NCBI RefSeq assembly: GCF_001267405.1 | Contig: NZ_CP012369.1 | Span: forward strand, 2,212,402 to 2,276,401 | Direction: 5' to 3' | DNA length: 64,000 nucleotides | DNA from: Moorella thermoacetica | GTDB taxonomy: Bacteria > Bacillota > DSM-521 > Neomoorellales > Neomoorellaceae | Part shown: positions 1 to 64,000 of the stretch, one piece after another | How positions within the stretch are numbered: position 1 is the stretch's first letter | Layout: every line of letters begins with the position of its first letter | Notes under the pieces: model-generated | What the model was told of the DNA's origin: nothing | The model's database searches: none | What the model saw: only the letters and a program-made list of their open reading frames with translations | Translations under genes and position numbers: made by a program

Positions 1-152
1 TAAACCAGAAGGGCCAGGCACATGGTCGCCGCTTTATCGGGCCGCAGCTCTTTTACAGTCTTCAGTACTGCTTCCCGGCCCAGGAGGCCGTACATCTTGC
101 CGATACCGCTGCAGGGGATGACGTAAACTTTGCGGGAGCTATTTACTGGCAT
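1..152 (-). CDS. DGC-domain putative zinc-binding protein, 3' truncated by window edge
   Basis: The frame opens with ATG at 152 and runs off the left edge. The visible residues begin MPVNSSRKVYVIPCSGIGKM, followed by LLGREA and a conserved TMCLALL stretch. A Cys in a PCSGIGK context near the N-terminus is typical of DGC (putative zinc-binding) proteins. The start overlaps the 3' end of the upstream DGC-lipoyl fusion by 14 bases, so the two are probably translationally coupled and work together. The function of DGC proteins is poorly known. The family call rests on about 50 residues. Confidence 0.6.
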   Translation of the reverse strand, partial: MPVNSSRKVYVIPCSGIGKMYGLLGREAVLKTVKELRPDKAATMCLALLV

Positions 153-1011
153 TGAAATCAGCCACCTTTTCCTTTAATACTTCCATATAGCGCCGCCCGT
201 CCAGTAAAAATTCGCGGTCAGCCTCAAAATTGGTCAGTTCCAGTTCGGTAATCCAGCCCTTTTCATAGGGGTTTTCATTGATGAGTTCCGGCGCCTCTAG
301 GATGGCTTCATTAACGGCCACCACCCTGCCTGTAACCGGGGAAACCAGTTCATAAACCGCTTTGGCCGACTCGATGGTACCCATTTCGCCGAATTGCTCC
401 ACTTCCGTACCCGGATCGGGGGGCGTGACAAAGGTAATATCGGAAAGGTTTTGCTGCAGGTAGTCGCTGATGCCTACGCGGCCCCTGTTCCCCTCTACTT
501 GCACCCAGCAGTCGTTCTCGTTGAAGTAAAAGCCTTCCAGGGGTACCCGGAAGATAAACTTATCGTGGCGATGGATGGCGTATTCCAGCGGGCCGGCAAA
601 AAGGCCGGCGTTTTCTCCCGGCGCCCGGCCGGCTTCCTGTTCCCTGAGTACAGGCTGCCAGGACCGCCAGACATCCTCCACGAAGGCCGCCGCCCCTGCC
701 CCCACCCGCCAGTCCGGGCCGGGGTTATAATCCCTCTTTTTAGCTTCTTCGGTCATAGTTATCTTGCGGTAAATCTTCAGGTTATTGTTGGCGGCAATCC
801 GGCTGGCGCAACGGGTGGCGCAGCCGTCGATAACCACCAGGCTACCTTCCCGGAGAAGAGAAGCATAACGGGACGGCGCCGTCTGGTAAAGCACCGGGCA
901 GATAATCTCGCTCCCGGTGGCCGCCGCCATTTTCAGGGCCAGTTCCCGGGCCAGGCAGCCGGCTTCTTTATCCAGGCCGTTACAGGGCAAGATAACATAC
1001 TTTGCAGTCAC
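139..1011 (-). CDS. Fusion of DGC zinc-binding domain and lipoyl (GcvH-like) domain
   Basis: This is a 290-residue protein with a GTG start at 1011. Residues 1-120 look like a DGC domain: VILPCNGLDKEAGC near the N-terminus and VIDGCATRCASRIA around 60-75. Residues 135-275 look like the glycine-cleavage H protein, with a lipoylation-type motif TIESAKAVYEL in which the Lys is the expected attachment site, followed by SPVTGRVVAVN. A GcvH-type lipoyl domain normally carries intermediates or electrons on a swinging dithiolane. Free-standing GcvH-like proteins also occur next to Hdr-like redox complexes. The gene follows the ferredoxin by 2 bases and overlaps the next DGC gene, so it is in one operon with an HdrA-N-like protein. 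The domain calls are by eye. The fusion itself is directly visible as a single frame. Confidence 0.75.
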   Translation of the reverse strand: MTAKYVILPCNGLDKEAGCLARELALKMAAATGSEIICPVLYQTAPSRYASLLREGSLVVIDGCATRCASRIAANNNLKIYRKITMTEEAKKRDYNPGPDWRVGAGAAAFVEDVWRSWQPVLREQEAGRAPGENAGLFAGPLEYAIHRHDKFIFRVPLEGFYFNENDCWVQVEGNRGRVGISDYLQQNLSDITFVTPPDPGTEVEQFGEMGTIESAKAVYELVSPVTGRVVAVNEAILEAPELINENPYEKGWITELELTNFEADREFLLDGRRYMEVLKEKVADFNASK

Positions 1012-1013
1012 GG

Positions 1014-1301
1014 CTATTTACCCCCTTCTTCCTGGCGCAGGGCCTTGATTGCTTCCAGGACCCGGGATTTTTCGGGAAAGGAAATGGCATCCGGCCCGCA
1101 GGTCTTGGCGCAGGCACGGCAAAAAACGACGCAGTTTGTGGGATTGGCCACGATAAGCCGCGGCTCTTCCTCCCGGATTTCATATACCTGGTGGGGACAG
1201 AATTTAGCGCACTCCAGGCAGTAGTTGCACCTGGTATAATCAATCACCGGCGCCCAGGTAATCTTTTCCCGCGGCACGCCCATAAAGGTGTTTTCAGCCA
1301 T
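1014..1301 (-). CDS. Ferredoxin-type protein with two 4Fe-4S motifs
   Basis: This is a 95-residue soluble protein. The first cluster motif is CNYCLECAKFCP (C-x2-C-x2-C-x3-C). The second is CVVFCRACAKTCGP, with C-x3-C-x2-C-x3-C spacing. It should carry two 4Fe-4S clusters and shuttle electrons. Its ATG overlaps the stop of the HdrA-N-like gene by 8 bases, and the DGC-lipoyl gene follows 2 bases after its stop. This supports a shared redox complex or relay. The natural partner is not known from the sequence. Confidence 0.85.
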   Translation of the reverse strand: MAENTFMGVPREKITWAPVIDYTRCNYCLECAKFCPHQVYEIREEEPRLIVANPTNCVVFCRACAKTCGPDAISFPEKSRVLEAIKALRQEEGGK

Positions 1302-1671
1302 TGGCCTGCGCCTCCCAATCCGCCAGGGCGTCGGCCACTTTCTGAAATGCTTCCTCGGTGGTCAGGTCGCGGATGTCCAGGGGGTAAAAATCGGTCTTTA
1401 AATCCATACCGGCTGCCGCCAGGGCGTCCCGGAACATTTTATTCTGCATGTTGGGGGCACAGGCGGCAATCATGACCTTGCGATGGGCCTTGAGGAAGTC
1501 GGCCAGGAAGCGGTCACCGTCCTCCTCGCATAACTGGGGGTGGATAAAACCGTACTCCACTGGCAGCTCGACCCGCACCCGGTTAATAAAGTCCCAGATG
1601 TCCATCTTGGCAAACCCCGGGCACTTGCCGGTGCAGACGCACATGATTAAACCCGGCTTTTTTTCAGACAT
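1294..1671 (-). CDS. Small protein resembling the N-terminal domain of HdrA
   Basis: The product has 125 residues. It opens with MCVCTGKCPGF, then has YGFIHPQLCEEDGDRF and KVMIAACAPNMQNKMFRDAL. This order (Cys-rich start, a mid CxxDG-like Cys, then an AACAPxMxxxxFR block) is what the N-terminal domain of heterodisulfide reductase subunit A looks like. The FAD-binding body of HdrA is absent, so this is a stand-alone version. A good ribosome site (AAAGGAG) precedes the ATG at 1671, with a strong promoter upstream. It is the first gene of the redox operon. The HdrA relation is a judgement by eye. Confidence 0.6.
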   Translation of the reverse strand: MSEKKPGLIMCVCTGKCPGFAKMDIWDFINRVRVELPVEYGFIHPQLCEEDGDRFLADFLKAHRKVMIAACAPNMQNKMFRDALAAAGMDLKTDFYPLDIRDLTTEEAFQKVADALADWEAQANG

Positions 1672-1733
1672 ATTTGTTTCTCCTTTCCTTTAGCTTCTCC
1701 GGCAGTTTGTTCCGTTTATCTCTTGATGGGTTT

Positions 1734-1761
1734 ATTATATAACTTTATACTTATTTGTCAA
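1734..1761 (-). promoter_or_regulatory. Promoter of the HdrA-N-like/ferredoxin/DGC-lipoyl operon
   Basis: On the minus strand TTGACA (1756-1761) and TATAAT (1734-1739) are separated by 16 bases. Both hexamers are perfect sigma-A matches. The implied start lies about 55 bases before the ATG at 1671. Confidence 0.8.
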
Positions 1762-1833
1762 GGTTATTATATACGATTTTACTAATATAATAAGTGCATT
1801 CTTCTCCATTTCATTTTCCTCCCTTTGCTTTAT

Positions 1834-2093
1834 TTAATCCCTCCATGAGCGCCATAGTTTCAGCAATCTCCCAATATCTCCCGCCAAGTCTAATAAAGTA
1901 ATTATCCGGGGGTCCTTGATACGGTAAATCACCCGTAAACCCTCTTTGGTGGCCTCGACGATGTCCTGCTAGCGCAGGACAGCGAGATGCTGGGAAATGT
2001 TGGGCTGATCCAGCTCCAGTTCAGCAATTAGCTCGCAAACGCAACGCTCGCCATGGCGCAAAAGATCTATAACCCGCACCCGGCCTGCCGACC
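1834..2093 (-). pseudogene. ArsR-family regulator remnant, 5' deleted and with in-frame TAG
   Basis: Read on the minus strand, the frame gives GRVRVIDLLRHGERCVCEL, then ELDQPNISQHLAVLR, a TAG at 1969-1971, then VEATKEGLRVIYRIKDPR and a TAA at 1834-1836. This is the helix-turn-helix and wing of an ArsR/SmtB regulator, with the CVC metal-site pattern. The N-terminus is missing. The frame runs directly into the 5'-truncated transporter remnant on the other strand, so one deletion probably removed both starts and the shared promoter. Confidence 0.75.
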
Positions 2094-2991
2094 ATTGCCA
2101 ACTATTTTAAAACTAATATCAATTCCGTCCAGTGGGTTACCTCCGTCTACCTGTTGACCATGTCCGCCCTGCTCTTGATCTTCGGTATCATGGCAGACGC
2201 TTACGGCCGCCGCCGTATTTATAACGCCGGTTACTTTGTCATCACCATTTTCACCCTCTTTTGCGCCTTTGCCACCAGCATCGGGATGCTCATCTTTTTC
2301 CGGGTGTTACAGGCTGTAGGCGGGTCGCGATAACAGCCTGTTTTTGATTTTTTACGAACGCCGCCGCGCCAATGCCATACTTGATTTCCAGCTCTTTAAC
2401 AACTGAACCTTTACCTCGTCGATCATAGCTGCCCTGGTATCTTTTATTACCATGTACTCGCCGACTGTTTTGATACCCTTTTTCTACCAGAAAGTGCTGG
2501 GCTTTACTCCCCAGAAGGCCGGTTTCTTAATGATGGCTTTCCTGGCGGCCATGGCCATTACCGCCTCTTTCAGCGGCTGGCTTTCCGATAAAATCGGTTA
2601 TGTACTCTTAACCACCAGCGGGCTGGTATTGAACGGCCTGGCCCTGGTGGCCCTGGCCAACATCAACCTGCAAACGCCCTTAACCTTGATAATCATTTAT
2701 ATCGCCGTTATGGGCACCTCCCTGGGGATGTTCCAATCCCCGAACAATAGCTGCGTTACGGGCAGCGTGCCTAAGAACAAACTTGGTGCCGCCACGGGTA
2801 TCAGCCAGTTAATCAAGAATTTAGGTATGGTCATCGGTATAACTTTTTCCGTAGCCATCTTCAGTTCGCGAATGGCCGGCATGCCCGTTGAATACAACCA
2901 GGCGTTTGTCAAAAGTATGGGTTTTGTCTATTACCTGGCAGCCGTTTTAAGTTTTGCCGGGGCCGTTATTTCCTCCCGGCGTAGTAAATAA
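2091..2991 (+). pseudogene. MFS (DHA2/EmrB-type) drug transporter, degraded
   Basis: The first frame encodes IANYFKTNINSVQWV and a MADAYGRRRIYNAGY segment, the start of a 14-helix MFS exporter, and ends at TAA 2331. The next segment, in another frame from 2332, reads ERRRANAILDFQLFNN, hits TGA at 2404, and then continues open to 2991 with several membrane helices. The N-terminus and the central part (about 100 residues) are missing. The 179-residue frame from 2452 is the C-terminal piece and not an independent transporter. It lies back to back with the arsR remnant, its likely former regulator. Confidence 0.8.
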
Positions 2992-3014
2992 ATTACTTCA
3001 AAGGTAGGACAATC

Positions 3015-3164
3015 ATGACGCAACAGGAAAATTGGTACCTGCCCTACATGGATAAAAAAGTAAAGGGCATTGAAGTGGTGGAACGCCCGGCACCGGTGGC
3101 TGTTTTTTACTGTGCCGGGGCCTCAAATGTGGGCCAGAATACGGTGTTGGGCAGTTCTACCTAA
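3015..3164 (+). pseudogene. DGC-domain N-terminal fragment
   Basis: An ATG with a fair ribosome site (AAGGTAGG) starts a 49-codon frame. It contains VAVFYCAGASNVGQ, the Cys-Ser/Ala-Gly-Ala-Ser pattern of DGC putative zinc-binding proteins, and stops at 3162-3164 long before a full domain. Downstream to about 3290 there are only short open stretches I cannot assign. It is probably a truncated relic, and a functional short protein cannot be excluded. Confidence 0.45.
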
Positions 3165-3290
3165 AATTTATTGAACCTGCTCGCATTTCCATCGCCTTAC
3201 GGCCAATAGGATGCCGCCCTGGCAAAACGGCGGAAGGACCGCAATATTTTCACGAGGTGGCTGATTGAAATAACCTGCTGACTCACTTTC

Positions 3291-3461
3291 CTACCTTTCT
3301 GGTTGCATCAGTACCCCCGCCAGGCAAGGAATCTTTTTGGGTATCTTGGGAGCGATTTTCTGTAATACAAATTCCAGCGCCTCTCCGGCATCTTTATCCA
3401 GGCAGATGCGTTGCAGCATTAGCTGCTCTTCCTCATTGAGGGCAATAAGAACTTTACCCAT
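3291..3461 (-). CDS. Hypothetical small protein, 56 residues
   Basis: The start was set at ATG 3461 because GGAG lies 9 bases upstream. The longer frame up to 3548 has no ribosome site. The product is soluble: an acidic first half (NEEEQLMLQRICLDKDAGEALEFVLQ) and a basic Pro-rich tail (KIAPKIPKKIP). I do not recognise a family. It lies divergent to the PadR-DUF2703 gene, with both 5' ends facing each other. Confidence 0.5.
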   Translation of the reverse strand: MGKVLIALNEEEQLMLQRICLDKDAGEALEFVLQKIAPKIPKKIPCLAGVLMQPER

Positions 3462-3561
3462 AATACCCACTCCTTTGCTTAAAAATTGGCTTATTTTTAT
3501 TTTCCTATAAATACGGTTTAACAACAACATTATAGCTCGCTTACTCACCTGGATAAATAAC

Positions 3562-3590
3562 TTGATCCCATCAGCCGGGTACCATATAAT
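3562..3590 (+). promoter_or_regulatory. Promoter of padR-DUF2703 gene
   Basis: TTGATC (3562-3567) and TATAAT (3585-3590) are spaced by 17 bases. A start near 3597 would place the palindrome at 3609-3624 in the 5' leader. Confidence 0.75.
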
Positions 3591-3608
3591 ACAAGCAGAG
3601 GCATTGCC

Positions 3609-3624
3609 CCTCTATGTATAGAGG
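3609..3624. promoter_or_regulatory. Perfect 16-bp palindrome, candidate operator
   Basis: CCTCTATGTATAGAGG sits between the likely transcription start and the GTG at 3634. PadR dimers bind palindromes at their own promoters, so autoregulation is a reasonable inference. Confidence 0.5.
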
Positions 3625-3633
3625 CTAAAGGTA

Positions 3634-4761
3634 GTGGCAAAAATGAATTATACTGATCGCGAGTACTGGAACGGTATCATCAAGATGTGCCTCTCGAAGT
3701 TTTTCATCCTGCGGGTTCTCTACACCCAGCCCATGCACGGCTACGAGATAGCCCGCACCGTAGCCCAGGTCACCAGGGGGTGCTGCACGCCCACTGAAGG
3801 GACGATTTACCCGGTACTCAGGGAGTTCGAGGAGGGCGGCTATGTCACTTCTTCCCTTGAGATAGCCGGGGGCCGGGAGCGCAAAGTCTATACCCTTACG
3901 CCAAAAGGGCAGGAGGCCTTCCGCGTGGCTGTAGAGGCCTGGAAGGAGGTTACCGGCTACATTTTAGAGGCGGTAAAGTTAGAGGATTATGCAAGCACAA
4001 GGAGGCGCTGTATTATGGCAGGAGCGAAAGGTATACTTTCCAACTTTTCTGGCCTGCGGGAAGGCAACTGCTATTCCGTTCGCAACGAGGAAATCCCCAT
4101 AGGACAATGCCGTACCGCCGCTAGCAGTTGTAGCTGCGGGAGTTCTTTACCGGGCAGTTTCGACAAAGAAGAGGGGGGAGAAATAGGGATATCGCCCGAT
4201 ACCCAGGCGTCCCAGCGTTCCCTCGACATCGAGTTTCTCTACCTGGACCTTGATTCCTGCACCAGGTGCGGTGGAACGGCCCGCAACCTGGAAGAGGCCC
4301 TCAACGAAGTGGCAGGGGTCTTACAGGCTACCGGGATCCAGGTCAACCTGCACAAGATCCACGTCCAGTCGGAAGAACAGGCCCTGGCCCTGGGATTTGT
4401 CAGTTCGCCTACCATCCGCATCAACGGGCGGGACATCCAGCTCGACGTCAGGGAAAGCCTCTGCGAATCCTGCGGCGAGATTTGCGGCGAGGATGTGGAC
4501 TGCCGCGTCTGGGTGTACCAGGGGAAGGAATATACCGAAGCTCCCAAGGGTATGATTATTGAGGCCATCCTGAAGCACGTTTACGGGGGTGGAAATGAAA
4601 GCCCGGCAGAAAGGGAAACACTGCAGGAGCTGCCCGATAATTTAAAGCGCTTCTTTGCGGCCAGGCGTAAGAAAGAAGAAGGTGGAGCCGGCCGCAAGCC
4701 CGCGCCGGAACCCCAAGACAGTTGCTGCGGCATTTCTCCCTTATCTAAATGCTGCAAGTAA
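3634..4761 (+). CDS. PadR-family regulator fused to DUF2703
   Basis: The protein has 375 residues. Residues 15-115 are a PadR winged helix (LSKFFILRVLYTQPMHGYEI, then TPTEGTIYPVLREFEEGGYV and ERKVYTLTPKGQEAF). Residues 125-185 are a linker with several Cys (CSCGSS). Residues 190-320 match DUF2703: SCTRCGGTARNLEEAL, SSPTIRINGRDIQ, CESCGEICGEDVDCRVW. The C-terminus ends SCCGISPLSKCCK. About 20 Cys suggest metal or thiol sensing built into the regulator. DUF2703 proteins are often found in metal or arsenic resistance neighbourhoods, and the nearby arsR/transporter relics fit that. Start choice is GTG 3634 or ATG 3643. A terminator hairpin follows. The ligand is unknown. Confidence 0.85.
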   Translation: MAKMNYTDREYWNGIIKMCLSKFFILRVLYTQPMHGYEIARTVAQVTRGCCTPTEGTIYPVLREFEEGGYVTSSLEIAGGRERKVYTLTPKGQEAFRVAVEAWKEVTGYILEAVKLEDYASTRRRCIMAGAKGILSNFSGLREGNCYSVRNEEIPIGQCRTAASSCSCGSSLPGSFDKEEGGEIGISPDTQASQRSLDIEFLYLDLDSCTRCGGTARNLEEALNEVAGVLQATGIQVNLHKIHVQSEEQALALGFVSSPTIRINGRDIQLDVRESLCESCGEICGEDVDCRVWVYQGKEYTEAPKGMIIEAILKHVYGGGNESPAERETLQELPDNLKRFFAARRKKEEGGAGRKPAPEPQDSCCGISPLSKCCK

Positions 4762-4773
4762 CGCATCTAAGTG

Positions 4774-4825
4774 GCTGCATGGCAGGGCCACGGGCAACAT
4801 TCAGCCCGTGGTCCTGCCATGCAGC
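4774..4825 (+). terminator. Long hairpin after padR-DUF2703
   Basis: A near-perfect stem of about 22 bp (GCTGCATGGCAGG paired with CCTGCCATGCAGC, extended by CCACGGGC/GCCCGTGG) has an 8-base loop and is followed by an AT-rich tract. It probably terminates the gene before it. The stem is longer than a usual terminator. Confidence 0.6.
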
Positions 4826-4831
4826 TTGATA

Positions 4832-4849
4832 TTATTTATGATACAGCAA
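4832..4849 (+). repeat. 18-bp repeat copy 1, after a hairpin
   Basis: TTATTTATGATACAGCAA occurs here and at 9021-9038. Each copy follows a long inverted repeat of different sequence by 5-10 bases. Confidence 0.6.
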
Positions 4850-4884
4850 CATGCCGGTTTGAGTTCCAGCTACCAGGCCCCATA

Positions 4885-5814
4885 TCACGGCAGGTACCGG
4901 CGGGCGCCCAGATACCCGGCGCTAAAAGAGGGCTCATCCAGGCGGCTGACAACCACCCCCTGGCGGGAACGTGAGTTTAAAAACTGCCCGTTGCCTGTAT
5001 AGATACCAACGTGGGTAGGCTGCGTTCCGCCACTGGTATTAAAAAAGACCAGATCGCCGGGCTGCAGGTCTTTCCGGGCTACAGGCCGGCCGACTTTAAA
5101 CTGCAGGTCGGCATCCCGGGGCAGCTTAACGCCGTTTAAGAAATAGGCTATATAGGTCAGGCCGGAGCAGTCGATACCGTAGAGGCTGACCCCACCCCAC
5201 AGGTAGGCCACCCCCTCCAACCGTTCGGCCACCTTAATCACGTCCGAACCGGAACGCTTATCCGTTAATTGACCCCCGGGCCAGAGGTCGACTTCCTGCC
5301 GGCTAAGCCAGGCTGGCGGGCGGCCCGGCAGCCAGACCTCCAGCCAATCCTCCTTTTGCGCCAGCAGGGGCAGGTCAGTGCCCAGCAAGGCCTCCCCGGC
5401 TTGAGCATCGCTCCCCGGCTCCTTGTATAATATGGCCCTGGGCACCCTGACGGCCACCAGGTCCCGGGCCAGCGGGGGCGTCACCCTGACCAGGTTCCCC
5501 TTTTGCAACCAGCCGATGTAACCATCAGGCACCTGACCCTGGAGCCATTCGCCTTCGTCCCGCAGGAGTTTTACCTCATCCCCCAGGAGTGCCTGGGTAA
5601 CCCGTTCGGCGCCCTGATCCGGGTTAGCCCGCACGTCAGCCACCGCTACCCCCACATACCAGCTTTCCGCCCGGGGAGTTGTCGCCCCGGGGGGAAGTTG
5701 TACCGGTGGCGGCAACCTTTTCGCCTGCCTGCTCAACAGGAATCCCCCTGCTATAACCATGGCCAGAGCTATAATAAAATAATAGATGCTTATATAACGC
5801 CCACCCTTAAACAT
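4885..5814 (-). CDS. NlpC/P60 cell-wall endopeptidase with SH3 domains
   Basis: The protein has 309 residues. Residues 7-27 are one membrane helix or uncleaved signal (IYYFIIALAMVIAGGFLL). Two SH3-like repeats follow at about 50-110 and 115-175 (VADVRANPDQGAERV, AILYKEPGSDAQAGE). Residues 190-309 are NlpC/P60, with the catalytic Cys in YGIDCSGLTY and His in PTHVGIYTGNG. It should cleave peptidoglycan stem peptides outside the membrane, probably gamma-D-Glu-diamino acid bonds. Start ATG 5814 has AAAGGAG 6 bases upstream. It is separated by about 170 bases from the glycosyltransferase cluster on the same strand. Confidence 0.9.
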   Translation of the reverse strand: MFKGGRYISIYYFIIALAMVIAGGFLLSRQAKRLPPPVQLPPGATTPRAESWYVGVAVADVRANPDQGAERVTQALLGDEVKLLRDEGEWLQGQVPDGYIGWLQKGNLVRVTPPLARDLVAVRVPRAILYKEPGSDAQAGEALLGTDLPLLAQKEDWLEVWLPGRPPAWLSRQEVDLWPGGQLTDKRSGSDVIKVAERLEGVAYLWGGVSLYGIDCSGLTYIAYFLNGVKLPRDADLQFKVGRPVARKDLQPGDLVFFNTSGGTQPTHVGIYTGNGQFLNSRSRQGVVVSRLDEPSFSAGYLGARRYLP

Positions 5815-5984
5815 CTATGCTCCTTTATTGATAAAGATTCAAAAACTCACTGTCACCGCTTTTTTATCATACCCCTTTTTGCCGTCTAACCTCCGGCTTT
5901 ATTTTTAAAATGCTGAAAGGGCCCCGGGCCGTGTTGCCGCTAAAGGTCTACAAACAGGATAAAACCATAAAGATAAATTGCCTT

Positions 5985-7184
5985 TCAAGCAGCCTCTTCC
6001 GCTCCGAACAGGAGATCCATAAGCCAAGCGGTGGTGAGCATCAAGAACGGCATGATGGTAAAGGCATACCTGACGGTGGGGATAAACATCAATTGGATGG
6101 CCGTCAGGAGAAAAATAAAGATGGCCACCAGGCCTACTCTTCCCTCCTTGAGGGCCTTAAAAGACCCCAACCAGCCCACCATGGTGATAAAATTGTGCAC
6201 CCAGTAAACCGAACGCAAGTACTGATAGCGGGAAAGGTCAAGACCGTACCACATATTGCCAAAGATAACCTGCCACTTGCCGATTGTATACCACTTGAGG
6301 TACAACACCGGGTTCCTTAAAAAGCCCCGGAGGATAAAATGCAAGGCCTCCTGGGTGGACTGGATGGGAGGCACCTTGTCCATATCTGTGAAGTAAGGAA
6401 AGGCGCCGTAAAGGAGGGGGTTCCAGGTCTGGGTGGCCAGGAGGATGAACTGGTGCAGGGTTACCAGGTTGCGTATCCACCAGGGCAGCATGACGGCCAC
6501 AAACCCTCCCAGGGTGTACAGGAAACCCTTGAGGGAGGAACGCCACTCCTTACGCCGGTAAAAATCATAAAGGAAGGGTACCACGATCAGGGGGGCCGCC
6601 GCCGGGCGAACCAGGATGGCCAGGCCAAAAATCAGCCCCGTTAAAACGCCTCCCAGGGGGGAAGGATGGCGTAAATACCGGAGCTGGAGGTAAAAATAGA
6701 GCATAAAAAAGAAGGTATAAACTACTTCGGTTAAAGGGATAGTCGGGGCCCAGACAAAGGTGGGGTAAATAGCCGCCAGCAGGGCGGCCACCAGCCCCAC
6801 CCTGGTGTTTTTTACCTCCCGGCCCGCCAGGTACAACAGCACCACCGTCAGGATGCCCAGGCAGGCCTGGACCACCCGCACCGCCTGCAGGGGACTCCCC
6901 TGGGCATAACCGTAGAGTTTGTAAATCAAAGCCAGGAACAGGGGATAGCCCGGGGTGATATAGGCATTGGGCCGGCTGGACATATAGCCCAGAAACCCCT
7001 TATCCAGGAACTGGCGCGCCATGAGGTCATAGTTGACAGCGTCGGAGGAAAAGCCCTTCAAGGGTGGATGGTCGATGGTAAAAACGAACTTTAACCTGAG
7101 ATAAAGGGCCAGGGTGACAATCAGGACCAGGGCCACGGTTACCGCCAGGGTGTTGATCGCTTCCCGTCTTACTTTAAACAACAC
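5985..7184 (-). CDS. GT39/ArnT-like membrane glycosyltransferase
   Basis: The protein has 399 residues with about 10 membrane helices. It starts with a helix (TLAVTVALVLIVTLALYL) and a large loop holding DHPPLKGFSSDAVNYDLMA. The acidic Asp after the first helix matches the GT-C fold catalytic loop. GT-C enzymes transfer sugars from polyprenyl-phosphate donors on the outer face. Start GTG 7184 was chosen because AGGAGG lies at 7192-7197, 7 bases upstream. The longer frame overlaps the preceding gene. Neighbours are the GT2 sugar loader, DUF2304 and a flippase-like protein. The acceptor is unknown. Confidence 0.8.
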   Translation of the reverse strand: MLFKVRREAINTLAVTVALVLIVTLALYLRLKFVFTIDHPPLKGFSSDAVNYDLMARQFLDKGFLGYMSSRPNAYITPGYPLFLALIYKLYGYAQGSPLQAVRVVQACLGILTVVLLYLAGREVKNTRVGLVAALLAAIYPTFVWAPTIPLTEVVYTFFFMLYFYLQLRYLRHPSPLGGVLTGLIFGLAILVRPAAAPLIVVPFLYDFYRRKEWRSSLKGFLYTLGGFVAVMLPWWIRNLVTLHQFILLATQTWNPLLYGAFPYFTDMDKVPPIQSTQEALHFILRGFLRNPVLYLKWYTIGKWQVIFGNMWYGLDLSRYQYLRSVYWVHNFITMVGWLGSFKALKEGRVGLVAIFIFLLTAIQLMFIPTVRYAFTIMPFLMLTTAWLMDLLFGAEEAA

Positions 7185-7195
7185 CAGGAAACCTC

Positions 7196-7534
7196 CTATT
7201 TCATCGCTACCAGGGCCACGCCGGCCATAATCACCAGCACCCCGATCCATCTGGTCAGGGGAACAGCCTCTTTAAAAACCAGCCAGGCTACCACGACACC
7301 CAGGGCGTAGGCCAGGCTTTGCAGGGGGTAAAGGAGGCTGAATTGTTCCCGGGCCAGGACGTAAAGCCAGATTACTGTCGCCAGGACGTACAGAGCCAGC
7401 CCCGCCAGCACCAGGGGCGAAAAAAAGCTCGCCAGGACCGCTTTGAATCCGGCGTCCCTGGCAACACCCAGCTTCCAAAGGATCTGGCCGCTGACCAGGA
7501 GGAGGATATTTAACCCAACCAGCAGGTAAACCAT
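7196..7534 (-). CDS. EmrE/ArnE-like small four-helix membrane protein, probable lipid-sugar flippase
   Basis: The product has 112 residues and four predicted helices (YLLVGLNILLLVSGQILW; LVLAGLALYVLATVIWLYVL; SLLYPLQSLAYALGVVVAW; WIGVLVIMAGVALVAM). The GQILWK and YPLQSLAYALG motifs are typical of the ArnE/ArnF and SMR-like branch. Placed between a GT2 polyprenyl-phosphate glycosyltransferase and a GT-C enzyme, it most likely flips the lipid-linked sugar across the membrane. Drug export is the alternative for this fold and is less likely here. Confidence 0.75.
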   Translation of the reverse strand: MVYLLVGLNILLLVSGQILWKLGVARDAGFKAVLASFFSPLVLAGLALYVLATVIWLYVLAREQFSLLYPLQSLAYALGVVVAWLVFKEAVPLTRWIGVLVIMAGVALVAMK

Positions 7535-7546
7535 ATCAATCCCCTT

Positions 7547-7927
7547 TTACTTGGATTTGACCGTCTTATCGGCCTGTTCCTCGATTTTATTTTTCAGGAG
7601 TGCTATTTCCTGGGTGAGTTTAAGCAACTTTTCTGACTGTCGGGAAACGATAATCGTCAGGTGAAAACTGTAAATGGTGATTAATAAAAAACCAAAGAGA
7701 AATAAAACCGAAGGAGCATAGTAGATATGCAACAGGCGACTTAAAAATTCAAGGAGGCGGGTGTTAGCCGCCATGAGTAGCATTGTCAGGGCGAAAACAA
7801 ACCAAAAGAGGCTGTGTTGCTCCGACAGGGTGCCTTTCCTGACAAATTCCGTCACTACCAACAAAAAAATCAGACTAAAAATCACCGAGAAAGTGTAGAC
7901 ATTTAAGACCATGGCCTCCGGCCTCAC
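7547..7927 (-). CDS. DUF2304 membrane protein
   Basis: The product has up to 126 residues. Three hydrophobic segments (VYTFSVIFSLIFLLVVTEF, LFWFVFALTMLLMA, VLFLFGFLLITIYSFHLTI) are followed by a charged coiled-coil-like tail (QSEKLLKLTQEIALLKNKIEEQ). DUF2304 proteins are usual partners of GT2 polyprenyl-phosphate glycosyltransferases. The start is uncertain: GTG 7927 or the ATG at 7912. Its role is inferred only from this association. Confidence 0.75.
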   Translation of the reverse strand: MRPEAMVLNVYTFSVIFSLIFLLVVTEFVRKGTLSEQHSLFWFVFALTMLLMAANTRLLEFLSRLLHIYYAPSVLFLFGFLLITIYSFHLTIIVSRQSEKLLKLTQEIALLKNKIEEQADKTVKSK

Positions 7928-8052
7928 TTTTCACAGAAGTTATGGTCATGAACCCGGTCGCTAAGGCCTGTTTCCAGGAACCCGCACCCCGGTGAGCAAC
8001 GCGTGCATCCGGCCGCCGGTGACTTGCCGTTATGGACGAAATATATCTTATG

Positions 8053-8742
8053 TTACCTGAGACAGTCAATGACCATCGCCAGGCTCACCTTAAACATATA
8101 ATAAACAGACTTCAACATGGTTATCGAAGAGTGGCCGCCCTTACGCGGGTACATTACCACCGGGATTTCCTTGATGTGGTAGCCCCGGCGCAGCAATTGC
8201 ATGATAACTTCCACCTCCGGGTAATCCGGGGGATAATGGCGGGCAAACTCCGCCAGCACCTGCCTGTTAATCGCCCGGAAACCGGAGGTGGTGTCGTAGA
8301 TAGCCTGTCCAGTGAAGAGCTTTAATAAAAAAGTAAAGAACCATGAACCTGCTCTCCTGGCCAAGGTACCCCGGTAATTCCTATTTTCAATATACCGGGA
8401 ACCGATGACCATATCTACTTTCCCGGCCCTAAGAGGGTGTATCAGGTCCTCGATAAAGCGGGGGTCATGCTGGCCGTCAGCATCGACCTGGACGGCAAAC
8501 TCGTAACCGTGCTGGCAGGCGTAACGGTACCCCGTCTGCATGGCCCCGCCGATACCCAGATTGCAGGGCAGGTCGATAACAGCGACCTTTTCCTCCCTGG
8601 CAGCGGCAGAAGTGCCATCTGTCGAGCCGTCGTTGACTACCAGGATATCGGCGTCACACCAGCGTTTGATATTTTTGATAACCTGCCCGATAGTTGCCGC
8701 TTCGTTATACGCCGGTATGATCACCAGGGTTGTTGAGCGCAT
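8053..8742 (-). CDS. GT2 polyprenyl-phosphate glycosyltransferase (dolichol-P-mannose synthase-like)
   Basis: The product has 229 residues from ATG 8742, chosen because GGAAGG lies 9 bases upstream. The GT-A fold is clear: LVIIPAYNEAATIG, DILVVNDGSTDGT, VQVDADGQHDP (the metal-binding DxD), IGSRY and SGFRAINR. The enzyme should load a sugar from an NDP donor onto polyprenyl phosphate at the inner membrane face. The three genes downstream on the same strand would carry out flipping and final transfer. There are no C-terminal membrane helices, unlike the GtrB type. Confidence 0.88.
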   Translation of the reverse strand: MRSTTLVIIPAYNEAATIGQVIKNIKRWCDADILVVNDGSTDGTSAAAREEKVAVIDLPCNLGIGGAMQTGYRYACQHGYEFAVQVDADGQHDPRFIEDLIHPLRAGKVDMVIGSRYIENRNYRGTLARRAGSWFFTFLLKLFTGQAIYDTTSGFRAINRQVLAEFARHYPPDYPEVEVIMQLLRRGYHIKEIPVVMYPRKGGHSSITMLKSVYYMFKVSLAMVIDCLR

Positions 8743-8890
8743 AAAGACGCACCTTCCAACCAATATTTCTACCTTCGGCTATCCATTCCTGCTGGAAATA
8801 AAATCCGGCTTGGTCCGGTAACAGCCGGAGCAATGTCGCGGGCCTTACCACGCAGTGCCGTTGGTTGCTCCCCTTTTTATATAGACGCCA

Positions 8891-8921
8891 GGTGCAGGTT
8901 AGAGGTTCCCTAACCTGCACC
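8891..8921. repeat. Inverted repeat, 11-bp arms
   Basis: GGTGCAGGTTA and TAACCTGCACC are separated by 9 bases. It lies about 150 bases upstream of the GT2 gene and may be a leader hairpin. There is no T-run. Confidence 0.45.
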
Positions 8922-8968
8922 GCCCTGTACTGCTCTCCGGCTCTACCCTGGTCCTCTTAGGCATGAAA

Positions 8969-9015
8969 AAGCCACCTTTTCTGGTAAAGAAATTTATTAC
9001 CAAAAAAGGTGGCTT
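8969..9015. terminator. Long inverted repeat with AT-rich flank
   Basis: The arms AAGCCACCTTTT-TGGTAA and TTACCA-AAAAGGTGGCTT form a stem of about 18 bp with one mismatch. The right flank is AT-rich and carries the second copy of the 18-bp repeat (9021-9038). It resembles the arrangement after padR at 4774-4849, so it may be a terminator or a small dispersed element. Confidence 0.4.
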
Positions 9016-9020
9016 AATAT

Positions 9021-9038
9021 TTATTTATGATACAGCAA
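9021..9038 (+). repeat. 18-bp repeat copy 2
   Basis: TTATTTATGATACAGCAA is identical to 4832-4849 and again follows a long hairpin. Confidence 0.6.
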
Positions 9039-9087
9039 AAGTATTGGTATCAATATAGTTTGAGAATCGAGAAACGCAGGTAAAAAG

Positions 9088-9143
9088 GTAAGCGTAAAAA
9101 TAGCCCCCACCTATCACCTAAGGTGGGGCTATTTTACGCTTAC
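9088..9143. repeat. 56-bp inverted repeat beside a transposase remnant
   Basis: The arms begin GTAAGCGTAAAAATAGCCCC and are mirrored by GGGGCTATTTTACGCTTAC, with one base difference and a 7-8 base loop. It abuts the decayed transposase frame starting near 9144, and may be a transposon end structure or a minute IS relic. Confidence 0.55.
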
Positions 9144-9420
9144 GCTGAAACGAAAGTGCAGGATAGCTGGCGGAATATTTGCCAGACCCTGGAACGCATG
9201 CACCTGGGCGAATTTGTTGGTCCTGATGGCGCAGGGTACTCCAGAGGACGGAAACAACCACACCACAGCAGCATATCTTCAAGACCCTGGGGATAAAGGA
9301 ACCGCCCCAGATCATCGCGGTGAAAACAAAAGACCAGAAAGGGTCCCTAGTAACACGCGCCCAAAAAGCCGATCCCTGGAATCCTTGCGCAACAAGCTGT
9401 TGCGCTTATTGTTCACCTAG
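9144..9420 (+). pseudogene. C-terminal remnant of an IS4/IS1634-like transposase
   Basis: Two frames joined by a shift near 9238 read VQDSWRNICQTLERMHLGEF, then VLQRTETTTPQQHIFKTLGI, then KEPPQII. This pattern (a short helical tail followed by QRTExTxxQxxxxxxLGIxxPP) is like the C-terminus of IS1634-type transposases. The catalytic core is gone. The family call is tentative. Confidence 0.45.
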
Positions 9421-9653
9421 CATCTGTCGAACTCGGGTGATAAGGCCCAATTTAAATCAAACTTCACTGAAGCAAACCACCAGCCAAAAGCGGATAATTC
9501 CTCTGTGAATTCAGTCGGATAAGGAGACCTCCTGGCTATTCCTATGCGGTGTTCCCAAAGGGCTTTAAAGGCGTTCAATAAGCTGTGCCGGTACCTCAAT
9601 ATCCTTATTCATTAGGCTGCGTCCCACAAAATCCATAGTATGACCACGTAAGG
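9421..9653 (-). other. Decayed coding remnant, unrecognised
   Basis: On the minus strand, broken frames contain VGRSLMNKDIEVPAQLIERL and, after a stop and shift, PYPTEFTEELSAFGWWFASV. This looks like the degraded end of a real protein interrupted or flanked by the IS3 element. I cannot name the family with confidence. Confidence 0.3.
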
Positions 9654-9768
9654 TGGACCCCATTGTCAAGACACGAAATGAGAAATTTTTAAGCGTGGAA
9701 TAATTAAGTTTAGATGGCGATATAAGGAAATAGTTGAAGCTTGACATCATTTGGTATTACCATATTTG

Positions 9769-10641
9769 CTATAATATGGGTATACATTTCACTTCATTAT
9801 TTGCATAAAAATACACTTCAGCCGGCGTCTTATATTCCAGTGATTGGTGGATGCGGCGGTAGTTGTAGAACTCCAGGTAACGGGCAATTCCTCTTCTCGC
9901 TTCCCTGGGGCTGCTATACTCGTTCAAGTAAACTTCTTCATATTTTAGGCTACGCCAGAGACGTTCAGTAAAGATGTTGTCGGTTGCTCTGCCCTTGCCG
10001 TCCATGCTGATCTTGATACCGGCGCTCTGGAGTAAATCGATATACTCCGGACTGGTGAATTGGGACCCCTGGTCGCTGTTCATTATCTCCGGCCTGGCCC
10101 GGGCCAGGGCTTCTTCTACGGCTTGAAGCACGAAGGTCGTCGCTAGATTCTGGTCCAGGGCCCATCCTACCACAAAGCGCGAGTACCAGTCTATAATGGC
10201 TACCAGGTACATCCACCCCCGGACCAGTCGGATGTAAGTGATGTCAATGCCCCAAACCTGGTTGGGCCGGGTGATATCAAGGTTGCGCAGCAGGTAGGGG
10301 TAAATGCGGTGTTCCTGGTTGCGCCTGCTTAAGTTGGGTCCCGGGTAGATGGCTATAAGGCCCATTTCCCGCATGTGACGCTGGACGGCTTTACGGTTGA
10401 CCAAAAATCCCTCCTTCCGCAGCTGGGCGGTGATGCGCCTGGAACCGTAAAAGGGGAAGGCGGTGTATATTTCGTCGATACGGTGTTTTACCGCTATTTC
10501 TTCTGGTGAAGGGGGTACCGGCTGGTAGTAGAGGCTGGAGCGATTTAAGCTTAGTAGTTCCGCCTGTTTCTTAATGGACAGCTCAGGATGGCCCCATTCC
10601 ACCAGGGAAATACGTTCGTCTCGGTTAAGCTCAGAGGCCAC
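9769..10641 (-). CDS. IS3-family transposase OrfB (DDE integrase)
   Basis: This frame has 290 residues. The HTH_21-like start (KQAELLSLNRSSLYY) is followed by the rve integrase core: WGIDITYIRL (first Asp), IMNSDQGSQFTSPEY (second Asp) and FTERLWRSLKYEEVYLNEY (Glu). The end YNYRRIHQSLEYKTPAEVY is typical. It overlaps orfA by 11 bases, with a run of eight A at the junction, so it is probably made as an OrfAB fusion by -1 frameshifting. It appears intact. Confidence 0.92.
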   Translation of the reverse strand: MASELNRDERISLVEWGHPELSIKKQAELLSLNRSSLYYQPVPPSPEEIAVKHRIDEIYTAFPFYGSRRITAQLRKEGFLVNRKAVQRHMREMGLIAIYPGPNLSRRNQEHRIYPYLLRNLDITRPNQVWGIDITYIRLVRGWMYLVAIIDWYSRFVVGWALDQNLATTFVLQAVEEALARARPEIMNSDQGSQFTSPEYIDLLQSAGIKISMDGKGRATDNIFTERLWRSLKYEEVYLNEYSSPREARRGIARYLEFYNYRRIHQSLEYKTPAEVYFYANNEVKCIPIL

Positions 10642-10921
10642 TCTTTTTTTTAAGCCAGGTTAGTTCGGTAGTTAACCGGCCAACCTCGGCATAAAGGTCC
10701 TGGATTTGTTTTTCGTACTGAGCTTTTATATTTTCAAGGTTTTTTTGCTCATCGGTGAAGAAGGATGGTAACTTTTCTATCACCATATTTCTCCAGCGGT
10801 TAAGGATAGATGGATGAATACCGTATTCAGAGGATAACTCAGAAATTGACTTTTCTTCTTTAAGAATTTCCAGCACAACTTTGGCCTTAAAATCCGTTGG
10901 ATATTTTTTCCGTACACTCAT
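10631..10921 (-). CDS. IS3-family transposase OrfA (helix-turn-helix)
   Basis: This frame has 96 residues. It has an HTH_Tnp_1 region (YPTDFKAKVVLEILKEEKSI, then ELSSEYGIHPSILNRWRN) and a leucine-zipper-like tail (IQDLYAEVGRLTTELTWLKKK). The A8 run at its end is a likely slippery site for fusion with OrfB. Confidence 0.9.
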   Translation of the reverse strand: MSVRKKYPTDFKAKVVLEILKEEKSISELSSEYGIHPSILNRWRNMVIEKLPSFFTDEQKNLENIKAQYEKQIQDLYAEVGRLTTELTWLKKKSGL

Positions 10922-12782
10922 TTGACGCTTAGGACCCCCTGTTTTTGTGTCTAGTTTTCTGGGTCGTGCGGCGGAGCAATGCCGCGGGATATAGTGGGTG
11001 GAAAGCCCACCTGGTAAGGTCTAGCCAACCGCCAGTAGCCAGCCTTGGAGCCTGTAGGGTAACCGGCAGGTTTAAGCGTAGGTAGGCAAGGCAGCGGGCC
11101 GAAAGCCATAGCGCTGAAGGGATTGAGCCTCGAAATAAAATTTAGTTGGGAGGGCCGATGCTCTGACCCAAGCAGAAGGCAACATGGCGGTAATCATTAA
11201 AGGCGAGACTACCGCCATCTCCTCGGGGTCGCAGACCTCGGCACGCTGGACATCGTTATCCCACGGTAACTCAGGAGACCCTGCCTCCTCTTCCGGTTTC
11301 AGGAAGTATGGCCGACAAGCGATACAAAGTGAGGAGGCCAAACAGGAGGCAGGGAGTCGGATTACGGCGTAGTACCAAGGAAACCGGGTAACGCCGGCGG
11401 AGGAAAGGCCGTAACAAGGAATCGCTCTTGTAAGGGGAACAATTCCCACACCCAGAGGTGGAACCGGATTGACAACGAAACTTGCAAGAATAGCGGAAGT
11501 TGCCCGAACGCGACCGAAGGAACGCTTTACCTCCCTCATGCACCTAATAGATGCGGATATGCTAAGGATATGCCATGTTGAGCTCAAGGCCAATAGGGCT
11601 ACCGGCATAGATGGCATTACCAAGGAGCAATATGGCGACAACCTGGAAGCTAACATTCAAAGCCTCCTAGAACGCCTCAAACGCAAAGCTTACCGGCCCC
11701 AACCAGTTAGGCGAGTCTATATTCCCAAACCGGGCTCTGACAAGAAGCGCCCCCTGGGGATACCAGCCTACGAAGATAAAATAGTCCAACTGGCTGCCAG
11801 TAAGATCCTCAATGCCATCTACGAAGCGGAATTCCTGGATATGTCCTTCGGCTTTCGCCCCCAACGCGGCTGCCACGATGCCCTAAAGTTATTAAACTAC
11901 CTCATCGTCGCCAGGAAGGTCAACTATATAGTCGATGCTGATATCAAAGGCTTCTTCGACCATGTAAACCACGACTGGCTGATGAAATTCTTGGGGCATC
12001 GCATAGCCGACCCCAACTTTCTTCGGTTTATCCGTCGATTTCTCAAGGCGGGCATTATGGAGAACGGGGAACTAAGGGACGCAACCGAAGGGACACCCCA
12101 GGGCGGCATAGTATCGCCTATCCTGGCCAACATCTATCTGCACTATGTCCTTGACCTGTGGTTCGAAAAAGCGGTGCGCAAACACTGCCGGGGAGAAGCC
12201 TATATGGTGCGCTATGCCGATGACTTCATCTGCTGTTTTCAATACAAACATGAGGCCGAGGCATTTTACCGGGCACTGAAAGCAAGGCTGGCCAAATTTT
12301 CCCTATCCGTAGCCGAAGAAAAGACCAAGATAATTCCCTTTGGCCGCTTCGCTACCCAATGGTGCAAACGGATGGGGCAAAATAAGCCAGATACCTTTGA
12401 TTTCCTGGGCTTTACCCATTATTGCAGCACCAGCCATCAGGGCAAGTTCAGGGTCAAGAGACGCACCAGCCGGAAGAAGTTCCGGCAGAGCGTGCAGAGA
12501 ATGAAGGAATGGATAAAAGGGAACCGCATGATGCCAGCGAAAGTGCTCATGGCCCTTCTCAAAAGGAAACTCGAAGGTTATTACCACTATTATGGGATAA
12601 CCGATAACAGCAAGCGCATCCTGGCATTCCACTACATTGCCAGGTGTATGCTCTTCAAGTGGCTAAATCGTAGGAGCCAGAGGGTTAGTGTAAAATTACA
12701 GTAGGTAGGAGGAAAAAGGGGTAAAAAAGAGAAAAGAGACCTCACAGGAAGAAAACCACCGTAAAAGGAGTGAGGTCTCTTA

Positions 12783-14213
12783 ATGGTAAACGGTAGTACC
12801 AGTACCGCTACCATCATTAGTTTATTAGATGGTATCGAGAATTTCAACACTCTTGAAGAAGTTATCCTGCAAATAGCCAGGAGGTTATTGGTAGCCGTAC
12901 TGGAAGCCCTGGATGATACCCTTATGCCGGCAAAACCTAAGGGATATAAGATAGCTGGGTTCCGCTACCGCACAATCACCTGCCTGTACGGGGATATAAC
13001 CTTTAAGCGCCGGCTATATGTTAAAGCAACGCGCAAAAAGAAAAGAGGGGAAGGAAGGTTTCTATTAGACGAAGCCCTAAACTTACGCCAAGGAAAGCGT
13101 CTGACAGGAAGACTGCTCAAATTAGCCGTATCGCTGGCAACCCGGTTACCCTTCAGGCAGGCAGCGGAAATAATGGCCGAAGCAGGGATGGGCCAATTAA
13201 GTCATATGACCATCCATAGCGAAGTAAAACGAAATGGACTGGAACAAAAAGAACTGCAAGAAGCCCTGCGCAATAATCTATTCATGAGCGGGGAAGAGCC
13301 CCAAGGCAAAAAGAAAAAAGTACCGGTACTATTTATCGAAGCCGATGGTATAATGATCCCGCTGCAAAGGAGCAAGCAAGACCGGATAGAAGTCAAAGTA
13401 GGAATAGTTTACGAAGGGTGGATAGAAAAAGGGAATGCCCGGCATCTCAAGAACCCGCGGGTAGTGATGGGCATCTATGAAGATGGAGAACAATTTTGGG
13501 AAGCCCTCACCACGGAAATAGCCAGGTACTACGAGATAGACGAAAAAACAATATATGTCGTCAATGGCGACGGAGCCAGCTGGGTCCAGAAGACAGCCAA
13601 AGAACAGTTACCAGGAGCCATCGTACAATTAGACCGCTACCACCTCCACCGGGATATAAGGCAGGCATATGGGAACGAAACAGCGCAGGGATTAATGAAG
13701 ACTTTAGCCAAAGGTCAAGAGCAGGTCTTTTTAGACACCCTGGAAGCACTCATAGAAGAAGCACCGAACCGCAAAAACAAGCAACAATGCCAAAAAGTAT
13801 ATGACTACTGTCAAAGATATCGCGATAACTTGTTAGATTACCGCTTGCGGTTACCACGACAGCTGGAAGGGCAAAAGTTATACGGGATGGGCGTAGCCGA
13901 AACAACAGTAGACAAAAAAATAGCCATCCGCATGAAAAAGAGGGGGATGAGCTGGAGCGAAGCAGGAGCAACGGCCATGGTAGCATTACTAATGCTCAAA
14001 GCCAATGGAGAATTAGCCGCATGGTTAGAAAAAAAGATGCCACAAGTAGAAAAGAATCCCGCCAAGGTAGTAAAAGAAAAGAAGATAAGTAAAGAAGACG
14101 TAGAAGAATGGTTAAGGAAGAGAGTACCAGCCCTTGTTGGCCCTGAGGCGGGAACAGATTGGGTTAAATATACCATGAGGCAACTAACAAGAATTAGTGG
14201 AGCTATATTCTAA
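12783..14213 (+). CDS. ISLre2-family transposase (UPF0236)
   Basis: The product has 476 residues, full length for the family. It shows the UPF0236 pattern: GFRYRTITCLYGDITFKRRL, LPFRQAAEIM, VLFIEADGIMIPLQRSK (first acidic block), YVVNGDGASWVQ and LDRYHLHRDIRQAYG, then a C-terminal MKKRGMSWSEAGATAM. Start ATG 12783 follows a short leader. It appears intact and may be active. Confidence 0.92.
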   Translation: MVNGSTSTATIISLLDGIENFNTLEEVILQIARRLLVAVLEALDDTLMPAKPKGYKIAGFRYRTITCLYGDITFKRRLYVKATRKKKRGEGRFLLDEALNLRQGKRLTGRLLKLAVSLATRLPFRQAAEIMAEAGMGQLSHMTIHSEVKRNGLEQKELQEALRNNLFMSGEEPQGKKKKVPVLFIEADGIMIPLQRSKQDRIEVKVGIVYEGWIEKGNARHLKNPRVVMGIYEDGEQFWEALTTEIARYYEIDEKTIYVVNGDGASWVQKTAKEQLPGAIVQLDRYHLHRDIRQAYGNETAQGLMKTLAKGQEQVFLDTLEALIEEAPNRKNKQQCQKVYDYCQRYRDNLLDYRLRLPRQLEGQKLYGMGVAETTVDKKIAIRMKKRGMSWSEAGATAMVALLMLKANGELAAWLEKKMPQVEKNPAKVVKEKKISKEDVEEWLRKRVPALVGPEAGTDWVKYTMRQLTRISGAIF

Positions 14214-14216
14214 CCC

Positions 14217-14340
14217 CTTTTCCGGCTTAATTAGAGCAGGCAGTAATTCGCGAAGCCTGTCAAGGTCGCCGTAGGCGGCCGCAGGCTTTAACGTTGACAG
14301 GCACAGCGAATTACTGCACAATACTCCGGAGCCGGAAAAG
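14217..14340. repeat. Three-tier nested inverted repeat in the 3' part of the ISLre2 element
   Basis: CTTTTCCGGC (14217) pairs with GCCGGAAAAG (14331). Inside it GCAGTAATTCGC (14240) pairs with GCGAATTACTGC (14306). Inside that CCTGTCAA (14256) pairs with TTGACAGG (14294). The three stems are collinear and separated by small internal loops, so one long structured RNA or cruciform can form just after the transposase stop. Confidence 0.7.
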
Positions 14341-14539
14341 GTGTTGGATATATATGGGTTTTTATGTGGGGTCTCTTTTTGCCTACTACATCTTGACACG
14401 TACAGCCAGAGGAAGAGCTTTGACGGGGAGAAGTTCAGGAGGTTCCTGGAGAAGTTCCCATTACCAAGTCCAAGGATATATGTAAATATCATGGACATCC
14501 GGTGGCCGTCGGCATACATTGCGTAAAGGATTCCTTGAG

Positions 14540-14572
14540 GAGCCGTGTGCGTTAATTGCGCCAGCACGGTTC
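14540..14572 (+). ncRNA. Group II intron domain V
   Basis: GAGCCGTGTGCG, a short loop, then GCCAGCACGGTTC form the 33-34 nt hairpin with the AGC catalytic triad at its base. The domain VI-like stem (GGGTATGCC/GGCATACC) follows. Confidence 0.85.
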
Positions 14573-14613
14573 TGTGAGGGGGGTATGCCGCGAGGCATAC
14601 CTCTACTCGACCA

Positions 14614-14818
14614 TTATAACGAATGGCATCGTTTGCCTTTGAAGAGAAATGATCCAGTAGGCCACCTTTTTCATCTAGAGCCAGCTTACCTCTCCAATAT
14701 CTGCCTCCAGGTGCCGGCGCACCTAGAGGGCGTACCGCATCACAGCGTGCATGGCCTCGCCTGGTCATATTGATGGAAAGCGTAGCAGGATCCATGTTGG
14801 GGCCAGAATCTCCCCTTC
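14614..14818. other. Intergenic region, no gene recognised
   Basis: This is the flank between the mobile nest and the CBASS-like operon. Open frames here are short or broken. No promoter or terminator stands out. Confidence 0.4.
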
Positions 14819-15454
14819 TTAACCCGACATTTTTTTCGAATGTTCCACATCGGCATGAAGAGATCCAGACCAAAGTTCCTGGAACCACAACCTGACTTTC
14901 ACCCACCAAATCCATGCATGTGGGTGTTCTTCGAGATATTTGCTTATAGCAACTTTTACTAAGTATCGCTTTTTAAGCTTCAAGAAGTACTTATCTGGAA
15001 TCGGAGGTACACTGCTATCGTTTAAGTACAGGCTCTGAATCACCTTGACATCCTCTTCTGAAATATCATCCCGTTCCTCAAGGCGACGAATCTCGTAGAG
15101 CACTCGAGTGTAGTGACGTATAGCCTCTCTATGTTTAGCCTCGTGGTCAGACGGTCTCCAGATGGTCAATACCAGCCCCGCAAAAAAGTTTCCAACCGCA
15201 ATTAGGGCTCGAAGCCACATGAAGTAGTCTGCTGTCAAAGGGGTGGTTCTAACGATAAACTCATCTGACACAAATGTCAGGGAAAGCATTAAAACTGATG
15301 TAAATAACGTACCGTAAAGGAGAAAGTTTTGCCACTTTAGGTTATAATCCGCTAGTTGCCCATGCATATCTGCCTGCATCTGGGCTTTCTTTTTAATCTT
15401 TTTCAAAAGTTTATTTGGCCGTGATGAAGTAAGCATAGTATAATCGTTATTCAT
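14819..15454 (-). CDS. SLATT-type two-helix membrane protein, predicted CBASS effector
   Basis: The product has 211 residues. A basic N-terminal helix (KLLKKIKKKAQMQADMHGQL) precedes two membrane segments (LLYGTLFTSVLMLSLTFV about 48-65 and WLRALIAVGNFFAGLVLTIW about 80-99). A long soluble part follows, with ETRV-like helices (EAKHREAIRHYTRVLYEIRRLE). This is the layout of SLATT domain proteins, which are predicted pore-forming effectors in nucleotide-signalled immunity. Its ATG overlaps the end of the CD-NTase gene by 8 bases, so the two are translationally coupled. The predicted role is membrane disruption when a cyclic oligonucleotide is made. It has no sign of decay. Confidence 0.75.
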   Translation of the reverse strand: MNNDYTMLTSSRPNKLLKKIKKKAQMQADMHGQLADYNLKWQNFLLYGTLFTSVLMLSLTFVSDEFIVRTTPLTADYFMWLRALIAVGNFFAGLVLTIWRPSDHEAKHREAIRHYTRVLYEIRRLEERDDISEEDVKVIQSLYLNDSSVPPIPDKYFLKLKKRYLVKVAISKYLEEHPHAWIWWVKVRLWFQELWSGSLHADVEHSKKMSG

Positions 15455-16376
15455 TTTCGAACATTTCCTTCCAGCGCTCGATGTTCATGTGTGCATCGGC
15501 CCGGCTGAGCCGATTTGAAAGTCTCTCTAAAGCTGCGCTACACTGCCTACGCCTTAAGCTGTTTGATGCGCCTAAGTACTCATCTACATGAACAGATTGA
15601 CCCGTAGAATCAACGATTGGAGATAGTACCAGTTTTATAGCTTGTCGGCAAAAATGCTGAAGCATATCCTTATATGTTTTTCGACCAGTATAGCCTTCAA
15701 AGGCTTTAATAGCTAGTGATTCGATATGATAACCTGATAACCGTACATTCTCTGGCAGTGACTCGTTAAGCCCTTTGAAAAGCTTAATGACTGGAATAAC
15801 CTTATGGTTGCATGACTGGTTGACGTTAGTGAGCTTTTCGGCGAATTTTATAGGTCTAATAACTTTGCTCCATCCATCACCATTGGGATCCGCGATTCTT
15901 ACCCCGGTCTTGGTCTGCAAGGCTGGTAGAAGTTGAATTTCATGGCCTGTGCTAGAAAACCTTACAGTTACGGCTAGCTTTCCTACCTCTACTTCGGTAT
16001 TGGGAAGCCGCTTTAGAAGTCGCTCAGCAAAGTAGGCCTTGATGTCAGCAGGTGAAGCATTAGCTAACGAAGTATCATTTATTCTAACAAGCATATCAAT
16101 GTCGCTAAGGCCGTTTACATAGGTATGCTTGCTTAAAGAACCACCGAAAACAAGCTCTATGGCACCTTCAATGTTTTTATCCAAGGCCCCTCTAATCGTT
16201 TCCAGGTGTTGCCGAATTTCATCTGTCTTTCGATTATTGTAGTTAGTTAGTAACGATTGTAGATACCTATTGACTTCTCCCTCGTACTCGATTCTCTTCT
16301 CATTAGACTCTGTTTCACGTAGGACCTTTTCGATATCAGTATGCTTTGACCAATAATACCAACCGCCACCACTCAT
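15447..16376 (-). CDS. CD-NTase (cGAS/DncV-like nucleotidyltransferase) of a type IV CBASS
   Basis: The product has 309 residues from ATG 16376 with AGGAGGTGA 5 bases upstream. The nucleotidyltransferase signature is ELVFGGSLSKHTYVNGLSDIDMLV at about 80-105, with the GS pair and DxD. The third strand reads GHEIQLLPAL, where an acidic residue is usual at the Gln. A C-terminal helical region (VIPVIKLFKGLNESLP and beyond) resembles the OAS-like half. The N-terminus is MSGGGWYYW, unusually Gly-rich. It should make a cyclic oligonucleotide when phage infection is sensed. It lies between a TGT-like gene (13 bases upstream) and the SLATT effector. Confidence 0.85.
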   Translation of the reverse strand: MSGGGWYYWSKHTDIEKVLRETESNEKRIEYEGEVNRYLQSLLTNYNNRKTDEIRQHLETIRGALDKNIEGAIELVFGGSLSKHTYVNGLSDIDMLVRINDTSLANASPADIKAYFAERLLKRLPNTEVEVGKLAVTVRFSSTGHEIQLLPALQTKTGVRIADPNGDGWSKVIRPIKFAEKLTNVNQSCNHKVIPVIKLFKGLNESLPENVRLSGYHIESLAIKAFEGYTGRKTYKDMLQHFCRQAIKLVLSPIVDSTGQSVHVDEYLGASNSLRRRQCSAALERLSNRLSRADAHMNIERWKEMFENE

Positions 16377-16389
16377 AGGGATTCACCTC

Positions 16390-17367
16390 CTAGAATTCTA
16401 CGCCAGCAGCGCCAATGAGAGCCTGCAACTGTTTTAGGTATAAGGGATCCAGGTCAAGAACGCTCCAGTCATGGGAACGAGCAAACCGGCCCATAATCGC
16501 CTGGGTTCTTGCTAAATCTTCCAGGTTTTTTAGACTGCCCTGAACATAAACGGAGTGATAGCTTTGTGCCCACTGCCCTTCTATAAGAGCGTAGCTGTTG
16601 TAATATAAAGCTATCCCATTGTGGTAGGCCAGTCGGAGCCAGGATAAGCTGTCAAAAATGTCGGCCCCGCAAAGGAAATATACGATTACCGATAAAGGAT
16701 CAAGACAACCAAAAATGTGAATTGGAACGTTGATCTTTCTGTCATAAAGTGCTTGTCTCAACTTCACCAAATTCTGACATCGTGTTAAGAAAGACGAACC
16801 TAACTCCTTTTCAGTGAACCCGATGATATCGAACTCAGAAAGTTCCTCACAGTAATTGATCAGAGCTTTAATGTCAACGAATTTCATTTTATCGTCAATT
16901 GGCTTTATCAGAAAGTCTTTTGCATATTCCCTCGGTATTTTTGCGAAGAATGTCTGAGCATTCCTAATTTGTTCAGGTAATGAGGCTCGAGTGTCATAAC
17001 TAACAACCACTAGAGAACACAAGGGCTGGAGCCGTTTCACAACCTCCTCGAATTGCTCTTTCGACCATTCTTTTGTTGGATGACCATTGAAGTTGTAAAA
17101 ATCCGTAAGATCATCATTGTTTCCAACTTCAAATGCACCACTATCGACAAATAATATCTCGGAACAATAGATTGCACTCTCATCTAAATGGCTATAATAG
17201 ATGTCGTATGCACTAACCAGGGATGCATCAGTTGTATGTTCTCCCAATTTTTGATGCATCTCCCTTAAATCAGGGAATCCTCGGCTAGAGAAAGAGGGTA
17301 CAAGCAATGGCGTCTTCCATTTAATAGTATCAATTCGTCTTTCCTGACATAAATCCTCCAGCCTCAT
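16390..17367 (-). CDS. TGT-like (queuine tRNA-ribosyltransferase fold) protein of type IV CBASS
   Basis: The product has 325 residues. Start ATG 17367 was chosen for GGAGGCG 5 bases upstream; the longer frame lies within queC. Features resembling the TGT/DpdA barrel are ILFVDSGAFEVGN (compare DSGGFQ), VVSYDTRASLPEQIRNAQ (an Asp on a strand end), FDIIGFTEKELG, VPIHIFGCLDPLSVIVYF and FDSLSWLRLAYHNG. The Cys/His zinc site of bacterial TGT is not visible. The stop is 13 bases before the CD-NTase. In type IV CBASS a TGT-like protein accompanies QueC. Its exact substrate, nucleic acid or protein, cannot be read from the sequence. Confidence 0.75.
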   Translation of the reverse strand: MRLEDLCQERRIDTIKWKTPLLVPSFSSRGFPDLREMHQKLGEHTTDASLVSAYDIYYSHLDESAIYCSEILFVDSGAFEVGNNDDLTDFYNFNGHPTKEWSKEQFEEVVKRLQPLCSLVVVSYDTRASLPEQIRNAQTFFAKIPREYAKDFLIKPIDDKMKFVDIKALINYCEELSEFDIIGFTEKELGSSFLTRCQNLVKLRQALYDRKINVPIHIFGCLDPLSVIVYFLCGADIFDSLSWLRLAYHNGIALYYNSYALIEGQWAQSYHSVYVQGSLKNLEDLARTQAIMGRFARSHDWSVLDLDPLYLKQLQALIGAAGVEF

Positions 17368-17908
17368 ACAATCGCCTCCGATCATAGCAAGATGGACACT
17401 GACCGCATGGTTCGTCGTTATTCCTCTCACAACTGTATGTAAGGTCAACAGGGACTCCATGGCTCGTGCAATATTGGTAAACTTCCAGCTTACTCCACCT
17501 GAGAAAGGGGGCTTCTACCGTAACAGCGCCGCTAAAGTAACCATCCAAAAGCCGCTGCATATCTGCCATAAATCCTTGAGAACAGTCGTAGTAAATCGTG
17601 CCGGAGTGTATCCCGAGAGCCACCCTGTTAATACCCGGCGACAAGTTCGCACAGGCTATCAAAACAAAAATTGCATTTCGACAGAGATATTCTTCACCTT
17701 TTCGCGCAAGGGGAGGCTGGATGTGGGCTATCCTGAGATCTATACCATAATGCGCTGCAATAGCTTTTGCAGCCTGCGCTTCCCGTTCCGCGACTGGCTG
17801 ACCGTACTGGACATGTAGGCCGTAAACGGATGTATTTTTACTTCTGTAATAATGAACCAGAGCAGCCGAGTCGATACCTCCACTCAGAAGAACCAGCACT
17901 GGATTCAT
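17330..17908 (-). CDS. QueC-like 7-deazaguanine ligase of type IV CBASS
   Basis: The product has 192 residues from ATG 17908, with GAAGGTG upstream. The PP-loop ATPase motif is LVLLSGGIDSAALVHYY at 5-21. GLHVQYGQPVAEREAQAAK follows. A C-terminal zinc site is CERNNDEPCGQCPSCYDRR, the C-x8-C-x2-C-x2-C pattern of QueC. QueC turns 7-carboxy-7-deazaguanine into preQ0 with ATP and ammonia. It overlaps the TGT-like gene by 38 bases. No queD, queE or folE-type gene is near, so the deazaguanine precursor must come from elsewhere. The context says it is part of the immune operon rather than housekeeping queuosine synthesis. Confidence 0.85.
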   Translation of the reverse strand: MNPVLVLLSGGIDSAALVHYYRSKNTSVYGLHVQYGQPVAEREAQAAKAIAAHYGIDLRIAHIQPPLARKGEEYLCRNAIFVLIACANLSPGINRVALGIHSGTIYYDCSQGFMADMQRLLDGYFSGAVTVEAPFLRWSKLEVYQYCTSHGVPVDLTYSCERNNDEPCGQCPSCYDRRRLYEAGGFMSGKTN

Positions 17909-18018
17909 AGAATCACACCTTCTCCGTAAACTACAATCCTCTCCAAAGAGAGATTTAATGATCGGGCAACCATATTGCAAATATCAGTATAAAGGTACGA
18001 CTTAGACCATAACAGCTT

Positions 18019-20067
18019 TTAGTCAACAATCGCCTTAACAAAAGCATCCGTTGCATCAGCATAAAATTCGATGTTGATCTTCGTAGCCATTTCGTCAGGA
18101 AGATCAAACAATTGCCTTCGAGAAGATATAGGCATTAACAGCGTCGTTGCTCCTTTCTCGAGGGCCAGTTCGGCCACAGCAACCGGATTTGGTATCATCT
18201 CAATTGAGCCACCAAGGTTTAAGGCTCCGACTATGATCAATCCACCCTTAACGCTTCGCTCAATTAGAGCGCCGCAAAGTGCAATCAGCACTGGTAAACC
18301 AAGTCCCTGGCCTGAACGTTCCACGTCCATAGCGCGTAATTGGATTGAAAACTCACGGGCGCGCGGATCGCGGTCACCAACCAGCTCTTTAGCCCTGACG
18401 TACAGGTTTTGTTCTCCGTAACGAACGCTTTCCCGAAATGCCGGCGGGACAGGTGCGTTAAGAATTTTTACTCCACTGCCAGGACCCGCCGCAACCTCTA
18501 TTCGATAGAGAGCTGGTGAAGCGTCCTGGCCGCCGGGACTGATGGCCCACACCTGCCCGGGAGGCAGGGGATCGCTGTCGATGGTTTCATCACTGTGGAG
18601 TTCCGGCGTGGCAACAAACTGTTCCACCCCCTCCACGCCCATAGAGAAGCTGAAGTGAGTATTGCGAAATTCCGTCTTAAGGCAGCGCTTTTGCTGTTCC
18701 TTTACCCTTCGACGCGATTCCAGGGCCAAACGGACGATCTTTTCTAGCTCTTCATCAGGTATCGGCATCTCCGGATCGGGGAAAAGTAGCTTGATCAGGC
18801 CGCTAACGGTTTTATGAACGGCTTCAATATCGCGACCGCTGAGGGCTCCACCCCAGTTAACCCGGCCCTGGAGCACGGAAACCCGGCTACCATCACGCAG
18901 TCTATGCCAGCATTCGGAGAGAAAGTCGCTGACCAAGCCAAAATGATCCGTAAGATGGATATTGGGGTTGAGTTTGGGAAACTCCCACCCTGGAACATAG
19001 GCGTGAATGCGGTCCATGAAAGCCGTATCATCCCGCATCTCCGGCGGGAGTGGACTGAATAAGTGGCCGATGCGTTGCTGTTGCTGGACATCCACATCAA
19101 AGTTCCCGAGCATTACAATGCCGCCGGAAGCACGGATACTCTCCTTGCCGCGGGAGAATTCGCCCGATGCCATGTACCCCTTCATAATGTTGACGCCGTC
19201 CTTCTGATCGAAGGATATGCCGGACACTTCATCAAAGCACACGACATCATAGTGGCAGACAAGCCCCCGCTGTCCGGTGGCATTATTCACAAACATTTTG
19301 GCCACTGTGGCTTTACCGCCTGAAATCAGATGGGAGTATGGGGAGATTTGTTGAAACAAATGGCTTTTGCCCGTGCCCCGGGGGCCTATTTCCACCAGGT
19401 TGTAGTTTCGCTCTACAAAAGGCACCATCCGCAGCAGGGCGATATCCTGAGCCCGTTCTGAAAGGGTATCCGGTTCCAAACCTACAGAGCGTATCAGGAG
19501 GCGTTTCCATTCGTCAGTGGTAAACTGGCTCCTCCCTCGCTGCAGCGCTGCCAGGGCATCCACTTTAGAAAGTTGAATGGCCCGCAAGTTTTCAATGGCG
19601 AAAGGACGACCGTTCTTCTCCTGGGCAATGGTGGCATCATAGACGAGGGTGACTTCGGCATAAAAACCATCAGTAAGCATGCGCTCATTTTCATGCACCA
19701 GGGCGTCGTCAATCCGGACGTCTTTCAGCCCCAGGCTCGGCAGTTGGGCAACAAAACAATCGTTTTTGGTGTCAAGTCGAGCCTTGATGAGATCGATTAT
19801 TTTGATCGACCCGATCTCCCTTGCCCGGGCCTTAAAAAGTTCTTCTTCACCGGTCCTGACAGTGCGATCCCGCAATTGCCTCTCAACAATCTCCAGGCCT
19901 TCCTCGATCTCCTTTTCATCGACAGTTGCACAATACCGGCCGAGCAGGAATTCTACCACGTAGGTGGGTACAGGATACTGCCGGCTGTATTTGCGCACCA
20001 GGTCCTTCCGAACTATATACCCGTCAAATACAGAAGCTGCCAATTTATCGAGGGCATCAAGCTCCAT
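18019..20067 (-). CDS. brxL: BrxL, BREX AAA+/Lon-like protein
   Basis: The product has 682 residues, normal length. The N-terminal DUF4007-like region is followed by an AAA+ domain with Walker A EIGPRGTGKSHLFQQISPYS and Walker B VCFDEVSGISF. The C-terminal Lon-protease-like fold is at about 570-680. There, the stretch aligned with the Lon catalytic Ser reads RSGQGLGLPVL, and the Lys position in GGSIEMIPNP also looks changed, so peptidase activity is doubtful. Start ATG 20067 has GGAGGTGATG upstream and lies 2 bases past the pglZ stop. It is the last gene of the type 1 BREX set. The QueC gene starts 110 bases further on the same strand. Confidence 0.92.
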   Translation of the reverse strand: MELDALDKLAASVFDGYIVRKDLVRKYSRQYPVPTYVVEFLLGRYCATVDEKEIEEGLEIVERQLRDRTVRTGEEELFKARAREIGSIKIIDLIKARLDTKNDCFVAQLPSLGLKDVRIDDALVHENERMLTDGFYAEVTLVYDATIAQEKNGRPFAIENLRAIQLSKVDALAALQRGRSQFTTDEWKRLLIRSVGLEPDTLSERAQDIALLRMVPFVERNYNLVEIGPRGTGKSHLFQQISPYSHLISGGKATVAKMFVNNATGQRGLVCHYDVVCFDEVSGISFDQKDGVNIMKGYMASGEFSRGKESIRASGGIVMLGNFDVDVQQQQRIGHLFSPLPPEMRDDTAFMDRIHAYVPGWEFPKLNPNIHLTDHFGLVSDFLSECWHRLRDGSRVSVLQGRVNWGGALSGRDIEAVHKTVSGLIKLLFPDPEMPIPDEELEKIVRLALESRRRVKEQQKRCLKTEFRNTHFSFSMGVEGVEQFVATPELHSDETIDSDPLPPGQVWAISPGGQDASPALYRIEVAAGPGSGVKILNAPVPPAFRESVRYGEQNLYVRAKELVGDRDPRAREFSIQLRAMDVERSGQGLGLPVLIALCGALIERSVKGGLIIVGALNLGGSIEMIPNPVAVAELALEKGATTLLMPISSRRQLFDLPDEMATKINIEFYADATDAFVKAIVD

Positions 20068-20069
20068 AC

Positions 20070-22424
20070 CTACTCATCACCTCCAACGGTAGTCGCCTGC
20101 TTTGCCAGTACCCGTCCCGACGGGTCGAGCAGGACGAGGCTGACCGTAGTGCCTTCAAGGGCATCGTCCGCGACAAGAAGGCCAACACGTCCACCGGAAT
20201 CAATCGGTTTGGGCGTGGTAATACTGGAATGGGGATCATTGGGTTTGGTCCGCAGGTCGGCCATGACTTCGCTGCTGCTCGTATCAACTGCAACGCGACA
20301 GCGCATCCCATACCATTGAATTTCCCTTATGCTAACCGTAACTGGGGTTAGCCCGCTGGAATTAAAAGTCAAGTCAGGAAGCAGGCATTCCTGAAGGCTG
20401 ACGCCGCCATGGGCATATTCGTTGCCGTTTATGAAACAATATACCCCCGGAGCAAAAGCGATGTGCTGGTATGCATTCCAGTACCATCCGGCAGTCGGCA
20501 CATCAACATGGGCACCCGGCCGGATGGCGGCACACCGTGTCCAGCGGCTTTCGGTGAGGTATTTGGGCAGCTTCATGGCCGGCAGCCCGCCCGGGACTAA
20601 AAGCCACCCATGGTCTGTTACTACGCGCACCTGCTGCCAGCCGGCCTCCAGCAAACCCTGGATTCGATCCAGGACAAGCTCAAGCTGTTCATCGATGCGG
20701 GCAGCAAGCCTGCTTTGCAGCGTATGTCCCAATCGGTCAAATTCACCAAATTCCGTCCACCCCCGGGCTCCAGGTTCACCCGGGTGCCCCGTCTCCGGAG
20801 AATTGAACACCTGATAGCCTGCTTCCGCTAAGAGCTTGCGAAACCGGTCGGGAGTCAGGGGGAGATTAGCCCCGGCAATCTCTGGAATAAAGTATTCGCC
20901 GGGTAAATGGCCGGAAAGCTTTCCTGCTATGGGGGAGGCTGCCGGTTTTGCCGTTGCCGTTACCGTGGGCAGTCCGGCCCAGCGCCAATTTATATTTACC
21001 CGGAGCTGTCTTGCTTCAGCCATGGCAACCAGTCGCCGGGCAATGTCAAAGCGGAGCCCGTCTATAAAGAGCAAACACTGCCCGGGATTGGCGGCAATTA
21101 AAGTACGGTCTTTATCATCAGCGTTCGGCAAAGGGAAGGTTTTAATCAAATCCTGGAAATGCCGGGCTACATCCTCCAGCCAGGGAAGGTAGATACTGCG
21201 GACAGCGGCCTGTATTGCCTGCGCATCCTCTAATGATTTTACGCTGCCAGTTGCCTGTAAGACGGCATCATCGGCCAGATACCCGCCCTCGATGTATAGT
21301 TCGGCCATTGCCTGGGGCATGTCACCTCCCAGGCCTCGGGCAGTCTTTCGCGCCAGGGTCACCAGGTGCTTTAAAGCCCCGGCCAGGGGGCTCTGTCCCA
21401 GCTGGGCCCAGATCCACTCCCTCCGCTCGCCGTGTTCCTTCTCGAGTTCTTCGATTTTTTGCCTAGCATCAGGGGAAGATAATTTTTCCAGCTCCAAAAG
21501 GCTTTGCCTTAAGGCCTCCTCTTCAGCTTCGTTTTCATCCGGCCAGGGCTCCCGGTTAACGAACAATCTTGATGGTTTGGCGCGCCGCAAAATTGCGGGG
21601 ATGCCGGGGTAAAGGGCCGGGGCTTCTGCATACCTGCGCCACAATCCCTGCCAGGCTTCATTATCCTGCAATCCCATTTTCTCGGCGACAGCAATTTCGC
21701 CATCCCTATCCGGGTCGATTTCATATTCAACCTTACAGCAGGAGCAAAAGGCCATCCACTTCTCTTCACCCCATTTTTCGCGGGTACGAGCCGGGTCGCT
21801 GAGCCATGACAGCAAGTCCCGCTGGGTATCTGCCACCATCAACCTGTCAAAATCCTCGGCCTCCAGGCGTTTGCCCCGCAGGCGTGCGACAGGAGCGGTG
21901 GCCAGTTGGGGTAGTGCCCGAAGCATCGCCTGGCGGGTCTGTTTATCTTTAGCCACATCCAGGCCCAGGCCATCTTCAGAGACAAGAAACGCCTCAACTG
22001 TCCAGTCTTTACCGTTGCGCTGGGTCCAAACCGTCCCGCGGTACTGCAGTTCCACCAGCGGTTTGAGGCTTTCCGGGCACTCCTCACCGGCCCGGAGCAC
22101 CTGCCGGCTAACGTTGGGCAGGTAAATGATAGGAATGGCTTTATCCGGTAGTTCAACATCAGGTAGCATTCGTTCAATAACACACCGCAGCCAGATTGCC
22201 GGCCCGGTTTTTTCTTCCGGGTTGTAATCTCCCAGGGTTAAAAGCTCCGGCATAAGCGGGCGCAACTGGGATACCAGGGGCTGCCACTGGCCGTCGGCAT
22301 CGGTCCAGAGAATCGCTGCCGGCGGGACAATGGTCGCAGAGTCATACCGGCCGGCTCGAAGCAATGAATCGCGCACAGCCTCCAGCAGAGTATTGGCCAA
22401 CATTTCACTCGTCCTGCTAGACAT
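20070..22424 (-). CDS. pglZ: PglZ, BREX alkaline-phosphatase-superfamily protein
   Basis: The product has 784 residues. The central to C-terminal PglZ domain shows CLLFIDGLRFDIARRL (metal-site Asp), VRVVTDHGWLLVPGGLPAM (Asp-His) and AFAPGVYCFINGNEYAHGGVS. A long helical middle contains KKL-type coiled coil (EKLSSPDARQKIEELEKEHG). PglZ is essential for BREX and is a predicted metal-dependent phosphodiesterase. Start ATG 22424 follows AGGAG, and the gene touches the pglX stop. It appears intact. Confidence 0.92.
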   Translation of the reverse strand: MSSRTSEMLANTLLEAVRDSLLRAGRYDSATIVPPAAILWTDADGQWQPLVSQLRPLMPELLTLGDYNPEEKTGPAIWLRCVIERMLPDVELPDKAIPIIYLPNVSRQVLRAGEECPESLKPLVELQYRGTVWTQRNGKDWTVEAFLVSEDGLGLDVAKDKQTRQAMLRALPQLATAPVARLRGKRLEAEDFDRLMVADTQRDLLSWLSDPARTREKWGEEKWMAFCSCCKVEYEIDPDRDGEIAVAEKMGLQDNEAWQGLWRRYAEAPALYPGIPAILRRAKPSRLFVNREPWPDENEAEEEALRQSLLELEKLSSPDARQKIEELEKEHGERREWIWAQLGQSPLAGALKHLVTLARKTARGLGGDMPQAMAELYIEGGYLADDAVLQATGSVKSLEDAQAIQAAVRSIYLPWLEDVARHFQDLIKTFPLPNADDKDRTLIAANPGQCLLFIDGLRFDIARRLVAMAEARQLRVNINWRWAGLPTVTATAKPAASPIAGKLSGHLPGEYFIPEIAGANLPLTPDRFRKLLAEAGYQVFNSPETGHPGEPGARGWTEFGEFDRLGHTLQSRLAARIDEQLELVLDRIQGLLEAGWQQVRVVTDHGWLLVPGGLPAMKLPKYLTESRWTRCAAIRPGAHVDVPTAGWYWNAYQHIAFAPGVYCFINGNEYAHGGVSLQECLLPDLTFNSSGLTPVTVSIREIQWYGMRCRVAVDTSSSEVMADLRTKPNDPHSSITTPKPIDSGGRVGLLVADDALEGTTVSLVLLDPSGRVLAKQATTVGGDE

Positions 22425-23698
22425 GGCTATTTACTCCTCGTCTTCCTGTTCATTGTCTCACGTGCTTTTCTTTTTTCTTCACTGGTTAAATGCACATCAT
22501 TGACCCGATCGCCGGTGAACTTACCATTCTTCCATAACCAGGGAAACTGTTCTTGTGGGCGCACAGGCTCTTTGCCACGGTCTTTGCCCCAGCTAATATT
22601 GGGCTTCCACCGGAGGATGCCGGCACCTTTCCGGCCGCCGGGAATGTCAGAAGCCATAAACGGCCGGATGTTGATGCGCACGCCGTCGTTGATATCCGGT
22701 TCCCAGCCGATGGGCTGCTTTTCGATAGGCTTCCAGCGAACGAAAATGTCGAATGGAGGTTCACCTTCGAGGATGGCAATAAGGCGTTTTTGCAATTCCA
22801 ATGCCGCTGCCAGTCGATCCTCAGCACCACCTTCGCCCCGCTTCACCCCATCTTTCTGCCGGGTAATCCACTCACCGAGATAACTATAAGTAAGGCTTTC
22901 TAAAACCTGCCTGCCTTTGCCATTGCCCTCGGCAAGCTTATGGTAGTTGACCAAGGCATGGAAACCGTCGCGCCGGCGCCCGTCCCAGATATGCCAGATG
23001 AAGGGCCGGTGGTGGAATAGCTTACAGTGCTGTTCAAAGAAATCGTTGCGAAGCCACTCGTCAAGATCCTTTGCTTCTGAACCCGTTGCTGCGATAAGTT
23101 CCTGCTCTTTTGTTGGCGACCAGTCATTCCCATATGCGGCGGCGAGCAACGCCCGCAGCCGTTCGGCAGCCGGGTCTTCTCCGCGAACGGCAGGGATGCA
23201 CACTATGCCGTCTGAATTGCTCAATTCATCTAATTCATCCAGTTCATGTTCGGGCCATTGATAACCTAAAAGTCGGGCTATAGCGACATGGAGTAGAGCA
23301 ATGGACGATGTTATTGTCCCCTTAAAGATCCATTGGGTTGGTGCATCTGCATAAGCTTTAGGCAAAGGTATTGTTGTATCGGAATATAGCCACTTGCCTG
23401 GATCCCAATGGATTTTACTAACATAACCATTTTCAACTGCAACATTAGGATTAATCGCTCGCAAAGCTTTGGTGAATTCGCCGGACATACAGAAAGCACA
23501 AATTCCAGGGAGATATTCATACTTTCTCGGAATGATTACTGGAGCAGTATTAGAGAACAGTTCCCCTGTATATAAGGTGGCTGGCAGATCACGCATCTTC
23601 CCTATGTGTAGATCGTAAAATAGAATTGACCCAGGATCGTCAAATAAAACTGACCCACCTTGTGATAAAATCTCCCCTGAGAGGGGGAGGAAAAAGAG

Positions 23699-25195
23699 GT
23701 GGTCAGCATGTACAAATGGCAGCGCATCAAGGCACTGCACGCTCAAGGGGTCGGCATCAGGCAAATAGCAAGGGATGTTGGGGTGTCCAGGAATACCGTC
23801 AGGAAGTACCTTAAAGAAGCCGGCCCTCCCCAGTTTAAAGCCAGGGAGTATACCAAAGAACTGGACAAGTTTCTGGAAGAAATAAAGGTTATGCTTGCCA
23901 AAGGATATATCGGCACAAGGATTTACAAAGAACTGAAAGATAAGGGCTATCAAGGCTCCCTGGCCAGCGTCCACCGTTATCTTAGGGCCATCAAGGAAGA
24001 TGACAGGACCGCTAAATTAGCCACCACCCGGGTGGAAACAGGCCCAGGTAAACAGATGCAGTACGATTGGAAGGTGTGGACGCTACCAGTTGACGGGAAG
24101 CTCGTGAAAATATATCTCCACGAAGTGGTCTTATCCTACAGCCGGATGAAATTCTACACCTTCTCTTTAAGCATCACCACCGCCGATGTGATCCGGGTTC
24201 TGATTGAAGCCATTGACTTCTTCGGCGGTTATGCCCCGGAGTTGGTGATAGACAACGGCAAGCAAATGGTTATCACCCACCAGAAGGACGGTATTGTCCG
24301 GTATAATGACGAGTTTTTAAAATTCTGCGGGCTGTATGGCATTGAGCCCTGTCCTTGCGCCAACTACCGTGCCCGGACCAAGGGAAAGGTAGAACGCCCC
24401 TTTTACTATGTCCAGGAACACCTGCTGCGGGGCCTGGAGGTGGGGAACTTAAACGAATTCGCTGTAAAGCTTTCCGAGTTCCAGGAAGCCTACAACAAAA
24501 GGCCCCACAGCACCTTAGGCCGGCCGCCGGAAGAAATGTTTGCCGAGGAAAAAGGGTGCCTTGTTAAAATACCGGCTGTCGAACCGGCCTTATTACACCA
24601 TAAAGAACCCCGGAAGGTGAGCAATGACGGCTATATATCCCATGACGGCAATCTCTACCCCGTACCCATGCGCTACTGCTTAAGGAGGGTGTGGGTCGAA
24701 AACATCTACGGCCGGCGCTTAAAGGTATATGACGAGGAAGGTGCGCTTTTAGCGGAGTTTGACCTTGACCTTAAAAAACAAACCGCCCGTCCCCTTCACC
24801 CCGAACACGAAACCATCAACCGTCAATACCAGGAAAAGAAACTGAAGCTACGCTCGGCCCTGGTGGAGAAGTTCACCAGCGCCTTTGGCGAGGATGGCCA
24901 AAGGTATCTGGAAGGCCTGCGTGATAAAAATGGCGCCAACCTGTACTGGCACCTGGCGGAAATCTTAAGCTATCAGGAGATATATACCCCAGAAGATATC
25001 ATAGCAGCCATCAAAGAATGCCTGAAAATCGGTTCTTATCACAAAAACAGCGTAAAAAGGCTTTTAGAGCGCAAGGAAATCGCTCCGCTTTCTTGTGCCT
25101 GTGACCCGGCAAGTGTCAATATGCCGCCAGGTAAAATCAAACGGGACCTCTCCTGTTATGCCCTAAAGGAGAGCGAGGTGGCGGCAGTATCATGA
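23699..25195 (+). CDS. istA: IS21-family transposase IstA
   Basis: The product has 498 residues. The N-terminal HTH (MYKWQRIKALHAQGVGIRQI) is followed by the DDE core: QYDWKVWTL (first Asp), ELVIDNGKQMVIT (second Asp) and GKVERPFYYVQEHLLRG (Glu). The GTG start at 23699 has GGAGG 8 bases upstream; ATG 23708 is an alternative. It overlaps istB by 4 bases. It looks functional. Confidence 0.95.
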   Translation: MVSMYKWQRIKALHAQGVGIRQIARDVGVSRNTVRKYLKEAGPPQFKAREYTKELDKFLEEIKVMLAKGYIGTRIYKELKDKGYQGSLASVHRYLRAIKEDDRTAKLATTRVETGPGKQMQYDWKVWTLPVDGKLVKIYLHEVVLSYSRMKFYTFSLSITTADVIRVLIEAIDFFGGYAPELVIDNGKQMVITHQKDGIVRYNDEFLKFCGLYGIEPCPCANYRARTKGKVERPFYYVQEHLLRGLEVGNLNEFAVKLSEFQEAYNKRPHSTLGRPPEEMFAEEKGCLVKIPAVEPALLHHKEPRKVSNDGYISHDGNLYPVPMRYCLRRVWVENIYGRRLKVYDEEGALLAEFDLDLKKQTARPLHPEHETINRQYQEKKLKLRSALVEKFTSAFGEDGQRYLEGLRDKNGANLYWHLAEILSYQEIYTPEDIIAAIKECLKIGSYHKNSVKRLLERKEIAPLSCACDPASVNMPPGKIKRDLSCYALKESEVAAVS

Positions 25196-25950
25196 GCAAC
25201 AAATTAACCGCTTACCTGGAAAGCCAGATGCAGGCCTTAAAACTAAAGGGGATGCTTGCCCATTACCAGGAGATAACAGAAAAAGCCTCGCAAAACAACC
25301 TTTCTTATACCGAATACCTCTCCCTTCTCTTCGAAGAGGAGTTAAAAAGGAAAAACGAAGGCACGGTCAAGACGAAAATCAATAAAGCGCGTTTCCCCTT
25401 TATCAAAACCCTGGAGGAATTTGACTTTAGCTTTCAACCCTCAATCCGGGAAAAAGAAATTATCTCTTTAAGCTCCCTGGATTTCGTGGAGAAAAAGGAG
25501 AATATCATCTTCCTGGGGCCGCCCGGGGTCGGCAAGACCCATCTATCAGTAGCCTTAGGTATCAAGGCCTGCATGGCCAAATACCGGGTAGTGTTTATTA
25601 CGGCTCAGAAACTACTGGAAGAACTACTTTTGAGCGCCAAAGACGGCAGTCTCCTTGACAAGCTATTGGGTTACTCCCGGCTAAACCTTCTAATCATCGA
25701 CGAACTCGGCTACATGCCTGTAACTAAAGAACAGGCCAATCTTCTCTTCCGCTTGGTCTCCATGCGTTACGAGAAGGGGAGTATTATCCTGACCAGCAAC
25801 TACAACTTCAACGAATGGGGGGAGATATTTTCCGACCAGGTGGTAGCCGCGGCCATAATTGACCGGCTTGTGCATCATGCCCGCATTTTCTATATTAACG
25901 GCACTAGCTACCGGCTCAAGGGTAAACTGAAAGCAGCCAACGACCGTTAA
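25192..25950 (+). CDS. istB: IS21-family helper ATPase IstB
   Basis: The product has 252 residues, a DnaC-like AAA+ protein: Walker A FLGPPGVGKTHLSVALG, Walker B LLIIDELGYMPV, and SIILTSNYNFNEW (sensor I). It loads IstA at target DNA. The ATG overlaps the istA TGA. Confidence 0.95.
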   Translation: MSNKLTAYLESQMQALKLKGMLAHYQEITEKASQNNLSYTEYLSLLFEEELKRKNEGTVKTKINKARFPFIKTLEEFDFSFQPSIREKEIISLSSLDFVEKKENIIFLGPPGVGKTHLSVALGIKACMAKYRVVFITAQKLLEELLLSAKDGSLLDKLLGYSRLNLLIIDELGYMPVTKEQANLLFRLVSMRYEKGSIILTSNYNFNEWGEIFSDQVVAAAIIDRLVHHARIFYINGTSYRLKGKLKAANDR

Positions 25951-28257
25951 ATCGGAGGCTACACCTTCATTCCCTTTAGCGCATGACTTGCAGCTTATTA
26001 TTTTTGTTCCCCAGTGGGTCAATTTTATTTGCACATAGTGGGTCAATTCTATTGACAATCAACACCTATGACAATGCCCCATTTTCCCCAAGCATTTTTC
26101 CCTCGAATAGCACCTAGCTCTTGAATACTAGCACGTTCTTCCCAACGTATTAGATGCTCTCGCCCACCATAGTACTGGGTTTCTTCTGGTGGTGTTTGAA
26201 ACCTTTCCCAACCTGGTAAAATAGATGGGAGTTCCCAAAACTTTATACAAAATCTAGGATTATCGCCTGTTGATATGCCTTGGTAACAATCGGCATAATC
26301 ACCAAAGACTCTAAACCCAGAAAACGTGTTTGTAATGATAATGTGTTCCGGGTTTTTAAGTTGACTTATCTGTTGCATTTTGTTTAAGGAAGCGTGTTGG
26401 AGATATAAGTCTTTGTCACAGGCAGAAGACCTCTCTGAAACGTTAATACTAAAGAAAAGATGATTGTCTTTCGGAAGCAATTTAGAACAAACATATATTG
26501 CAGGAAATGCCCCTGCAGCTTCAGAGCTTCGGAATGCGTGTTCACCAAGTATAGCTAAGAGTTCCCATCGTAAATCTCTAAGCAGCTTCTTACGAATCTT
26601 CGAATACCCAGTTTGAAACAGCCACTGCTGAGGAGTAACTAAAGCAGTAGAACCACCTTCTAGGCACAACATTAGATTGCGCTCGATAAAGGCAGTGGCC
26701 AGGTCTTGTTTCGAACGGGCATGATGGGTATCAAGGTAATTCTTGAGTCCGGCTCCCTGTTTTCCGCGGGCAAGATACGGCACGTTGGTAATCACTAGAT
26801 GATAACGACCACTAAGAATTTGAACTGCATCAGCGATACCACAGGCGGCAACCCCTAACTCGTGCTGCTCGTAATCGTCTTTCTCCGCGGACATTACTTT
26901 TTCCAGCAAGGGACGGAGTTCATCAAACCCGGCTTCTATCAGATTGTTTTCTAGAGCGGAACCAGGATCGATAAGGCTTCCTAGAATAGGCGCTTCCCGG
27001 AAAAGGTCATAAAGCCGGGCCATGCCGTTACGGAGGCGCTCGTCATCCCCCGCCAGGGCCAGCCAGTTTTCCTTTTTCGTATTGGGAGCGATGCCGGAAC
27101 AGGCTATTCGCAACCCGGGCAAGGGGCGGTAGCCACCGGCGCCGGGGTAGGTCCACGCCGCCAGCGCCAGGGCAAAGGCGGCGATCTGCGTGCAGCGCTC
27201 ATCGATCTCCAGGCCGTGGAGGTTATCACTCAGGACGGCGTCACATGCCTCCCGGGCCGTAAGGCCTTCCTCGACCATTCGAATCGGAACTAAATGATAA
27301 AATGTCGCTACCAGGAAATGGCCCGAACCACAGCAGGGGTCCAGGATTTTAAGCTCCGCTGCCCGCTGCGGCCAGCCCTCGAAGGTCCCGGCAGCGGGAC
27401 GCCACGGCCCCTCCCCATCGCCGCTACGGGCGAAGCGTAGGTAATCCCAAGTCACACCGGGCAACGCAACCGCCCTGCGAAGCTCTTCTTCACTTTCTGC
27501 CTGCCCGGCAAGCTGCGGGTTCTCCGCCAGCACCTTGCCCGCGTACCAGGCGCCAATGGTGTTGTGAATGAGGAAATTCACCATATAAGGCTCTGTAAAG
27601 AGCTGGGTAACAGCCGGCAATTCATCGGCGCCGATTTTATTGCCCGATTCGTTCACCTGTTTCTTGCGCTTGCTCTGCCAGAACTGGTAGGCCCATCCCA
27701 GGGCATCGCTGGCTTTAAAGATACCCGGCTCCAGGTCGTTGAGCAACTGCTCCAGCTTCAGTTGATATTCGCGCGCAAAGGTGACCTGCAACACCGGGTC
27801 ATCGGGGCGAAAGATCTGCGGCAACATCTGCTGGGCAAAACGGCTGGCCAGGGTCCAGAGATCGGTACCTTCCTCCTGGGCCAGTTCCCCACACTCCTCA
27901 AGGCTGACAGCCACCCCCATCTCCGGCTCGATCAGGAGGTCGTTTTCCGCCAGGAAACGGGCAAAGAGCATGCGGTGCCAGTGCTCGTAAGCCCACTCCT
28001 GGATCAGGTGGGTGATTTCCATTTTTCCCCTTTGGTCCTGCCTGTCCCCCAGCTGGCGCGCCCGGGCCCGGAGGTGATTGCGAAGCCGGCGCTGTTCTGG
28101 GGTCATATGGCTGTAAGGCTCGTGATGGTGCACGGCCAGGGCCTCCAGGGCCGCCTTGGCCCCGGCTTCGGCAACATCCCGGGCCTCGACAACCGTACGT
28201 TCAAGTTTATTGCGCTGTTCTACTGATAGTACCGGCATCGGCATCCACTTCCCCCTC

Positions 28258-31200
28258 CTACGAGATCACGACGGGGCCGTTTTTAATCCTTTCTAAAAGC
28301 TCTCTCTCAACTCCGGCTACCCAGGCCCTGACTTCGTCTTTCGTTCTCAAGGTGCTGCTGGTCAGTTTTACCTTCTGCGTTTTTGGCTCCAGTAGCTTCG
28401 CAGCTGCCATGGCCGCATTACTGAACTGCTGGGGCAGGGCATCTGTCCTGGTTTTCCAGCCTGACAGAGGGGTTTCCTGGAGGCTTTGAAGCAAGGCGTC
28501 GTCATCTTCTATGGAAAGCCGGGGAACGCTGGCAATCCCTTCAGCCGTAAGAATTTTTTGCTGCTGTTCCGGAGATAGTTTCTGCCAGTTCGCATTTGCC
28601 TCCAGTGCCGCTTTCTCCCGGTTATATACCATTTCAAAGTTGGCGTAAGCCTGCCTGACAGCGGTACGAAGCACCCTGGCGACTGCCTGGTAAATGTCCG
28701 GAACCGGATCGGGCTCTGCTAACAGGCGCCGTTCGTCGCGCACAGCATGGGCCTGACTCTGTAGATCTTCCGCTTCAGGAAGGCCATGGGCGTGTCTCAA
28801 CAGGATCTGAAGTCTATCCCACGCAGGTCTGCGCTTTGCCGCCAAGTCCGCCAATGCTGACCAATTCTGCAGTTGTTGGGCCAGGGTGTCAAACTGTTCC
28901 AGTATCGCTGCAAGTTGTTCGTTACCAGCTAGTCCCCGCATTGTTTCCAAATGGGTCTTAGATGGGCGCTCAGGCATTGGTGGATCGCCGCCGGCACGAT
29001 CGGCCAGGTCCATAAGCTTGGCAAGAAATTGCCCGGCTACGGAAGATTCCTCCCCCGCCTTGCAGTTAAAGCCAGCTGTTTGAAAAAGCTTGCGCAGCTT
29101 CATGCGGCTATGGACATCTATGGTTACCGTTTCCACCCGGAAGTCGGTAGCCGGGATTTTAGCTTGATCTAATTGGCCACGGTCAAGCTGGACCCCTTTA
29201 TATACAGCGCGAAGATGCCCGGTGGCAAAAAGCGTAATCAAAGCGGCGTCGACAGCATCCTGCCCCCAACCATAAGGTGTTTTCATAAAGATATCCCTGA
29301 TTTCCTTGCCTGTCTTACCGGATCCGATTTCAGCAAGAATGGCCGCACAGACAGGGTGTTTTTCGGGAGCATCATTCCAGCCTATGGCCTGAAGGGCGGC
29401 TTCGTCGCCGCTCTTGGCCCGGTTGATAACAGCCGGCCATTGATCATCATCACCATCCCGGAAGTGGGGAAAGAGACGGTCCAGGGACGCTTCGGCGGCT
29501 GCCTCCACTTTTTCTTTCATGGAATGCTCAAAACGCTCCTGGCCCCCACCCTGGAACACCCTGGCGGCATTAATAACCTCTTTAATAATCTCATCCCGGG
29601 TAGCCTCGGCCGTCTTCATACGTGTGGACATCGCGTCGCGGGCTTCCTGCCCCTCTGGATTTGTAGGGGTTCCCTTGAATTCGAGGGTCGCTTTAGCCGC
29701 CTCATATTCAATAATTGTTCTTTGCAGGTCCTCGGCATTTGCTTTGGGGATATAGACGAAAATAATCGGGCTATCGTTGCCGGCGGCCCGGGCATCGGCC
29801 ACCACGGTATTCTCGTTTTCTCCCCAGCCGTCGCGGACCCAAACTGGAATTTCGTGGCCTTTAGTTTCGGGCGGCTCGCTGCCAAAGTGAATTGCCAACT
29901 TACGCGGCACTTTGTCCTTTCCCTGGATGAGTTTAATGTTGCCAAGGGCGGTCATACAGGCCGAATTCAACAGGGCCGAACGTTTACTGGCCAAAGCCGC
30001 AAGATCATTGTTCAACCGGGTTTGCCGGTTACGAAATTCCCGGTCCCATTCGCTGCTCTCCCGGGTCTGAAGGCTGTATTCCTCGTCCACCTTGATAAGC
30101 TTTCCTTCCTTAACCAGTTTCTCTAAAACCCGGGGAATCTCCCTGCGCAGGGCGGGACCATCGCCGGCCAGGTCGCTTACCAGAAGATCGGCCAGCGTCT
30201 CCGCGGTAGCACGGATACCAATATCAACGACGGCTTCACGGGGGAGTTTGCGGATGAGGAATACCAGGGCACAAATACGCCTGGCCAATAAACCTTCCGG
30301 AGTCCCATCGTCCAGATTGCGAATGGTTTCATCGATTTCCCGTAAAAGAACCCCGGTGCGAAGCAAGTCCGGCTGTAGCTGGTCAAATATGAAATCAGCG
30401 GGCACGACTGTACCCAGGGGTTTTTCAGCAATCTCCCGGACAGCATCATGAACAATACGGAGCTGCGTGCGCAGCTGGCTACTGGTTCCAGGAATATCAA
30501 CAGCTCGCAGGACATGCTCCCAGAACCGGCGGCGGACAGGTAAAAGGGGATAGTCTTCGACGATAATCGCCCGGTCTTCACTTCTGGGTGCAATGCGGGT
30601 ACCGGCAAGCTGTCGATCAATTTCACCAGCGTAAGCAGTTAATATTTCTTCGATGGCCTTGCGCTTATCTGCCCTTTTAGCCAGCACCACCCGGCGGGTT
30701 ACAGTTTCAACATCCGTATCAGAGAGTTCCACAGGTATGGTAAAACGATCTTTCAAGCGCTGGAGCAGCGGAAGATTGCCGCTCAGAGCAGTCTGGCCAG
30801 CCCCTATAAGCAGTATCCGGCTATCAAGCTGCTTGCAAAGGGCTTCCGCTACTTCTTGTACTTCATAGGAACGAGCCGTACTGTCACCTATAAAGAGCTG
30901 GACTTCGTCGAGTACAATCGCCGTGCAGGGAAGTTGCCTGTTTACAGAAAGGACATCACAAATGATCTGGATAAATTCGGATGTCGAGACGTCGTCTACG
31001 TCAGGAAACTGGGCCTGGATGGTGGCCCGCACCTGTTTGAGATCGGAGGCAAAATCAGGGTCAGCCTCCAACAGGGCCCTGGCTAATACCGGACTGGCAT
31101 ACAAATGACGGAGTTCCTGTTGAAAAACCTTGCCTGAATCTTCCACAACCTTTTTAACCCGAGTATAGATGCCATTTTTTTGAAGCCAAAGGCAAAATTG

Positions 31201-31704
31201 TGCTTGGGGAAGAGATTCGGGCAGACCTTTCGAGCGAAAAATAATGCTGAGCACTGCCAGACGAAGACTTTTCCTTCCCCCGGATGGCAGCGTTCCCCCC
31301 GCAGCATGCAGCCCGCCACATCTTTTCCCTAATATATCCAATTCTTTTAACAGGTCTTTTACTTCCACAGGTAGCCTTGCCAGTTCACGGGCAGTCGCTC
31401 CATCCGATTCAAATTTGGTGTTAACCCATAAGTGACGGAGCATCTTCAGAAGATGTGATTTACCGCTGCCAAAAAAACCGCTTACCCAGACCGCCGGCTG
31501 GCTTGTAGCATCCGCATTGCTCAAGTAAGACTCAAGAATGCGTATAAGTCCGTCTTTATACTGCCCCTCGCAAACAAAATGCTCCAGTTCATAGCGAAGG
31601 GTTTCAATCTCTTTGGATGTGGCCGCTTCAGTAACTGTAGCCACGCCGTCATTAAGCAGTTTTGAAACCACAGGGTCACGCTGGAAAATATCCCGGTTCT
31701 TCAT
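28258..31704 (-). CDS. brxC: BrxC, BREX P-loop ATPase
   Basis: The product has about 1148 residues. The N-terminal P-loop is VSGFFGSGKSHLLKMLRHLW near 80-100, and a Walker B-like stretch is AIVLDEVQLFIGD. The remainder is long and mostly helical, as usual for BrxC/PglY. It is an essential BREX ATPase. The start ATG overlaps the brxB stop (ATGA), and the ribosome site GGGGTG lies inside brxB. pglX follows 13 bases later. The frame is intact throughout. Confidence 0.93.
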   Translation of the reverse strand: MKNRDIFQRDPVVSKLLNDGVATVTEAATSKEIETLRYELEHFVCEGQYKDGLIRILESYLSNADATSQPAVWVSGFFGSGKSHLLKMLRHLWVNTKFESDGATARELARLPVEVKDLLKELDILGKRCGGLHAAGGTLPSGGRKSLRLAVLSIIFRSKGLPESLPQAQFCLWLQKNGIYTRVKKVVEDSGKVFQQELRHLYASPVLARALLEADPDFASDLKQVRATIQAQFPDVDDVSTSEFIQIICDVLSVNRQLPCTAIVLDEVQLFIGDSTARSYEVQEVAEALCKQLDSRILLIGAGQTALSGNLPLLQRLKDRFTIPVELSDTDVETVTRRVVLAKRADKRKAIEEILTAYAGEIDRQLAGTRIAPRSEDRAIIVEDYPLLPVRRRFWEHVLRAVDIPGTSSQLRTQLRIVHDAVREIAEKPLGTVVPADFIFDQLQPDLLRTGVLLREIDETIRNLDDGTPEGLLARRICALVFLIRKLPREAVVDIGIRATAETLADLLVSDLAGDGPALRREIPRVLEKLVKEGKLIKVDEEYSLQTRESSEWDREFRNRQTRLNNDLAALASKRSALLNSACMTALGNIKLIQGKDKVPRKLAIHFGSEPPETKGHEIPVWVRDGWGENENTVVADARAAGNDSPIIFVYIPKANAEDLQRTIIEYEAAKATLEFKGTPTNPEGQEARDAMSTRMKTAEATRDEIIKEVINAARVFQGGGQERFEHSMKEKVEAAAEASLDRLFPHFRDGDDDQWPAVINRAKSGDEAALQAIGWNDAPEKHPVCAAILAEIGSGKTGKEIRDIFMKTPYGWGQDAVDAALITLFATGHLRAVYKGVQLDRGQLDQAKIPATDFRVETVTIDVHSRMKLRKLFQTAGFNCKAGEESSVAGQFLAKLMDLADRAGGDPPMPERPSKTHLETMRGLAGNEQLAAILEQFDTLAQQLQNWSALADLAAKRRPAWDRLQILLRHAHGLPEAEDLQSQAHAVRDERRLLAEPDPVPDIYQAVARVLRTAVRQAYANFEMVYNREKAALEANANWQKLSPEQQQKILTAEGIASVPRLSIEDDDALLQSLQETPLSGWKTRTDALPQQFSNAAMAAAKLLEPKTQKVKLTSSTLRTKDEVRAWVAGVERELLERIKNGPVVIS

Positions 31705-32264
31705 CAATCGTTCACCCCATTATGTAAAGTGATGGGAATGGCCAGGTAATTCCATCCGTCGCGCGCATTGAGCAAACGATAATTGTTGTTTTCATATTCG
31801 CCCGGAAAAAAGACTACCAATCGCCCCCGAATATCCCTTACTACTTCTTTTAGAATCGCCGATACACTGGCGAATCCGTACAGACTGGCGACGCCATAAA
31901 CGGCAACTACAGTGTCAGAATCAACATCTTCACCGGCAAGTACTTTACGGAGTTCATCAGCGGCAAAATATAGAAATTCAGTCTCAAGGGGTAACGCCAG
32001 GCTTTCGGGCTCTTCGAAATAAACCTCCCTGTATTCTAACTTGCTCATCCATTGGGCAAAGGTCGGGGTAAAATCGAATGATTTCCATTTATGCCCGGAG
32101 GCAATTGTTGCCATTTCGAACAATTCTAACCTAGCCCGGAGTTTGCGCTCATCGACTGGAGGATAGACAACAAAAATCGTCTTTTGCTCACCGGCCAAGT
32201 TATGCTGCCATGGCGCAGCAATATGATTACGATAGCGGTTTGCCAGTTCTTCAATTCTGCTCAC
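31704..32264 (-). CDS. brxB: BrxB, DUF1788 protein of BREX
   Basis: The product has 186 residues, typical DUF1788 length. Recognisable segments are IFVVYPPVDERKLRARLELF, YLFAADELRK-like region and GRLVVFFPGEYENNNYRLLNARDGWNYLAIPI. The GTG start at 32264 has GGAGGTTG upstream within brxA, and the gene overlaps brxA by 14 bases. Small essential BREX component of unknown activity. Confidence 0.92.
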   Translation of the reverse strand: MSRIEELANRYRNHIAAPWQHNLAGEQKTIFVVYPPVDERKLRARLELFEMATIASGHKWKSFDFTPTFAQWMSKLEYREVYFEEPESLALPLETEFLYFAADELRKVLAGEDVDSDTVVAVYGVASLYGFASVSAILKEVVRDIRGRLVVFFPGEYENNNYRLLNARDGWNYLAIPITLHNGVND

Positions 32265-33081
32265 GGATCAACCTCCTTTCAGCCCCGGTCAACATACGAT
32301 CAACTGAAATCTCGATCATACCACCGGCATAGCTTATATCCAGGAAACCAAGGCGCTTGGCATCTACTGCCAGGGAAACAAGTTCCTCCGAGGGTGTATC
32401 AAGTACCTTGGCCCATAAAGTTTTAAATAAACCATGACCCCGGGCACCGAGTAAGTATCCTATGAGAAGAGCATATGCGGTGACGACAGGTGTAGGATCC
32501 ACTTTTTGGCGAATCTTACGTACACGGCCCTTTAAGTGTCCTGACTGGGTCCAGGTGGAAGAAGCGTTGCGCACAACCTTGTCAAGGGTGCTGTCGTTCA
32601 GGCGGCTCCCGGTACTTTCGCGGAGTACATCTATCATTTGTTGCCGGGCCAGTTCTTCCCCCGGCTGCATCCGGAGAATGGGAAGGGAAGTAATTCGTAG
32701 CAGAGGATCGCGGGCCAATGCCGTGAGCAAGGCGAGGAGGGGGCGACCATTCTCATCGGCATACCAACAATAACGTAAAACCCTGAAAATAAGCAGCGAT
32801 GGATCGAGAGCATATAACTCCCGCATACGCTGGCTGGTAAGCCTTCGGGTCGCAGCCGTGCGTTTGCCCAAACAATTATTGTCAATAATTGCCGTTATAT
32901 AGTCATCACGCGTTGCATTTTCGACACATTCACGCAGTAATAGCGATAGCTCATCCAGCATAATGGTCCTGCTCGTATGGGTTCCTTTATCACCAAATCG
33001 AAAGCCCATCTGTTCCCAAAGGGCGTAAGATCGTGAATCTGCGTCCTGTTTTATGTCTGCTAAAATCGGGTCATGTTGCAT
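32251..33081 (-). CDS. brxA: BrxA-like (DUF1819-type) first gene of BREX operon
   Basis: The product has about 276 residues, longer than most BrxA. The core DELSLLLRECVENATRDDYI, then IIDNNCLGKRTAATRRLTSQ, LLALLTALARDPLLRITSLP and LDKVVRNASSTWTQSGHL follows the DUF1819 pattern (an N-nLLgKRs-x-Tr-R block, then helices). BrxA is a small DNA-binding BREX component. The start is set at ATG 33081; ATG 33096 is possible, and the TTG at 33111 lies in the operator and is unlikely. The gene leads the operon and overlaps brxB. Confidence 0.78.
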   Translation of the reverse strand: MQHDPILADIKQDADSRSYALWEQMGFRFGDKGTHTSRTIMLDELSLLLRECVENATRDDYITAIIDNNCLGKRTAATRRLTSQRMRELYALDPSLLIFRVLRYCWYADENGRPLLALLTALARDPLLRITSLPILRMQPGEELARQQMIDVLRESTGSRLNDSTLDKVVRNASSTWTQSGHLKGRVRKIRQKVDPTPVVTAYALLIGYLLGARGHGLFKTLWAKVLDTPSEELVSLAVDAKRLGFLDISYAGGMIEISVDRMLTGAERRLIREQN

Positions 33082-33103
33082 ATATTTTAGCACCATCCTT
33101 TTT

Positions 33104-33121
33104 GCCGGCAAATTTGCCGGC
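33104..33121. promoter_or_regulatory. Perfect 18-bp palindrome at the BREX transcription start, candidate operator
   Basis: GCCGGCAAATTTGCCGGC begins about 7 bases after the -10 box and so covers the expected start site. A bound dimer would block initiation. No repressor gene is adjacent, so the regulator must act in trans. Confidence 0.65.
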
Positions 33122-33127
33122 TAATAT

Positions 33128-33156
33128 ATTATACCTTATTCTGGTATTACTGGCAA
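33128..33156 (-). promoter_or_regulatory. BREX operon promoter
   Basis: On the minus strand TTGCCA (33151-33156) and TATAAT (33128-33133) are separated by exactly 17 bases. Confidence 0.8.
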
Positions 33157-33215
33157 GCAATAATTAAAACTTTCATTCAATGTCCATGGCTGTTTCAGCT
33201 GTTTAACAAATAAAA

Positions 33216-33239
33216 CCCTGCAGCCAATTGACTGCAGGG
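33216..33239 (-). terminator. Intrinsic terminator after glmS
   Basis: On the minus strand CCCTGCAG, an 8-base loop and CTGCAGGG are followed by TTTTATTT. It lies about 100 bases past the glmS stop and insulates BREX from it. Confidence 0.85.
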
Positions 33240-33340
33240 CAGACATTTGATTCTCAAACTTTAATAAAGTCATTCGCAAACTCTATTGTCAGATTCTCAA
33301 ACTTTATTAACACCGACAAAAGCGCCATCCTCCAATGCCC

Positions 33341-35161
33341 CTACTCCACCGTCACGCTCTTGGCCAGGTTTCGGGGTTTGTCGACGTCGCAGCCGCGGGC
33401 GACGGCGGTGTAGTAGGCCAGGAGTTGCAGGGGCACCACCGTCACCGCCGGCGCCAGGATAGATGGTACCGGCGGCAGGTAGAGGACGGCGTCGGCCTCT
33501 TCGGCCACGGCTGTGTTACCCTCCTGGGTGAGGGCCAGGACCCAGGCGCCCCGGGCCTTGACTTCCTTGATGTTGCTGAGCATCTTCTCTAGGAGCTCGG
33601 CCTGGGTGGCCAGGGCGATAACGGGCGTACCCTCTTCGATCAATGCCAGGGTGCCGTGCTTCAGTTCCCCGGCCGCATAAGCCTCGGCGTGCAGGTAGGA
33701 GATCTCCTTTAGCTTCAGGGATCCCTCCAGGGAGACGGGGTAATCCAGGCCGCGGCCGATAAAGAAGGCGTGCTCGTGGGGTGCTATCCGGCCGGCCAGT
33801 TCCTTTATCCGTGGTTCCAGCTTTAAAACTTCTTCCACCTGGCCGGGCAGGTCCTTAAGGCCCCCGGCGATTTCCTGCGCCCAGGGAGCATGGCTCCTTT
33901 TCTCGCCCAGGTGCAGGGCCAGGAGGTACAGCGATGCTACCTGGGTGAGATACGCTTTAGTGGACGCCACGGCAATCTCCGGGCCGGCCCAGGTATAGAT
34001 GACGTGATCGGCTTCCCGGGCTACCGAACTGCCGACGACGTTGGTAATGGCCAGCACCGGTGCCCCGGCTTTTTTAGCCTCCCGCAGGCTGGCCAGGGTG
34101 TCGGCCGTTTCGCCCGATTGGCTGATGACCAGGCCCAGGGTATGCTCGTTGAGGATCGGTTCCCGGTAGCGAAATTCCGAGGCCACGTCGTCTTCCACCG
34201 GCAGGCGCAGGAGCTTCTCCAGGAGATATTTACCCACCATGCCGGCGTAGTGGGCCGTACCGCAGGCAATGATGGCCACTTTTTCCAGGGCCGCCGCTTC
34301 CTCCGGTGTGAAGTTAACTCCTTCCAGGCGTACCCGCCCGTCATCTTGCAGGCGGCCAGCCAGGGTATCCCTTAAGGCCCGCGGCTGCTCGTGGATCTCT
34401 TTCAGCATAAAGTGGGCATAACCGCCCTTTTCCGCCGCCTGGAGGTCCCAGGCCACGTGGAAGACCTCCTTGGACTTGCGGCTGCCGTCGGCGTCGTAAA
34501 CGGTCACTTCCCCGGGGGTGATCCAGGCCACTTCACCGTTCTCCAGGATGTAATTATCCCGGGTATAAGGCAGCAGGGCCGGGATATCGGAGGCCAGGTA
34601 GGTTTCCCCTGCAGCCAGGCCGACGATTAAGGGGCTGTCCTGGCGCGCGCCTACCAGTTCCCGGGGATGATCGGCGCTCATGACAGCCAGGGCGTAGGAG
34701 CCTCGAAGAACGGGCAGCATCTTGAATACCGCCTGGAGGAGATCGCCGGTATAGAACTCTTCCACCAGGTGGGCCAGGACTTCTGTATCGGTTTCGGATA
34801 TAAAGCGATGGCCTTTAGCCGCCAGTTCCTGGCGCAGTTCCTGGTAGTTTTCGATGATCCCGTTATGGACGACGGCAATCCTGCCCGTGCAATCTAGATG
34901 GGGATGGGCGTTGACATCGGACGGCCGGCCATGGGTGGCCCAGCGGGTGTGACCAATCCCCACCCGGGCACCGGCGAGATTGCCATTGAGACGGCTCTTC
35001 AGGACATGTAGCTTGCCCGCGCTCTTTTCGACTACCAATCCTCCACCATTCAATACCGCTATCCCGGCAGAATCATAGCCCCGGTATTCCAGCCTTTCCA
35101 GTCCCTGAACCAATATGGGGACCGCCGGGCGCGGGCCCAGATAACCTACGATACCGCACAT
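33341..35161 (-). CDS. glmS: Glutamine-fructose-6-phosphate aminotransferase GlmS
   Basis: The product has 606 residues from ATG 35161, chosen because the mature enzyme must begin Cys-Gly-Ile-Val-Gly. The N-terminal glutaminase domain has MCGIVGYLG, HTRWATHGRPSDVNAHPH and SETDTEVLAHL. Two SIS isomerase domains follow (IACGTAHYAGMVGKYL, ISQSGETADTLA, FIGRGLDYPVSLEGSLKLKEISY) and the end is PRNLAKSVTVE. It makes glucosamine-6-phosphate for peptidoglycan. The leader carries a glmS ribozyme, so glucosamine-6-phosphate controls the mRNA. glmM is upstream on the same strand. Confidence 0.97.
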   Translation of the reverse strand: MCGIVGYLGPRPAVPILVQGLERLEYRGYDSAGIAVLNGGGLVVEKSAGKLHVLKSRLNGNLAGARVGIGHTRWATHGRPSDVNAHPHLDCTGRIAVVHNGIIENYQELRQELAAKGHRFISETDTEVLAHLVEEFYTGDLLQAVFKMLPVLRGSYALAVMSADHPRELVGARQDSPLIVGLAAGETYLASDIPALLPYTRDNYILENGEVAWITPGEVTVYDADGSRKSKEVFHVAWDLQAAEKGGYAHFMLKEIHEQPRALRDTLAGRLQDDGRVRLEGVNFTPEEAAALEKVAIIACGTAHYAGMVGKYLLEKLLRLPVEDDVASEFRYREPILNEHTLGLVISQSGETADTLASLREAKKAGAPVLAITNVVGSSVAREADHVIYTWAGPEIAVASTKAYLTQVASLYLLALHLGEKRSHAPWAQEIAGGLKDLPGQVEEVLKLEPRIKELAGRIAPHEHAFFIGRGLDYPVSLEGSLKLKEISYLHAEAYAAGELKHGTLALIEEGTPVIALATQAELLEKMLSNIKEVKARGAWVLALTQEGNTAVAEEADAVLYLPPVPSILAPAVTVVPLQLLAYYTAVARGCDVDKPRNLAKSVTVE

Positions 35162-35191
35162 AAAGCTCACTCTCCCTTTATTTTTTAATCA

Positions 35192-35390
35192 GGGAGAGGT
35201 AAAGGGTTACCCGGCGCCCTTTGTCCCCGGGATTGCTCCCGGGTTTTGTAACGCCTTTGTCGGTCGTAACCAAACCGGGGGGCACCCGCCGATGCCTCGA
35301 TTAACCCCCGCCTCGTCAACCAACCAGCACTAACCAGTGGGAACCCATCTGGACAGCGGTCAGTGCTGGCTGGTCCCGGCGCTTGCGTTA
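35192..35390 (-). ncRNA. glmS ribozyme/riboswitch
   Basis: On the minus strand the cleavage context A|GCGCC is at 35383-35378. The conserved core TTGACGAGG, then GGGTTAATCGAGG, then CGGCGGGTGCCCCCCGG follows around 35320-35260, with P3/P4-type stems after it. This closely follows the glmS ribozyme consensus. Glucosamine-6-phosphate acts as cofactor for self-cleavage, which destabilises the mRNA. The 3' boundary strand (35192-35204) can pair with 35401-35413 upstream of the cleavage site and also with the glmS ribosome site at 35170-35176. Confidence 0.93.
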
Positions 35391-35500
35391 GTTTTTACCT
35401 CTTTACCTCTCCCGCTTTGCCTCGGGACGCAACCGGGGTCCTACCAACCCGCGTGGAACACCTCCTTTTGCTATAGTTTTTATGCCATTTCAGGCAGTGC

Positions 35501-35527
35501 CGGGTAAAATTTGTAAGATTTTACCCG
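35501..35527. terminator. Hairpin between glmM and the glmS leader
   Basis: CGGGTAAAAT and ATTTTACCCG enclose 7 bases. It lies 111 bases past the glmM stop. There is no long T-run, so it may be a processing or weak termination hairpin. The rest of 35391-35637 shows no other clear signal. Confidence 0.45.
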
Positions 35528-35637
35528 TGTTAAGTGTAACTTAAACCGGCCAACCCCACACCCTCCCCTTTCCCTTCGTTTCCACTCCGATTTCTGAACA
35601 AATGTGGCAAAAATAATACTTAATGCTACCGGCAGGA

Positions 35638-36972
35638 TCACAACCCGCTGGCAACCCGTTGCAGGCCGGCCATAATGTTCTCCAGCTCTTCCCGGTCCGG
35701 GCCTTCTACCATGAGACGGATAATGGGTTCTGTTCCCGAAGGCCTGACCAGCACCCGGCCCCGGCCTGCCAGTTGCTCCCGGGCCGCCGCCACCGCTGCC
35801 TGCAGGGCAGGGCTGGCCATAGCGGCATCTTTATCCCCCACCCTTACGTTAACCAGAATCTGGGGCAGACGGGGCATGGCGGCCGCCAGTTCCGACAGGG
35901 GCCGCCCGGTGGCGGCCATGACCTGGAGCAGTTGGACGCCGGTAATCAGGCCGTCACCGGTGGTATTATGCTCCAGAAGGATGATATGGCCCGACTGCTC
36001 GCCTCCCAGGACGGCGCCGCTCTTCAGCATCTCCTCCAGGACATACCGGTCGCCTACCCTGGTCTGCTGGACCCTCAGGCCTGCCGCTGTCAGGGCCTGG
36101 TGCAGGCCGTAGTTGCTCATGACAGTAACCACTACCTGGCCGCCGGGCAGGCCACCCTGCTCCTGGCGGTAAAGGGCCAGGATAGTCATGATTACATCCC
36201 CATCTACAACCTGGCCTTTCTCGTCAACGGCAATTACCCGGTCGGCATCGCCGTCGAAGGCCAGCCCCACGGCGGCTCCCCGGGCGACGACTTCCGCCTG
36301 GAGGCTCTCCGGGTGGGTGGAGCCACACCTGACGTTTATATTAGTACCATCCGGTACATTATGCAAGAGGGAAACCTCTGCTCCCAAACGCTGGAAGATT
36401 GCCGGTGCCACCCTGCAGGCGGCACCGTTGGCGCAATCGAGGACGACCTGCATCCCCGCCAGGCCGCGGCCGGCCGTACTGCAGACATGGGCGATGTAGC
36501 GTTCCGGCGCCTCGGTTACTTCCTTAACCCTTCCCAGATCAACCCCCACCGGCCGCGGCAGGTTATCCTCCGGAGCCAATACCAGCCTCTCGATCTCTTC
36601 CTCCACCGGGTCCGGTAGTTTATAACCGCTGGCGCTGAAGAATTTAATCCCGTTATCGGCCACCGGGTTATGGGACGCCGAGATAACCACCCCGGCATCG
36701 GCCCCCAGGTCCCGGGTCAGCCAGGCCACCGCCGGGGTAGGGATAATGCCCACTTTCAACACCTGGCCACCAACGGAGCAAATACCGGCTACCAGGGCCG
36801 CCTCCAGCATGTCGCCGGAGATGCGGGTATCGCGGCCCACCACCACCCGGACCCGATCGCCCTTCCCGGCCAGGACGGCGGCGCCAGCCCGGCCCAGGCG
36901 AAAGGCCAGTTCCGGCGGGAGGCCCTGATTGGCCACGCCCCGTACCCCGTCGGTGCCGAATAATTTACCCAT
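35638..36972 (-). CDS. glmM: Phosphoglucosamine mutase GlmM
   Basis: The product has 444 residues. The hallmarks are FGTDGVRG at the start, the active phosphoserine loop [18 protein letters not shown] near 100, metal loop [12 protein letters not shown] near 240, and the sugar and phosphate-binding ends GGEQSGH and [15 protein letters not shown]. It converts glucosamine-6-phosphate to glucosamine-1-phosphate. It follows cdaA and cdaR on the same strand, the conserved cdaA-cdaR-glmM order in Firmicutes, where GlmM also regulates CdaA. Confidence 0.97.
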
Positions 36973-37107
36973 AATATTCCACCCTTTAATTTCGTACTAT
37001 AATTATATGGTTGCAACCGGAAGGTTGCTACTTGGGGGAGCCCCCATGGGAGCTAACCCCTTATGTTTATTCAAAGGGTTGTTGTGGCTTAAACTACTTT
37101 TTTGTAC

Positions 37108-38058
37108 TCAAGGCCCACTCCCGGCAGCGCCGGCAACGGCCGGACCGATCTCCACGACCACCCGCACCCGGGGGAAACTGCTGAGCTGGACCCCCGACGG
37201 TATCTCCAGGTTGGTTTCAACCGTTACATTTTTCTTGGCCCCGGCGATATTTATGGGGGCCGTATTGAGGTAGTCCAGAGCTGCCAGCTGGCTGTAAGGG
37301 GCGAAGGCCTCAACCACCTCGGGCTGTAAAATCACCCGCTGGATAGCGTAGCCCTTCGCCGGTTCCCCCGTCAGGCGCGGTCGTACCGGCAGCATTTTGC
37401 TGGGCATGTCCTGGACGACAGGTATAAAGGTCTCCACTGTATCCGGGTTTACCGTCAGCCAGGTCTGCATAGGGCGTCCCTCGCGGTCGGCAATCTTTAC
37501 CGGGAGCTGGGCCAGGAAGTTGCCGCTGGCCTGGTCAATTTTGGCCTCTACATAGACCCGGCCGATCTCCTTGAGGGCGGCGGCCGGGCCGGAGATGATG
37601 ACCTGGGAGGGCTTCAGGACCGGCTCCAGGGCACGGTAGCCGCTGGCCGGGGAACCCAGGAGGCTCACCTGAACCGGCAGCTGGATATCCTCGATCTTTT
37701 CCACCCTGATGGTTACCTGGGCTGGATTAACGTGGATAACGTTTATCCCTTCAGGTACGTCAACCCGCACCGGCAGGACGTTGTCACCTACTTTAGCATC
37801 CCGCAGGTCGGCATAGGCATGGACATCCCGGGGGAGAAGATTGGCCACGGCAGCCTTGCGACCCTCTACCCGGACCTGCACTTCCGCCGGGCGGTCGGCT
37901 ACAACCAGGCCGCTGCTCAGATTTTCCGTTTCCAGGGGGACCCTAACCACCGTTTCCCCGGTAGGGTTTTGTTCGCCGGTTACATACATCCAGAGTATAA
38001 TAGCCAGAATGACGGCCATCAAGCGGTAACCCCAGTTCTGGCGGAAATGCTCCAGCAT
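37108..38058 (-). CDS. cdaR: CdaR, YbbR-domain regulator of diadenylate cyclase
   Basis: The product has 316 residues. It has one N-terminal membrane helix (RLMAVILAIILWMYV) and about three extracytoplasmic YbbR repeats (for example ENLSSGLVVADRPAEVQVRV and VIISGPAAALKEIGRVYVEA). It starts 1 base past the cdaA stop. CdaR modulates CdaA from the outer face of the membrane. About 135 bases without a gene lie between it and glmM. Confidence 0.93.
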   Translation of the reverse strand: MLEHFRQNWGYRLMAVILAIILWMYVTGEQNPTGETVVRVPLETENLSSGLVVADRPAEVQVRVEGRKAAVANLLPRDVHAYADLRDAKVGDNVLPVRVDVPEGINVIHVNPAQVTIRVEKIEDIQLPVQVSLLGSPASGYRALEPVLKPSQVIISGPAAALKEIGRVYVEAKIDQASGNFLAQLPVKIADREGRPMQTWLTVNPDTVETFIPVVQDMPSKMLPVRPRLTGEPAKGYAIQRVILQPEVVEAFAPYSQLAALDYLNTAPINIAGAKKNVTVETNLEIPSGVQLSSFPRVRVVVEIGPAVAGAAGSGP

Positions 38059-38059
38059 C

Positions 38060-38893
38060 TTAAGACCTCCAGGGCCAGAGGAAGGTAGTATGGTTGTCCT
38101 GCGGCAACATCAAGTTCTGCAGGAGTTCCCGCAGGTTCTTTTCATCCAGGAAGCGGGTAAGCTTGCCCCCTTCGGCCACGGAAATAACCCCCGTTTCCTC
38201 CGAAACGATTAGGACCACGGCATCAGAAATCTCGCTGATGCCCAGGGCGGCCCGGTGCCTGGTACCAAGTTGTTTACTTAAATAGGGGCTCTCAGAGAGG
38301 GGCAAAAAACAACCGGCTGCCACTACCCGGTCGCCCCGGATAATGGCCGCGCCGTCGTGGAAAGGAGTCAGGGGAACAAAGATGTTGATGAGGAGTTCGG
38401 CCGAAACAACCCCGTCGACCCGGATACCAGTTTCGATATAATCATTGAGGCCCGTTTCCCGTTCCACTACCACCAGGGCTCCCGTTCGATTCTTGGCCAG
38501 GACCTGCATGGCCCGGACCAGTTCATTAATCAGTTTCTCCATATCCTCGGCTCCCAGGGTCGTCAACGGGCGGGCAAAAAACTTGCCCCGGCCAAGCTGT
38601 TCCAGGGCCCGCCGCAACTCCGGCTGGAAAACCACCGGCAGAGCCACGACAATCACCAGGCGCAACTGGCTCAAAAGCCAGTTAATAGTCGTCAGGTGCA
38701 GGCGTTCGGCAATGACCGAGGCGACCACCAGCACTACCAGACCCTTGATTAACTGGACAGCCCTGGTTCCCTTGATCAGCATCATAAATTTATAGATAAC
38801 GAAGGCTACGACGCTGATATCCAGGGCCACCAGCAGGAGGTCGCTAAAGTTTAGAGATAGCAAGTAGCGCCAGAGTGCCGCCAAACCAGTCAC
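38060..38893 (-). CDS. cdaA: Diadenylate cyclase CdaA
   Basis: The product has 277 residues. Three membrane helices occupy residues 1-75. The DAC domain has the catalytic DGAAIIRGDRVVAAGCFLPLS and GTRHRAALGISE motifs (DGA and RHR). It joins two ATP into c-di-AMP, which controls osmolyte and potassium balance. The start is GTG 38893. It forms an operon with cdaR and glmM and is divergent from the DUF881 genes. Confidence 0.95.
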   Translation of the reverse strand: MTGLAALWRYLLSLNFSDLLLVALDISVVAFVIYKFMMLIKGTRAVQLIKGLVVLVVASVIAERLHLTTINWLLSQLRLVIVVALPVVFQPELRRALEQLGRGKFFARPLTTLGAEDMEKLINELVRAMQVLAKNRTGALVVVERETGLNDYIETGIRVDGVVSAELLINIFVPLTPFHDGAAIIRGDRVVAAGCFLPLSESPYLSKQLGTRHRAALGISEISDAVVLIVSEETGVISVAEGGKLTRFLDEKNLRELLQNLMLPQDNHTTFLWPWRS

Positions 38894-38995
38894 CCCACTT
38901 TATACCCCGGCGTTTTTATTATATGAAGGTCCGGTCACTTCATTCGACAGGCAGGCCGGGAATCCCTTCTTTCCCCGGCTACCCGTTTTTACTAG

Positions 38996-39024
38996 TTGTC
39001 AGGGGACGAGTATTCAGATAAAAT
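38996..39024 (+). promoter_or_regulatory. Promoter of the DUF881 pair
   Basis: TTGTCA (38996-39001) and TAAAAT (39019-39024) are separated by 17 bases. AGGAGG and a GTG at 39051 follow. Confidence 0.65.
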
Positions 39025-39050
39025 AGCAGTTAAAGAAGGAGGTGCCATCT

Positions 39051-39785
39051 GTGCGCCGGATTTACCTTTCCCTCTTGATAATAAGTATCTTTTCCGGGCT
39101 CCTGGTAGCCTGGCAATGGCGTTCCCACCTGGCTACCGCCGCCCAGACCAACCAGGACCCCGGTCTTATTGATATTATTCATGCCCTGGAAAAGGAAGAC
39201 GCTTCCCTGGAAAACAGTATCGCTGACCTGCGCCAGCAAATCGACGCCTTGCAGAAGAAACATTCCCAGGGGGCCGGCCGCCTGACTGAAACCCAGAAGG
39301 AGATCGACAGCCTGCGATTAACAGCGGGCCTAGTCGCTGTCACGGGACCGGGGATTACCGTCACCCTGGACGACAACAGTGCCGGAGCAGAGGCCGCCCA
39401 GAAGTCCTCGCCGGCCACCTATAAGCCAGACGATTACATCATTCATGATAAGAATGTCCTCTACATGGTCAACGAGCTAAAAGCCGCCGGTGCAGAAGCC
39501 ATTGCCGTCAACGGCCAGCGCATCGTAGCTAATTCGGATATCCGTTGCGTAGGTACGGTTATCATGGTCAATTCCACCCGTCTGGCACCGCCCTACATCA
39601 TCCAGGCCATAGGGAACCCCGATAAACTGGAGGCTGCCGCCCTGCGGTCGGAGGAGTTTGTCTTTCTGAAGAGCCGCGATTTTCCCGTCAAAGTCGGTAA
39701 GAATGACAGCCTGACCCTGCCGGCCTATAATGGCGGTTTTCCCCTCGATCACGTCCGGCCCCTGCCAACAGGAGGTCAGCAATGA
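39051..39785 (+). CDS. DUF881 membrane-anchored protein, copy 1
   Basis: The product has 244 residues from GTG 39051 (AGGAGG 8 bases upstream). It has an N-terminal membrane helix (IYLSLLIISIFSGLLVAW), a coiled coil (LENSIADLRQQIDALQKKHS) and the DUF881 domain: GLVAVTGPGITVTLDD, VLYMVNELKAAGAEAIAVNG and PPYIIQAIGNPDKLEAAA. DUF881 proteins occur near division and sporulation genes in Firmicutes, but the function is not defined. It overlaps the next gene by 4 bases. Confidence 0.9.
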   Translation: MRRIYLSLLIISIFSGLLVAWQWRSHLATAAQTNQDPGLIDIIHALEKEDASLENSIADLRQQIDALQKKHSQGAGRLTETQKEIDSLRLTAGLVAVTGPGITVTLDDNSAGAEAAQKSSPATYKPDDYIIHDKNVLYMVNELKAAGAEAIAVNGQRIVANSDIRCVGTVIMVNSTRLAPPYIIQAIGNPDKLEAAALRSEEFVFLKSRDFPVKVGKNDSLTLPAYNGGFPLDHVRPLPTGGQQ

Positions 39786-40510
39786 TGCTTAAATTTAAAA
39801 ACTGGCCCCTCTCCCTGGCGGTCGTTTTCCTGGTTTTGGGTCTCCTCCTGTCGTTACAATTTCGAACCCAGAGGCTCCTGGCAAGTTCCCTGGAAGCCCA
39901 GAAAACCACCGACCTGATAACCATGTGGAAAAACTTAAGCACCAAACGAAACCAGCTCCAGGGGGAGATCGCCCAGCTGCAACAACAACTCTTTACCTTA
40001 GAGACAAATTCCAGCCAGAGCAGCGAAACCGAAACCTCCATGGAGAAGGAGCTGGCCCGCCTGCAAATGAATACCGGCCTGGCGGCCGTCAAAGGCCCCG
40101 GGATAACGGTAACAATTACCGGGGACGCGCCCCTGCTTTACTACGACCTGGTGGACCTGGTCAATGAGCTCTGGGCTTCCGGGGCCGAGGCCATCGCCGT
40201 CAACGACCACCGTATCAGCGCCTATACTACCATCAGCGACCAGCAGGATGGCCCCCGCAATTATATTACCATTGACGGCCAGAGGCTTCTCTATCCCATT
40301 GTCATCAAAGCCATCGGCGATCCCCAGACCCTGGATAAGGGCCTGACCTTTACCGGCGGCCTCATTGATAACCTCAATAACCTCTATAAAATCTACCCCA
40401 TCATAAAAAAGGAGCAGGATTTGCAGTTGCCGGCAACCTCCCTGCCCTCCTGGCATTACGCCAAACCCGCCCCGCCTTCTGCTCCCGCCGGAGATCAAAA
40501 CGGAAAGTAA
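39782..40510 (+). CDS. DUF881 membrane-anchored protein, copy 2
   Basis: The product has 242 residues and is a paralogue of the preceding gene with the same layout: membrane helix (LSLAVVFLVLGLLLSLQF), coiled coil (NQLQGEIAQLQQQLFTLE) and DUF881 core (GLAAVKGPGITVTITGD, LVDLVNELWASGAEAIAVND, LYPIVIKAIGDPQTLDKG). It probably arose by tandem duplication and may form a heteromer with copy 1. Confidence 0.9.
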   Translation: MMLKFKNWPLSLAVVFLVLGLLLSLQFRTQRLLASSLEAQKTTDLITMWKNLSTKRNQLQGEIAQLQQQLFTLETNSSQSSETETSMEKELARLQMNTGLAAVKGPGITVTITGDAPLLYYDLVDLVNELWASGAEAIAVNDHRISAYTTISDQQDGPRNYITIDGQRLLYPIVIKAIGDPQTLDKGLTFTGGLIDNLNNLYKIYPIIKKEQDLQLPATSLPSWHYAKPAPPSAPAGDQNGK

Positions 40511-40527
40511 CCCCCCTTGCCAGTAAC

Positions 40528-40567
40528 GAAGCCAGGCCGCACTGGTGCCTGGCTTCGACTTTATTTT
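40528..40567 (+). terminator. Intrinsic terminator after the DUF881 pair
   Basis: GAAGCCAGGC and GCCTGGCTTC enclose 9 bases and are followed by GACTTTATTTTT. It also separates the convergent cimA gene. Confidence 0.85.
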
Positions 40568-40582
40568 TGAAGGCCGCTTTAG

Positions 40583-42184
40583 CTAATAAGGTTCACAGGG
40601 GGCTGCCGCCCGCTTATTTAACTCCTGCTGTTGTTTAAGGAGGGCGTACTCCATACTGTCCAGAAGGGCCTCCCAGCTGGCTTCGATAATATTGGTGGAG
40701 ACGCCGACAGTATTCCAGGAATTGCTGCCGTCCCGGGATTCAATGAGTACCCTGACGCGGGCGCTGGTGGCATCCTTTTCATCAAGGACGCGTACTTTGT
40801 AGTCAGTCAGGCGCATGTGCCGAATAGCCGGGAAGACTTCTTCCAGGGCTTTCCGCAGGGCGTTATCCATGGCGTTTACAGGGCCGTTGCCTTCGGCGGC
40901 CGTATGGACCACCTGGTCGCCCACCCGCAGCTTGACTATGGCTTCCGATATGGCCTCCTGCCCGGCCCTCTTTTCTACCAGGGCTTTGACATACTCGACT
41001 TCAAACTGCTGCCGGTATTCGCCCGTCGTCTTCCGCAGGAAAAGCTCCAGGGAGGCATCGGCTCCCTCGAACTGGTAGCCCTGGCGTTCCAGTTCCTTGA
41101 TTCCCTCTATGATGCCTCGTTCCCGCTCCGGGTTCAACTCCAGCCCCATCTCCTCCGCTTTGCACCGCAGGTTGCTGGCCCCGGCCTGGTCCGACATTAA
41201 CACCCGCCGCTCGTTGCCTACCTGCTGGGGCCGGATATGCTCGTAGGTATCCGGTGCCTTCAAAACGGCGCTGACGTGGATGCCGCCTTTATGGGCAAAG
41301 GCGCTATAGCCGACAAAGGGCTGGTTGCCGGCAGGGACGACGTTGGCAATCTCGCTGACATAACGGGAGACTTCCGTGAGAAAGGCCAGTTGTCCCGGCG
41401 GCAGGCACTGGTAGCCCATCTTGAGTTCCAGGTTGGGCATTACCGAGCACAGGTCGGCGTTGCCGCAGCGCTCGCCAAAGCCGTTGATGGTCCCCTGGAC
41501 CTGGCGGCACCCGGCGGTCACCGCCGCCAGGGTGTTGGCCACGGCCAGGTCGCCGTCGTTATGGGCGTGAATACCCACCGGCACCTGGATCTCCTGGCGT
41601 ACCCTGGCTACCGCCTCCTCAATCTCCCATGGCAGGCAACCGCCATTGGTGTCACACAAGACAATCCAGCTGGCCCCGGCCTTTGCCGCCGCCTTCAGGG
41701 TTTCCAGGGCATAATCCGGGTTGGCCTTGAAGCCGTCAAAAAAGTGTTCGGCGTCATAGATTACTTCCAGGCCCTGGTCCACCAGGAAGGCCACGCTGTC
41801 GCCGATCATGGCCAGGTTTTCGGCCAGGGTGGTCCCCAGGGCCGCCGTGACATGAAGATCCCATGATTTGCCAAAAATAGTGGCCACCTTTACTCCGGCC
41901 CGCTTGATGGCCAGCAGGTTGGCGTCCTCGGCGGCGGCCTGGCCGGGCTTGCGGGTACGGCCGAAGGCCACCAGCCTGGCCTGGCGCCAGATGACCTCCC
42001 GTGCCCGGAGGAAAAACTCCATATCCTTGGGATTGGCCCAGGGCCAGCCACCCTCGATATAATCTACGCCCAGCCGGTCCAGGCGGGAGGCAATCTTTAG
42101 TTTATCCTCTACCGACAGGCTGATACCCTCGCCCTGGCTGCCGTCCCGGAGGGTGGTATCGTAGATAAGGATCTTCTCGGCCAT
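40583..42184 (-). CDS. cimA: (R)-citramalate synthase CimA
   Basis: The product has 533 residues from ATG 42184, with a GAGGGATAAG ribosome site. The DRE-TIM core is YDTTLRDGSQGEGISLSVEDK, IEGGWPWANPKD, GIHAHNDGDLAVAN and NGFGERCGNADL. A LeuA-dimer-type regulatory domain is at the C-terminus (HMRLTDYKVRVLDEKDATSA). GGWPWANPKD and the TIFGKSWDLHV stretch mark CimA rather than LeuA. It condenses pyruvate with acetyl-CoA, so isoleucine is made without threonine deaminase. leuB lies 4 bases upstream. LeuBCD can process the citramalate branch as well. Confidence 0.93.
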   Translation of the reverse strand: MAEKILIYDTTLRDGSQGEGISLSVEDKLKIASRLDRLGVDYIEGGWPWANPKDMEFFLRAREVIWRQARLVAFGRTRKPGQAAAEDANLLAIKRAGVKVATIFGKSWDLHVTAALGTTLAENLAMIGDSVAFLVDQGLEVIYDAEHFFDGFKANPDYALETLKAAAKAGASWIVLCDTNGGCLPWEIEEAVARVRQEIQVPVGIHAHNDGDLAVANTLAAVTAGCRQVQGTINGFGERCGNADLCSVMPNLELKMGYQCLPPGQLAFLTEVSRYVSEIANVVPAGNQPFVGYSAFAHKGGIHVSAVLKAPDTYEHIRPQQVGNERRVLMSDQAGASNLRCKAEEMGLELNPERERGIIEGIKELERQGYQFEGADASLELFLRKTTGEYRQQFEVEYVKALVEKRAGQEAISEAIVKLRVGDQVVHTAAEGNGPVNAMDNALRKALEEVFPAIRHMRLTDYKVRVLDEKDATSARVRVLIESRDGSNSWNTVGVSTNIIEASWEALLDSMEYALLKQQQELNKRAAAPCEPY

Positions 42185-42188
42185 TCTC

Positions 42189-43262
42189 TTATCCCTCTTC
42201 CAGCTCCCGCCGGACGAGTTGCCCCATTTCGGCGGTACCAACCAGTTGGGTCCCCGGGACATAGAGGTCCGGGGTCCGGTAGCCCTTGGCCAGGACCCTG
42301 CCTACTGCCGCCTCAATGGCTGCCGCCGCCTGGTCCATTTTAAAGGAGTACTTCAGCATCATGGCTGCCGAAAGGATGGTCGCCAGGGGATTGGCTTTCT
42401 GCTGGCCGGCAATGTCCGGTGCCGAGCCGTGGCAGGGTTCATAGAGGGCCACGGCACCGCCGATGCTGGCCGAGGGCAACATGCCAATGGAACCCGTCAG
42501 GACGGAAGCCTGATCACTCAGGATATCGCCAAAGGTATTCTCGGTCACAATTACGTCAAACTGGGCCGGGCGGCGCACCAGCTGCATGGCGCAGTTGTCG
42601 ACATACATGTGCTCCACCGTTACCTCGGGGAACTCGCCTTTGATATCCTCCACCGTATCCCGCCACAGGCGCGAGGTGGTGAGGACGTTGGCCTTGTCGA
42701 CGCTGGTCAGGTGGCAGCGCCGCTGGCGGGCTATGGTAAAGGCCAGCCGGACGATGCGTTCAATCTCCGCCCTTGTGTAATACATGGTATCATAGGCCAT
42801 TTCCCCCTCGGCGGTCTGCTCTCGTTTCTTGGCGCCGAAGTAAAGCCCCCCCGTCAGTTCCCGGACGATAATCAGGTCGGTGCCGGTGACTATTTCCTTC
42901 TTCAGGGGCGAGGCCTCCACCAGGGAATCATAGAGAAAAGCCGGGCGCAGGTTGGCATAGAGGCCCAGTTCTTTACGCAGGGGCAGCAGGGCTGCCGTCT
43001 CCGGGCGCTCTGCCGGGGGCAGGGTATCCCATTTCGGACCGCCTACCGCCCCCAGGAGCACGGCATCGCTCTGGCGGCAGAGCTCCAGGGTCTCCGGCGG
43101 CAGGGCTATCCCCCGGGCATCGATGGCAGCGCCGCCTACCAGCGCTTCGGTAAACTGGAATTCAATACCCACCCGGCGGCTGACTGCCTCCAGGACCTTG
43201 ACGGCCTCGGGGACGATCTCCGGGCCGATACCATCCCCGGGCAGAACGGCGATTTTATACAC
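42189..43262 (-). CDS. leuB: 3-isopropylmalate dehydrogenase LeuB
   Basis: The product has 357 residues. It has [31 protein letters not shown], and the substrate and metal sites YVDNCAMQL and [31 protein letters not shown]+-dependent oxidation and decarboxylation of 3-isopropylmalate. The GTG start overlaps leuD by 8 bases. Full length. Confidence 0.96.
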
Positions 43263-43755
43263 TGGTCTTCACCTTCCTGGCCACGTAGGGCATCAATCCC
43301 CCGGCGGCAATGAGTTCCTGCATAAAGGGTGGGAAGGGGGCCACCGGGTAGGTCTCGCCCCTGGTGAGGTTGACTATTTCTCCCTTTCCGGCATCAATCT
43401 TTACCTCGTCACCGGCCTTGATCCCCGCCGCTGCCTCCGGGGACTCGAAGATGGGCAGGCCGATGTTGATGGCGTTGCGATAGAAGATGCGGGCGAAGGA
43501 GGCGGCGACGACCGCCGCCACCCCGGCGGCCTTGATGGCCACCGGCGCGTGTTCCCGGGAACTGCCGCAGCCGAAGTTCTTCCCGGCCACGATTATCTCC
43601 CCTTTTTGCACCCGGCCGGCAAAGGTGGGGTCGGCGTCTTCCATACAGTGCCGGGCCAGTTCCCCGGGGTCGGTGGTATTTAAATACCGCGCCGGGATGA
43701 TGGCGTCGGTGTCGATGTCGTTGCCGAAGGTGTGGCACTTGCCCTGAATGATCAT
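43255..43755 (-). CDS. leuD: 3-isopropylmalate dehydratase small subunit LeuD
   Basis: The product has 166 residues of the short archaeal/Clostridia type. Motifs are [39 protein letters not shown] and [11 protein letters not shown]. It pairs with LeuC in isomerising 2- to 3-isopropylmalate. The ATG overlaps the leuC TGA/TAA region by 4 bases. Confidence 0.95.
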
Positions 43756-45017
43756 TTTACTACCTCCTCTGGGGCGGCGATGCGCCCTTTAACGGCGCTG
43801 GCGGCGGCTACCGCCGGGCCGGCGAGATAGACTTCGCTCTCGGGATGGCCCATGCGGCCGACGAAGTTGCGGTTGGTGGTGGCCAGGGCCCGCTCCCCTT
43901 TAGCCAGGATCCCCATATGCCCGCCCAGGCAGGGGCCGCAGGTGGGGGTGGATACGGCCGCCCCGGCTTCGATAAAGGTTGCTATCAACCCTTCGGCCAG
44001 GGCTGCGGCGTAGATCTGCTGGGTGCCGGGGATGACAATGAGTCTTACTTCGGGATGGACCTTTTGCCCCTTTAGGATTTGCGCCGCCACCCGCAGGTCC
44101 TCCAGGCGGCCGTTGGTGCAGCTGCCGATGACTACCTGGTCGATTTTGATCTCTCCTATTTCTTTTACACTCCGGGCGTTTTCGGGCAGGTGGGGCAGGG
44201 CTACCTGGGGTTCGATCTTACTGGCGTCGATGTCTATCTCCTGATTGTAACGGGCGTCGGGGTCGCTCTGGTAGATGCGGTAGTCCCTTTGCAGCCGGCC
44301 CCGGATGTATTCTACGGTCTTTTCGTCCACCGGGAAGATGCCGTTCTTGCCGCCGGCTTCGATGGCCATGTTGGCCATGGTGAAGCGGCCTTCCATGGAG
44401 AGGTTGGTAATGGCTTCGCCGGTGAATTCCATGGCCATATAGCGGGCGCCGTCGACGCCGATCCGGCCGATGGTGTAGAGGATGAGGTCTTTGCCGCCTA
44501 CCCAGGGCTTAAGCTTCCCGTGGTAACGGAAGAGAATGGTCTCGGGTACTTTAAACTATAGCTCGCCGGTGGCCATGGCGGCGGCGAGGTCCGTGGAGCC
44601 GACGCCGGTGGCGAAGGCCCCGAGGGCCCCGTAGGTGCAGGTATGGGAGTCGGCACCGATGACCAGGTCTCCGGGACCGACCAGGCCCGCCTCCGGCAGC
44701 AGGCAGTGCTCGATGCCCATACGGCCGATTTCAAAGTAGTGGGTCAAGCCCTGCTCCCGGGCGAAATCGCGCAAGATTTTCGCCTGCTCGGCGGACTTAA
44801 TGTCCTTGGCCGGGGTGAAGTGGTCCGGTACCAGGACGACCCGCTCCGGGTCGAAGACTTTTTTCACTCCGAGCTTTTTGAACTCCTGGATGGCCAGGGG
44901 GGCGGTGATATCGTTCCCCAGGGCCAGGTCTACTTTAGCGTTGATGAGCTGGCCAGGCTCTACCGCCTTTAATCCGGCGTGGGCGGCCAGGATCTTTTCG
45001 GTGATGGTCATGCCCAT
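43752..45017 (-). pseudogene. leuC: 3-isopropylmalate dehydratase large subunit LeuC with in-frame TAG
   Basis: A single frame of 422 codons covers a whole LeuC, but codon 154 is TAG (44556-44558). The family has Trp in the context TGE-L-W-FKVPE, so a one-base change TGG to TAG explains it. Upstream of the stop: [20 protein letters not shown]. Downstream: [28 protein letters not shown] and [11 protein letters not shown], which carry the three cluster Cys together with the earlier part. No other lesion is seen. Alternatives are an assembly error or suppression. If real, the strain lacks LeuC from this locus and would need a second copy or leucine. Confidence 0.88.
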
Positions 45018-45284
45018 GGCTATTCCTCGCTCTCACAAATACTTCTATCCGGGATATGTCCCGCATCTGTTTAACCTGCTCACAGGTTCGGGTGAGGCAT
45101 GTTTCCTTCAGGAGCCAGTTTGCGTCTTAATTTGCTTACGCCTCGAACCGAGTCACCCTTCGCCTGTACTCACCACACCTTTTACTAATCTTGCCTGAAG
45201 TTATCGGTAACCTGTCTTGCCAAATATTTATCGCCTACCGGCTGCAGGACATAGTCCTTTGATGGCACTCTATCCAGTTCGGTT
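45018..45284. other. 267-bp gap between leuA and leuC with a dispersed repeat
   Basis: The rest of the operon has gaps under 30 bases, so this spacer stands out. It contains a 40-bp element (45131-45170) that recurs with 5 mismatches at 58228-58267. I see no promoter or terminator with confidence. Confidence 0.55.
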
Positions 45285-46838
45285 CTACTGGGCCGTACTG
45301 GCCTGCTGCAGGTTTTCTTCCCCTACCTCGTAAACCACCTTATTGATGGCGTTCAAGTAAGCGCGGGCACTGGCTTCCAGGACATCGGTGCTGATACCGC
45401 GACCTATGAAGACCCGCCCATCGTACTCAATCTTTACCGTTACCTCACCGACGGCGTCCTTGCCGCCGGTGACGGCATTGAGATTGTAAGATTTGAGGCA
45501 AACCGGGATGCGGGTCAGCTTATCTATGGCCTTGAAGGCGGCGTCTACCGGGCCTTCACCGCAGGCGGCCTCTTCCTTTAATTCTTCACCCACCCGGATA
45601 CCGATGGTGGCTGTGGGTACAACCCGGTTGCCGGTGGAGATATGAATATGCTCTAGAACAAACTTCTCCGGGATGCGCTTGACTTCGTGCTCGACAATGG
45701 CCTCCAGGTCGCGGTCGCTGATTTCTTTCTTGCGGTCGGCCAGTTCTTTGAAGCGGGCGAAGGCCTTATCCAGCTCGGCCTCCGTGAGCTTAAAGCCCAG
45801 TTCCTCCAGGCGGCTACGCAGGGCGTGGCGGCCGGAGTGCTTGCCCAGGAAAATATTATTCTGGACCAGGCCGATCATGGCCGGATTCATGATTTCGTAG
45901 GTAGTCCGCTCTTTTAAGACCCCGTCCTGGTGAATGCCGGCCTCATGGGTGAAGGCGTTCTTGCCGACAATGGCTTTATTGTACTGGACGGGCATACCCG
46001 TCAAGCTACTGACCAGTTTGCTGGTGCGGTAGATCTCCTCGGTGACGATGCCCGTCCGGCAGCCGTAGTAATCCCGCCGGGTATAAAGGGCCATAATCAC
46101 TTCCTCCAGGGCGGCATTTCCAGCCCTTTCGCCAATGCCATTGATGGCCCCCTCGACCTGCAGGGCGCCGTTCTCAATGGCCGCCAGGGAGTTGGCCACG
46201 GCCAGGCCCAGATCGTTATGGCAGTGAACGCTGATCCGGACTTTATCAATACCCGGCACCCGCTGCCGGATCTGGCTGATCAGACGGCCGAACTCCTCCG
46301 GGGTAGCGTAGCCCACGGTATCCGGGATATTAAGAACGGTAGCCCCGGCCTCAATGGCCGTGGCCAGGACCTGGCAGAGGAAGTCCAGGTCGCTCCGGAC
46401 AGCATCCTCCGGAGAAAACTCAATATCCTGGCAGTAACCCTTGGCCCGGGCCACTCCCCGCCGGACAGCCTCCAGGACCTCCTGCCGGCTCATCCGCAGT
46501 TTGTATTTCAGGTGGATATCGGAGGTGGCAATAAAGACGTGGATCCGCGGCTTTTGGGCCTCCTGGAGGGCCTCCCAGGCGCGGTCGATATCCCGTTCGT
46601 TAATCCGGGCCAGGCCGGCGATGACCGGTCCCTCCACCTCTCGAGCCACGGCCCGGACGGCCTCAAAGTCCCCGGGGGAGGCGATGGGAAAGCCGGCTTC
46701 AATAACATCGACCCCCAGGCGGGCCAGCTGGCGGGCAATCTCCAGCTTTTCCTGGATATTGAGGCTTACCCCCGGCGACTGTTCGCCGTCACGCAGTGTC
46801 GTGTCGAAAATATAAATCCGCTTGCCGGTATCTGCCAA
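45285..46838 (-). CDS. leuA: 2-isopropylmalate synthase LeuA
   Basis: The product has 517 residues. The core has [48 protein letters not shown] and [17 protein letters not shown]-terminal leucine-binding regulatory domain follows ([20 protein letters not shown] and [21 protein letters not shown]). It catalyses the first step of leucine synthesis, and feedback inhibition by leucine is expected. The start is TTG 46838 with GGAAGGG upstream. It follows ilvB by 27 bases. Confidence 0.95.
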
Positions 46839-46865
46839 GAAGCATCGCCCTTCCTCTGAAAAAAA

Positions 46866-48548
46866 TTATTCCGGAAGAATCATCTCGTCCAGGGCCGCCC
46901 CTTCCGGGACCATGGGGTATACCATCTCTTCAGGACTGATCAGGCATTCAATCAATGTCAGGCGGTCGTTGCCCATAGCCCGAGCCAGGACTGGCACCAC
47001 TTCTTCCTGCTTACTTATACGCAACCCCTCGGCCCCGTAGCACTCCGCCAGGCGGACAAAGTCGGGGTTGCCGGTAAACTCGATGGCGGTATACTGGCGT
47101 TCATAGTAAAAGTGCTGCAGCTGGCGCACCATGGCCAGGCTTTGGTTATTGAAAAGTAAAATCTTTAAAGGTACGCCCTGCTCCCTGGCTGTACCCAGTT
47201 CCGCCATGCTCATCTGGAAGCTGCCGTCGCCGGTTATCAACCACACCTGTTTATCGGGCCGGGCCAGGGCGGCGCCCACGGCTGCCGGCAGGCCGTAACC
47301 CATGGTTCCCAGGCCACAGGAAGAAATGAAGGTGCGGGGTTCGGTAAAACCGTAAAAGAGGGCTGCCCACATCTGATGCTGGCCGACATCGGTAGTAATA
47401 ATCGCCTGGCCGCGGGTCATCTCCCCCAGGCGCTCGATTACCCACTGGGGCCGCACCTCGCCGCCGCGGCCATAGGTCAGGGGGTAGAGATTACGCAATT
47501 CTTTAATGCGCTGCAGCCAGGGGCCGTGTCCGGCGGGTTCCACCAGGGGCAGGAGTTCCTTCAGGATACAGCTGATATCGCCTACCAGAGGTAAATCCAC
47601 CCGGACGTTTTTGCCGATTTCCGCCGGGTCAATATCCAGGTGGGCAATCCTGGCCCGGGGGGCGAACTTATCCAGGGCTCCCGTTACCCGGTCGTCAAAG
47701 CGTACCCCCAGGCCCACCAGGAGGTCGCACTCCATGAGGGCATGGTTGGCGCAGGGCTTGCCATGGAGGCCGACCATACCTAAAGATAAAGGATTATCCT
47801 CGGGAAAGGAACCCAGCCCCGTGAGGGAGGTTACTACCGGTATCTGGAGCTTTTCTACCAGTTGGCGTAAATAATCCTCGGCTCGGGAAACCTGTACCCC
47901 GCCCCCCGCGAAGATTAACGGCCGCTCGGCCTCGCCTAAGATTCGCGCCAGGGAGCGAAGCTGGCCCGGATGGCCATGATAGGTGGGTTTGTAACCCCGC
48001 AGCTCCACCCTTTCCGGTAAGGGTGCCCGGCAGGGGGCCAGGGCCACATCCTTGGGTATATCTACCAGCACCGGTCCCGGGCGACCGGTGCCGGCAATAT
48101 AGAAGGCCTCCTTGACGATTCGGGGTAATTCCTCTACATCCTTGACCAGGTAATTATGCTTGGTAATAGGCATGGTAATGCCCGTAATGTCGGTTTCCTG
48201 GAAGGCATCGCTACCCACCATCCGCGTCGGGACCTGGCCGGTAAAGATAACCACCGGCACAGAATCCATAAAAGCGGTGGCAATACCGGTGACCAGGTTG
48301 GTCGCCCCCGGACCCGAGGTGGCAAAGCAGACACCTGTTCTGCCGCTGGCGCGGGCGTAACCGCTGGCGGCATGAACGGCGTTCTGCTCCTGGCGAACCA
48401 GGATATGGCGGATGGGCGTCCGGGCCAGCTCATGATAGAGGGGCAATACCGCCCCGCCGGGATAACCGAAGACCAGTTCCACACCCTCGTCCAGGAGGGC
48501 CTCAACCACGGCCCGGGCGCCAGTGCGGCCGCTAGTCTCCTGTGCCAT
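46866..48548 (-). CDS. ilvB: Acetolactate synthase large subunit, copy downstream of ilvN
   Basis: The product has 560 residues with three ThDP-enzyme domains: [36 protein letters not shown] (catalytic Glu), central domain, and the ThDP site [20 protein letters not shown] with the metal-binding NNQS. It condenses two pyruvates, or pyruvate with 2-oxobutyrate. ATG overlaps the ilvN stop by 17 bases. It stands where ilvC is usual in Clostridia-type operons. It is only moderately similar to the other ilvB, so this is not a recent tandem copy. Confidence 0.94.
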
Positions 48549-49050
48549 TGCCGCTGGCCTCCATTCCCCTGGTCTTCGCCCCCCGGAGCATGGCGATCTT
48601 GCCCGTCCGGACTACCTCCCGGATGCCGAAGGGTCGCAGGGAGTTTTCGATGGCGTCGATTTTGTCGGCATCGCCGGTGGCTTCGATAATTAGGCTGTTA
48701 CGGGCAATATCGACGATCCGGGCCCGGAAGATATCGACAATCTGCATAATCTCTCCCCGTACGGAAGGGTCGGCGTTTACTTTAATAAGGATCAGTTCCC
48801 GCCCGACGTAGGGGTCGTTGGTGATGTCACTGATCTTGATGACATCTATGAGCTTGTTGAGCTGTTTACTGACCTGTTCGATAATCTGCTCGTCACCATC
48901 AACGACAATGGTCATGCGGGAAATAGCAGGGTTTTCGGTACGACCTACAGCCAGGCTGTCAATGTTATAACCCCGGCGACTGAAAAGACCGGCCACCCGG
49001 GTCAGGACGCCGGGACGGTTTTCCACCAGGACTGAAAGGGTGCGCTTCAT
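48532..49050 (-). CDS. ilvN: Acetolactate synthase small regulatory subunit IlvN
   Basis: The product has 172 residues. The ACT domain opens [25 protein letters not shown], and a second domain ends [23 protein letters not shown]. It binds valine and controls the large subunit. It overlaps both flanking ilvB genes (4 and 17 bases), so one small subunit may serve two catalytic subunits. Confidence 0.95.
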
Positions 49051-50756
49051 GCTCCCTTACCTCCCGTCACCATCTTATTGAGGGTGCCCCCCGGCGGCAC
49101 CATGGGAAAGACGTTCTCCTCCCTGTCGATCCTGACATCAACCAGGAAGGGGCCTTCTGCAGCCAGGGCTTCTTCCAGAGCGGGAACAACCTCCCGGCTT
49201 TCGTTAACCAGCCGCCCCGGAATGCGGTAGGCCTCAGCCACCTTGACAAAGTCCGGATTACCGAGCATCTCCGAGTAGGCATAGCGGCGGTTAAAAAAGA
49301 ATTCCTGCCACTGACGCACCATACCCAGGTAACCGTTGTTCATGATAATAATCTTGAGTGGCAACTGGTAATGGCTAATGGTAGCGAGCTCCTGGATATT
49401 CATCTGGAAACTACCGTCGCCAGTAATAACCACAATCGGCTCCCCCGGCCGGGCAACAGCGGCTCCCATGGCTGCCGGGACGCCAAAGCCCATGGTTCCT
49501 AATCCGCAGGACGAAAGGAAGGCGCGGGGCCGGCTCAGGGGATAATACTGCACCGCCCACATCTGGTGCTGGCCGACATCAGTGCAGATAATGGCCTGCC
49601 CCTTAGTAAGATTATATAATTCCTCCAGGACATACTGGGGTTTCAGGCCACTCTTTTCATAGCGTAACGGATTTTCTTCCTGCCAGCGCCGGATTTGCTG
49701 CCGCCAGGCCTGGTGATCGCCTTTTCCCGACAATTTCTCCAGGATGGCGGCCAACCCCTGACGAGCATCGCTGACAATGGGAATATGGGCCTGAACCACC
49801 TTGCCGATCTCAGCGGCATCAATATCGATGTGGATAATTTTAGCTTTCGGAGCAAAGGCTTCGACTTTACCCGTGACCCGGTCGTCAAAACGGACACCCA
49901 CACCGATAATGAGATCCGTCTCACACATGGCGTAGTTGGCTGCCGCTGTACCATGCATGCCCACCATGCCTACAAATAAAGGATGGGTTTCCGGGAAACC
50001 GCCCTTGCCCATCATGCTCATGACTACGGGAATATCCTGGCCCTCAGCCAGTTGCCGTACTTCTTCATGGGCTTCTGAGGTGATTACGCCGCCACCAATA
50101 AAGAGTAAAGGTTTTTCCGCAGCCCCGATAGCGGCAGCCGCCTGGGCTACCTGGAGGGCGTGGGGTTGCACCTTGCACCGGTAACCTGGAAGGTGGAGTC
50201 TGGGAGGGTAGCGAAACAGTGCCCGCTGGGTGGTAATATCCTTGGGAATATCGATCAGCACCGGACCCGGACGGCCGGTGGTAGCGATGTAAAAAGCCTC
50301 GTGGATGGTAGCTGCCAGGTCGTGGACGTTCTTGACCAGGTAATTGGCCTTGGTAATGGGGAGGGTAATGCCGGTAATGTCGGCTTCCTGGAAGGAATCA
50401 TGGCCAATCATAGGAACACTGACCTGGCCGGTAATGGCAACCAGGGGGATGGAATCCATATAGGCATTGGCGATCCCCGTCACCAGGTTGGTTGCTCCAG
50501 GGCCGGAAGTAGCAATACACACACCGGGTTTGCCGCTGGCGCGGGCATAACCGTCGGCGGCATGGGCGGCTGCCTGCTCATGCCGCGTTAAAATATGGCG
50601 TATGCTGGCTACCGCCAGCTCATGATAAAGGGGCAGGACGGAGCCCCCCGGGATACCAAATACGGTATCCACTCCCTCTGCCTGGAGGGCCTGAACAATA
50701 ATCTCCGCTCCGGTTAGTTTTTTGCCTTCAGCTCGATCCCCAATGGTAAAAAGCAC
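49047..50756 (-). CDS. ilvB: Acetolactate synthase large subunit, copy upstream of ilvN
   Basis: The product has about 569 residues from GTG 50756; the longer frame lies inside ilvD. Features: [35 protein letters not shown] (catalytic Glu), [15 protein letters not shown] and the ThDP site [20 protein letters not shown] with [20 protein letters not shown]. This sequence resembles the standard anabolic IlvB of Firmicutes. The ribosome site is poor, so the exact start is uncertain. It lies 20 bases past the ilvD stop. Confidence 0.93.
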
Positions 50757-50776
50757 CCCTTTGCGCTTAAAATATT

Positions 50777-52435
50777 TTACTCCAACACCGCGCCCCTGGC
50801 TCCGGAAGTAACCATGCGCGCGTAGCGGCCCAGGTAACCGCCGGTGATCTTCGGCGGCGGCGCCTGCCAATTCTGGCGGCGGCGGGCAATTTCTTCTTCC
50901 GGCACCTTAAGTTCCAGCTTGCCGGCTTCAATATCGATGGCGATGATATCTCCTTCTTCCACCAGGGCGATGAGCCCCCCGGCCGCTGCTTCCGGCGAGA
51001 CGTGACCGATAGAGGCGCCACGGCTGGCACCGGAGAAACGGCCGTCAGTGATCAGAGCCACGGAGCTGTCCAAGCCCATACCGGCCAGGGCTGCCGTGGG
51101 ACTGAGCATTTCCTGCATACCCGGACCGCCACGAGGGCCTTCGTAGCGGATTACCACCACATCCCCGGGTTTAATCTGCTTCCCCATAATGGCGGCAAAA
51201 GCCTCTTCCTCGCTGTTAAATACCCGCGCCGGCCCTTCATGCCGCATCATCTCCGGCAGCACGGCGCCCTTCTTTACAACGGCACCCTCAGGAGCCAGGT
51301 TGCCATACAATACGGCCAGGCCACCTTCCCTGCTGTAGGGGTCTTCCACAGGCCGGATAACCTCGCGCCGGCTTACCACCCGACCGCTGACGTTATCAGC
51401 CACTGTCCGTCCGGTCACAGTAAGGGCGCTGCCGTCAATCAGGCCATGACGGTAGAGCTCATTCATCACCGCCGGGATACCGCCGGCCTCATCCAGGTCC
51501 TGGATGTGCTGGCTGCCGGCCGGGCTGAGCTTACAGATCTGGGGCGTCCGCCGATTGATTTCGTTGAAAGTATTCAGGTCAAGTTTTACGCCGGCTTCAT
51601 GGGCTATGGCCGGCAGGTGCAGGCAGGTATTGGTCGAACCACCCAGGGCCATATCCACGGCCACGGCATTGCGGAAGGCTGTAGCCGTCATAATATCCAG
51701 GGGCCGGATATTTTCCTGGAGTAATTTCATCACCTGCATACCGGCTTCTTTAGCCAAACGTACCCGGGAGCCGCTCACTGCAGGGGTAGTACCGTTACCC
51801 GGCAGGCCCATCCCTAAGGCCTCAACCATGCAGTTCATGGTGTTGGCGGTAAACATACCCGCACAGGAACCACAGCCCGGGCAGGCGCAGTCCTCCAGGG
51901 CGGCCAGTTCCTGTTCTGTCATCTTCCCGGCCTGGACAGCCCCTACAGCCTCGAACATAGTACTCAGGGAAACATCCCGGCCCTGGTAACGGCCGGCCAG
52001 CATGGGACCGCCGCTGATAAAAATGGCAGGGAGGTTCAGGCGGGCTGCTGCCATAAGCATCCCGGGGACGATCTTATCGCAGTTAGGGATAAATACCAGG
52101 GCGTCAAAGGGATGGGCCATAGCCATTACTTCAATCATATCGGCGATGAGCTCCCGGCTGGCCAGGGAATACTTCATCCCCACATGGTTCATGGCCAGGC
52201 CATCACAGACACCGATAGTGGGAAACTCCAGGGGCGTACCGCCGGCCAGGCGCACCCCTGCTTTTACGGCTTCCACCAGGTTATTTAAATGTATATGGCC
52301 GGGAATGAGTTCATTATGGGCATTGACAACACCTATAATCGGCCGCTCGATTTCCGTCTCGGTCAGGCCCATGGCTTTAAGTAACGATCTGTGGGGAGCC
52401 CGGGCCAGGCCCGTTTTCATAGCATCGCTGCGCAC
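50777..52435 (-). CDS. ilvD: Dihydroxy-acid dehydratase IlvD
   Basis: The product has 552 residues. FeS ligands are in [38 protein letters not shown]. Others: [39 protein letters not shown] and [23 protein letters not shown]. It dehydrates 2,3-dihydroxy acids to 2-oxo acids. ilvE is 18 bases upstream. Confidence 0.97.
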
Positions 52436-52453
52436 GGTTTTCCTCTCCCTTGA

Positions 52454-53332
52454 TCAGGCAAAGATTTTCGGACCGTCGGTTTTAGTTAACTCACGGTACC
52501 GGGCAATGAGATCCCTGGTTATGGGGCCCGGCTGGCCGTTACCGATGGGCCGACCGTCCACCTTGACTACCGGAATAGCTTCCGCGGCCGTGCCCGTGAG
52601 GAAACACTCGTCAGCCACATAGACATCATGGCGGGTAAAGACCTTCTCGTAAACCGGTATGCCGGCTTTGGCCGCCAGCTCCATAACAGCGTTACGGGTA
52701 ATGCCTTCCAGAAGGCCCACAAAGGGCGGTGGGGTGATTAACTGCCCGTTCTTTACGATGAAGATGTTATCGCCGGTGGCTTCGGCCACATAACCTTCTT
52801 TATTCAGGAAAAGCCCTTCCGGAGCTCCGGCCCGGGTAGCCTCCATTTTGGCGATGATGTTATTCAAGTAGTTCAGAGACTTAATCCGCGGGTCCAGGGC
52901 ATCAGGGGAATTACGGCGCGTACCCAGGGTGACCAGTTCCAGACCTTTTTCATATAATTCCGCCGGGTAGAGTTCAATGGCCGCCGCGATACAAAAGATG
53001 GACGGCCGGGGGCATTTGCGGGGATCCAGGCCCAGGTCGCCCTTACCCCGGGTAACTACCAGGCGTATATAGGCATCCCGTAAATTATTACGCCGGCAGG
53101 TCTCCAGTACCACCCGGGTCATTTCCTCTTTGCTCAGTCCGGGATCCAGATTGATATGCCGGGCGGAATCATACAGGCGGTCAATATGTTCCTTTAAACG
53201 AAAAACCCGGCCATCGTAGGCGCGGATCCCTTCAAAGACGCCGTCGCCATATAGTACGCCATGATCAAATACTGATAACTTTGCCTCTTCTTCATCTACA
53301 TACTCTCCGTCAAGATAGATAATCAGCCCCAC
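52454..53332 (-). CDS. ilvE: Branched-chain amino acid aminotransferase IlvE
   Basis: The product has 292 residues, PLP fold type IV. Motifs: [43 protein letters not shown] (the PLP Lys is in SLNYLNN context: KSLNYLN), [15 protein letters not shown] and [12 protein letters not shown]. It transfers amino groups to or from Val, Leu and Ile. First gene of the operon, with a strong promoter 80 bases upstream and GAGGAGG before the start. Confidence 0.94.
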
Positions 53333-53411
53333 GATTTCTCCTCCTCACTCTTTACCGGTTGGTGGGCGCCAGGGCCGGCGCGATAAAAGCCGCAAAATAT
53401 GTTTATGTTTC

Positions 53412-53440
53412 AGTATAAATAACCGTAAATAAAGTGTCAA
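53412..53440 (-). promoter_or_regulatory. Promoter of the ilv-leu-cimA operon
   Basis: On the minus strand TTGACA (53435-53440) and TATACT (53412-53417) have a 17-base spacer. The leader to ilvE is only about 70 bases, too short for a T-box. A separate hairpin (53500-53520, arms CGAAAGG/CCTTTCG) lies upstream of the -35 box. Confidence 0.88.
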
Positions 53441-53625
53441 GGATTTTTGGCTGATGGTAAAGTTTAAGTATTATCTAAGCAAAAAAATAAAGGTTACCAC
53501 GAAAGGGATAACTCCTTTCGGGCATCCTTTAAACTCATGACAATTTGAACGTAGATTTTTAAAGGTATAAAGGACTATTTCTGGTGCATGATAATGATAA
53601 ACCCGGAGTAAAGGAGTAGATTTTT

Positions 53626-53760
53626 ATGGCGAAATTAAATGAATTAGAAGTTGCCCGCTTAAGCGACGAACAAACCAAACGCCTGCAGGAAACCGAAAAA
53701 CTCATCAACGCCGCTGGTAACCAGGATATTTACCTGCTGGCTTTAAAGAAAAAGTCATAG
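53626..53760 (+). CDS. Hypothetical 44-residue protein
   Basis: ATG 53626 has AAGGAG 9 bases upstream. The product is charged and helical (MAKLNELEVARLSDEQTKRL, then QETEKLINAAG) and ends LALKKKS. I do not recognise it. It lies divergent to ilvE and 49 bases before another small gene on the same strand, so the two probably form a small operon. Confidence 0.6.
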   Translation: MAKLNELEVARLSDEQTKRLQETEKLINAAGNQDIYLLALKKKS

Positions 53761-53809
53761 CCCGGCCCTGGAACCGGCAGCAGGATACGCTAAAGAAGGT
53801 GATTGATAA

Positions 53810-54034
53810 ATGTCCCTTAACGGCCTCATTCGCCAAAGCCTGGAAATGGTAGAAGAGCTGGTAGCCATGCCCTTCCTGGTGGCCCAGAAAATATGGCCGG
53901 AGGATAGTACCTCCACCACCGATCAGGTTATCAACCGGGCCGCAGGGCTGAGTGCCGGTCTTGCCACCATGCCGTTCAAGGCCATTCGCGAAATCTTTGA
54001 AGACGACCGGCAGCAATCGCCATCGTCTTCTTAG
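53810..54034 (+). CDS. Hypothetical 74-residue protein
   Basis: The start has AAGAAGGTG upstream. The sequence is moderately amphipathic (MSLNGLIRQSLEMVEELVAM, PFLVAQKIWPED, LATMPFKAIREIFEDD). It has no membrane helix or Cys. The family is unknown to me. A terminator hairpin follows. Confidence 0.65.
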   Translation: MSLNGLIRQSLEMVEELVAMPFLVAQKIWPEDSTSTTDQVINRAAGLSAGLATMPFKAIREIFEDDRQQSPSSS

Positions 54035-54046
54035 GAAAAAATAAAG

Positions 54047-54065
54047 CCGGGAAAAGCTTTCCCGG
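54047..54065. terminator. Bidirectional terminator between small ORFs and fmdB
   Basis: CCGGGAAA and TTTCCCGG enclose 3 bases. On the minus strand CTTTATTTTTT follows, so it mainly serves the fmdB side. The convergent plus-strand gene ends 13 bases away. Confidence 0.75.
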
Positions 54066-54096
54066 ACTTATCACCCCCCGATGCGGGGGTCTCTTT

Positions 54097-54315
54097 CTAA
54101 TGGCAGCCACTGCAGGTGCTGCAACTGCCACCGCTGCAACTGCTGCTGCTATAAGCGGCGCCAGGTTTTCCTTTACGCGTGTAAAGGAAACCTGTAAACC
54201 GCTGGCTTACTTTACCGCCGCACTCCGGGCAGCGGACCTTGTCCCTCTCTTTGATGGCGGCAAACTGGCTGAAGAGGTGCCCGCATTCATTACATTTAAA
54301 ATCATAAGTCGGCAT
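54097..54315 (-). CDS. FmdB-family zinc ribbon protein
   Basis: The product has 72 residues from ATG 54315, preceded by GGAG and chosen because family members start MPTYDFKC. The zinc ribbon is CNECG...CPECG. The tail is Ser/Cys-rich (SSSCSGGSCSTCSGC). FmdB proteins are putative regulators or metallochaperones of unknown role. It lies 4 bases past the HD-GYP gene stop, so the two are cotranscribed. Confidence 0.9.
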   Translation of the reverse strand: MPTYDFKCNECGHLFSQFAAIKERDKVRCPECGGKVSQRFTGFLYTRKGKPGAAYSSSSCSGGSCSTCSGCH

Positions 54316-54319
54316 AACC

Positions 54320-55489
54320 TCATCTCCTTCCATAGAGATTATAACACCCGCCGCCCCACCTGTCATCTCCGGTACCAGGGTTCCCGGCGCCTCCTACCGG
54401 TAAAGCCGCAGCCGGCAAAACGCGGCTGACGAAACGATGTAAATCGACAGTCAAGTCTATCGTAACTGGCTCTTTATAGGGTGTTCCATCAGAGTGGTAG
54501 AGGAGACGTACCCGGGGCTGGTGGGAATGGCCGCGGGCTGTCCCGGTAACCACCCCCATCTCGCCATTATTCAACTCTACCAGCGTCCCCACAGGATAGG
54601 CAGCAACATTAAACAGGAAGGCCTTGACTATCCGGTAGTCGTAGATGAAGTTTCCCGCCCCGGCCAGCATCTCATAGGCTTCATGGGGCGGGTAAGCCCG
54701 CCGGTAAACCCGGTCAGCGGTAAGGGCATCGTAAACGTCGACGACTCCAGTGATGCGGGCAAACTCGTGAATCTCTTCACCCTTCAATCCCCGGGGGTAA
54801 CCGCTACCATTGTAACGTTCGTGGTGTTCCAGGGCCACCCGGGCCGAAAGCAAGCTCACTTTTTCCTGCAGCCGGAGAATATCAAAACCGCACTGGGGAT
54901 GGCGGCAGACCAGTTCATACTCCTCCACCGTCAGTTTGCCGGGTTTGTTGAGGATACTCAGGGGCAGACAGGTCTTGCCGATGTCATGAAGCAGCGCCCC
55001 CACCCCCAGCTGCATTAAAGCGGAGCGACTGTAGTGTAAGGTTAAACCGGTAATCAGGGCCAGCACGCATACATTCACCGAGTGGGCAAAGGTGTAATCA
55101 TCCAGGGCTCTGATATCTGTTAAATTAAGCATGAGATCTTTACGGCTTAAAAGATCTTCTAAAAGGCTATTGACCACCCGCTGGATGCGTGCAGAATCGA
55201 CCAGCAAAGCAGTATGGGTAGGTTTCCCCTGAGGGCAGGTACCAAAGAGATCCTTCATAGCCTTTATGGCCTGCAACCGGGTTTGTTCGCTAATAACGTC
55301 TTCTACTTCCAGATCTCCCAGGACTTCGTCGACGATATAAACTGCCGGTATGCCCAGTTCCCGCAAGCGAACCAGGTAACTGGGTTTCAGGGTTACCCCT
55401 TTATTGAGTAAGACCCGCCCCTCGGCGCTGTAAATAGCCCGGGCTACCACCATACCCGGTTTCAGGGCCTCAACTGGCATCTTACGCAC
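54320..55489 (-). CDS. HD-GYP domain phosphodiesterase
   Basis: The product has 389 residues. The N-terminal DUF3391-like part (MPVEALKPGMVVARAIYSAE) is followed by HD-GYP: HSVNVCVLAL, LLHDIGKTCLP, CRHPQCGFDIL, LEHHERYNGSGYPRGLKGEEI and VVDVYDALTADRVYR. It should hydrolyse c-di-GMP or a related cyclic dinucleotide. There is no sensor domain or membrane helix, so it acts in the cytosol. The start is GTG 55489. Confidence 0.92.
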   Translation of the reverse strand: MRKMPVEALKPGMVVARAIYSAEGRVLLNKGVTLKPSYLVRLRELGIPAVYIVDEVLGDLEVEDVISEQTRLQAIKAMKDLFGTCPQGKPTHTALLVDSARIQRVVNSLLEDLLSRKDLMLNLTDIRALDDYTFAHSVNVCVLALITGLTLHYSRSALMQLGVGALLHDIGKTCLPLSILNKPGKLTVEEYELVCRHPQCGFDILRLQEKVSLLSARVALEHHERYNGSGYPRGLKGEEIHEFARITGVVDVYDALTADRVYRRAYPPHEAYEMLAGAGNFIYDYRIVKAFLFNVAAYPVGTLVELNNGEMGVVTGTARGHSHQPRVRLLYHSDGTPYKEPVTIDLTVDLHRFVSRVLPAAALPVGGAGNPGTGDDRWGGGCYNLYGRR

Positions 55490-55648
55490 TACCGGCCACT
55501 CCTTTTTCCCGCCACGCCTTTATTTCGACACAAGGGAACGAAATCCTCTCATACCTGGCCGGAGATACCGGCACTGGACCTCTTCAGGCAGGAAAAACAA
55601 TCCCGGCAGCGAACTCCTATATAAACAGGTTTGCAGGAGATGATGTCC

Positions 55649-56005
55649 ATGCCCCTGGCCACCATCCAGATTTGGGAGGGTCCCGACCGGGCCAGAAAAC
55701 AGAAACTCATCGAAGCTGTTCGCCAGGCCATGATCAATTATGGCGGCCTGGACCCGGAAGAAGTTTATATCGTTGTCCAGGATTTATCCCGGGATAGCTA
55801 TACCATTAAGAATGTCCTGAGCTCCGAAGACACCCTGACCTGCGCCACCGTCCGCGGCTGCCCCTACAGCGGCCAGGATGGCTGCCTGCTGAAACAGGGA
55901 AAAAACTGCTGGGAAACCGACCACGGCTGCCCCTTGAACCCCTGCGCCGGCAAACACGAGGCCTGCAGCTTCTTCCGCCACGTCCAGTTAATGGAGGTAG
56001 TGTAG
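55649..56005 (+). CDS. 4-oxalocrotonate tautomerase-like domain with Cys-rich C-terminus
   Basis: The product has 118 residues. ATG 55649 was chosen because the catalytic Pro must follow Met (MPLATIQIWEGPDRARKQKL), and GGAG is upstream. Residues 1-60 are tautomerase-like. Residues 65-112 hold nine Cys (CATVRGCPYSGQDGCLLKQG, CWETDHGCPLNPCAG, CSF), suggesting a metal or FeS site. The combination is uncommon. The substrate is unknown. It stands alone, and a hairpin terminator follows. Confidence 0.75.
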   Translation: MPLATIQIWEGPDRARKQKLIEAVRQAMINYGGLDPEEVYIVVQDLSRDSYTIKNVLSSEDTLTCATVRGCPYSGQDGCLLKQGKNCWETDHGCPLNPCAGKHEACSFFRHVQLMEVV

Positions 56006-56074
56006 GTCTAAGTTGCGGGTTGCAGGCGACTTTCACCACCAGATTAACTCCTATACCTGTACGAGCCGAAAAAA

Positions 56075-56097
56075 AACCACCCCGCTTCAGGGTGGTT
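56075..56097. terminator. Bidirectional terminator
   Basis: AACCACCC and GGGTGGTT enclose 7 bases, with A-run on the left and TATTTTTATTTT on the right. It serves the tautomerase gene and the convergent small membrane protein. Confidence 0.8.
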
Positions 56098-56101
56098 ATT
56101 T

Positions 56102-56218
56102 TTATTTTAACTGCTGGTTGTGGGGGAAAATACTATAACCGGGATCCTTTTGCTGGCGGTAAAGGTAATACCCCAGGGCCAGGACTGCCCCGCCCAGGAT
56201 AACGATACCATAAATCAT
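56102..56218 (-). CDS. Hypothetical single-helix small membrane protein, 38 residues
   Basis: ATG 56218 follows a GGGGGTGCAGGAA ribosome-site region; the frame is open further upstream to 56287. The product is one membrane helix (MIYGIVILGGAVLALGYYLY) and a short polar tail (RQQKDPGYSIFPHNQQLK). I know no family. It is placed just after a promoterless gap following the decarboxylase on the opposite side of a terminator. Confidence 0.5.
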   Translation of the reverse strand: MIYGIVILGGAVLALGYYLYRQQKDPGYSIFPHNQQLK

Positions 56219-56330
56219 TTCCTGCACCCCCAGGAGAAAAGCTGTTACTTTTCCTTTAGTATAGGAAACGGCGCCGGGGGATGTCAAGGCGTAAACCTAT
56301 TCGGCCTGCTACCGGCTACAGGGCCATGAT

Positions 56331-57830
56331 TCAGGCCAGCCCGGCCCGGCTGGCCGCCCCGTGTTCGAGCATACTCACCGTATCCTTCAAGACGCGGATA
56401 ACCTTGAGTTCCGGGTCTTCCGGCCCCTGCAAGTCGGCATGCTCTCTTTTCAGCAGGTTAACGTAATCTATAATCTCCCTGGTAATAACCTCTCCCGGGC
56501 AGACCAGGGGGATACCCGGCGGGTAGGCGGTAATGGCTTCGGCGCTGATTTCTCCTTCCGCATAATCCAATTCCAGGCAATAAGTCTGGCTGTAAAAGGC
56601 TTCCCGGGGCAAGACCGCCATGCGGGGAATGGCCGGCAAGGGCGGGCAAAAGCGGACTACGTTCTTTAAGGAGCGCTTCCTGGCTATATCTTTAAAGGCA
56701 GCTACCAGCTTACCGGCGGTCTCCTCATTATCACCTATGGAAACCAGGAGCAGGACGTTATAGAGGTCGGAGAGCTCGACCTGGATTTTATACTCCCGGC
56801 GTAAAAGGGTTTCCATTTCATAACCGGACAACCCCAGCCCCTGGACGTTGACAGTAATCTTGGTGGGGTCCAGGTAACTGCAACCAGGCAGGGAGGTAAC
56901 CTCTTCACCCATAATGGCCAGGCCTTCGATGCGGGATAGCTCTCCGCGGATCCAATGGGCTATCTCCAGGGTCCGTTCCAAGAGTTTCCGGCCCTTGAGG
57001 ATCATCTGCTTTCTGGCTACGTCCAGGGAAGCCAGGAGGATATAAGAAGGACTGGTGGTCTGGGAAAGGTTAAGGACCGCTTTGATATGCTTAGGATCCA
57101 GCCTTCCCCCCTGGAGCAGGAGATAGGAACTCTGGGTCAGGGAACCGGCTAACTTATGGGCACTGGTTGCCGCCAGGTCCGCCCCCGCCTCCATGGCTGA
57201 AGGAGGTAGCGCCGGATGGAACTTCAGGTGGGCACCGTGGGCCTCATCGACCAATACCGGCACGTCATAGCTATGGGCTATAGCAACGATTTCCTTTAAC
57301 GGAGGGACGGTGCCGTAGTAATTGGGGCTGATAACGAAGACTGCTTTCGCGTCCGGGTGTTCCCTTAAGGCCGCTTCCACTTGTTCCGGGGTTATACCCA
57401 TGGAGATACCAAAGTCAGCGTTGATCTCCGGTTCAATATATACCGGCCGGGCCCCGCTCAGGATAAGGCCCCCCAGGGCCGAGCGATGGGCGTTGCGGGG
57501 AATGATAATCTTGTCCCCTGGCTGGCAGACGGCCAGGATCATGGCCTGGATGCCGGAGGTGGTGCCGTTGACGAGAAAAAAAGCGTGTTCCGCTCCGTAG
57601 GCCGCCGCCGTCAGTTCCTCCGCCTCCCGGATGACATCCCGGGGGTTGCAGATATTATCCAGGCCCGGAACACAGGTCAAATCCATGGCCAGGACCCGTT
57701 CGCCCACATACTCCTTAAACTCCGGCAGGGCCCGGCCCTGCTTGTGTCCGGGCACGTGGAAGGGAATAACCTCATCATCTATATATTGTTTTATCGCCGT
57801 AAAGACCGGTGTCCTGGTCTGGTCCAGCAT
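56331..57830 (-). CDS. speA: Orn/Lys/Arg decarboxylase (SpeA-type)
   Basis: The product has 499 residues from ATG 57830, with AGGGGG 8 bases upstream. It is a group III PLP decarboxylase without the N-terminal wing domain: HVPGHKQGRALPEF, VNGTTSGIQAMIL, VDEAHGAHLKFHP and ATSAHKLAGSLTQSSYLLLQ, in which the Lys holds PLP. The C-terminal domain ends AYPPGIPLVCPGEVIT. Likely arginine or lysine decarboxylation for polyamines; specificity cannot be settled by eye. Its neighbours do not help. Confidence 0.9.
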   Translation of the reverse strand: MLDQTRTPVFTAIKQYIDDEVIPFHVPGHKQGRALPEFKEYVGERVLAMDLTCVPGLDNICNPRDVIREAEELTAAAYGAEHAFFLVNGTTSGIQAMILAVCQPGDKIIIPRNAHRSALGGLILSGARPVYIEPEINADFGISMGITPEQVEAALREHPDAKAVFVISPNYYGTVPPLKEIVAIAHSYDVPVLVDEAHGAHLKFHPALPPSAMEAGADLAATSAHKLAGSLTQSSYLLLQGGRLDPKHIKAVLNLSQTTSPSYILLASLDVARKQMILKGRKLLERTLEIAHWIRGELSRIEGLAIMGEEVTSLPGCSYLDPTKITVNVQGLGLSGYEMETLLRREYKIQVELSDLYNVLLLVSIGDNEETAGKLVAAFKDIARKRSLKNVVRFCPPLPAIPRMAVLPREAFYSQTYCLELDYAEGEISAEAITAYPPGIPLVCPGEVITREIIDYVNLLKREHADLQGPEDPELKVIRVLKDTVSMLEHGAASRAGLA

Positions 57831-57954
57831 AACCATCGCCCCCTGTAGGGTTTTGCAACAGATTTTATTACACCACAAACTGCAAGTGGATGCAAGAAGG
57901 TTTTTCAATACATTTTTATGAACCCGGCCGGAATGAGTTACCTAAAAAATATAA

Positions 57955-57974
57955 GAGCCACCCTCAGGTGGCTC
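57955..57974 (-). terminator. Terminator on the minus strand, downstream of fbp region
   Basis: On the minus strand GAGCCACC, TGAG, GGTGGCTC is followed by TTATATTTTTT. The nearest gene it can serve is the FBP aldolase/phosphatase, about 430 bases upstream. Confidence 0.7.
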
Positions 57975-58020
57975 CTCCGGAAATAAAGTTTTACCAAAAA
58001 TGGTGATTACTGATTGAGCT

Positions 58021-58267
58021 GTGCTCCAGCTTCTTTAGGGCAAAGGGTACAGGCTCCGGTCTCCAAGGTTCTCGGCTAGCAAACTTTACGCTCAGCCTTG
58101 CTCGGCGGCGGGGGTGGCTTGGCTTTATCTCTTTGATCAATCATAACGGAGCATGGTGCATCTCGTTCCTGAAGCCACGTTACGATCCCCATCCCGTTCA
58201 CCGCTGCCTCGCTACGGCTTCGCTGAGTTTGCTAACGCCTCGAACCAAGTCGCCCTCCGCCTGTACC
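58021..58267. repeat. Two dispersed repeat elements in the speA-fbp gap
   Basis: 58041-58128 aligns loosely with 63867-63955: GGGTACAGGCT, then GGCTAGCAA, then GGCGGGGGTGGCTTGGCTTTAT (the other copy has A for G at two places). 58228-58267 matches 45131-45170 with 5 differences in 40. The rest of 57831-58402 holds no gene that I can see. Confidence 0.55.
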
Positions 58268-58402
58268 CTCCAGCCCCTTGCCTCTCAGCCACATTTTCAG
58301 TGTTCATTGTTCGCTAGCGGGGACGTTAACCCTCATGAGGGACTCCCCCAAAACGCTGATGCCTTTAAACCATCGTTACGCCCTTTTTAGCGGTTCCCCG
58401 GC

Positions 58403-59542
58403 CTATTTGGCTCCCAATTCTTCGGCTGCCGGTTCCCGGTCGTCCCGATGGTCGACCTTTACAAAACGGTTCTTCAGTTTGGCCATGACCTCGGACATGG
58501 TGGTGTATTCCATGTCCTCCAGGGGCAGGCGGTGGGGTTCGAATGGACCCAGGGAACGCAGGTAGCTGGCAATCTCGTTAGCCGTCTGGCGGGCCTTATC
58601 AAAAGCCACGTCGCCGAAGAAGTCCTGGGGCCCTACCAATCGCCCGCCGGACAGCTGGAAGCCCATGGCTACCACCCGCAGCGGCCCGTCAAAGCGTGTC
58701 GGTGCCGACTGATCGAGGCCTACCGGCATCAGGGGGCCGATATGAGAACCCCGCATCCAGCCGGCTACCAGGTGGGGATTAACGAAGGGCTCCAGGGCCT
58801 CACCTACAGCCGGCAGACCGCTCTGGCAACGGACAATGCAGACCGGATCGTCCTTCCCGACATAGCGCCCGGCCATGAGGTTCAGGCGTTGGGTACTGGA
58901 AACGGCTGCAATCTCGCCGGTTGTCTTCGAGTAAACAGACTTGATGCAGTAACGCCCCGGAGCGCCGATGAAGACCAGGAGATCATAGAGCTCCTCCGGC
59001 AGGGAGAACTCTACCCGCTCGTTTTTTATCAGGTCATAGACCTCGAAACGGAATCCCTGGTGCATCTTGGGATCGATGACCAGGCCGATAGTATTGAAGG
59101 GGTCGGCAAACATTTTATAAAGGGGAAGGTTCCAGGCGCCGGGTTCGGTTTTATCGGCAGCAAAAACGATTATAGGTTCGCTCTTGCGTTCTTCAAACTC
59201 CATTTCCGCGACCCCGGGACCCATGCCCTTGACATTACCGGAGAAAGCATCCGACAGCAGGTCCTGGCCGGCGCCGTAAAGCTTTAGTTCCCGGGCCACC
59301 TCGGTACACTGGAGAAAAACATTCCAGGCCAGATGATGAATTTCCGGGCAATCAACGCCATACTTATGAGTCATAATAAGGTCAATATCGTCACCAACGT
59401 GGGCCACCCGGTAATCAATGAGGAGCTTGCTTTCTGCCAGGTAACGTTCCGCTGTCTCCAGCAGCCGCGGGTGGACGCTGGAGTGGCCCACAAAGCCGCC
59501 AATGTCTGCCTTAATGACACTTAATGTAATCCTTTCACCCAA
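58403..59542 (-). CDS. fbp: Fructose-1,6-bisphosphate aldolase/phosphatase (type V FBPase)
   Basis: The product has 379 residues, full length. Motifs: LSVIKADIGGFVGHSSVHP (metal and catalytic N-terminus), HVGDDIDLIMTHKYG, DAFSGNVKGMGPG, FAADKTEPGAWN and SHIGPLMPVGLDQSAPTRFDGPPR-like region with ALGFQL equivalent VVAMGFQLSGG. This bifunctional enzyme makes fructose-6-phosphate from triose phosphates and is typical of archaea and deep thermophilic bacteria, where it supports gluconeogenesis. It is monocistronic. The ribosome site is GGAGG. An inverted repeat overlaps its promoter region. Confidence 0.95.
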   Translation of the reverse strand: MGERITLSVIKADIGGFVGHSSVHPRLLETAERYLAESKLLIDYRVAHVGDDIDLIMTHKYGVDCPEIHHLAWNVFLQCTEVARELKLYGAGQDLLSDAFSGNVKGMGPGVAEMEFEERKSEPIIVFAADKTEPGAWNLPLYKMFADPFNTIGLVIDPKMHQGFRFEVYDLIKNERVEFSLPEELYDLLVFIGAPGRYCIKSVYSKTTGEIAAVSSTQRLNLMAGRYVGKDDPVCIVRCQSGLPAVGEALEPFVNPHLVAGWMRGSHIGPLMPVGLDQSAPTRFDGPLRVVAMGFQLSGGRLVGPQDFFGDVAFDKARQTANEIASYLRSLGPFEPHRLPLEDMEYTTMSEVMAKLKNRFVKVDHRDDREPAAEELGAK

Positions 59543-59583
59543 GGTAGCACAGCCTCCTTGCCCAGACTAAAAGTAATTGTGTT

Positions 59584-59616
59584 ATACTATATGCTTTTCT
59601 ATTCGATATAGAATAG
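59584..59616 (-). promoter_or_regulatory. Candidate fbp promoter with overlapping inverted repeat
   Basis: On the minus strand TATAGTATAAC (59591-59581) could supply the -10 box. CTATTC/GAATAG (59599-59616, 6-base spacer) lies in the -35 to spacer region, as a repressor or activator site would. No clear -35 hexamer, so weak. Confidence 0.35.
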
Positions 59617-59708
59617 CAGATTCCTCTTTTTTATAGATGCTTTTTGGGGCAAAAAAATAAGGAGCCTGACTGGCCCCTTTTATACAATTATTAATGCAAT
59701 GGTACATA

Positions 59709-61163
59709 TTAATGCAACGGTACACCTGCCGGCATGCCGGCGAGAACCAGGCCGATGGCAATGGCCCCGGCGCTCACTATGGTTAGAATCACGCCAATCT
59801 TGAAAAGGTCCTTAAAACTAAAGTACCCGTAAGCATAGGGTAACACAAAGGACGGGCTCTCGGTAACCAGGATGAAATGGGTGGAAGCGGCGAAACCGGC
59901 CGCCAGGGCCATCGACAGCACTGGCAGGGCGTTCTGCTGGGCGTAGGCAATGATAAAGGGTACATTAACCGAAGCAGCTGCTGTAAAGCTGGAGAAGCCC
60001 AGGGAATCCACTGCTACCAACAGGGTCACCGCCAGTGGCTGCAGCGGCCGGGGAAGAATAGTCATGGGTTTCAGGGCGTGCTGGGCCACCCACTGGGCCA
60101 GGCCACTCTGGCTGGCTGCCAGGCCCAGGGCGAAGCCGCCTACTACAAGCATCAGGGCCCCCCATTCCAGGCGTTTCTCCACATCGCTCCATTTCTTGAA
60201 AACTCCAACACCCGGCATTGATAAAAGTCCCAGGATGAGAAGGGAGACAAAAGCTATCGGCAATCCATTCCATGAACTGGTCAGCCAGAGGACTACCGCC
60301 AGGAGAAAAACAACCATGGTAGTTATTTCCTCGATGGACCAGGAGCCCATTCCCTTGAGTTCTTTGTGAATCATATCTTTGCCGTAGGGCAATTCTTTAA
60401 TTTCCGACGGAAAGATCTTGAGAATCAGCCACCAGGCAATAATGCCGACTGCTACGAAGATAGGTGTAGCAATAGCTACCCAGTCAAGAAACGATACTCC
60501 TATTTTGGCGTTTTTTGTCAGAAAACTCATGGTAATGACATTGGAAGCTACCCCCGAAGGTGTACAAATACCGCCCAGGGTAGAACCAAACATAATGGCC
60601 ATCATCAAGCCCCGGCCCAGGTTACTCTCCCCCGGTTTGGCATCCACGGATTGTAACAAGCCTACTACGATCGGCAGCATCATCGCCACCACGGCCACAT
60701 CGGTGACGAACATGGAGATTACAAAGGATACCAGGAAGTAAATGCCGATTACCCGGCTAACTTTGGTACCTGAAAGGGCCAGCAGCAGATAAGTGATCCG
60801 TTTACCCAGGCCGGACATGGTAAAGGCCACCGACAGGGCCAGAACACCTATCAAAAAAGGAACAAAACTATCACCAAAACTCTGGGCTACAGATTTATCC
60901 AGACTAAGGATTCCGGTAAAATGAAGCATTAACGGCACCATTAAGGCCGTAACTGGAATGGGCAGCGTCTCCGTCAGCCACCAGAAAACTGTGGTCGCCA
61001 TTACCCCCAGGGTGCGCATGGCCGCAGGTTTCATACCTGCCGGAACAGGTAAGATATAGAAGAGGCCCAGGACAGCCAGGCCGATTATAAAATAAGCCCA
61101 CCTGGTACCAGCTTTTTTGCCGGTTGCTACCGCCTGTGTGCCGGTTTGAGTGGCAGTGGCCAT
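59709..61163 (-). CDS. DASS (SLC13-like) sodium/anion symporter
   Basis: The product has 484 residues from ATG 61163, with GGCGGGGA upstream. It has 11-12 membrane helices. Family motifs: WWLTETLPIPVTALMVPLM, SFGDSFVPFLIGVLALSVAF, MFGSTLGGICTPSGVASNVI (the SNT-like site is shifted) and AAGFAASTHFILVTESPSFVL. Probable import of di- or tricarboxylates or a related anion with sodium. Neighbours are a zinc dehydrogenase and a UPF0261 gene on the same strand, so uptake and catabolism of one organic acid or sugar acid is conceivable. Confidence 0.88.
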   Translation of the reverse strand: MATATQTGTQAVATGKKAGTRWAYFIIGLAVLGLFYILPVPAGMKPAAMRTLGVMATTVFWWLTETLPIPVTALMVPLMLHFTGILSLDKSVAQSFGDSFVPFLIGVLALSVAFTMSGLGKRITYLLLALSGTKVSRVIGIYFLVSFVISMFVTDVAVVAMMLPIVVGLLQSVDAKPGESNLGRGLMMAIMFGSTLGGICTPSGVASNVITMSFLTKNAKIGVSFLDWVAIATPIFVAVGIIAWWLILKIFPSEIKELPYGKDMIHKELKGMGSWSIEEITTMVVFLLAVVLWLTSSWNGLPIAFVSLLILGLLSMPGVGVFKKWSDVEKRLEWGALMLVVGGFALGLAASQSGLAQWVAQHALKPMTILPRPLQPLAVTLLVAVDSLGFSSFTAAASVNVPFIIAYAQQNALPVLSMALAAGFAASTHFILVTESPSFVLPYAYGYFSFKDLFKIGVILTIVSAGAIAIGLVLAGMPAGVPLH

Positions 61164-61280
61164 ATTATCCCCGCCTTTGCAATTAGTTGAATTGTCGTTG
61201 CCAAAGGGTGATTTTATTATTAAGATATAAGGAGCAGGGAGCAGGTTACAGCTTACCATCCGTCACTGCTCCCCGCCGTC

Positions 61281-61307
61281 GCTAACGGCCTGCTCCGGGC
61301 CGTTAGC
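61281..61307 (+). terminator. Hairpin between ADH and DASS genes, T-run on plus strand
   Basis: GCTAACGGCC and GGCCGTTAGC enclose 7 bases, followed by CTTTTTT on the plus strand. The flanking genes are on the minus strand, so it may block antisense transcription or act as a weak terminator after the dehydrogenase. Confidence 0.5.
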
Positions 61308-61312
61308 CTTTT

Positions 61313-62389
61313 TTAGGGGTTGATAACCACCTTCATGGCCCCGTCTTTGCGGTTGACGAAGTAATCCAGGCCCTTCTGGAACTCTTCTAACGGGAAGGCG
61401 TGGGTCATAATTGGTTTGGCGTCAATCTTACCCTGGGCCATCAGTGACAGGGCGCGCTTACAGTTCTGGTTGCCCTCACCGCGTACGGTGAGCAGGCTGA
61501 TCTGGTTTAAGACGACATAATCCAGGTTAGCCATTACCGGTTCCTTATAGAAGGAAACCAGGACCATGACACCGCCCTTTTTAGCCGCTTTGATGCCGTA
61601 CTCGAAGGACTGAGAGTTGCCGGCGCACTCAAAAACCCGCTCGCAGCCCTTACCACCGGTGATGGCCATTACTTCGGCAACGGGATCGGCCACCTCACGA
61701 ATATTAATGGTATGGGTGGCGCCGAGCTCACGACCCTTGACCAGGCGGTCTTCTCGGGTTCCCATGAGGATGATCTTTTCGGCCCCCAGGGACCGGGCTC
61801 CCTGGACCACAGAGAGACCAATAGGGCCGGGGCCGATGACCAGGACCGTATCCCCGGCAATATAACCGCCGCTCTTGTCGATGGCGTAGAGGGCACAGCC
61901 GGCCGTAGTCACATAGGTGGCTTCGTTGAAAGTAATATTGTCGGGAATCTTGTAGACTGAATTTACATGCTGGACGGCATACTCGGCAAAGCCACCGTCT
62001 ACCGTCATGCCCGCGGCCCGGTGGCCCTTGTCCAGGCGGCCGTAGTTTAGGCAGGCAGTGTACTTGCCGTCGATGCAGTTTTCACAGCGGCCGCAACCCT
62101 TGTGAGCCTCGATGGCTACCCGGTCGCCGACCTGGAATTCGTCCACTGTTTCTCCCAGGGCGACAATGGTCCCGGCCCATTCATGGCCGAAGGTAAATTC
62201 ACCGTAGGGAGGCATCTTTGGCATGCCCTTGGTGATAATCTTTACATCGGTGCCGCAGATGCCGCAGGCCGCCACCCTGACCAGCACCTCGCCGGGGCCG
62301 GGTTTGGGCACCGGCTTTTCTACCAGGCGCACGTCGTTAGGGCCGAAGAGAACCAGGGCTTTCATTTTTTCAGGGATCATATAAGTCAT
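61313..62389 (-). CDS. Zinc-dependent MDR-family dehydrogenase
   Basis: The product has 358 residues. The catalytic zinc site is CGICGTDVK and GHEWAGTI, the structural zinc site CGRCENCIDGKYTAC, and the Rossmann motif VLVIGPGPIGLSVVQGARSLGA. It resembles L-threonine/sorbitol dehydrogenases. The substrate is a secondary alcohol or polyol that cannot be named. GAGGTC precedes the start. Gene lies 150 bases before the DASS transporter and 68 after the UPF0261 gene. Confidence 0.92.
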   Translation of the reverse strand: MTYMIPEKMKALVLFGPNDVRLVEKPVPKPGPGEVLVRVAACGICGTDVKIITKGMPKMPPYGEFTFGHEWAGTIVALGETVDEFQVGDRVAIEAHKGCGRCENCIDGKYTACLNYGRLDKGHRAAGMTVDGGFAEYAVQHVNSVYKIPDNITFNEATYVTTAGCALYAIDKSGGYIAGDTVLVIGPGPIGLSVVQGARSLGAEKIILMGTREDRLVKGRELGATHTINIREVADPVAEVMAITGGKGCERVFECAGNSQSFEYGIKAAKKGGVMVLVSFYKEPVMANLDYVVLNQISLLTVRGEGNQNCKRALSLMAQGKIDAKPIMTHAFPLEEFQKGLDYFVNRKDGAMKVVINP

Positions 62390-62457
62390 AGCTTTTGACC
62401 TCCTTGGGAAATCACTCTACATTAACTCCAGGTCGGCGGCGTTCAGGTACTCAACCT

Positions 62458-63798
62458 TCACCTTGGTGCTTGCTTTACGATTGCGCTTTCTGGCGTTAAC
62501 GATCGCCTCCATTTCGGGTTTTTTGGAGGGAGTGTGCCCTTCTCCACGGCTTCCCTGGGAAAGGTGCCATCTACCGGCCGAGAAACCTCCATCAACTGGT
62601 GCAAAACAGCGACGGCGCTGGCGGCGAAGATCGGGTCGTTAATATGGGCGTTGAGTTTCATAAGTTTTATCCCGGGATTCAGGTTGGCCTCCAGGGACGC
62701 CACCAGAGCGGCGTCGGCTTCCTGATCGTACAGGGGGCCACCGGCCCGGCCGTTTTCCGACCAGCCCTTGAGAGGGACCATCACCACCACCGGACCGCGA
62801 GCGGCATTTAGCTTGGCGGCCATGACTTCGCCTACCTGGGCCAGTTCACCCCCGGTAGCCCGGACATTGGTATTGTAGGGGTTATGGTAGTGGGTCTTCC
62901 GGCCTTGGAAACGCTGCGGTATGGTATCTGCCGGTCCAAAACAGAAGTAATCCAGGCCGCCCAAGGAAACAACTTGGGGAATCCCCCGCCTGCCTGCAGC
63001 TTCCAGGCGCGGCCGCAGGGGAGTATAAATATCAGCGCCATGGACCTCGCCGATCAACTCGTGGGGGGTCAGATCCAGAACGCCGTTTATTAACCCTGCT
63101 TCGATTAGTTCTTCCATGGCTGATCCGCAGGTCCCGGAAGCATGAAAGGCTATCACTTCGTAACCCAGTTCCACCAGTCGCCCCCGGGCGGCTGCTACTG
63201 CCGGGTCGGTATTGCCCAGAGCTGTGATGGCAATTACCGGCCGTTCCCCCGCCTTCAGGGGCTGGCCCCAGGCGGCCATTCCTATCACCGCCCCGGCAGC
63301 ATTGCTGAGGATAGTGCGGCTGACGGTGTTGGGACCACCCAGCAGGTCGGCTACTGAGAACATCATGGTAATGTCCTTGTACTCTACATAGGGCCGGACA
63401 TTGCCCGAGGCCACCGTAGAAACTATTAACTTGGGCAGCCCGACAGGCAAAGAGCGCATGGCCATAGCTGCTATGGCCGTACCCTGGTTGCCGCCGATGC
63501 CCAGGACGCCCGCCAGCTCTCCCCGGTCATAAAGTTCCATTAATACCCGGGCCGCTCCGCGGCCCATGGTTGCCATCATGGCATCCCGGTGCAAGGTGCC
63601 CAAATCCTTGTACTCCACCCCAGCCCGGCGGCAGATCTCTTCCCTGGAATAGGTCGCCTGAAAATTATGGGGACGATGAGTGCTGACATCCAGCACCGGG
63701 GCCTGCCAGCCATGACTGGTGATAAACTCCTGCAGAAAACGGGCTTCGGCCTCTTTGGTGTCTACTGTGGCGATAATGGCAATGTCCTTCGCTGTCAC
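62458..63798 (-). CDS. UPF0261/Tm-1-like ATP-binding protein
   Basis: The product has 446 residues. Start region IAIIATVDTKEAEARFLQEF, glycine loop GVLGIGGNQGTAIAAMAMRS, KLIVSTVASGNVRPYVEYKD, VIAFHASGTCGSAMEELIEAG and PLKGWSENGRAGGPLYD mark the family. Often found with TIM-barrel partners in catabolic operons. The C-terminal 40 residues look poorly conserved, and another frame (62512-62417) runs on with a coherent basic sequence, so the exact C-terminus is open to doubt. Confidence 0.88.
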   Translation of the reverse strand: MTAKDIAIIATVDTKEAEARFLQEFITSHGWQAPVLDVSTHRPHNFQATYSREEICRRAGVEYKDLGTLHRDAMMATMGRGAARVLMELYDRGELAGVLGIGGNQGTAIAAMAMRSLPVGLPKLIVSTVASGNVRPYVEYKDITMMFSVADLLGGPNTVSRTILSNAAGAVIGMAAWGQPLKAGERPVIAITALGNTDPAVAAARGRLVELGYEVIAFHASGTCGSAMEELIEAGLINGVLDLTPHELIGEVHGADIYTPLRPRLEAAGRRGIPQVVSLGGLDYFCFGPADTIPQRFQGRKTHYHNPYNTNVRATGGELAQVGEVMAAKLNAARGPVVVMVPLKGWSENGRAGGPLYDQEADAALVASLEANLNPGIKLMKLNAHINDPIFAASAVAVLHQLMEVSRPVDGTFPREAVEKGTLPPKNPKWRRSLTPESAIVKQAPR

Positions 63799-63849
63799 AC
63801 CTTTTCTCCTCCGAAAATAACATCTGCCAAATCAGGCGATTATTGGTTT

Positions 63850-63955
63850 TCTTCCTGGAGACTGGGGGTACAGGCTTCAGGTTGCGGGTGCTTAGGCTAG
63901 CAACCTTGGCGCTTAAGTTGCTTAAGCGGCGGGGGTAGCTTGACTTTATTGCTAA
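63850..63955. repeat. Dispersed repeat copy upstream of UPF0261
   Basis: GGGGGTACAGGCT, GGCTAGCAACC and GCGGCGGGGGTAGCTTGACTTTAT correspond to the element at 58041-58128. The 63799-64000 gap holds no other recognised signal. Confidence 0.5.
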
Positions 63956-63962
63956 CGCCAGT

Positions 63963-64000
63963 TTAAGCCAGGGCCCAGGCTTCCTTAATGACACGCTTGG
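63963..64000 (-). CDS. Possible 3' end of a gene running off the window
   Basis: The minus strand reads KRVIKEAWALA followed by TAA at 63963-63965. It is open to the right edge. The sequence is protein-like but only 11 residues are visible. Confidence 0.25.
   Translation of the reverse strand, partial: KRVIKEAWALA

Follow-up and report, generated by a model that had tools for sequence, protein, structure and literature searches.

The window analysed here is a stretch of 64,000 nt from Moorella thermoacetica (GCF_001267405.1, NZ_CP012369.1:2,212,402-2,276,401), whose left end carries, on the minus strand, an operon that combines iron-sulfur proteins with a predicted lipoyl carrier. Positions beyond the left edge are given on a stretch of the same genome, L004, in which position 9903 corresponds to window position 1. 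The features, listed from the upstream side, are as follows:

1823..2082, minus strand, remnant of an ArsR-family regulator gene, on the upstream side of the operon (tblastn)
1734..1761, minus strand, predicted sigma-A/sigma-70-type promoter, TTGACA-16 nt-TATAAT, matching 12/12 consensus positions
1294..1671, minus strand, HdrN, stand-alone HdrA-N-terminal-like protein of 125 aa with Cys 11, 13, 17, 48 and 71 (profile and Foldseek matches)
1014..1301, minus strand, two-[4Fe-4S]-type ferredoxin (Fdx) of 95 aa with eight Cys (Pfam Fer4)
139..1011, minus strand, DGC-H, 290 aa, an N-terminal DGC domain joined to a C-terminal GcvH-like lipoyl domain (PF08859 and PF01597)
730..996, minus strand, DGC domain of DGC-H, residues 6-94, with Cys 10, 38, 64 and 68 (PF08859, E=3.5e-17)
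169..528, minus strand, GcvH-like lipoyl domain of DGC-H, residues 162-281 (PF01597, GCV_H, E=4.7e-34)
361..363, minus strand, codon of the predicted lipoyl lysine K217, motif IESAK
1..152, minus strand, start of DGC2, a stand-alone DGC protein of 140 aa (Pfam DGC, E=2.1e-12; whole gene L004:9632-10054)

The preliminary description had placed an HdrA-N-like protein, a ferredoxin, a DGC-GcvH fusion and a further DGC gene here behind a strong promoter. All four genes were located on the minus strand, HMM searches returned the domains expected for DGC-H and the ferredoxin, and the promoter is supported as a consensus match, with a strong ribosome-binding-like sequence downstream of it. HdrN and the ferredoxin gene overlap by 8 nt, the gap from the ferredoxin gene to DGC-H is 2 nt, and DGC-H and DGC2 overlap by 14 nt. 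The operon extends past the left edge of the window, which falls inside DGC2; in the genome, the remainder of that gene is followed by DGC3, a 110-aa Cys-rich protein, a cysteine-desulfurase-like protein (TIGR01977) and an FeS-domain protein. The 110-aa protein (L004:8853-9185, minus strand; GGGCGCGCGG motif), encoded between DGC3 and the cysteine desulfurase, matched no Pfam family, and Pfam gave no support for its candidacy as an ArsD homologue. The Asgard loci, too, are adjoined by a small Cys-containing protein that matches no Pfam family (L142:9164-9454).

Farther left lie genes for ArsP_1-type permeases, PadR, ArsR and an ACR3 arsenite exporter (TIGR00832, 465 bits). The ArsR gene upstream of the operon has an internal stop and a missing 5' end, and its relic is 87% identical over 70 aa (tblastn) to an intact ArsR (L009:3177-3509) found at the same place in the sister genome G010. 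As this gene is a pseudogene in the genome studied, regulation may have been lost there. Lpd and LplA-type enzymes are encoded elsewhere in this genome than in the operon. No ArsM scored above the cut-off in it (best 80 bits versus 263), which favours export as the fate of arsenic in M. thermoacetica and rules out ArsM as an obligatory or universal partner of the operon.

Several other genes in the vicinity were recorded. An MFS transporter gene broken into two ORF fragments adjoins the operon (window 2105-2990, plus strand), and at window 3634-4761 (plus strand) what looks like a fusion of a PadR regulator with a DF-family (seleno)protein domain scores below the curated cut-offs; this DF domain is joined to ArsM at L067:10155-11807. 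A second pair of ArsR and permease genes of this genome lies about 17 kb to the left of the operon (L005:5072-6366), and its permease falls below the cut-off for the SaoE and SO_0444 efflux families.

Folds and conserved residues of the core proteins

An AlphaFold2 model of DGC-H reached a mean pLDDT of 92.1 and a pTM of 0.59, the latter leaving the relative placement of the domains uncertain. Its C-terminal half superposed on H-proteins with Z values of 18-22.6 and an rmsd of 0.9 over 131 residues (best 1htp, Z 22.6), and with a TMt of 0.93 against 3klr. As modelled, the C-terminal region of DGC-H is a true H-protein fold, and K217 is invariant in 84/84 full-length DGC-H proteins; the preliminary description had let its reading depend on this fold and on conservation of the IESAK lysine, and both were upheld. 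Against the gcvH equivalog TIGR00527, DGC-H scored 107 bits, below the cut-off of 115.85; the broader NF002270 was the sole model passed (118.9 versus 117). In a tree made from a short alignment with a quick method, 54 DGC-H lipoyl domains were split from 24 canonical GcvH proteins by one branch with an SH-aLRT of 100. M. thermoacetica also has a separate canonical gcvH, which is 45% identical over the H domain of DGC-H.

The cysteines of the DGC proteins are retained almost without exception. In the DGC domain of DGC-H, Cys 38, 64 and 68 are invariant in 84/84 proteins and Cys 10 is present in 83/84, while DGC2, found at full length in 82 loci, and DGC3 have four Cys each, kept in at least 80/82 and in 84/84, respectively. 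A profile search for DGC relatives among solved structures gave no credible match. In VIA the DGC domain matched flavodoxin-like folds with a Z of about 7, which is the background level stated for the tool, and these weak matches were discarded.

HdrN had no match in Pfam, even at E=10. A profile built from 39 HdrN sequences gave credible E-values for HdrA chains only (7bkb, E=2.3e-5; 9sfi; 5odc), and the top six Foldseek matches were likewise HdrA chains, with E of 9e-5 to 1.3e-3. In the profile alignment C11, C13, C48 and C71 align with HdrA cysteines and C17 is extra; all five are invariant in 88/88 HdrN sequences, as are the eight ferredoxin cysteines in 86/86 homologues. The 125-aa chain corresponds to the HdrA N-domain alone, and the FAD (thioredoxin-reductase-like) domain is absent.

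Distribution of the core and its gene neighbourhood

Within the genus, the fusion was present in 4 of the 11 genomes examined, with a deleted remnant in a fifth, and one fusion came from a different family of the same phylum. Of 398 genomes in that phylum, 9 carried close relatives of HdrN (at least 67% identity) and 14 a distant type (about 40%). Searches by tblastn found no plasmid-borne copy of the operon. In one genome of the genus (G005, L011), a deletion has left a 137-aa chimera in which the beginning of DGC-H runs into the final part of DGC2, and HdrN was not found in that genome.

One scan over the GTDB species genomes yielded 128 loci. Among the best 80 were loci of Bacteroidota, Acidobacteriota, Actinomycetota, Armatimonadota, Planctomycetota, Bacillota, a Desulfovibrio MAG and an Alphaproteobacteria MAG, together with archaeal loci of the Asgard lineages Lokiarchaeota and Sigynarchaeota; many loci come from MAGs, so single odd taxonomic placements are not to be trusted. 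HdrN, Fdx, DGC-H, DGC2 and DGC3 occurred together in nearly all of these best 80 loci, mostly in that order and rearranged in a few. Overall, the core is kept in about 85 loci from at least seven bacterial phyla and the Asgard archaea, and its tree across these groups was midpoint-rooted. The recurrence of this fusion and its gene set in dozens of distant genomes places the pattern far beyond chance.

For analysis of neighbours, loci were dereplicated at 80% identity to 54 and examined within a radius of 9 kb; 40 arbitrary 18-kb stretches served as controls, taken from Bacillota only whereas the loci span many phyla. At least one of ACR3, ArsM, ArsA, ArsC and ArsP was present in 35/54 loci and 0/40 controls (Fisher p ~4e-12, to be read with the Bacillota-only controls and the phylogenetic non-independence of the loci in mind), and ArsR in 44/54 loci versus 2/40 controls. 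Other neighbours counted among the 54 loci were ArsE-type thioredoxin (29), LplA (21), ACR3 (20), CcdA (20), Lpd (15), ArsC (14) and ArsM (12). A structural ars gene was missing from the visible stretch in 19/54 loci, several of which end at contig ends. Same-strand runs, with gaps of up to 250 bp, included Lpd and/or LplA in 26/54 loci, LplA in 16/54 and a structural ars gene in 15/54, and the gene directly upstream of HdrN encoded Lpd in 12 of the 54 and an ArsE-type thioredoxin in 10. Neighbour identities were checked on representatives scoring above curated cut-offs (ArsM NF008823, ACR3 TIGR00832, ArsA TIGR04291, Lpd TIGR01350, LplA TIGR00545, ArsE-family Trx TIGR00412). A CxC motif like that of As(III)-sensing ArsR was found in 23/38 nearest ArsR proteins and was absent from 15/38. 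Sulfur-type neighbours (cysteine desulfurase, the Se/S carrier PF11823 and TauE) occurred in a minority of loci, with cysteine desulfurase near 6/54. These neighbourhoods constitute a strong link between the lipoyl operon and arsenic.

Two further arrangements were observed. The gene at L092:8906-10000, directly upstream of HdrN, encodes ArsM joined to a thioredoxin-like domain of the ArsE family. The second, more distant HdrN type (about 40% identity; L069-L081) is paired with a ferredoxin in loci without DGC-H, and these 13 loci mostly adjoin ArsR, ACR3, ArsC, ArsA or ArsP.

Proposed role and comparison with known systems

We consider it somewhat more probable than otherwise that the operon encodes a lipoate-based redox/thiol relay with which anaerobes respond to arsenic, and for this relay we infer the following chemistry. 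A lipoylated carrier is very likely because the lysine is constant and lipoate ligase and lipoamide dehydrogenase are frequent neighbours; electron transfer is likely because the iron-sulfur proteins have fixed cysteines; and arsenic is the most likely substrate because arsenic genes adjoin. Lipoate would be attached to K217 by LplA or by the housekeeping machinery. Reduction of the dithiol arm would come from lipoamide dehydrogenase at the expense of NADH, from low-potential electrons that travel via the ferredoxin and the iron-sulfur domain of HdrN, or from both. Once reduced, the arm and the four-Cys DGC domains might bind arsenic species and reduce the pentavalent to the trivalent form or, alternatively, deliver As(III) bound to thiols to ArsM for methylation or to ACR3/ArsP for efflux. 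The arm would swing between the proteins that feed in electrons and the DGC proteins, much as the H-protein arm does among the P, T and L proteins.

The preliminary description had already proposed a lipoate-based relay, by analogy with the lipoyl carriers linked to Hdr modules. Its anatomy and the relay idea hold, but its sulfur or one-carbon framing misses the dominant arsenic context (ACR3, ArsM, ArsA, ArsC, ArsP, ArsR): the operon survey that it called for found the gene set far beyond Moorella, chiefly in surroundings that it had not mentioned. The Hdr analogy is reasonable, although none of the catalytic Hdr partners that operate in sulfur oxidation was seen.

Regulators of the ArsR type act in sulfur systems as well, and the lipoyl arm might instead carry sulfane sulfur or persulfide in a relay like that of sHdr-LbpA, with these regulators sensing persulfide and the ars genes adjoining as both stresses co-occur. 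We regard this as unlikely. The absence of CxC from 15 of the 38 nearest ArsR proteins would fit such a relay, as would the TIGR01977 cysteine desulfurase (found in the M. thermoacetica operon too), PF11823 and TauE near some loci, and sHdr is the sole system in which lipoate is known to go together with an Hdr-derived module (PMC6067878, PMC10332631). However, cysteine desulfurase accompanies far fewer loci than the structural ars genes (6/54 versus 35/54), a motif scan (not HMM) of ORFs in the 54 loci for an HdrB-like CCG protein near the core gave one apparently spurious match, and ACR3 or ArsC genes also accompany ferredoxin-HdrN pairs that lack the lipoyl component.

Two other explanations were weighed. 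Dihydrolipoyl dithiols bind As(III), and each DGC domain has four invariant cysteines, so reduced lipoyl-DGC-H and the DGC proteins could act as a sponge or chaperone that sequesters As(III) and shields the central lipoyl enzymes without redox turnover, Lpd and ferredoxin merely keeping thiols reduced; the strict retention of an eight-Cys ferredoxin and a five-Cys HdrN argues for electron transfer over passive binding and makes this improbable, slightly more so than sulfur transfer. The H-protein ancestry of the carrier and the presence of ArsM in 12/54 neighbourhoods could also reflect a one-carbon relay, in which the arm bears a methylene or methyl group, for instance in methylarsenic demethylation or synthesis. 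This we think very improbable, given that no P- or T-protein was recognised among the recurrent neighbour families and that the recurrent lipoyl partner, Lpd, is an oxidoreductase.

The nearly unaltered recurrence of the five-gene set across anaerobic bacteria and the Asgard archaea, mostly with arsenic-resistance genes at its side, suggests an undescribed use of lipoate in arsenic handling. In a wider form, to which we commit only tentatively, lipoate would have a further role as a dedicated swinging-arm carrier of electrons or arsenic in an anaerobic arsenic-transforming multi-protein system that has spread between bacterial phyla and Asgard archaea, in which HdrN, ferredoxin and Lpd form a dismembered HdrA-like electron-entry unit and DGC is a new arsenic-binding or -reducing family. 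Arsenite toxicity results largely from the capture of dihydrolipoyl groups, and a dedicated lipoyl carrier in arsenic islands would make a tool of this weakness. The DGC proteins would gain a candidate function, and an anaerobic arsenic pathway would be open to tests in culturable acetogens and Desulfosporosinus. The roles of protein-bound lipoate listed in the introduction of a 2023 article are few (2-oxoacid dehydrogenases, glycine cleavage, reactive-oxygen defence and sulfur oxidation) and do not include arsenic (PMC10332631). No description of the gene cluster was found in the open-access PMC literature, whose coverage leaves out most subscription journals.

Each part of the proposed system has a known counterpart from which it departs. 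The N-terminal domain of HdrA is matched by HdrN in sequence and fold, but HdrN lacks fused FAD or ferredoxin domains; the ferredoxin is separate, as is Lpd in some loci, and together Lpd, HdrN and Fdx would resemble the flavin, N- and ferredoxin domains of HdrA as separate proteins. DGC-H shares with GcvH its fold, the lipoyl lysine motif and Lpd as partner, but forms a separate clade, is fused to DGC and falls below the gcvH equivalog cut-off. GcvH-L, which is carried in Gram-positive SirTM operons, is also a lipoylated H-like carrier within a redox/stress operon; its structure (5a35) is a weaker match to DGC-H than GcvH is (Z 15 versus 18-22.6), and the SirTM/GcvH-L operons lack DGC, HdrN and ferredoxin. 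The ars operons, among them those with ArsM, ACR3, ArsP and ArsEFG (for ArsEFG, PMC9144182), resemble the present loci in that ArsR, ArsE-type thioredoxin, efflux and methylation genes adjoin the core; in the open-access literature searched, no lipoyl carrier, DGC protein or HdrN was found in any ars determinant. The nearest known system is sHdr-LbpA sulfur oxidation (Cao et al. 2018, PMC6067878; PMC10332631), which likewise has a GcvH-like lipoyl carrier outside carbon metabolism, its own lipoate ligase nearby and an Hdr-derived component. It differs in that here only the N-domain of HdrA is present, as a small separate protein, the carrier is fused to DGC, and ars genes replace those of sulfur oxidation.

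Follow-up and report, generated by a model that had tools for sequence, protein, structure and literature searches.

A padR-DUF2703 fusion that is probably a deletion scar, and a candidate arsenical sensor in the cysteine-pair PadR subfamily

In the window, i.e., the whole 64-kb stretch of DNA that was analyzed, one uninterrupted frame joins a PadR-type regulator to a DUF2703 domain (Table 1). The two domains had been assigned to a single chain by an initial annotation of this DNA, and both assignments were confirmed by Pfam profile matches above the curated cut-offs, with PF03551 for the PadR part (E 5.3e-20; 71.6 bits for a cut-off of 27) and PF10865 for the DUF2703 part (E 1.1e-37; 129.2 bits for a cut-off of 23.6). 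The paired CxxC motifs were likewise found, at C206/C209 and C274/C277 in the numbering of the 372-residue protein. We prefer the ATG at position 3643 as the start codon because it agrees with the MDYT start of the relatives, a GTG at 3634 being a less likely alternative. No ArsR/SmtB-type profile of Pfam or NCBIfam matched the fused protein at E values up to 1, and its score against the NCBIfam DF family (seleno)protein profile NF049942, 50.8 bits, is below the cut-off of 70.

Table 1. Features of the padR-DUF2703 locus and its upstream flank (positions in the window)
Feature	Position	Strand	Remark
arsR remnant	1830..2081	-	In-frame stop, N terminus lost
MFS efflux gene remnant	2082..2988	+	Frame disrupted; internally deleted in comparison with G009
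DGC-type gene remnant	3015..3163	+	Matches G008 DNA holding a DGC gene
Promoter	3562..3590	+	-35 TTGATC, 17-nt spacer, -10 TATAAT; near-consensus
Proposed PadR operator, AGGCATTGCCCCTCTATGTAT	3599..3619	+	21-bp imperfect inverted repeat; matrix rank 1 in 64 kb
16-mer palindrome of the initial annotation	3609..3624	.	Overlaps the right half of the operator at 3599-3619
Fused padR-DUF2703 ORF	3643..4761	+	372 aa; single open frame
PadR part of the fused ORF	3643..3987	+	
Codons of the vicinal pair C47-C48	3781..3786	+	Turn before the recognition helix
Deletion junction	3986..4000	+	Lacks ~1.1 kb found in G003/G008/G010 (padR stop + ArsP_1 permease gene)
Ancestral Shine-Dalgarno sequence of DUF2703	3999..4005	+	AAGGAGG, retained
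Ancestral DUF2703 gene	4015..4761	+	Own in-frame ATG at 4015; 248 aa
DUF2703 domain	4222..4569	+	Thioredoxin-like
C-terminal CC-x7-CC tail	4723..4755	+	C361-C362 and C370-C371
Terminator-like hairpin	4776..4823	+	Strong

The organization of the locus is different in the relatives G003, G008 and G010, in which padR, an ArsP_1 permease gene and the DUF2703 gene are three separate genes. There, padR ends at a stop codon of its own and is followed by the permease gene, whose product has 298 residues (PF03773, 196.6 bits for G003), and then by a DUF2703 gene with its own start. In the alignment to these relatives, padR is matched up to position 3986 and DUF2703 from approximately position 4000, with about 1.1 kb absent between them. 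The permease is likewise missing from G004 and G009, where padR and DUF2703 are still separate ORFs, and just a PadR fragment is left in G016. As the genes are separate in the relatives with the permease between them, and as the Shine-Dalgarno sequence and ATG of DUF2703 are retained in the window, the fusion appears to be a deletion scar left by ordinary genome decay and not a designed sensor chain. An in-frame deletion of approximately 1.1 kb in an ancestral padR-permease-DUF2703 operon would have taken the permease gene and the padR stop codon while the translation signals of DUF2703 survived. Two products might be made from such a locus, the 372-residue fusion and the 248-residue DUF2703 protein.

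The initial annotation had described the protein as a self-contained switch, with metal sensing by the Cys-rich DUF2703 domain and PadR as the effector. The stop-free frame through both domains is what such a one-chain switch calls for, the structure model shows a PadR helix (residues 87 to 133) unbroken across the junction, and dN/dS is low in the PadR part. Nevertheless, the gene order of the relatives, the start codon that DUF2703 still possesses, and the finding that the window's own genome was the only one of 199 searched with a full-length match to the fused ORF make this explanation very unlikely. The linker also argues against it, since residues 136 to 189 are disordered in the model and two linker Cys have been lost. 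The sensor probably lies within PadR itself, at C47-C48. If this apparent two-domain sensor protein is indeed a deletion scar, it represents a clear caution for the mining of domain architectures.

In the promoter upstream of the fused frame, the -35 box has diverged from the TTGACA found in most relatives. The leader had been reported to contain a perfect 16-bp palindrome. This sequence, CCTCTATGTATAGAGG, is present, but seven of its eight pairs match and the central GT is unpaired. A search for it elsewhere in the 2.53-Mb genome, as had been suggested, found it to be unique at zero mismatches, with the next site at two mismatches. Only five or six of the eight pairs are kept in seven same-family relatives, and the overlapping 21-bp site scores 11.6 to 18.2 bits in them; the 16-mer was therefore rejected as the main operator. 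Neither site is found in the more distant G018.

The 21-bp site is described by a symmetric matrix of 21 positions with the consensus ATACCTTGATCATCAAGGTAT, which was trained only on proteobacterial padR promoters (65 distinct promoters from 72 loci, 63 of them with a site above 6 bits). When the window was scanned with this matrix, the site upstream of padR came first with 17.2 bits, the runner-up having 8.4. The first regular-expression seed of the operator search was drawn up with all loci already in view, and an unseeded repeat was run as well. This seed-free symmetric search yielded a nearly identical motif, with an information of 21.7 compared with 8 to 9 in shuffles, at the same place in the window. 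A non-symmetric motif search ranked position 53961 of the window first and 3602 second. Nine of 20 ordinary padR promoters also scored at least 12 bits, and no site at that level was found in 2000 shuffles of the control promoters or in 536 other stretches of the control loci. The 21-bp site is therefore a general PadR-type operator, not special to the arsenic-linked subfamily described below. In that subfamily, it is absent from the Firmicutes members L038, L058, L059, L061 and L173, from L087, and from the proteobacterial L102 and L125. A search for a regulon identified 12 one-mismatch places in the genome, relative to 4 for a control pattern, and no strong operator site was detected in the 28 kb upstream of the locus. 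Judged by sequence, the presence of a predicted PadR operator at the gene's own promoter supports the suggestion that the regulator controls itself through a leader site. The PadR half would be an autorepressor that binds this operator, which lies just 3′ of the -10 box.

The flank of the locus is also affected by decay. The arsR and efflux genes had been noted as broken and as suggestive of an older resistance locus; the frame defects in Table 1 bear out the former, with a DGC-type gene remnant following them, and the decay of an older arsenic locus is supported. An ACR3 gene is retained about 9 kb upstream. A separate ArsP_1 gene of this genome, C1:2195475, which lies after an arsR-like gene, was considered as the lost permease and rejected, its product being only 34% identical to it. 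On the window's own branch, the N-terminal arm of DUF2703 has accumulated 3 silent and 11 replacing codon changes, compared with 4 and 5 in its core and tail. PadR has 6 of each, and four of its replacing changes are at residues 109 to 115, beside the junction. These counts of replacing codons suggest that the arm and the junction are drifting, with the key residues of both domains kept, and the arm itself may be decaying.

Such observations raise the question of whether decay extends to the entire stretch, with padR-DUF2703 persisting as a pseudogene-like relic, functionless now. This would fit with the broken arsR, MFS and DGC neighbors, the loss of the permease, the altered -35 box and the surplus of replacing changes in the arm. 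However, every invariant residue of PadR and DUF2703 is kept, as is the operator. Relative to the relatives, dN/dS is 0.09 to 0.16 for PadR and 0.2 to 0.36 for DUF2703, values that mostly reflect the time before the fusion. We thus regard a functionless relic as improbable.

The PadR part belongs to a subfamily whose members scored at least 110 bits in a search of the phylum, other PadRs having at most 65. All 19 subfamily rows of an alignment, including that of the window's protein, carry the vicinal pair C47-C48; two ordinary PadRs lack it. A scan of genome contigs, using patterns that did not require the pair, found it in 80 of 80 loci. These rank as the top 80 among 156 relatives, include close kin and come mostly from Proteobacteria. 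The pair is absent from all 20 ordinary PadRs used as controls, i.e., the first 20 of the phylum-search list, all from the window's phylum. C16 was considered as a third conserved sensor Cys and rejected, as just 9 of the 21 aligned PadRs have it. The subfamily occurs in Bacillota, Chloroflexota and Pseudomonadota and also on plasmids (four PLSDB records), one of which is conjugative and has a permease gene adjoining padR.

We counted as arsenic-type genes those for ArsK, ACR3, ArsP_1, ArsC, ArsH, ArsM, ArsA and DUF2703 within a radius of 6 kb. At least one is present in 65 of the 80 cysteine-pair loci, and none of the 20 loci of ordinary PadRs has any (p 6e-12 by Fisher's test), so that the metal or metalloid link initially proposed is supported as a link to arsenic. 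ArsK was the most frequent (25 loci), followed by ACR3 (22), ArsP_1 (15), ArsC (14), ArsH and ArsM (12 each), ArsA (7) and DUF2703 (3). ArsK was counted only at E < 1e-40, which leaves out ArsK-like MFS genes 3′ of padR in L093 and L098. Neighbors exceeding the curated cut-offs include ArsK, ArsH, ACR3, ArsA, ArsM and ArsC. ArsP_1 is not arsenic-specific, and the best NCBIfam matches of these permeases, both below the cut-off, are SaoE and a Cu/Zn exporter. With ArsP_1 and DUF2703 left out, 62 loci still have an arsenic-type gene. In a comparison limited to Firmicutes, the proportions are 19/21 and 0/20, the misses being one of the G272 copies and G009, which has only DUF2703; an arsenic-specific gene is present in 11 of these 21 members. 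On a tree whose long branches leave the deepest joins unsure, three label changes are needed, a number as low as which was reached in 0 of 500 shuffles. Three single-Cys paralogues of G318 (L175, L176 and L177) are nested in the subfamily clade and lack both the operator and any arsenic gene within 6 kb. They sit among other genes, and their ligand may have changed.

A flavoprotein of the pyridine-nucleotide-disulfide oxidoreductase type is encoded in 48 of the 80 loci, mostly directly 3′ of padR. Together with an operator type common to ordinary PadRs, this could point to an ordinary PadR that answers an organic or redox signal, with the Cys pair as a thiol-redox switch and the arsenic context coming from flavoprotein/thioredoxin-like operons. 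This reading is improbable, in view of the ArsK, ACR3, ArsC, ArsH, ArsM or ArsA genes in 62 of the 80 loci and of the flavoprotein itself, which is weakly ArsO-like (below the cut-off). The copy near the cysteine-pair padR gene of L199 (5434-6885) has Cys pairs near both ends. This flavoprotein (the L199 copy and those in 48 of the 80 loci L072 to L151) may be an undescribed arsenic enzyme.

The model of the PadR part (pLDDT about 80 to 98) has a winged-helix fold with a putative C-terminal dimer helix, and LmrR and other PadRs are among the Foldseek matches listed (best E 5.1e-6). The C47-C48 pair is located between helices 33 to 43 and 52 to 64, in the turn that leads into the recognition helix. 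We propose that, in this arsenic-linked PadR, the sensor is the cysteine pair that sits where the recognition helix begins. The ligand would be a trivalent arsenical, with methylarsenite and arsenite as the likeliest candidates; by bridging both thiolates, it would distort the DNA-reading head and cause release of the operator. Alternative ligands could be Sb(III), Hg(II) or Cd(II), and the pair might also be oxidized to a disulfide. With the paired permease gone, the switch would now govern mainly itself and DUF2703 in this genome. We assign a probability of roughly 0.6 to the joint reading of a scar origin, a PadR autorepressor, an arsenical sensor at C47-C48 and a thioredoxin-fold helper role for DUF2703. 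The chances appear evenly balanced for the broader proposal that this widespread subfamily forms a second class of repressors that respond to arsenicals, probably to methylarsenite, independently of ArsR; a ligand bound by the vicinal dithiol before the recognition helix would then act directly on the DNA-reading head.

If true, a switch for arsenicals built on PadR would represent a regulator class additional to the ArsR-type ars repressors of the papers cited here. It could explain the control of the adjoining ArsP, ArsM, ArsH and ArsK genes and would provide a new part for arsenic biosensors. No arsenic-responsive PadR was found in the accessible text of the open-access literature, to which the search was confined and which included PMC12191737, PMC2936356 and PMC4435449, subscription papers being outside its scope. 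The small PadRs LmrR (PDB 3f8f) and Rv3488 share with the window's protein the PF03551 domain, the winged-helix fold and the PadR-type operator, but the vicinal Cys pair in the helix-turn-helix turn and the arsenic gene neighborhood distinguish the subfamily from them. ChrI, whose gene adjoins chrA, is similarly a PadR protein that regulates a transporter gene for a toxic oxyanion; however, it is induced by chromate rather than arsenic, and the sections available of PMC2936356 propose basic residues and no Cys pair. Cys101-102 of an ArsR repressor is described in the accessible part of PMC6514093 as its signature for methylarsenite, and ArsP, ArsH and ArsM are tied there to methylarsenite. That repressor has a vicinal Cys pair in common with the window's PadR but belongs to the ArsR/SmtB family.

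The DUF2703 half would be a thioredoxin-fold dithiol protein acting as a downstream arsenic reductant or carrier. Its invariant residues include the C206/C209 pair, S255-P256 and C274/C277. The model (147 residues, five sequences, mean pLDDT 69.5) is weakly thioredoxin-like, with a best Foldseek E of 2e-3 and a best Z of 7.7 over 85 aligned residues at 3.3 Å. DUF2703 is placed in the thioredoxin-like clan in the part available of PMC3091736, from which ArsD, an arsenic metallochaperone, also has a thioredoxin-like fold. A DUF2703 protein with a CxxC motif in the ars cluster of Rhodococcus BCP1 has the same Pfam domain and is As(V)-induced (PMC6514093, accessible part), and in the sections at hand the DUF2703 proteins of known ars clusters differ from ours in being neither joined to nor controlled by a PadR. 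ArsD was not among the structural matches listed for the DUF2703 model and differs in that the fused protein has no Pfam ArsD match at E values up to 1. The C-terminal tail of the window's DUF2703 resembles what we take to be the CC..CC tail of ArsD. In G127, DUF2703 is fused to an ArsM-type methyltransferase, and a single 550-aa ORF at L065:4655-6304 comprises a 4Fe-4S domain, DUF2703 and an ArsM-type methyltransferase. No DUF2703 match was found in phages and two loci were found in viral contigs; at the end of a virus-labeled contig (L196, IMGVR_UViG_3300029823_000342), DUF2703 lies between ArsR and ACR3.

Elsewhere in the window, the segments 9769-10921 (-) and 11469-12704 (+) presumably correspond to an IS3-type transposase pair and a reverse transcriptase. 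Between the gene remnants and the promoter, positions 3291-3548 (-) hold a conserved ORF (85 aa) that matched neither Pfam nor NCBIfam profiles and the DNA of which is kept near padR in G003, G004 and G010 and partly in G017.
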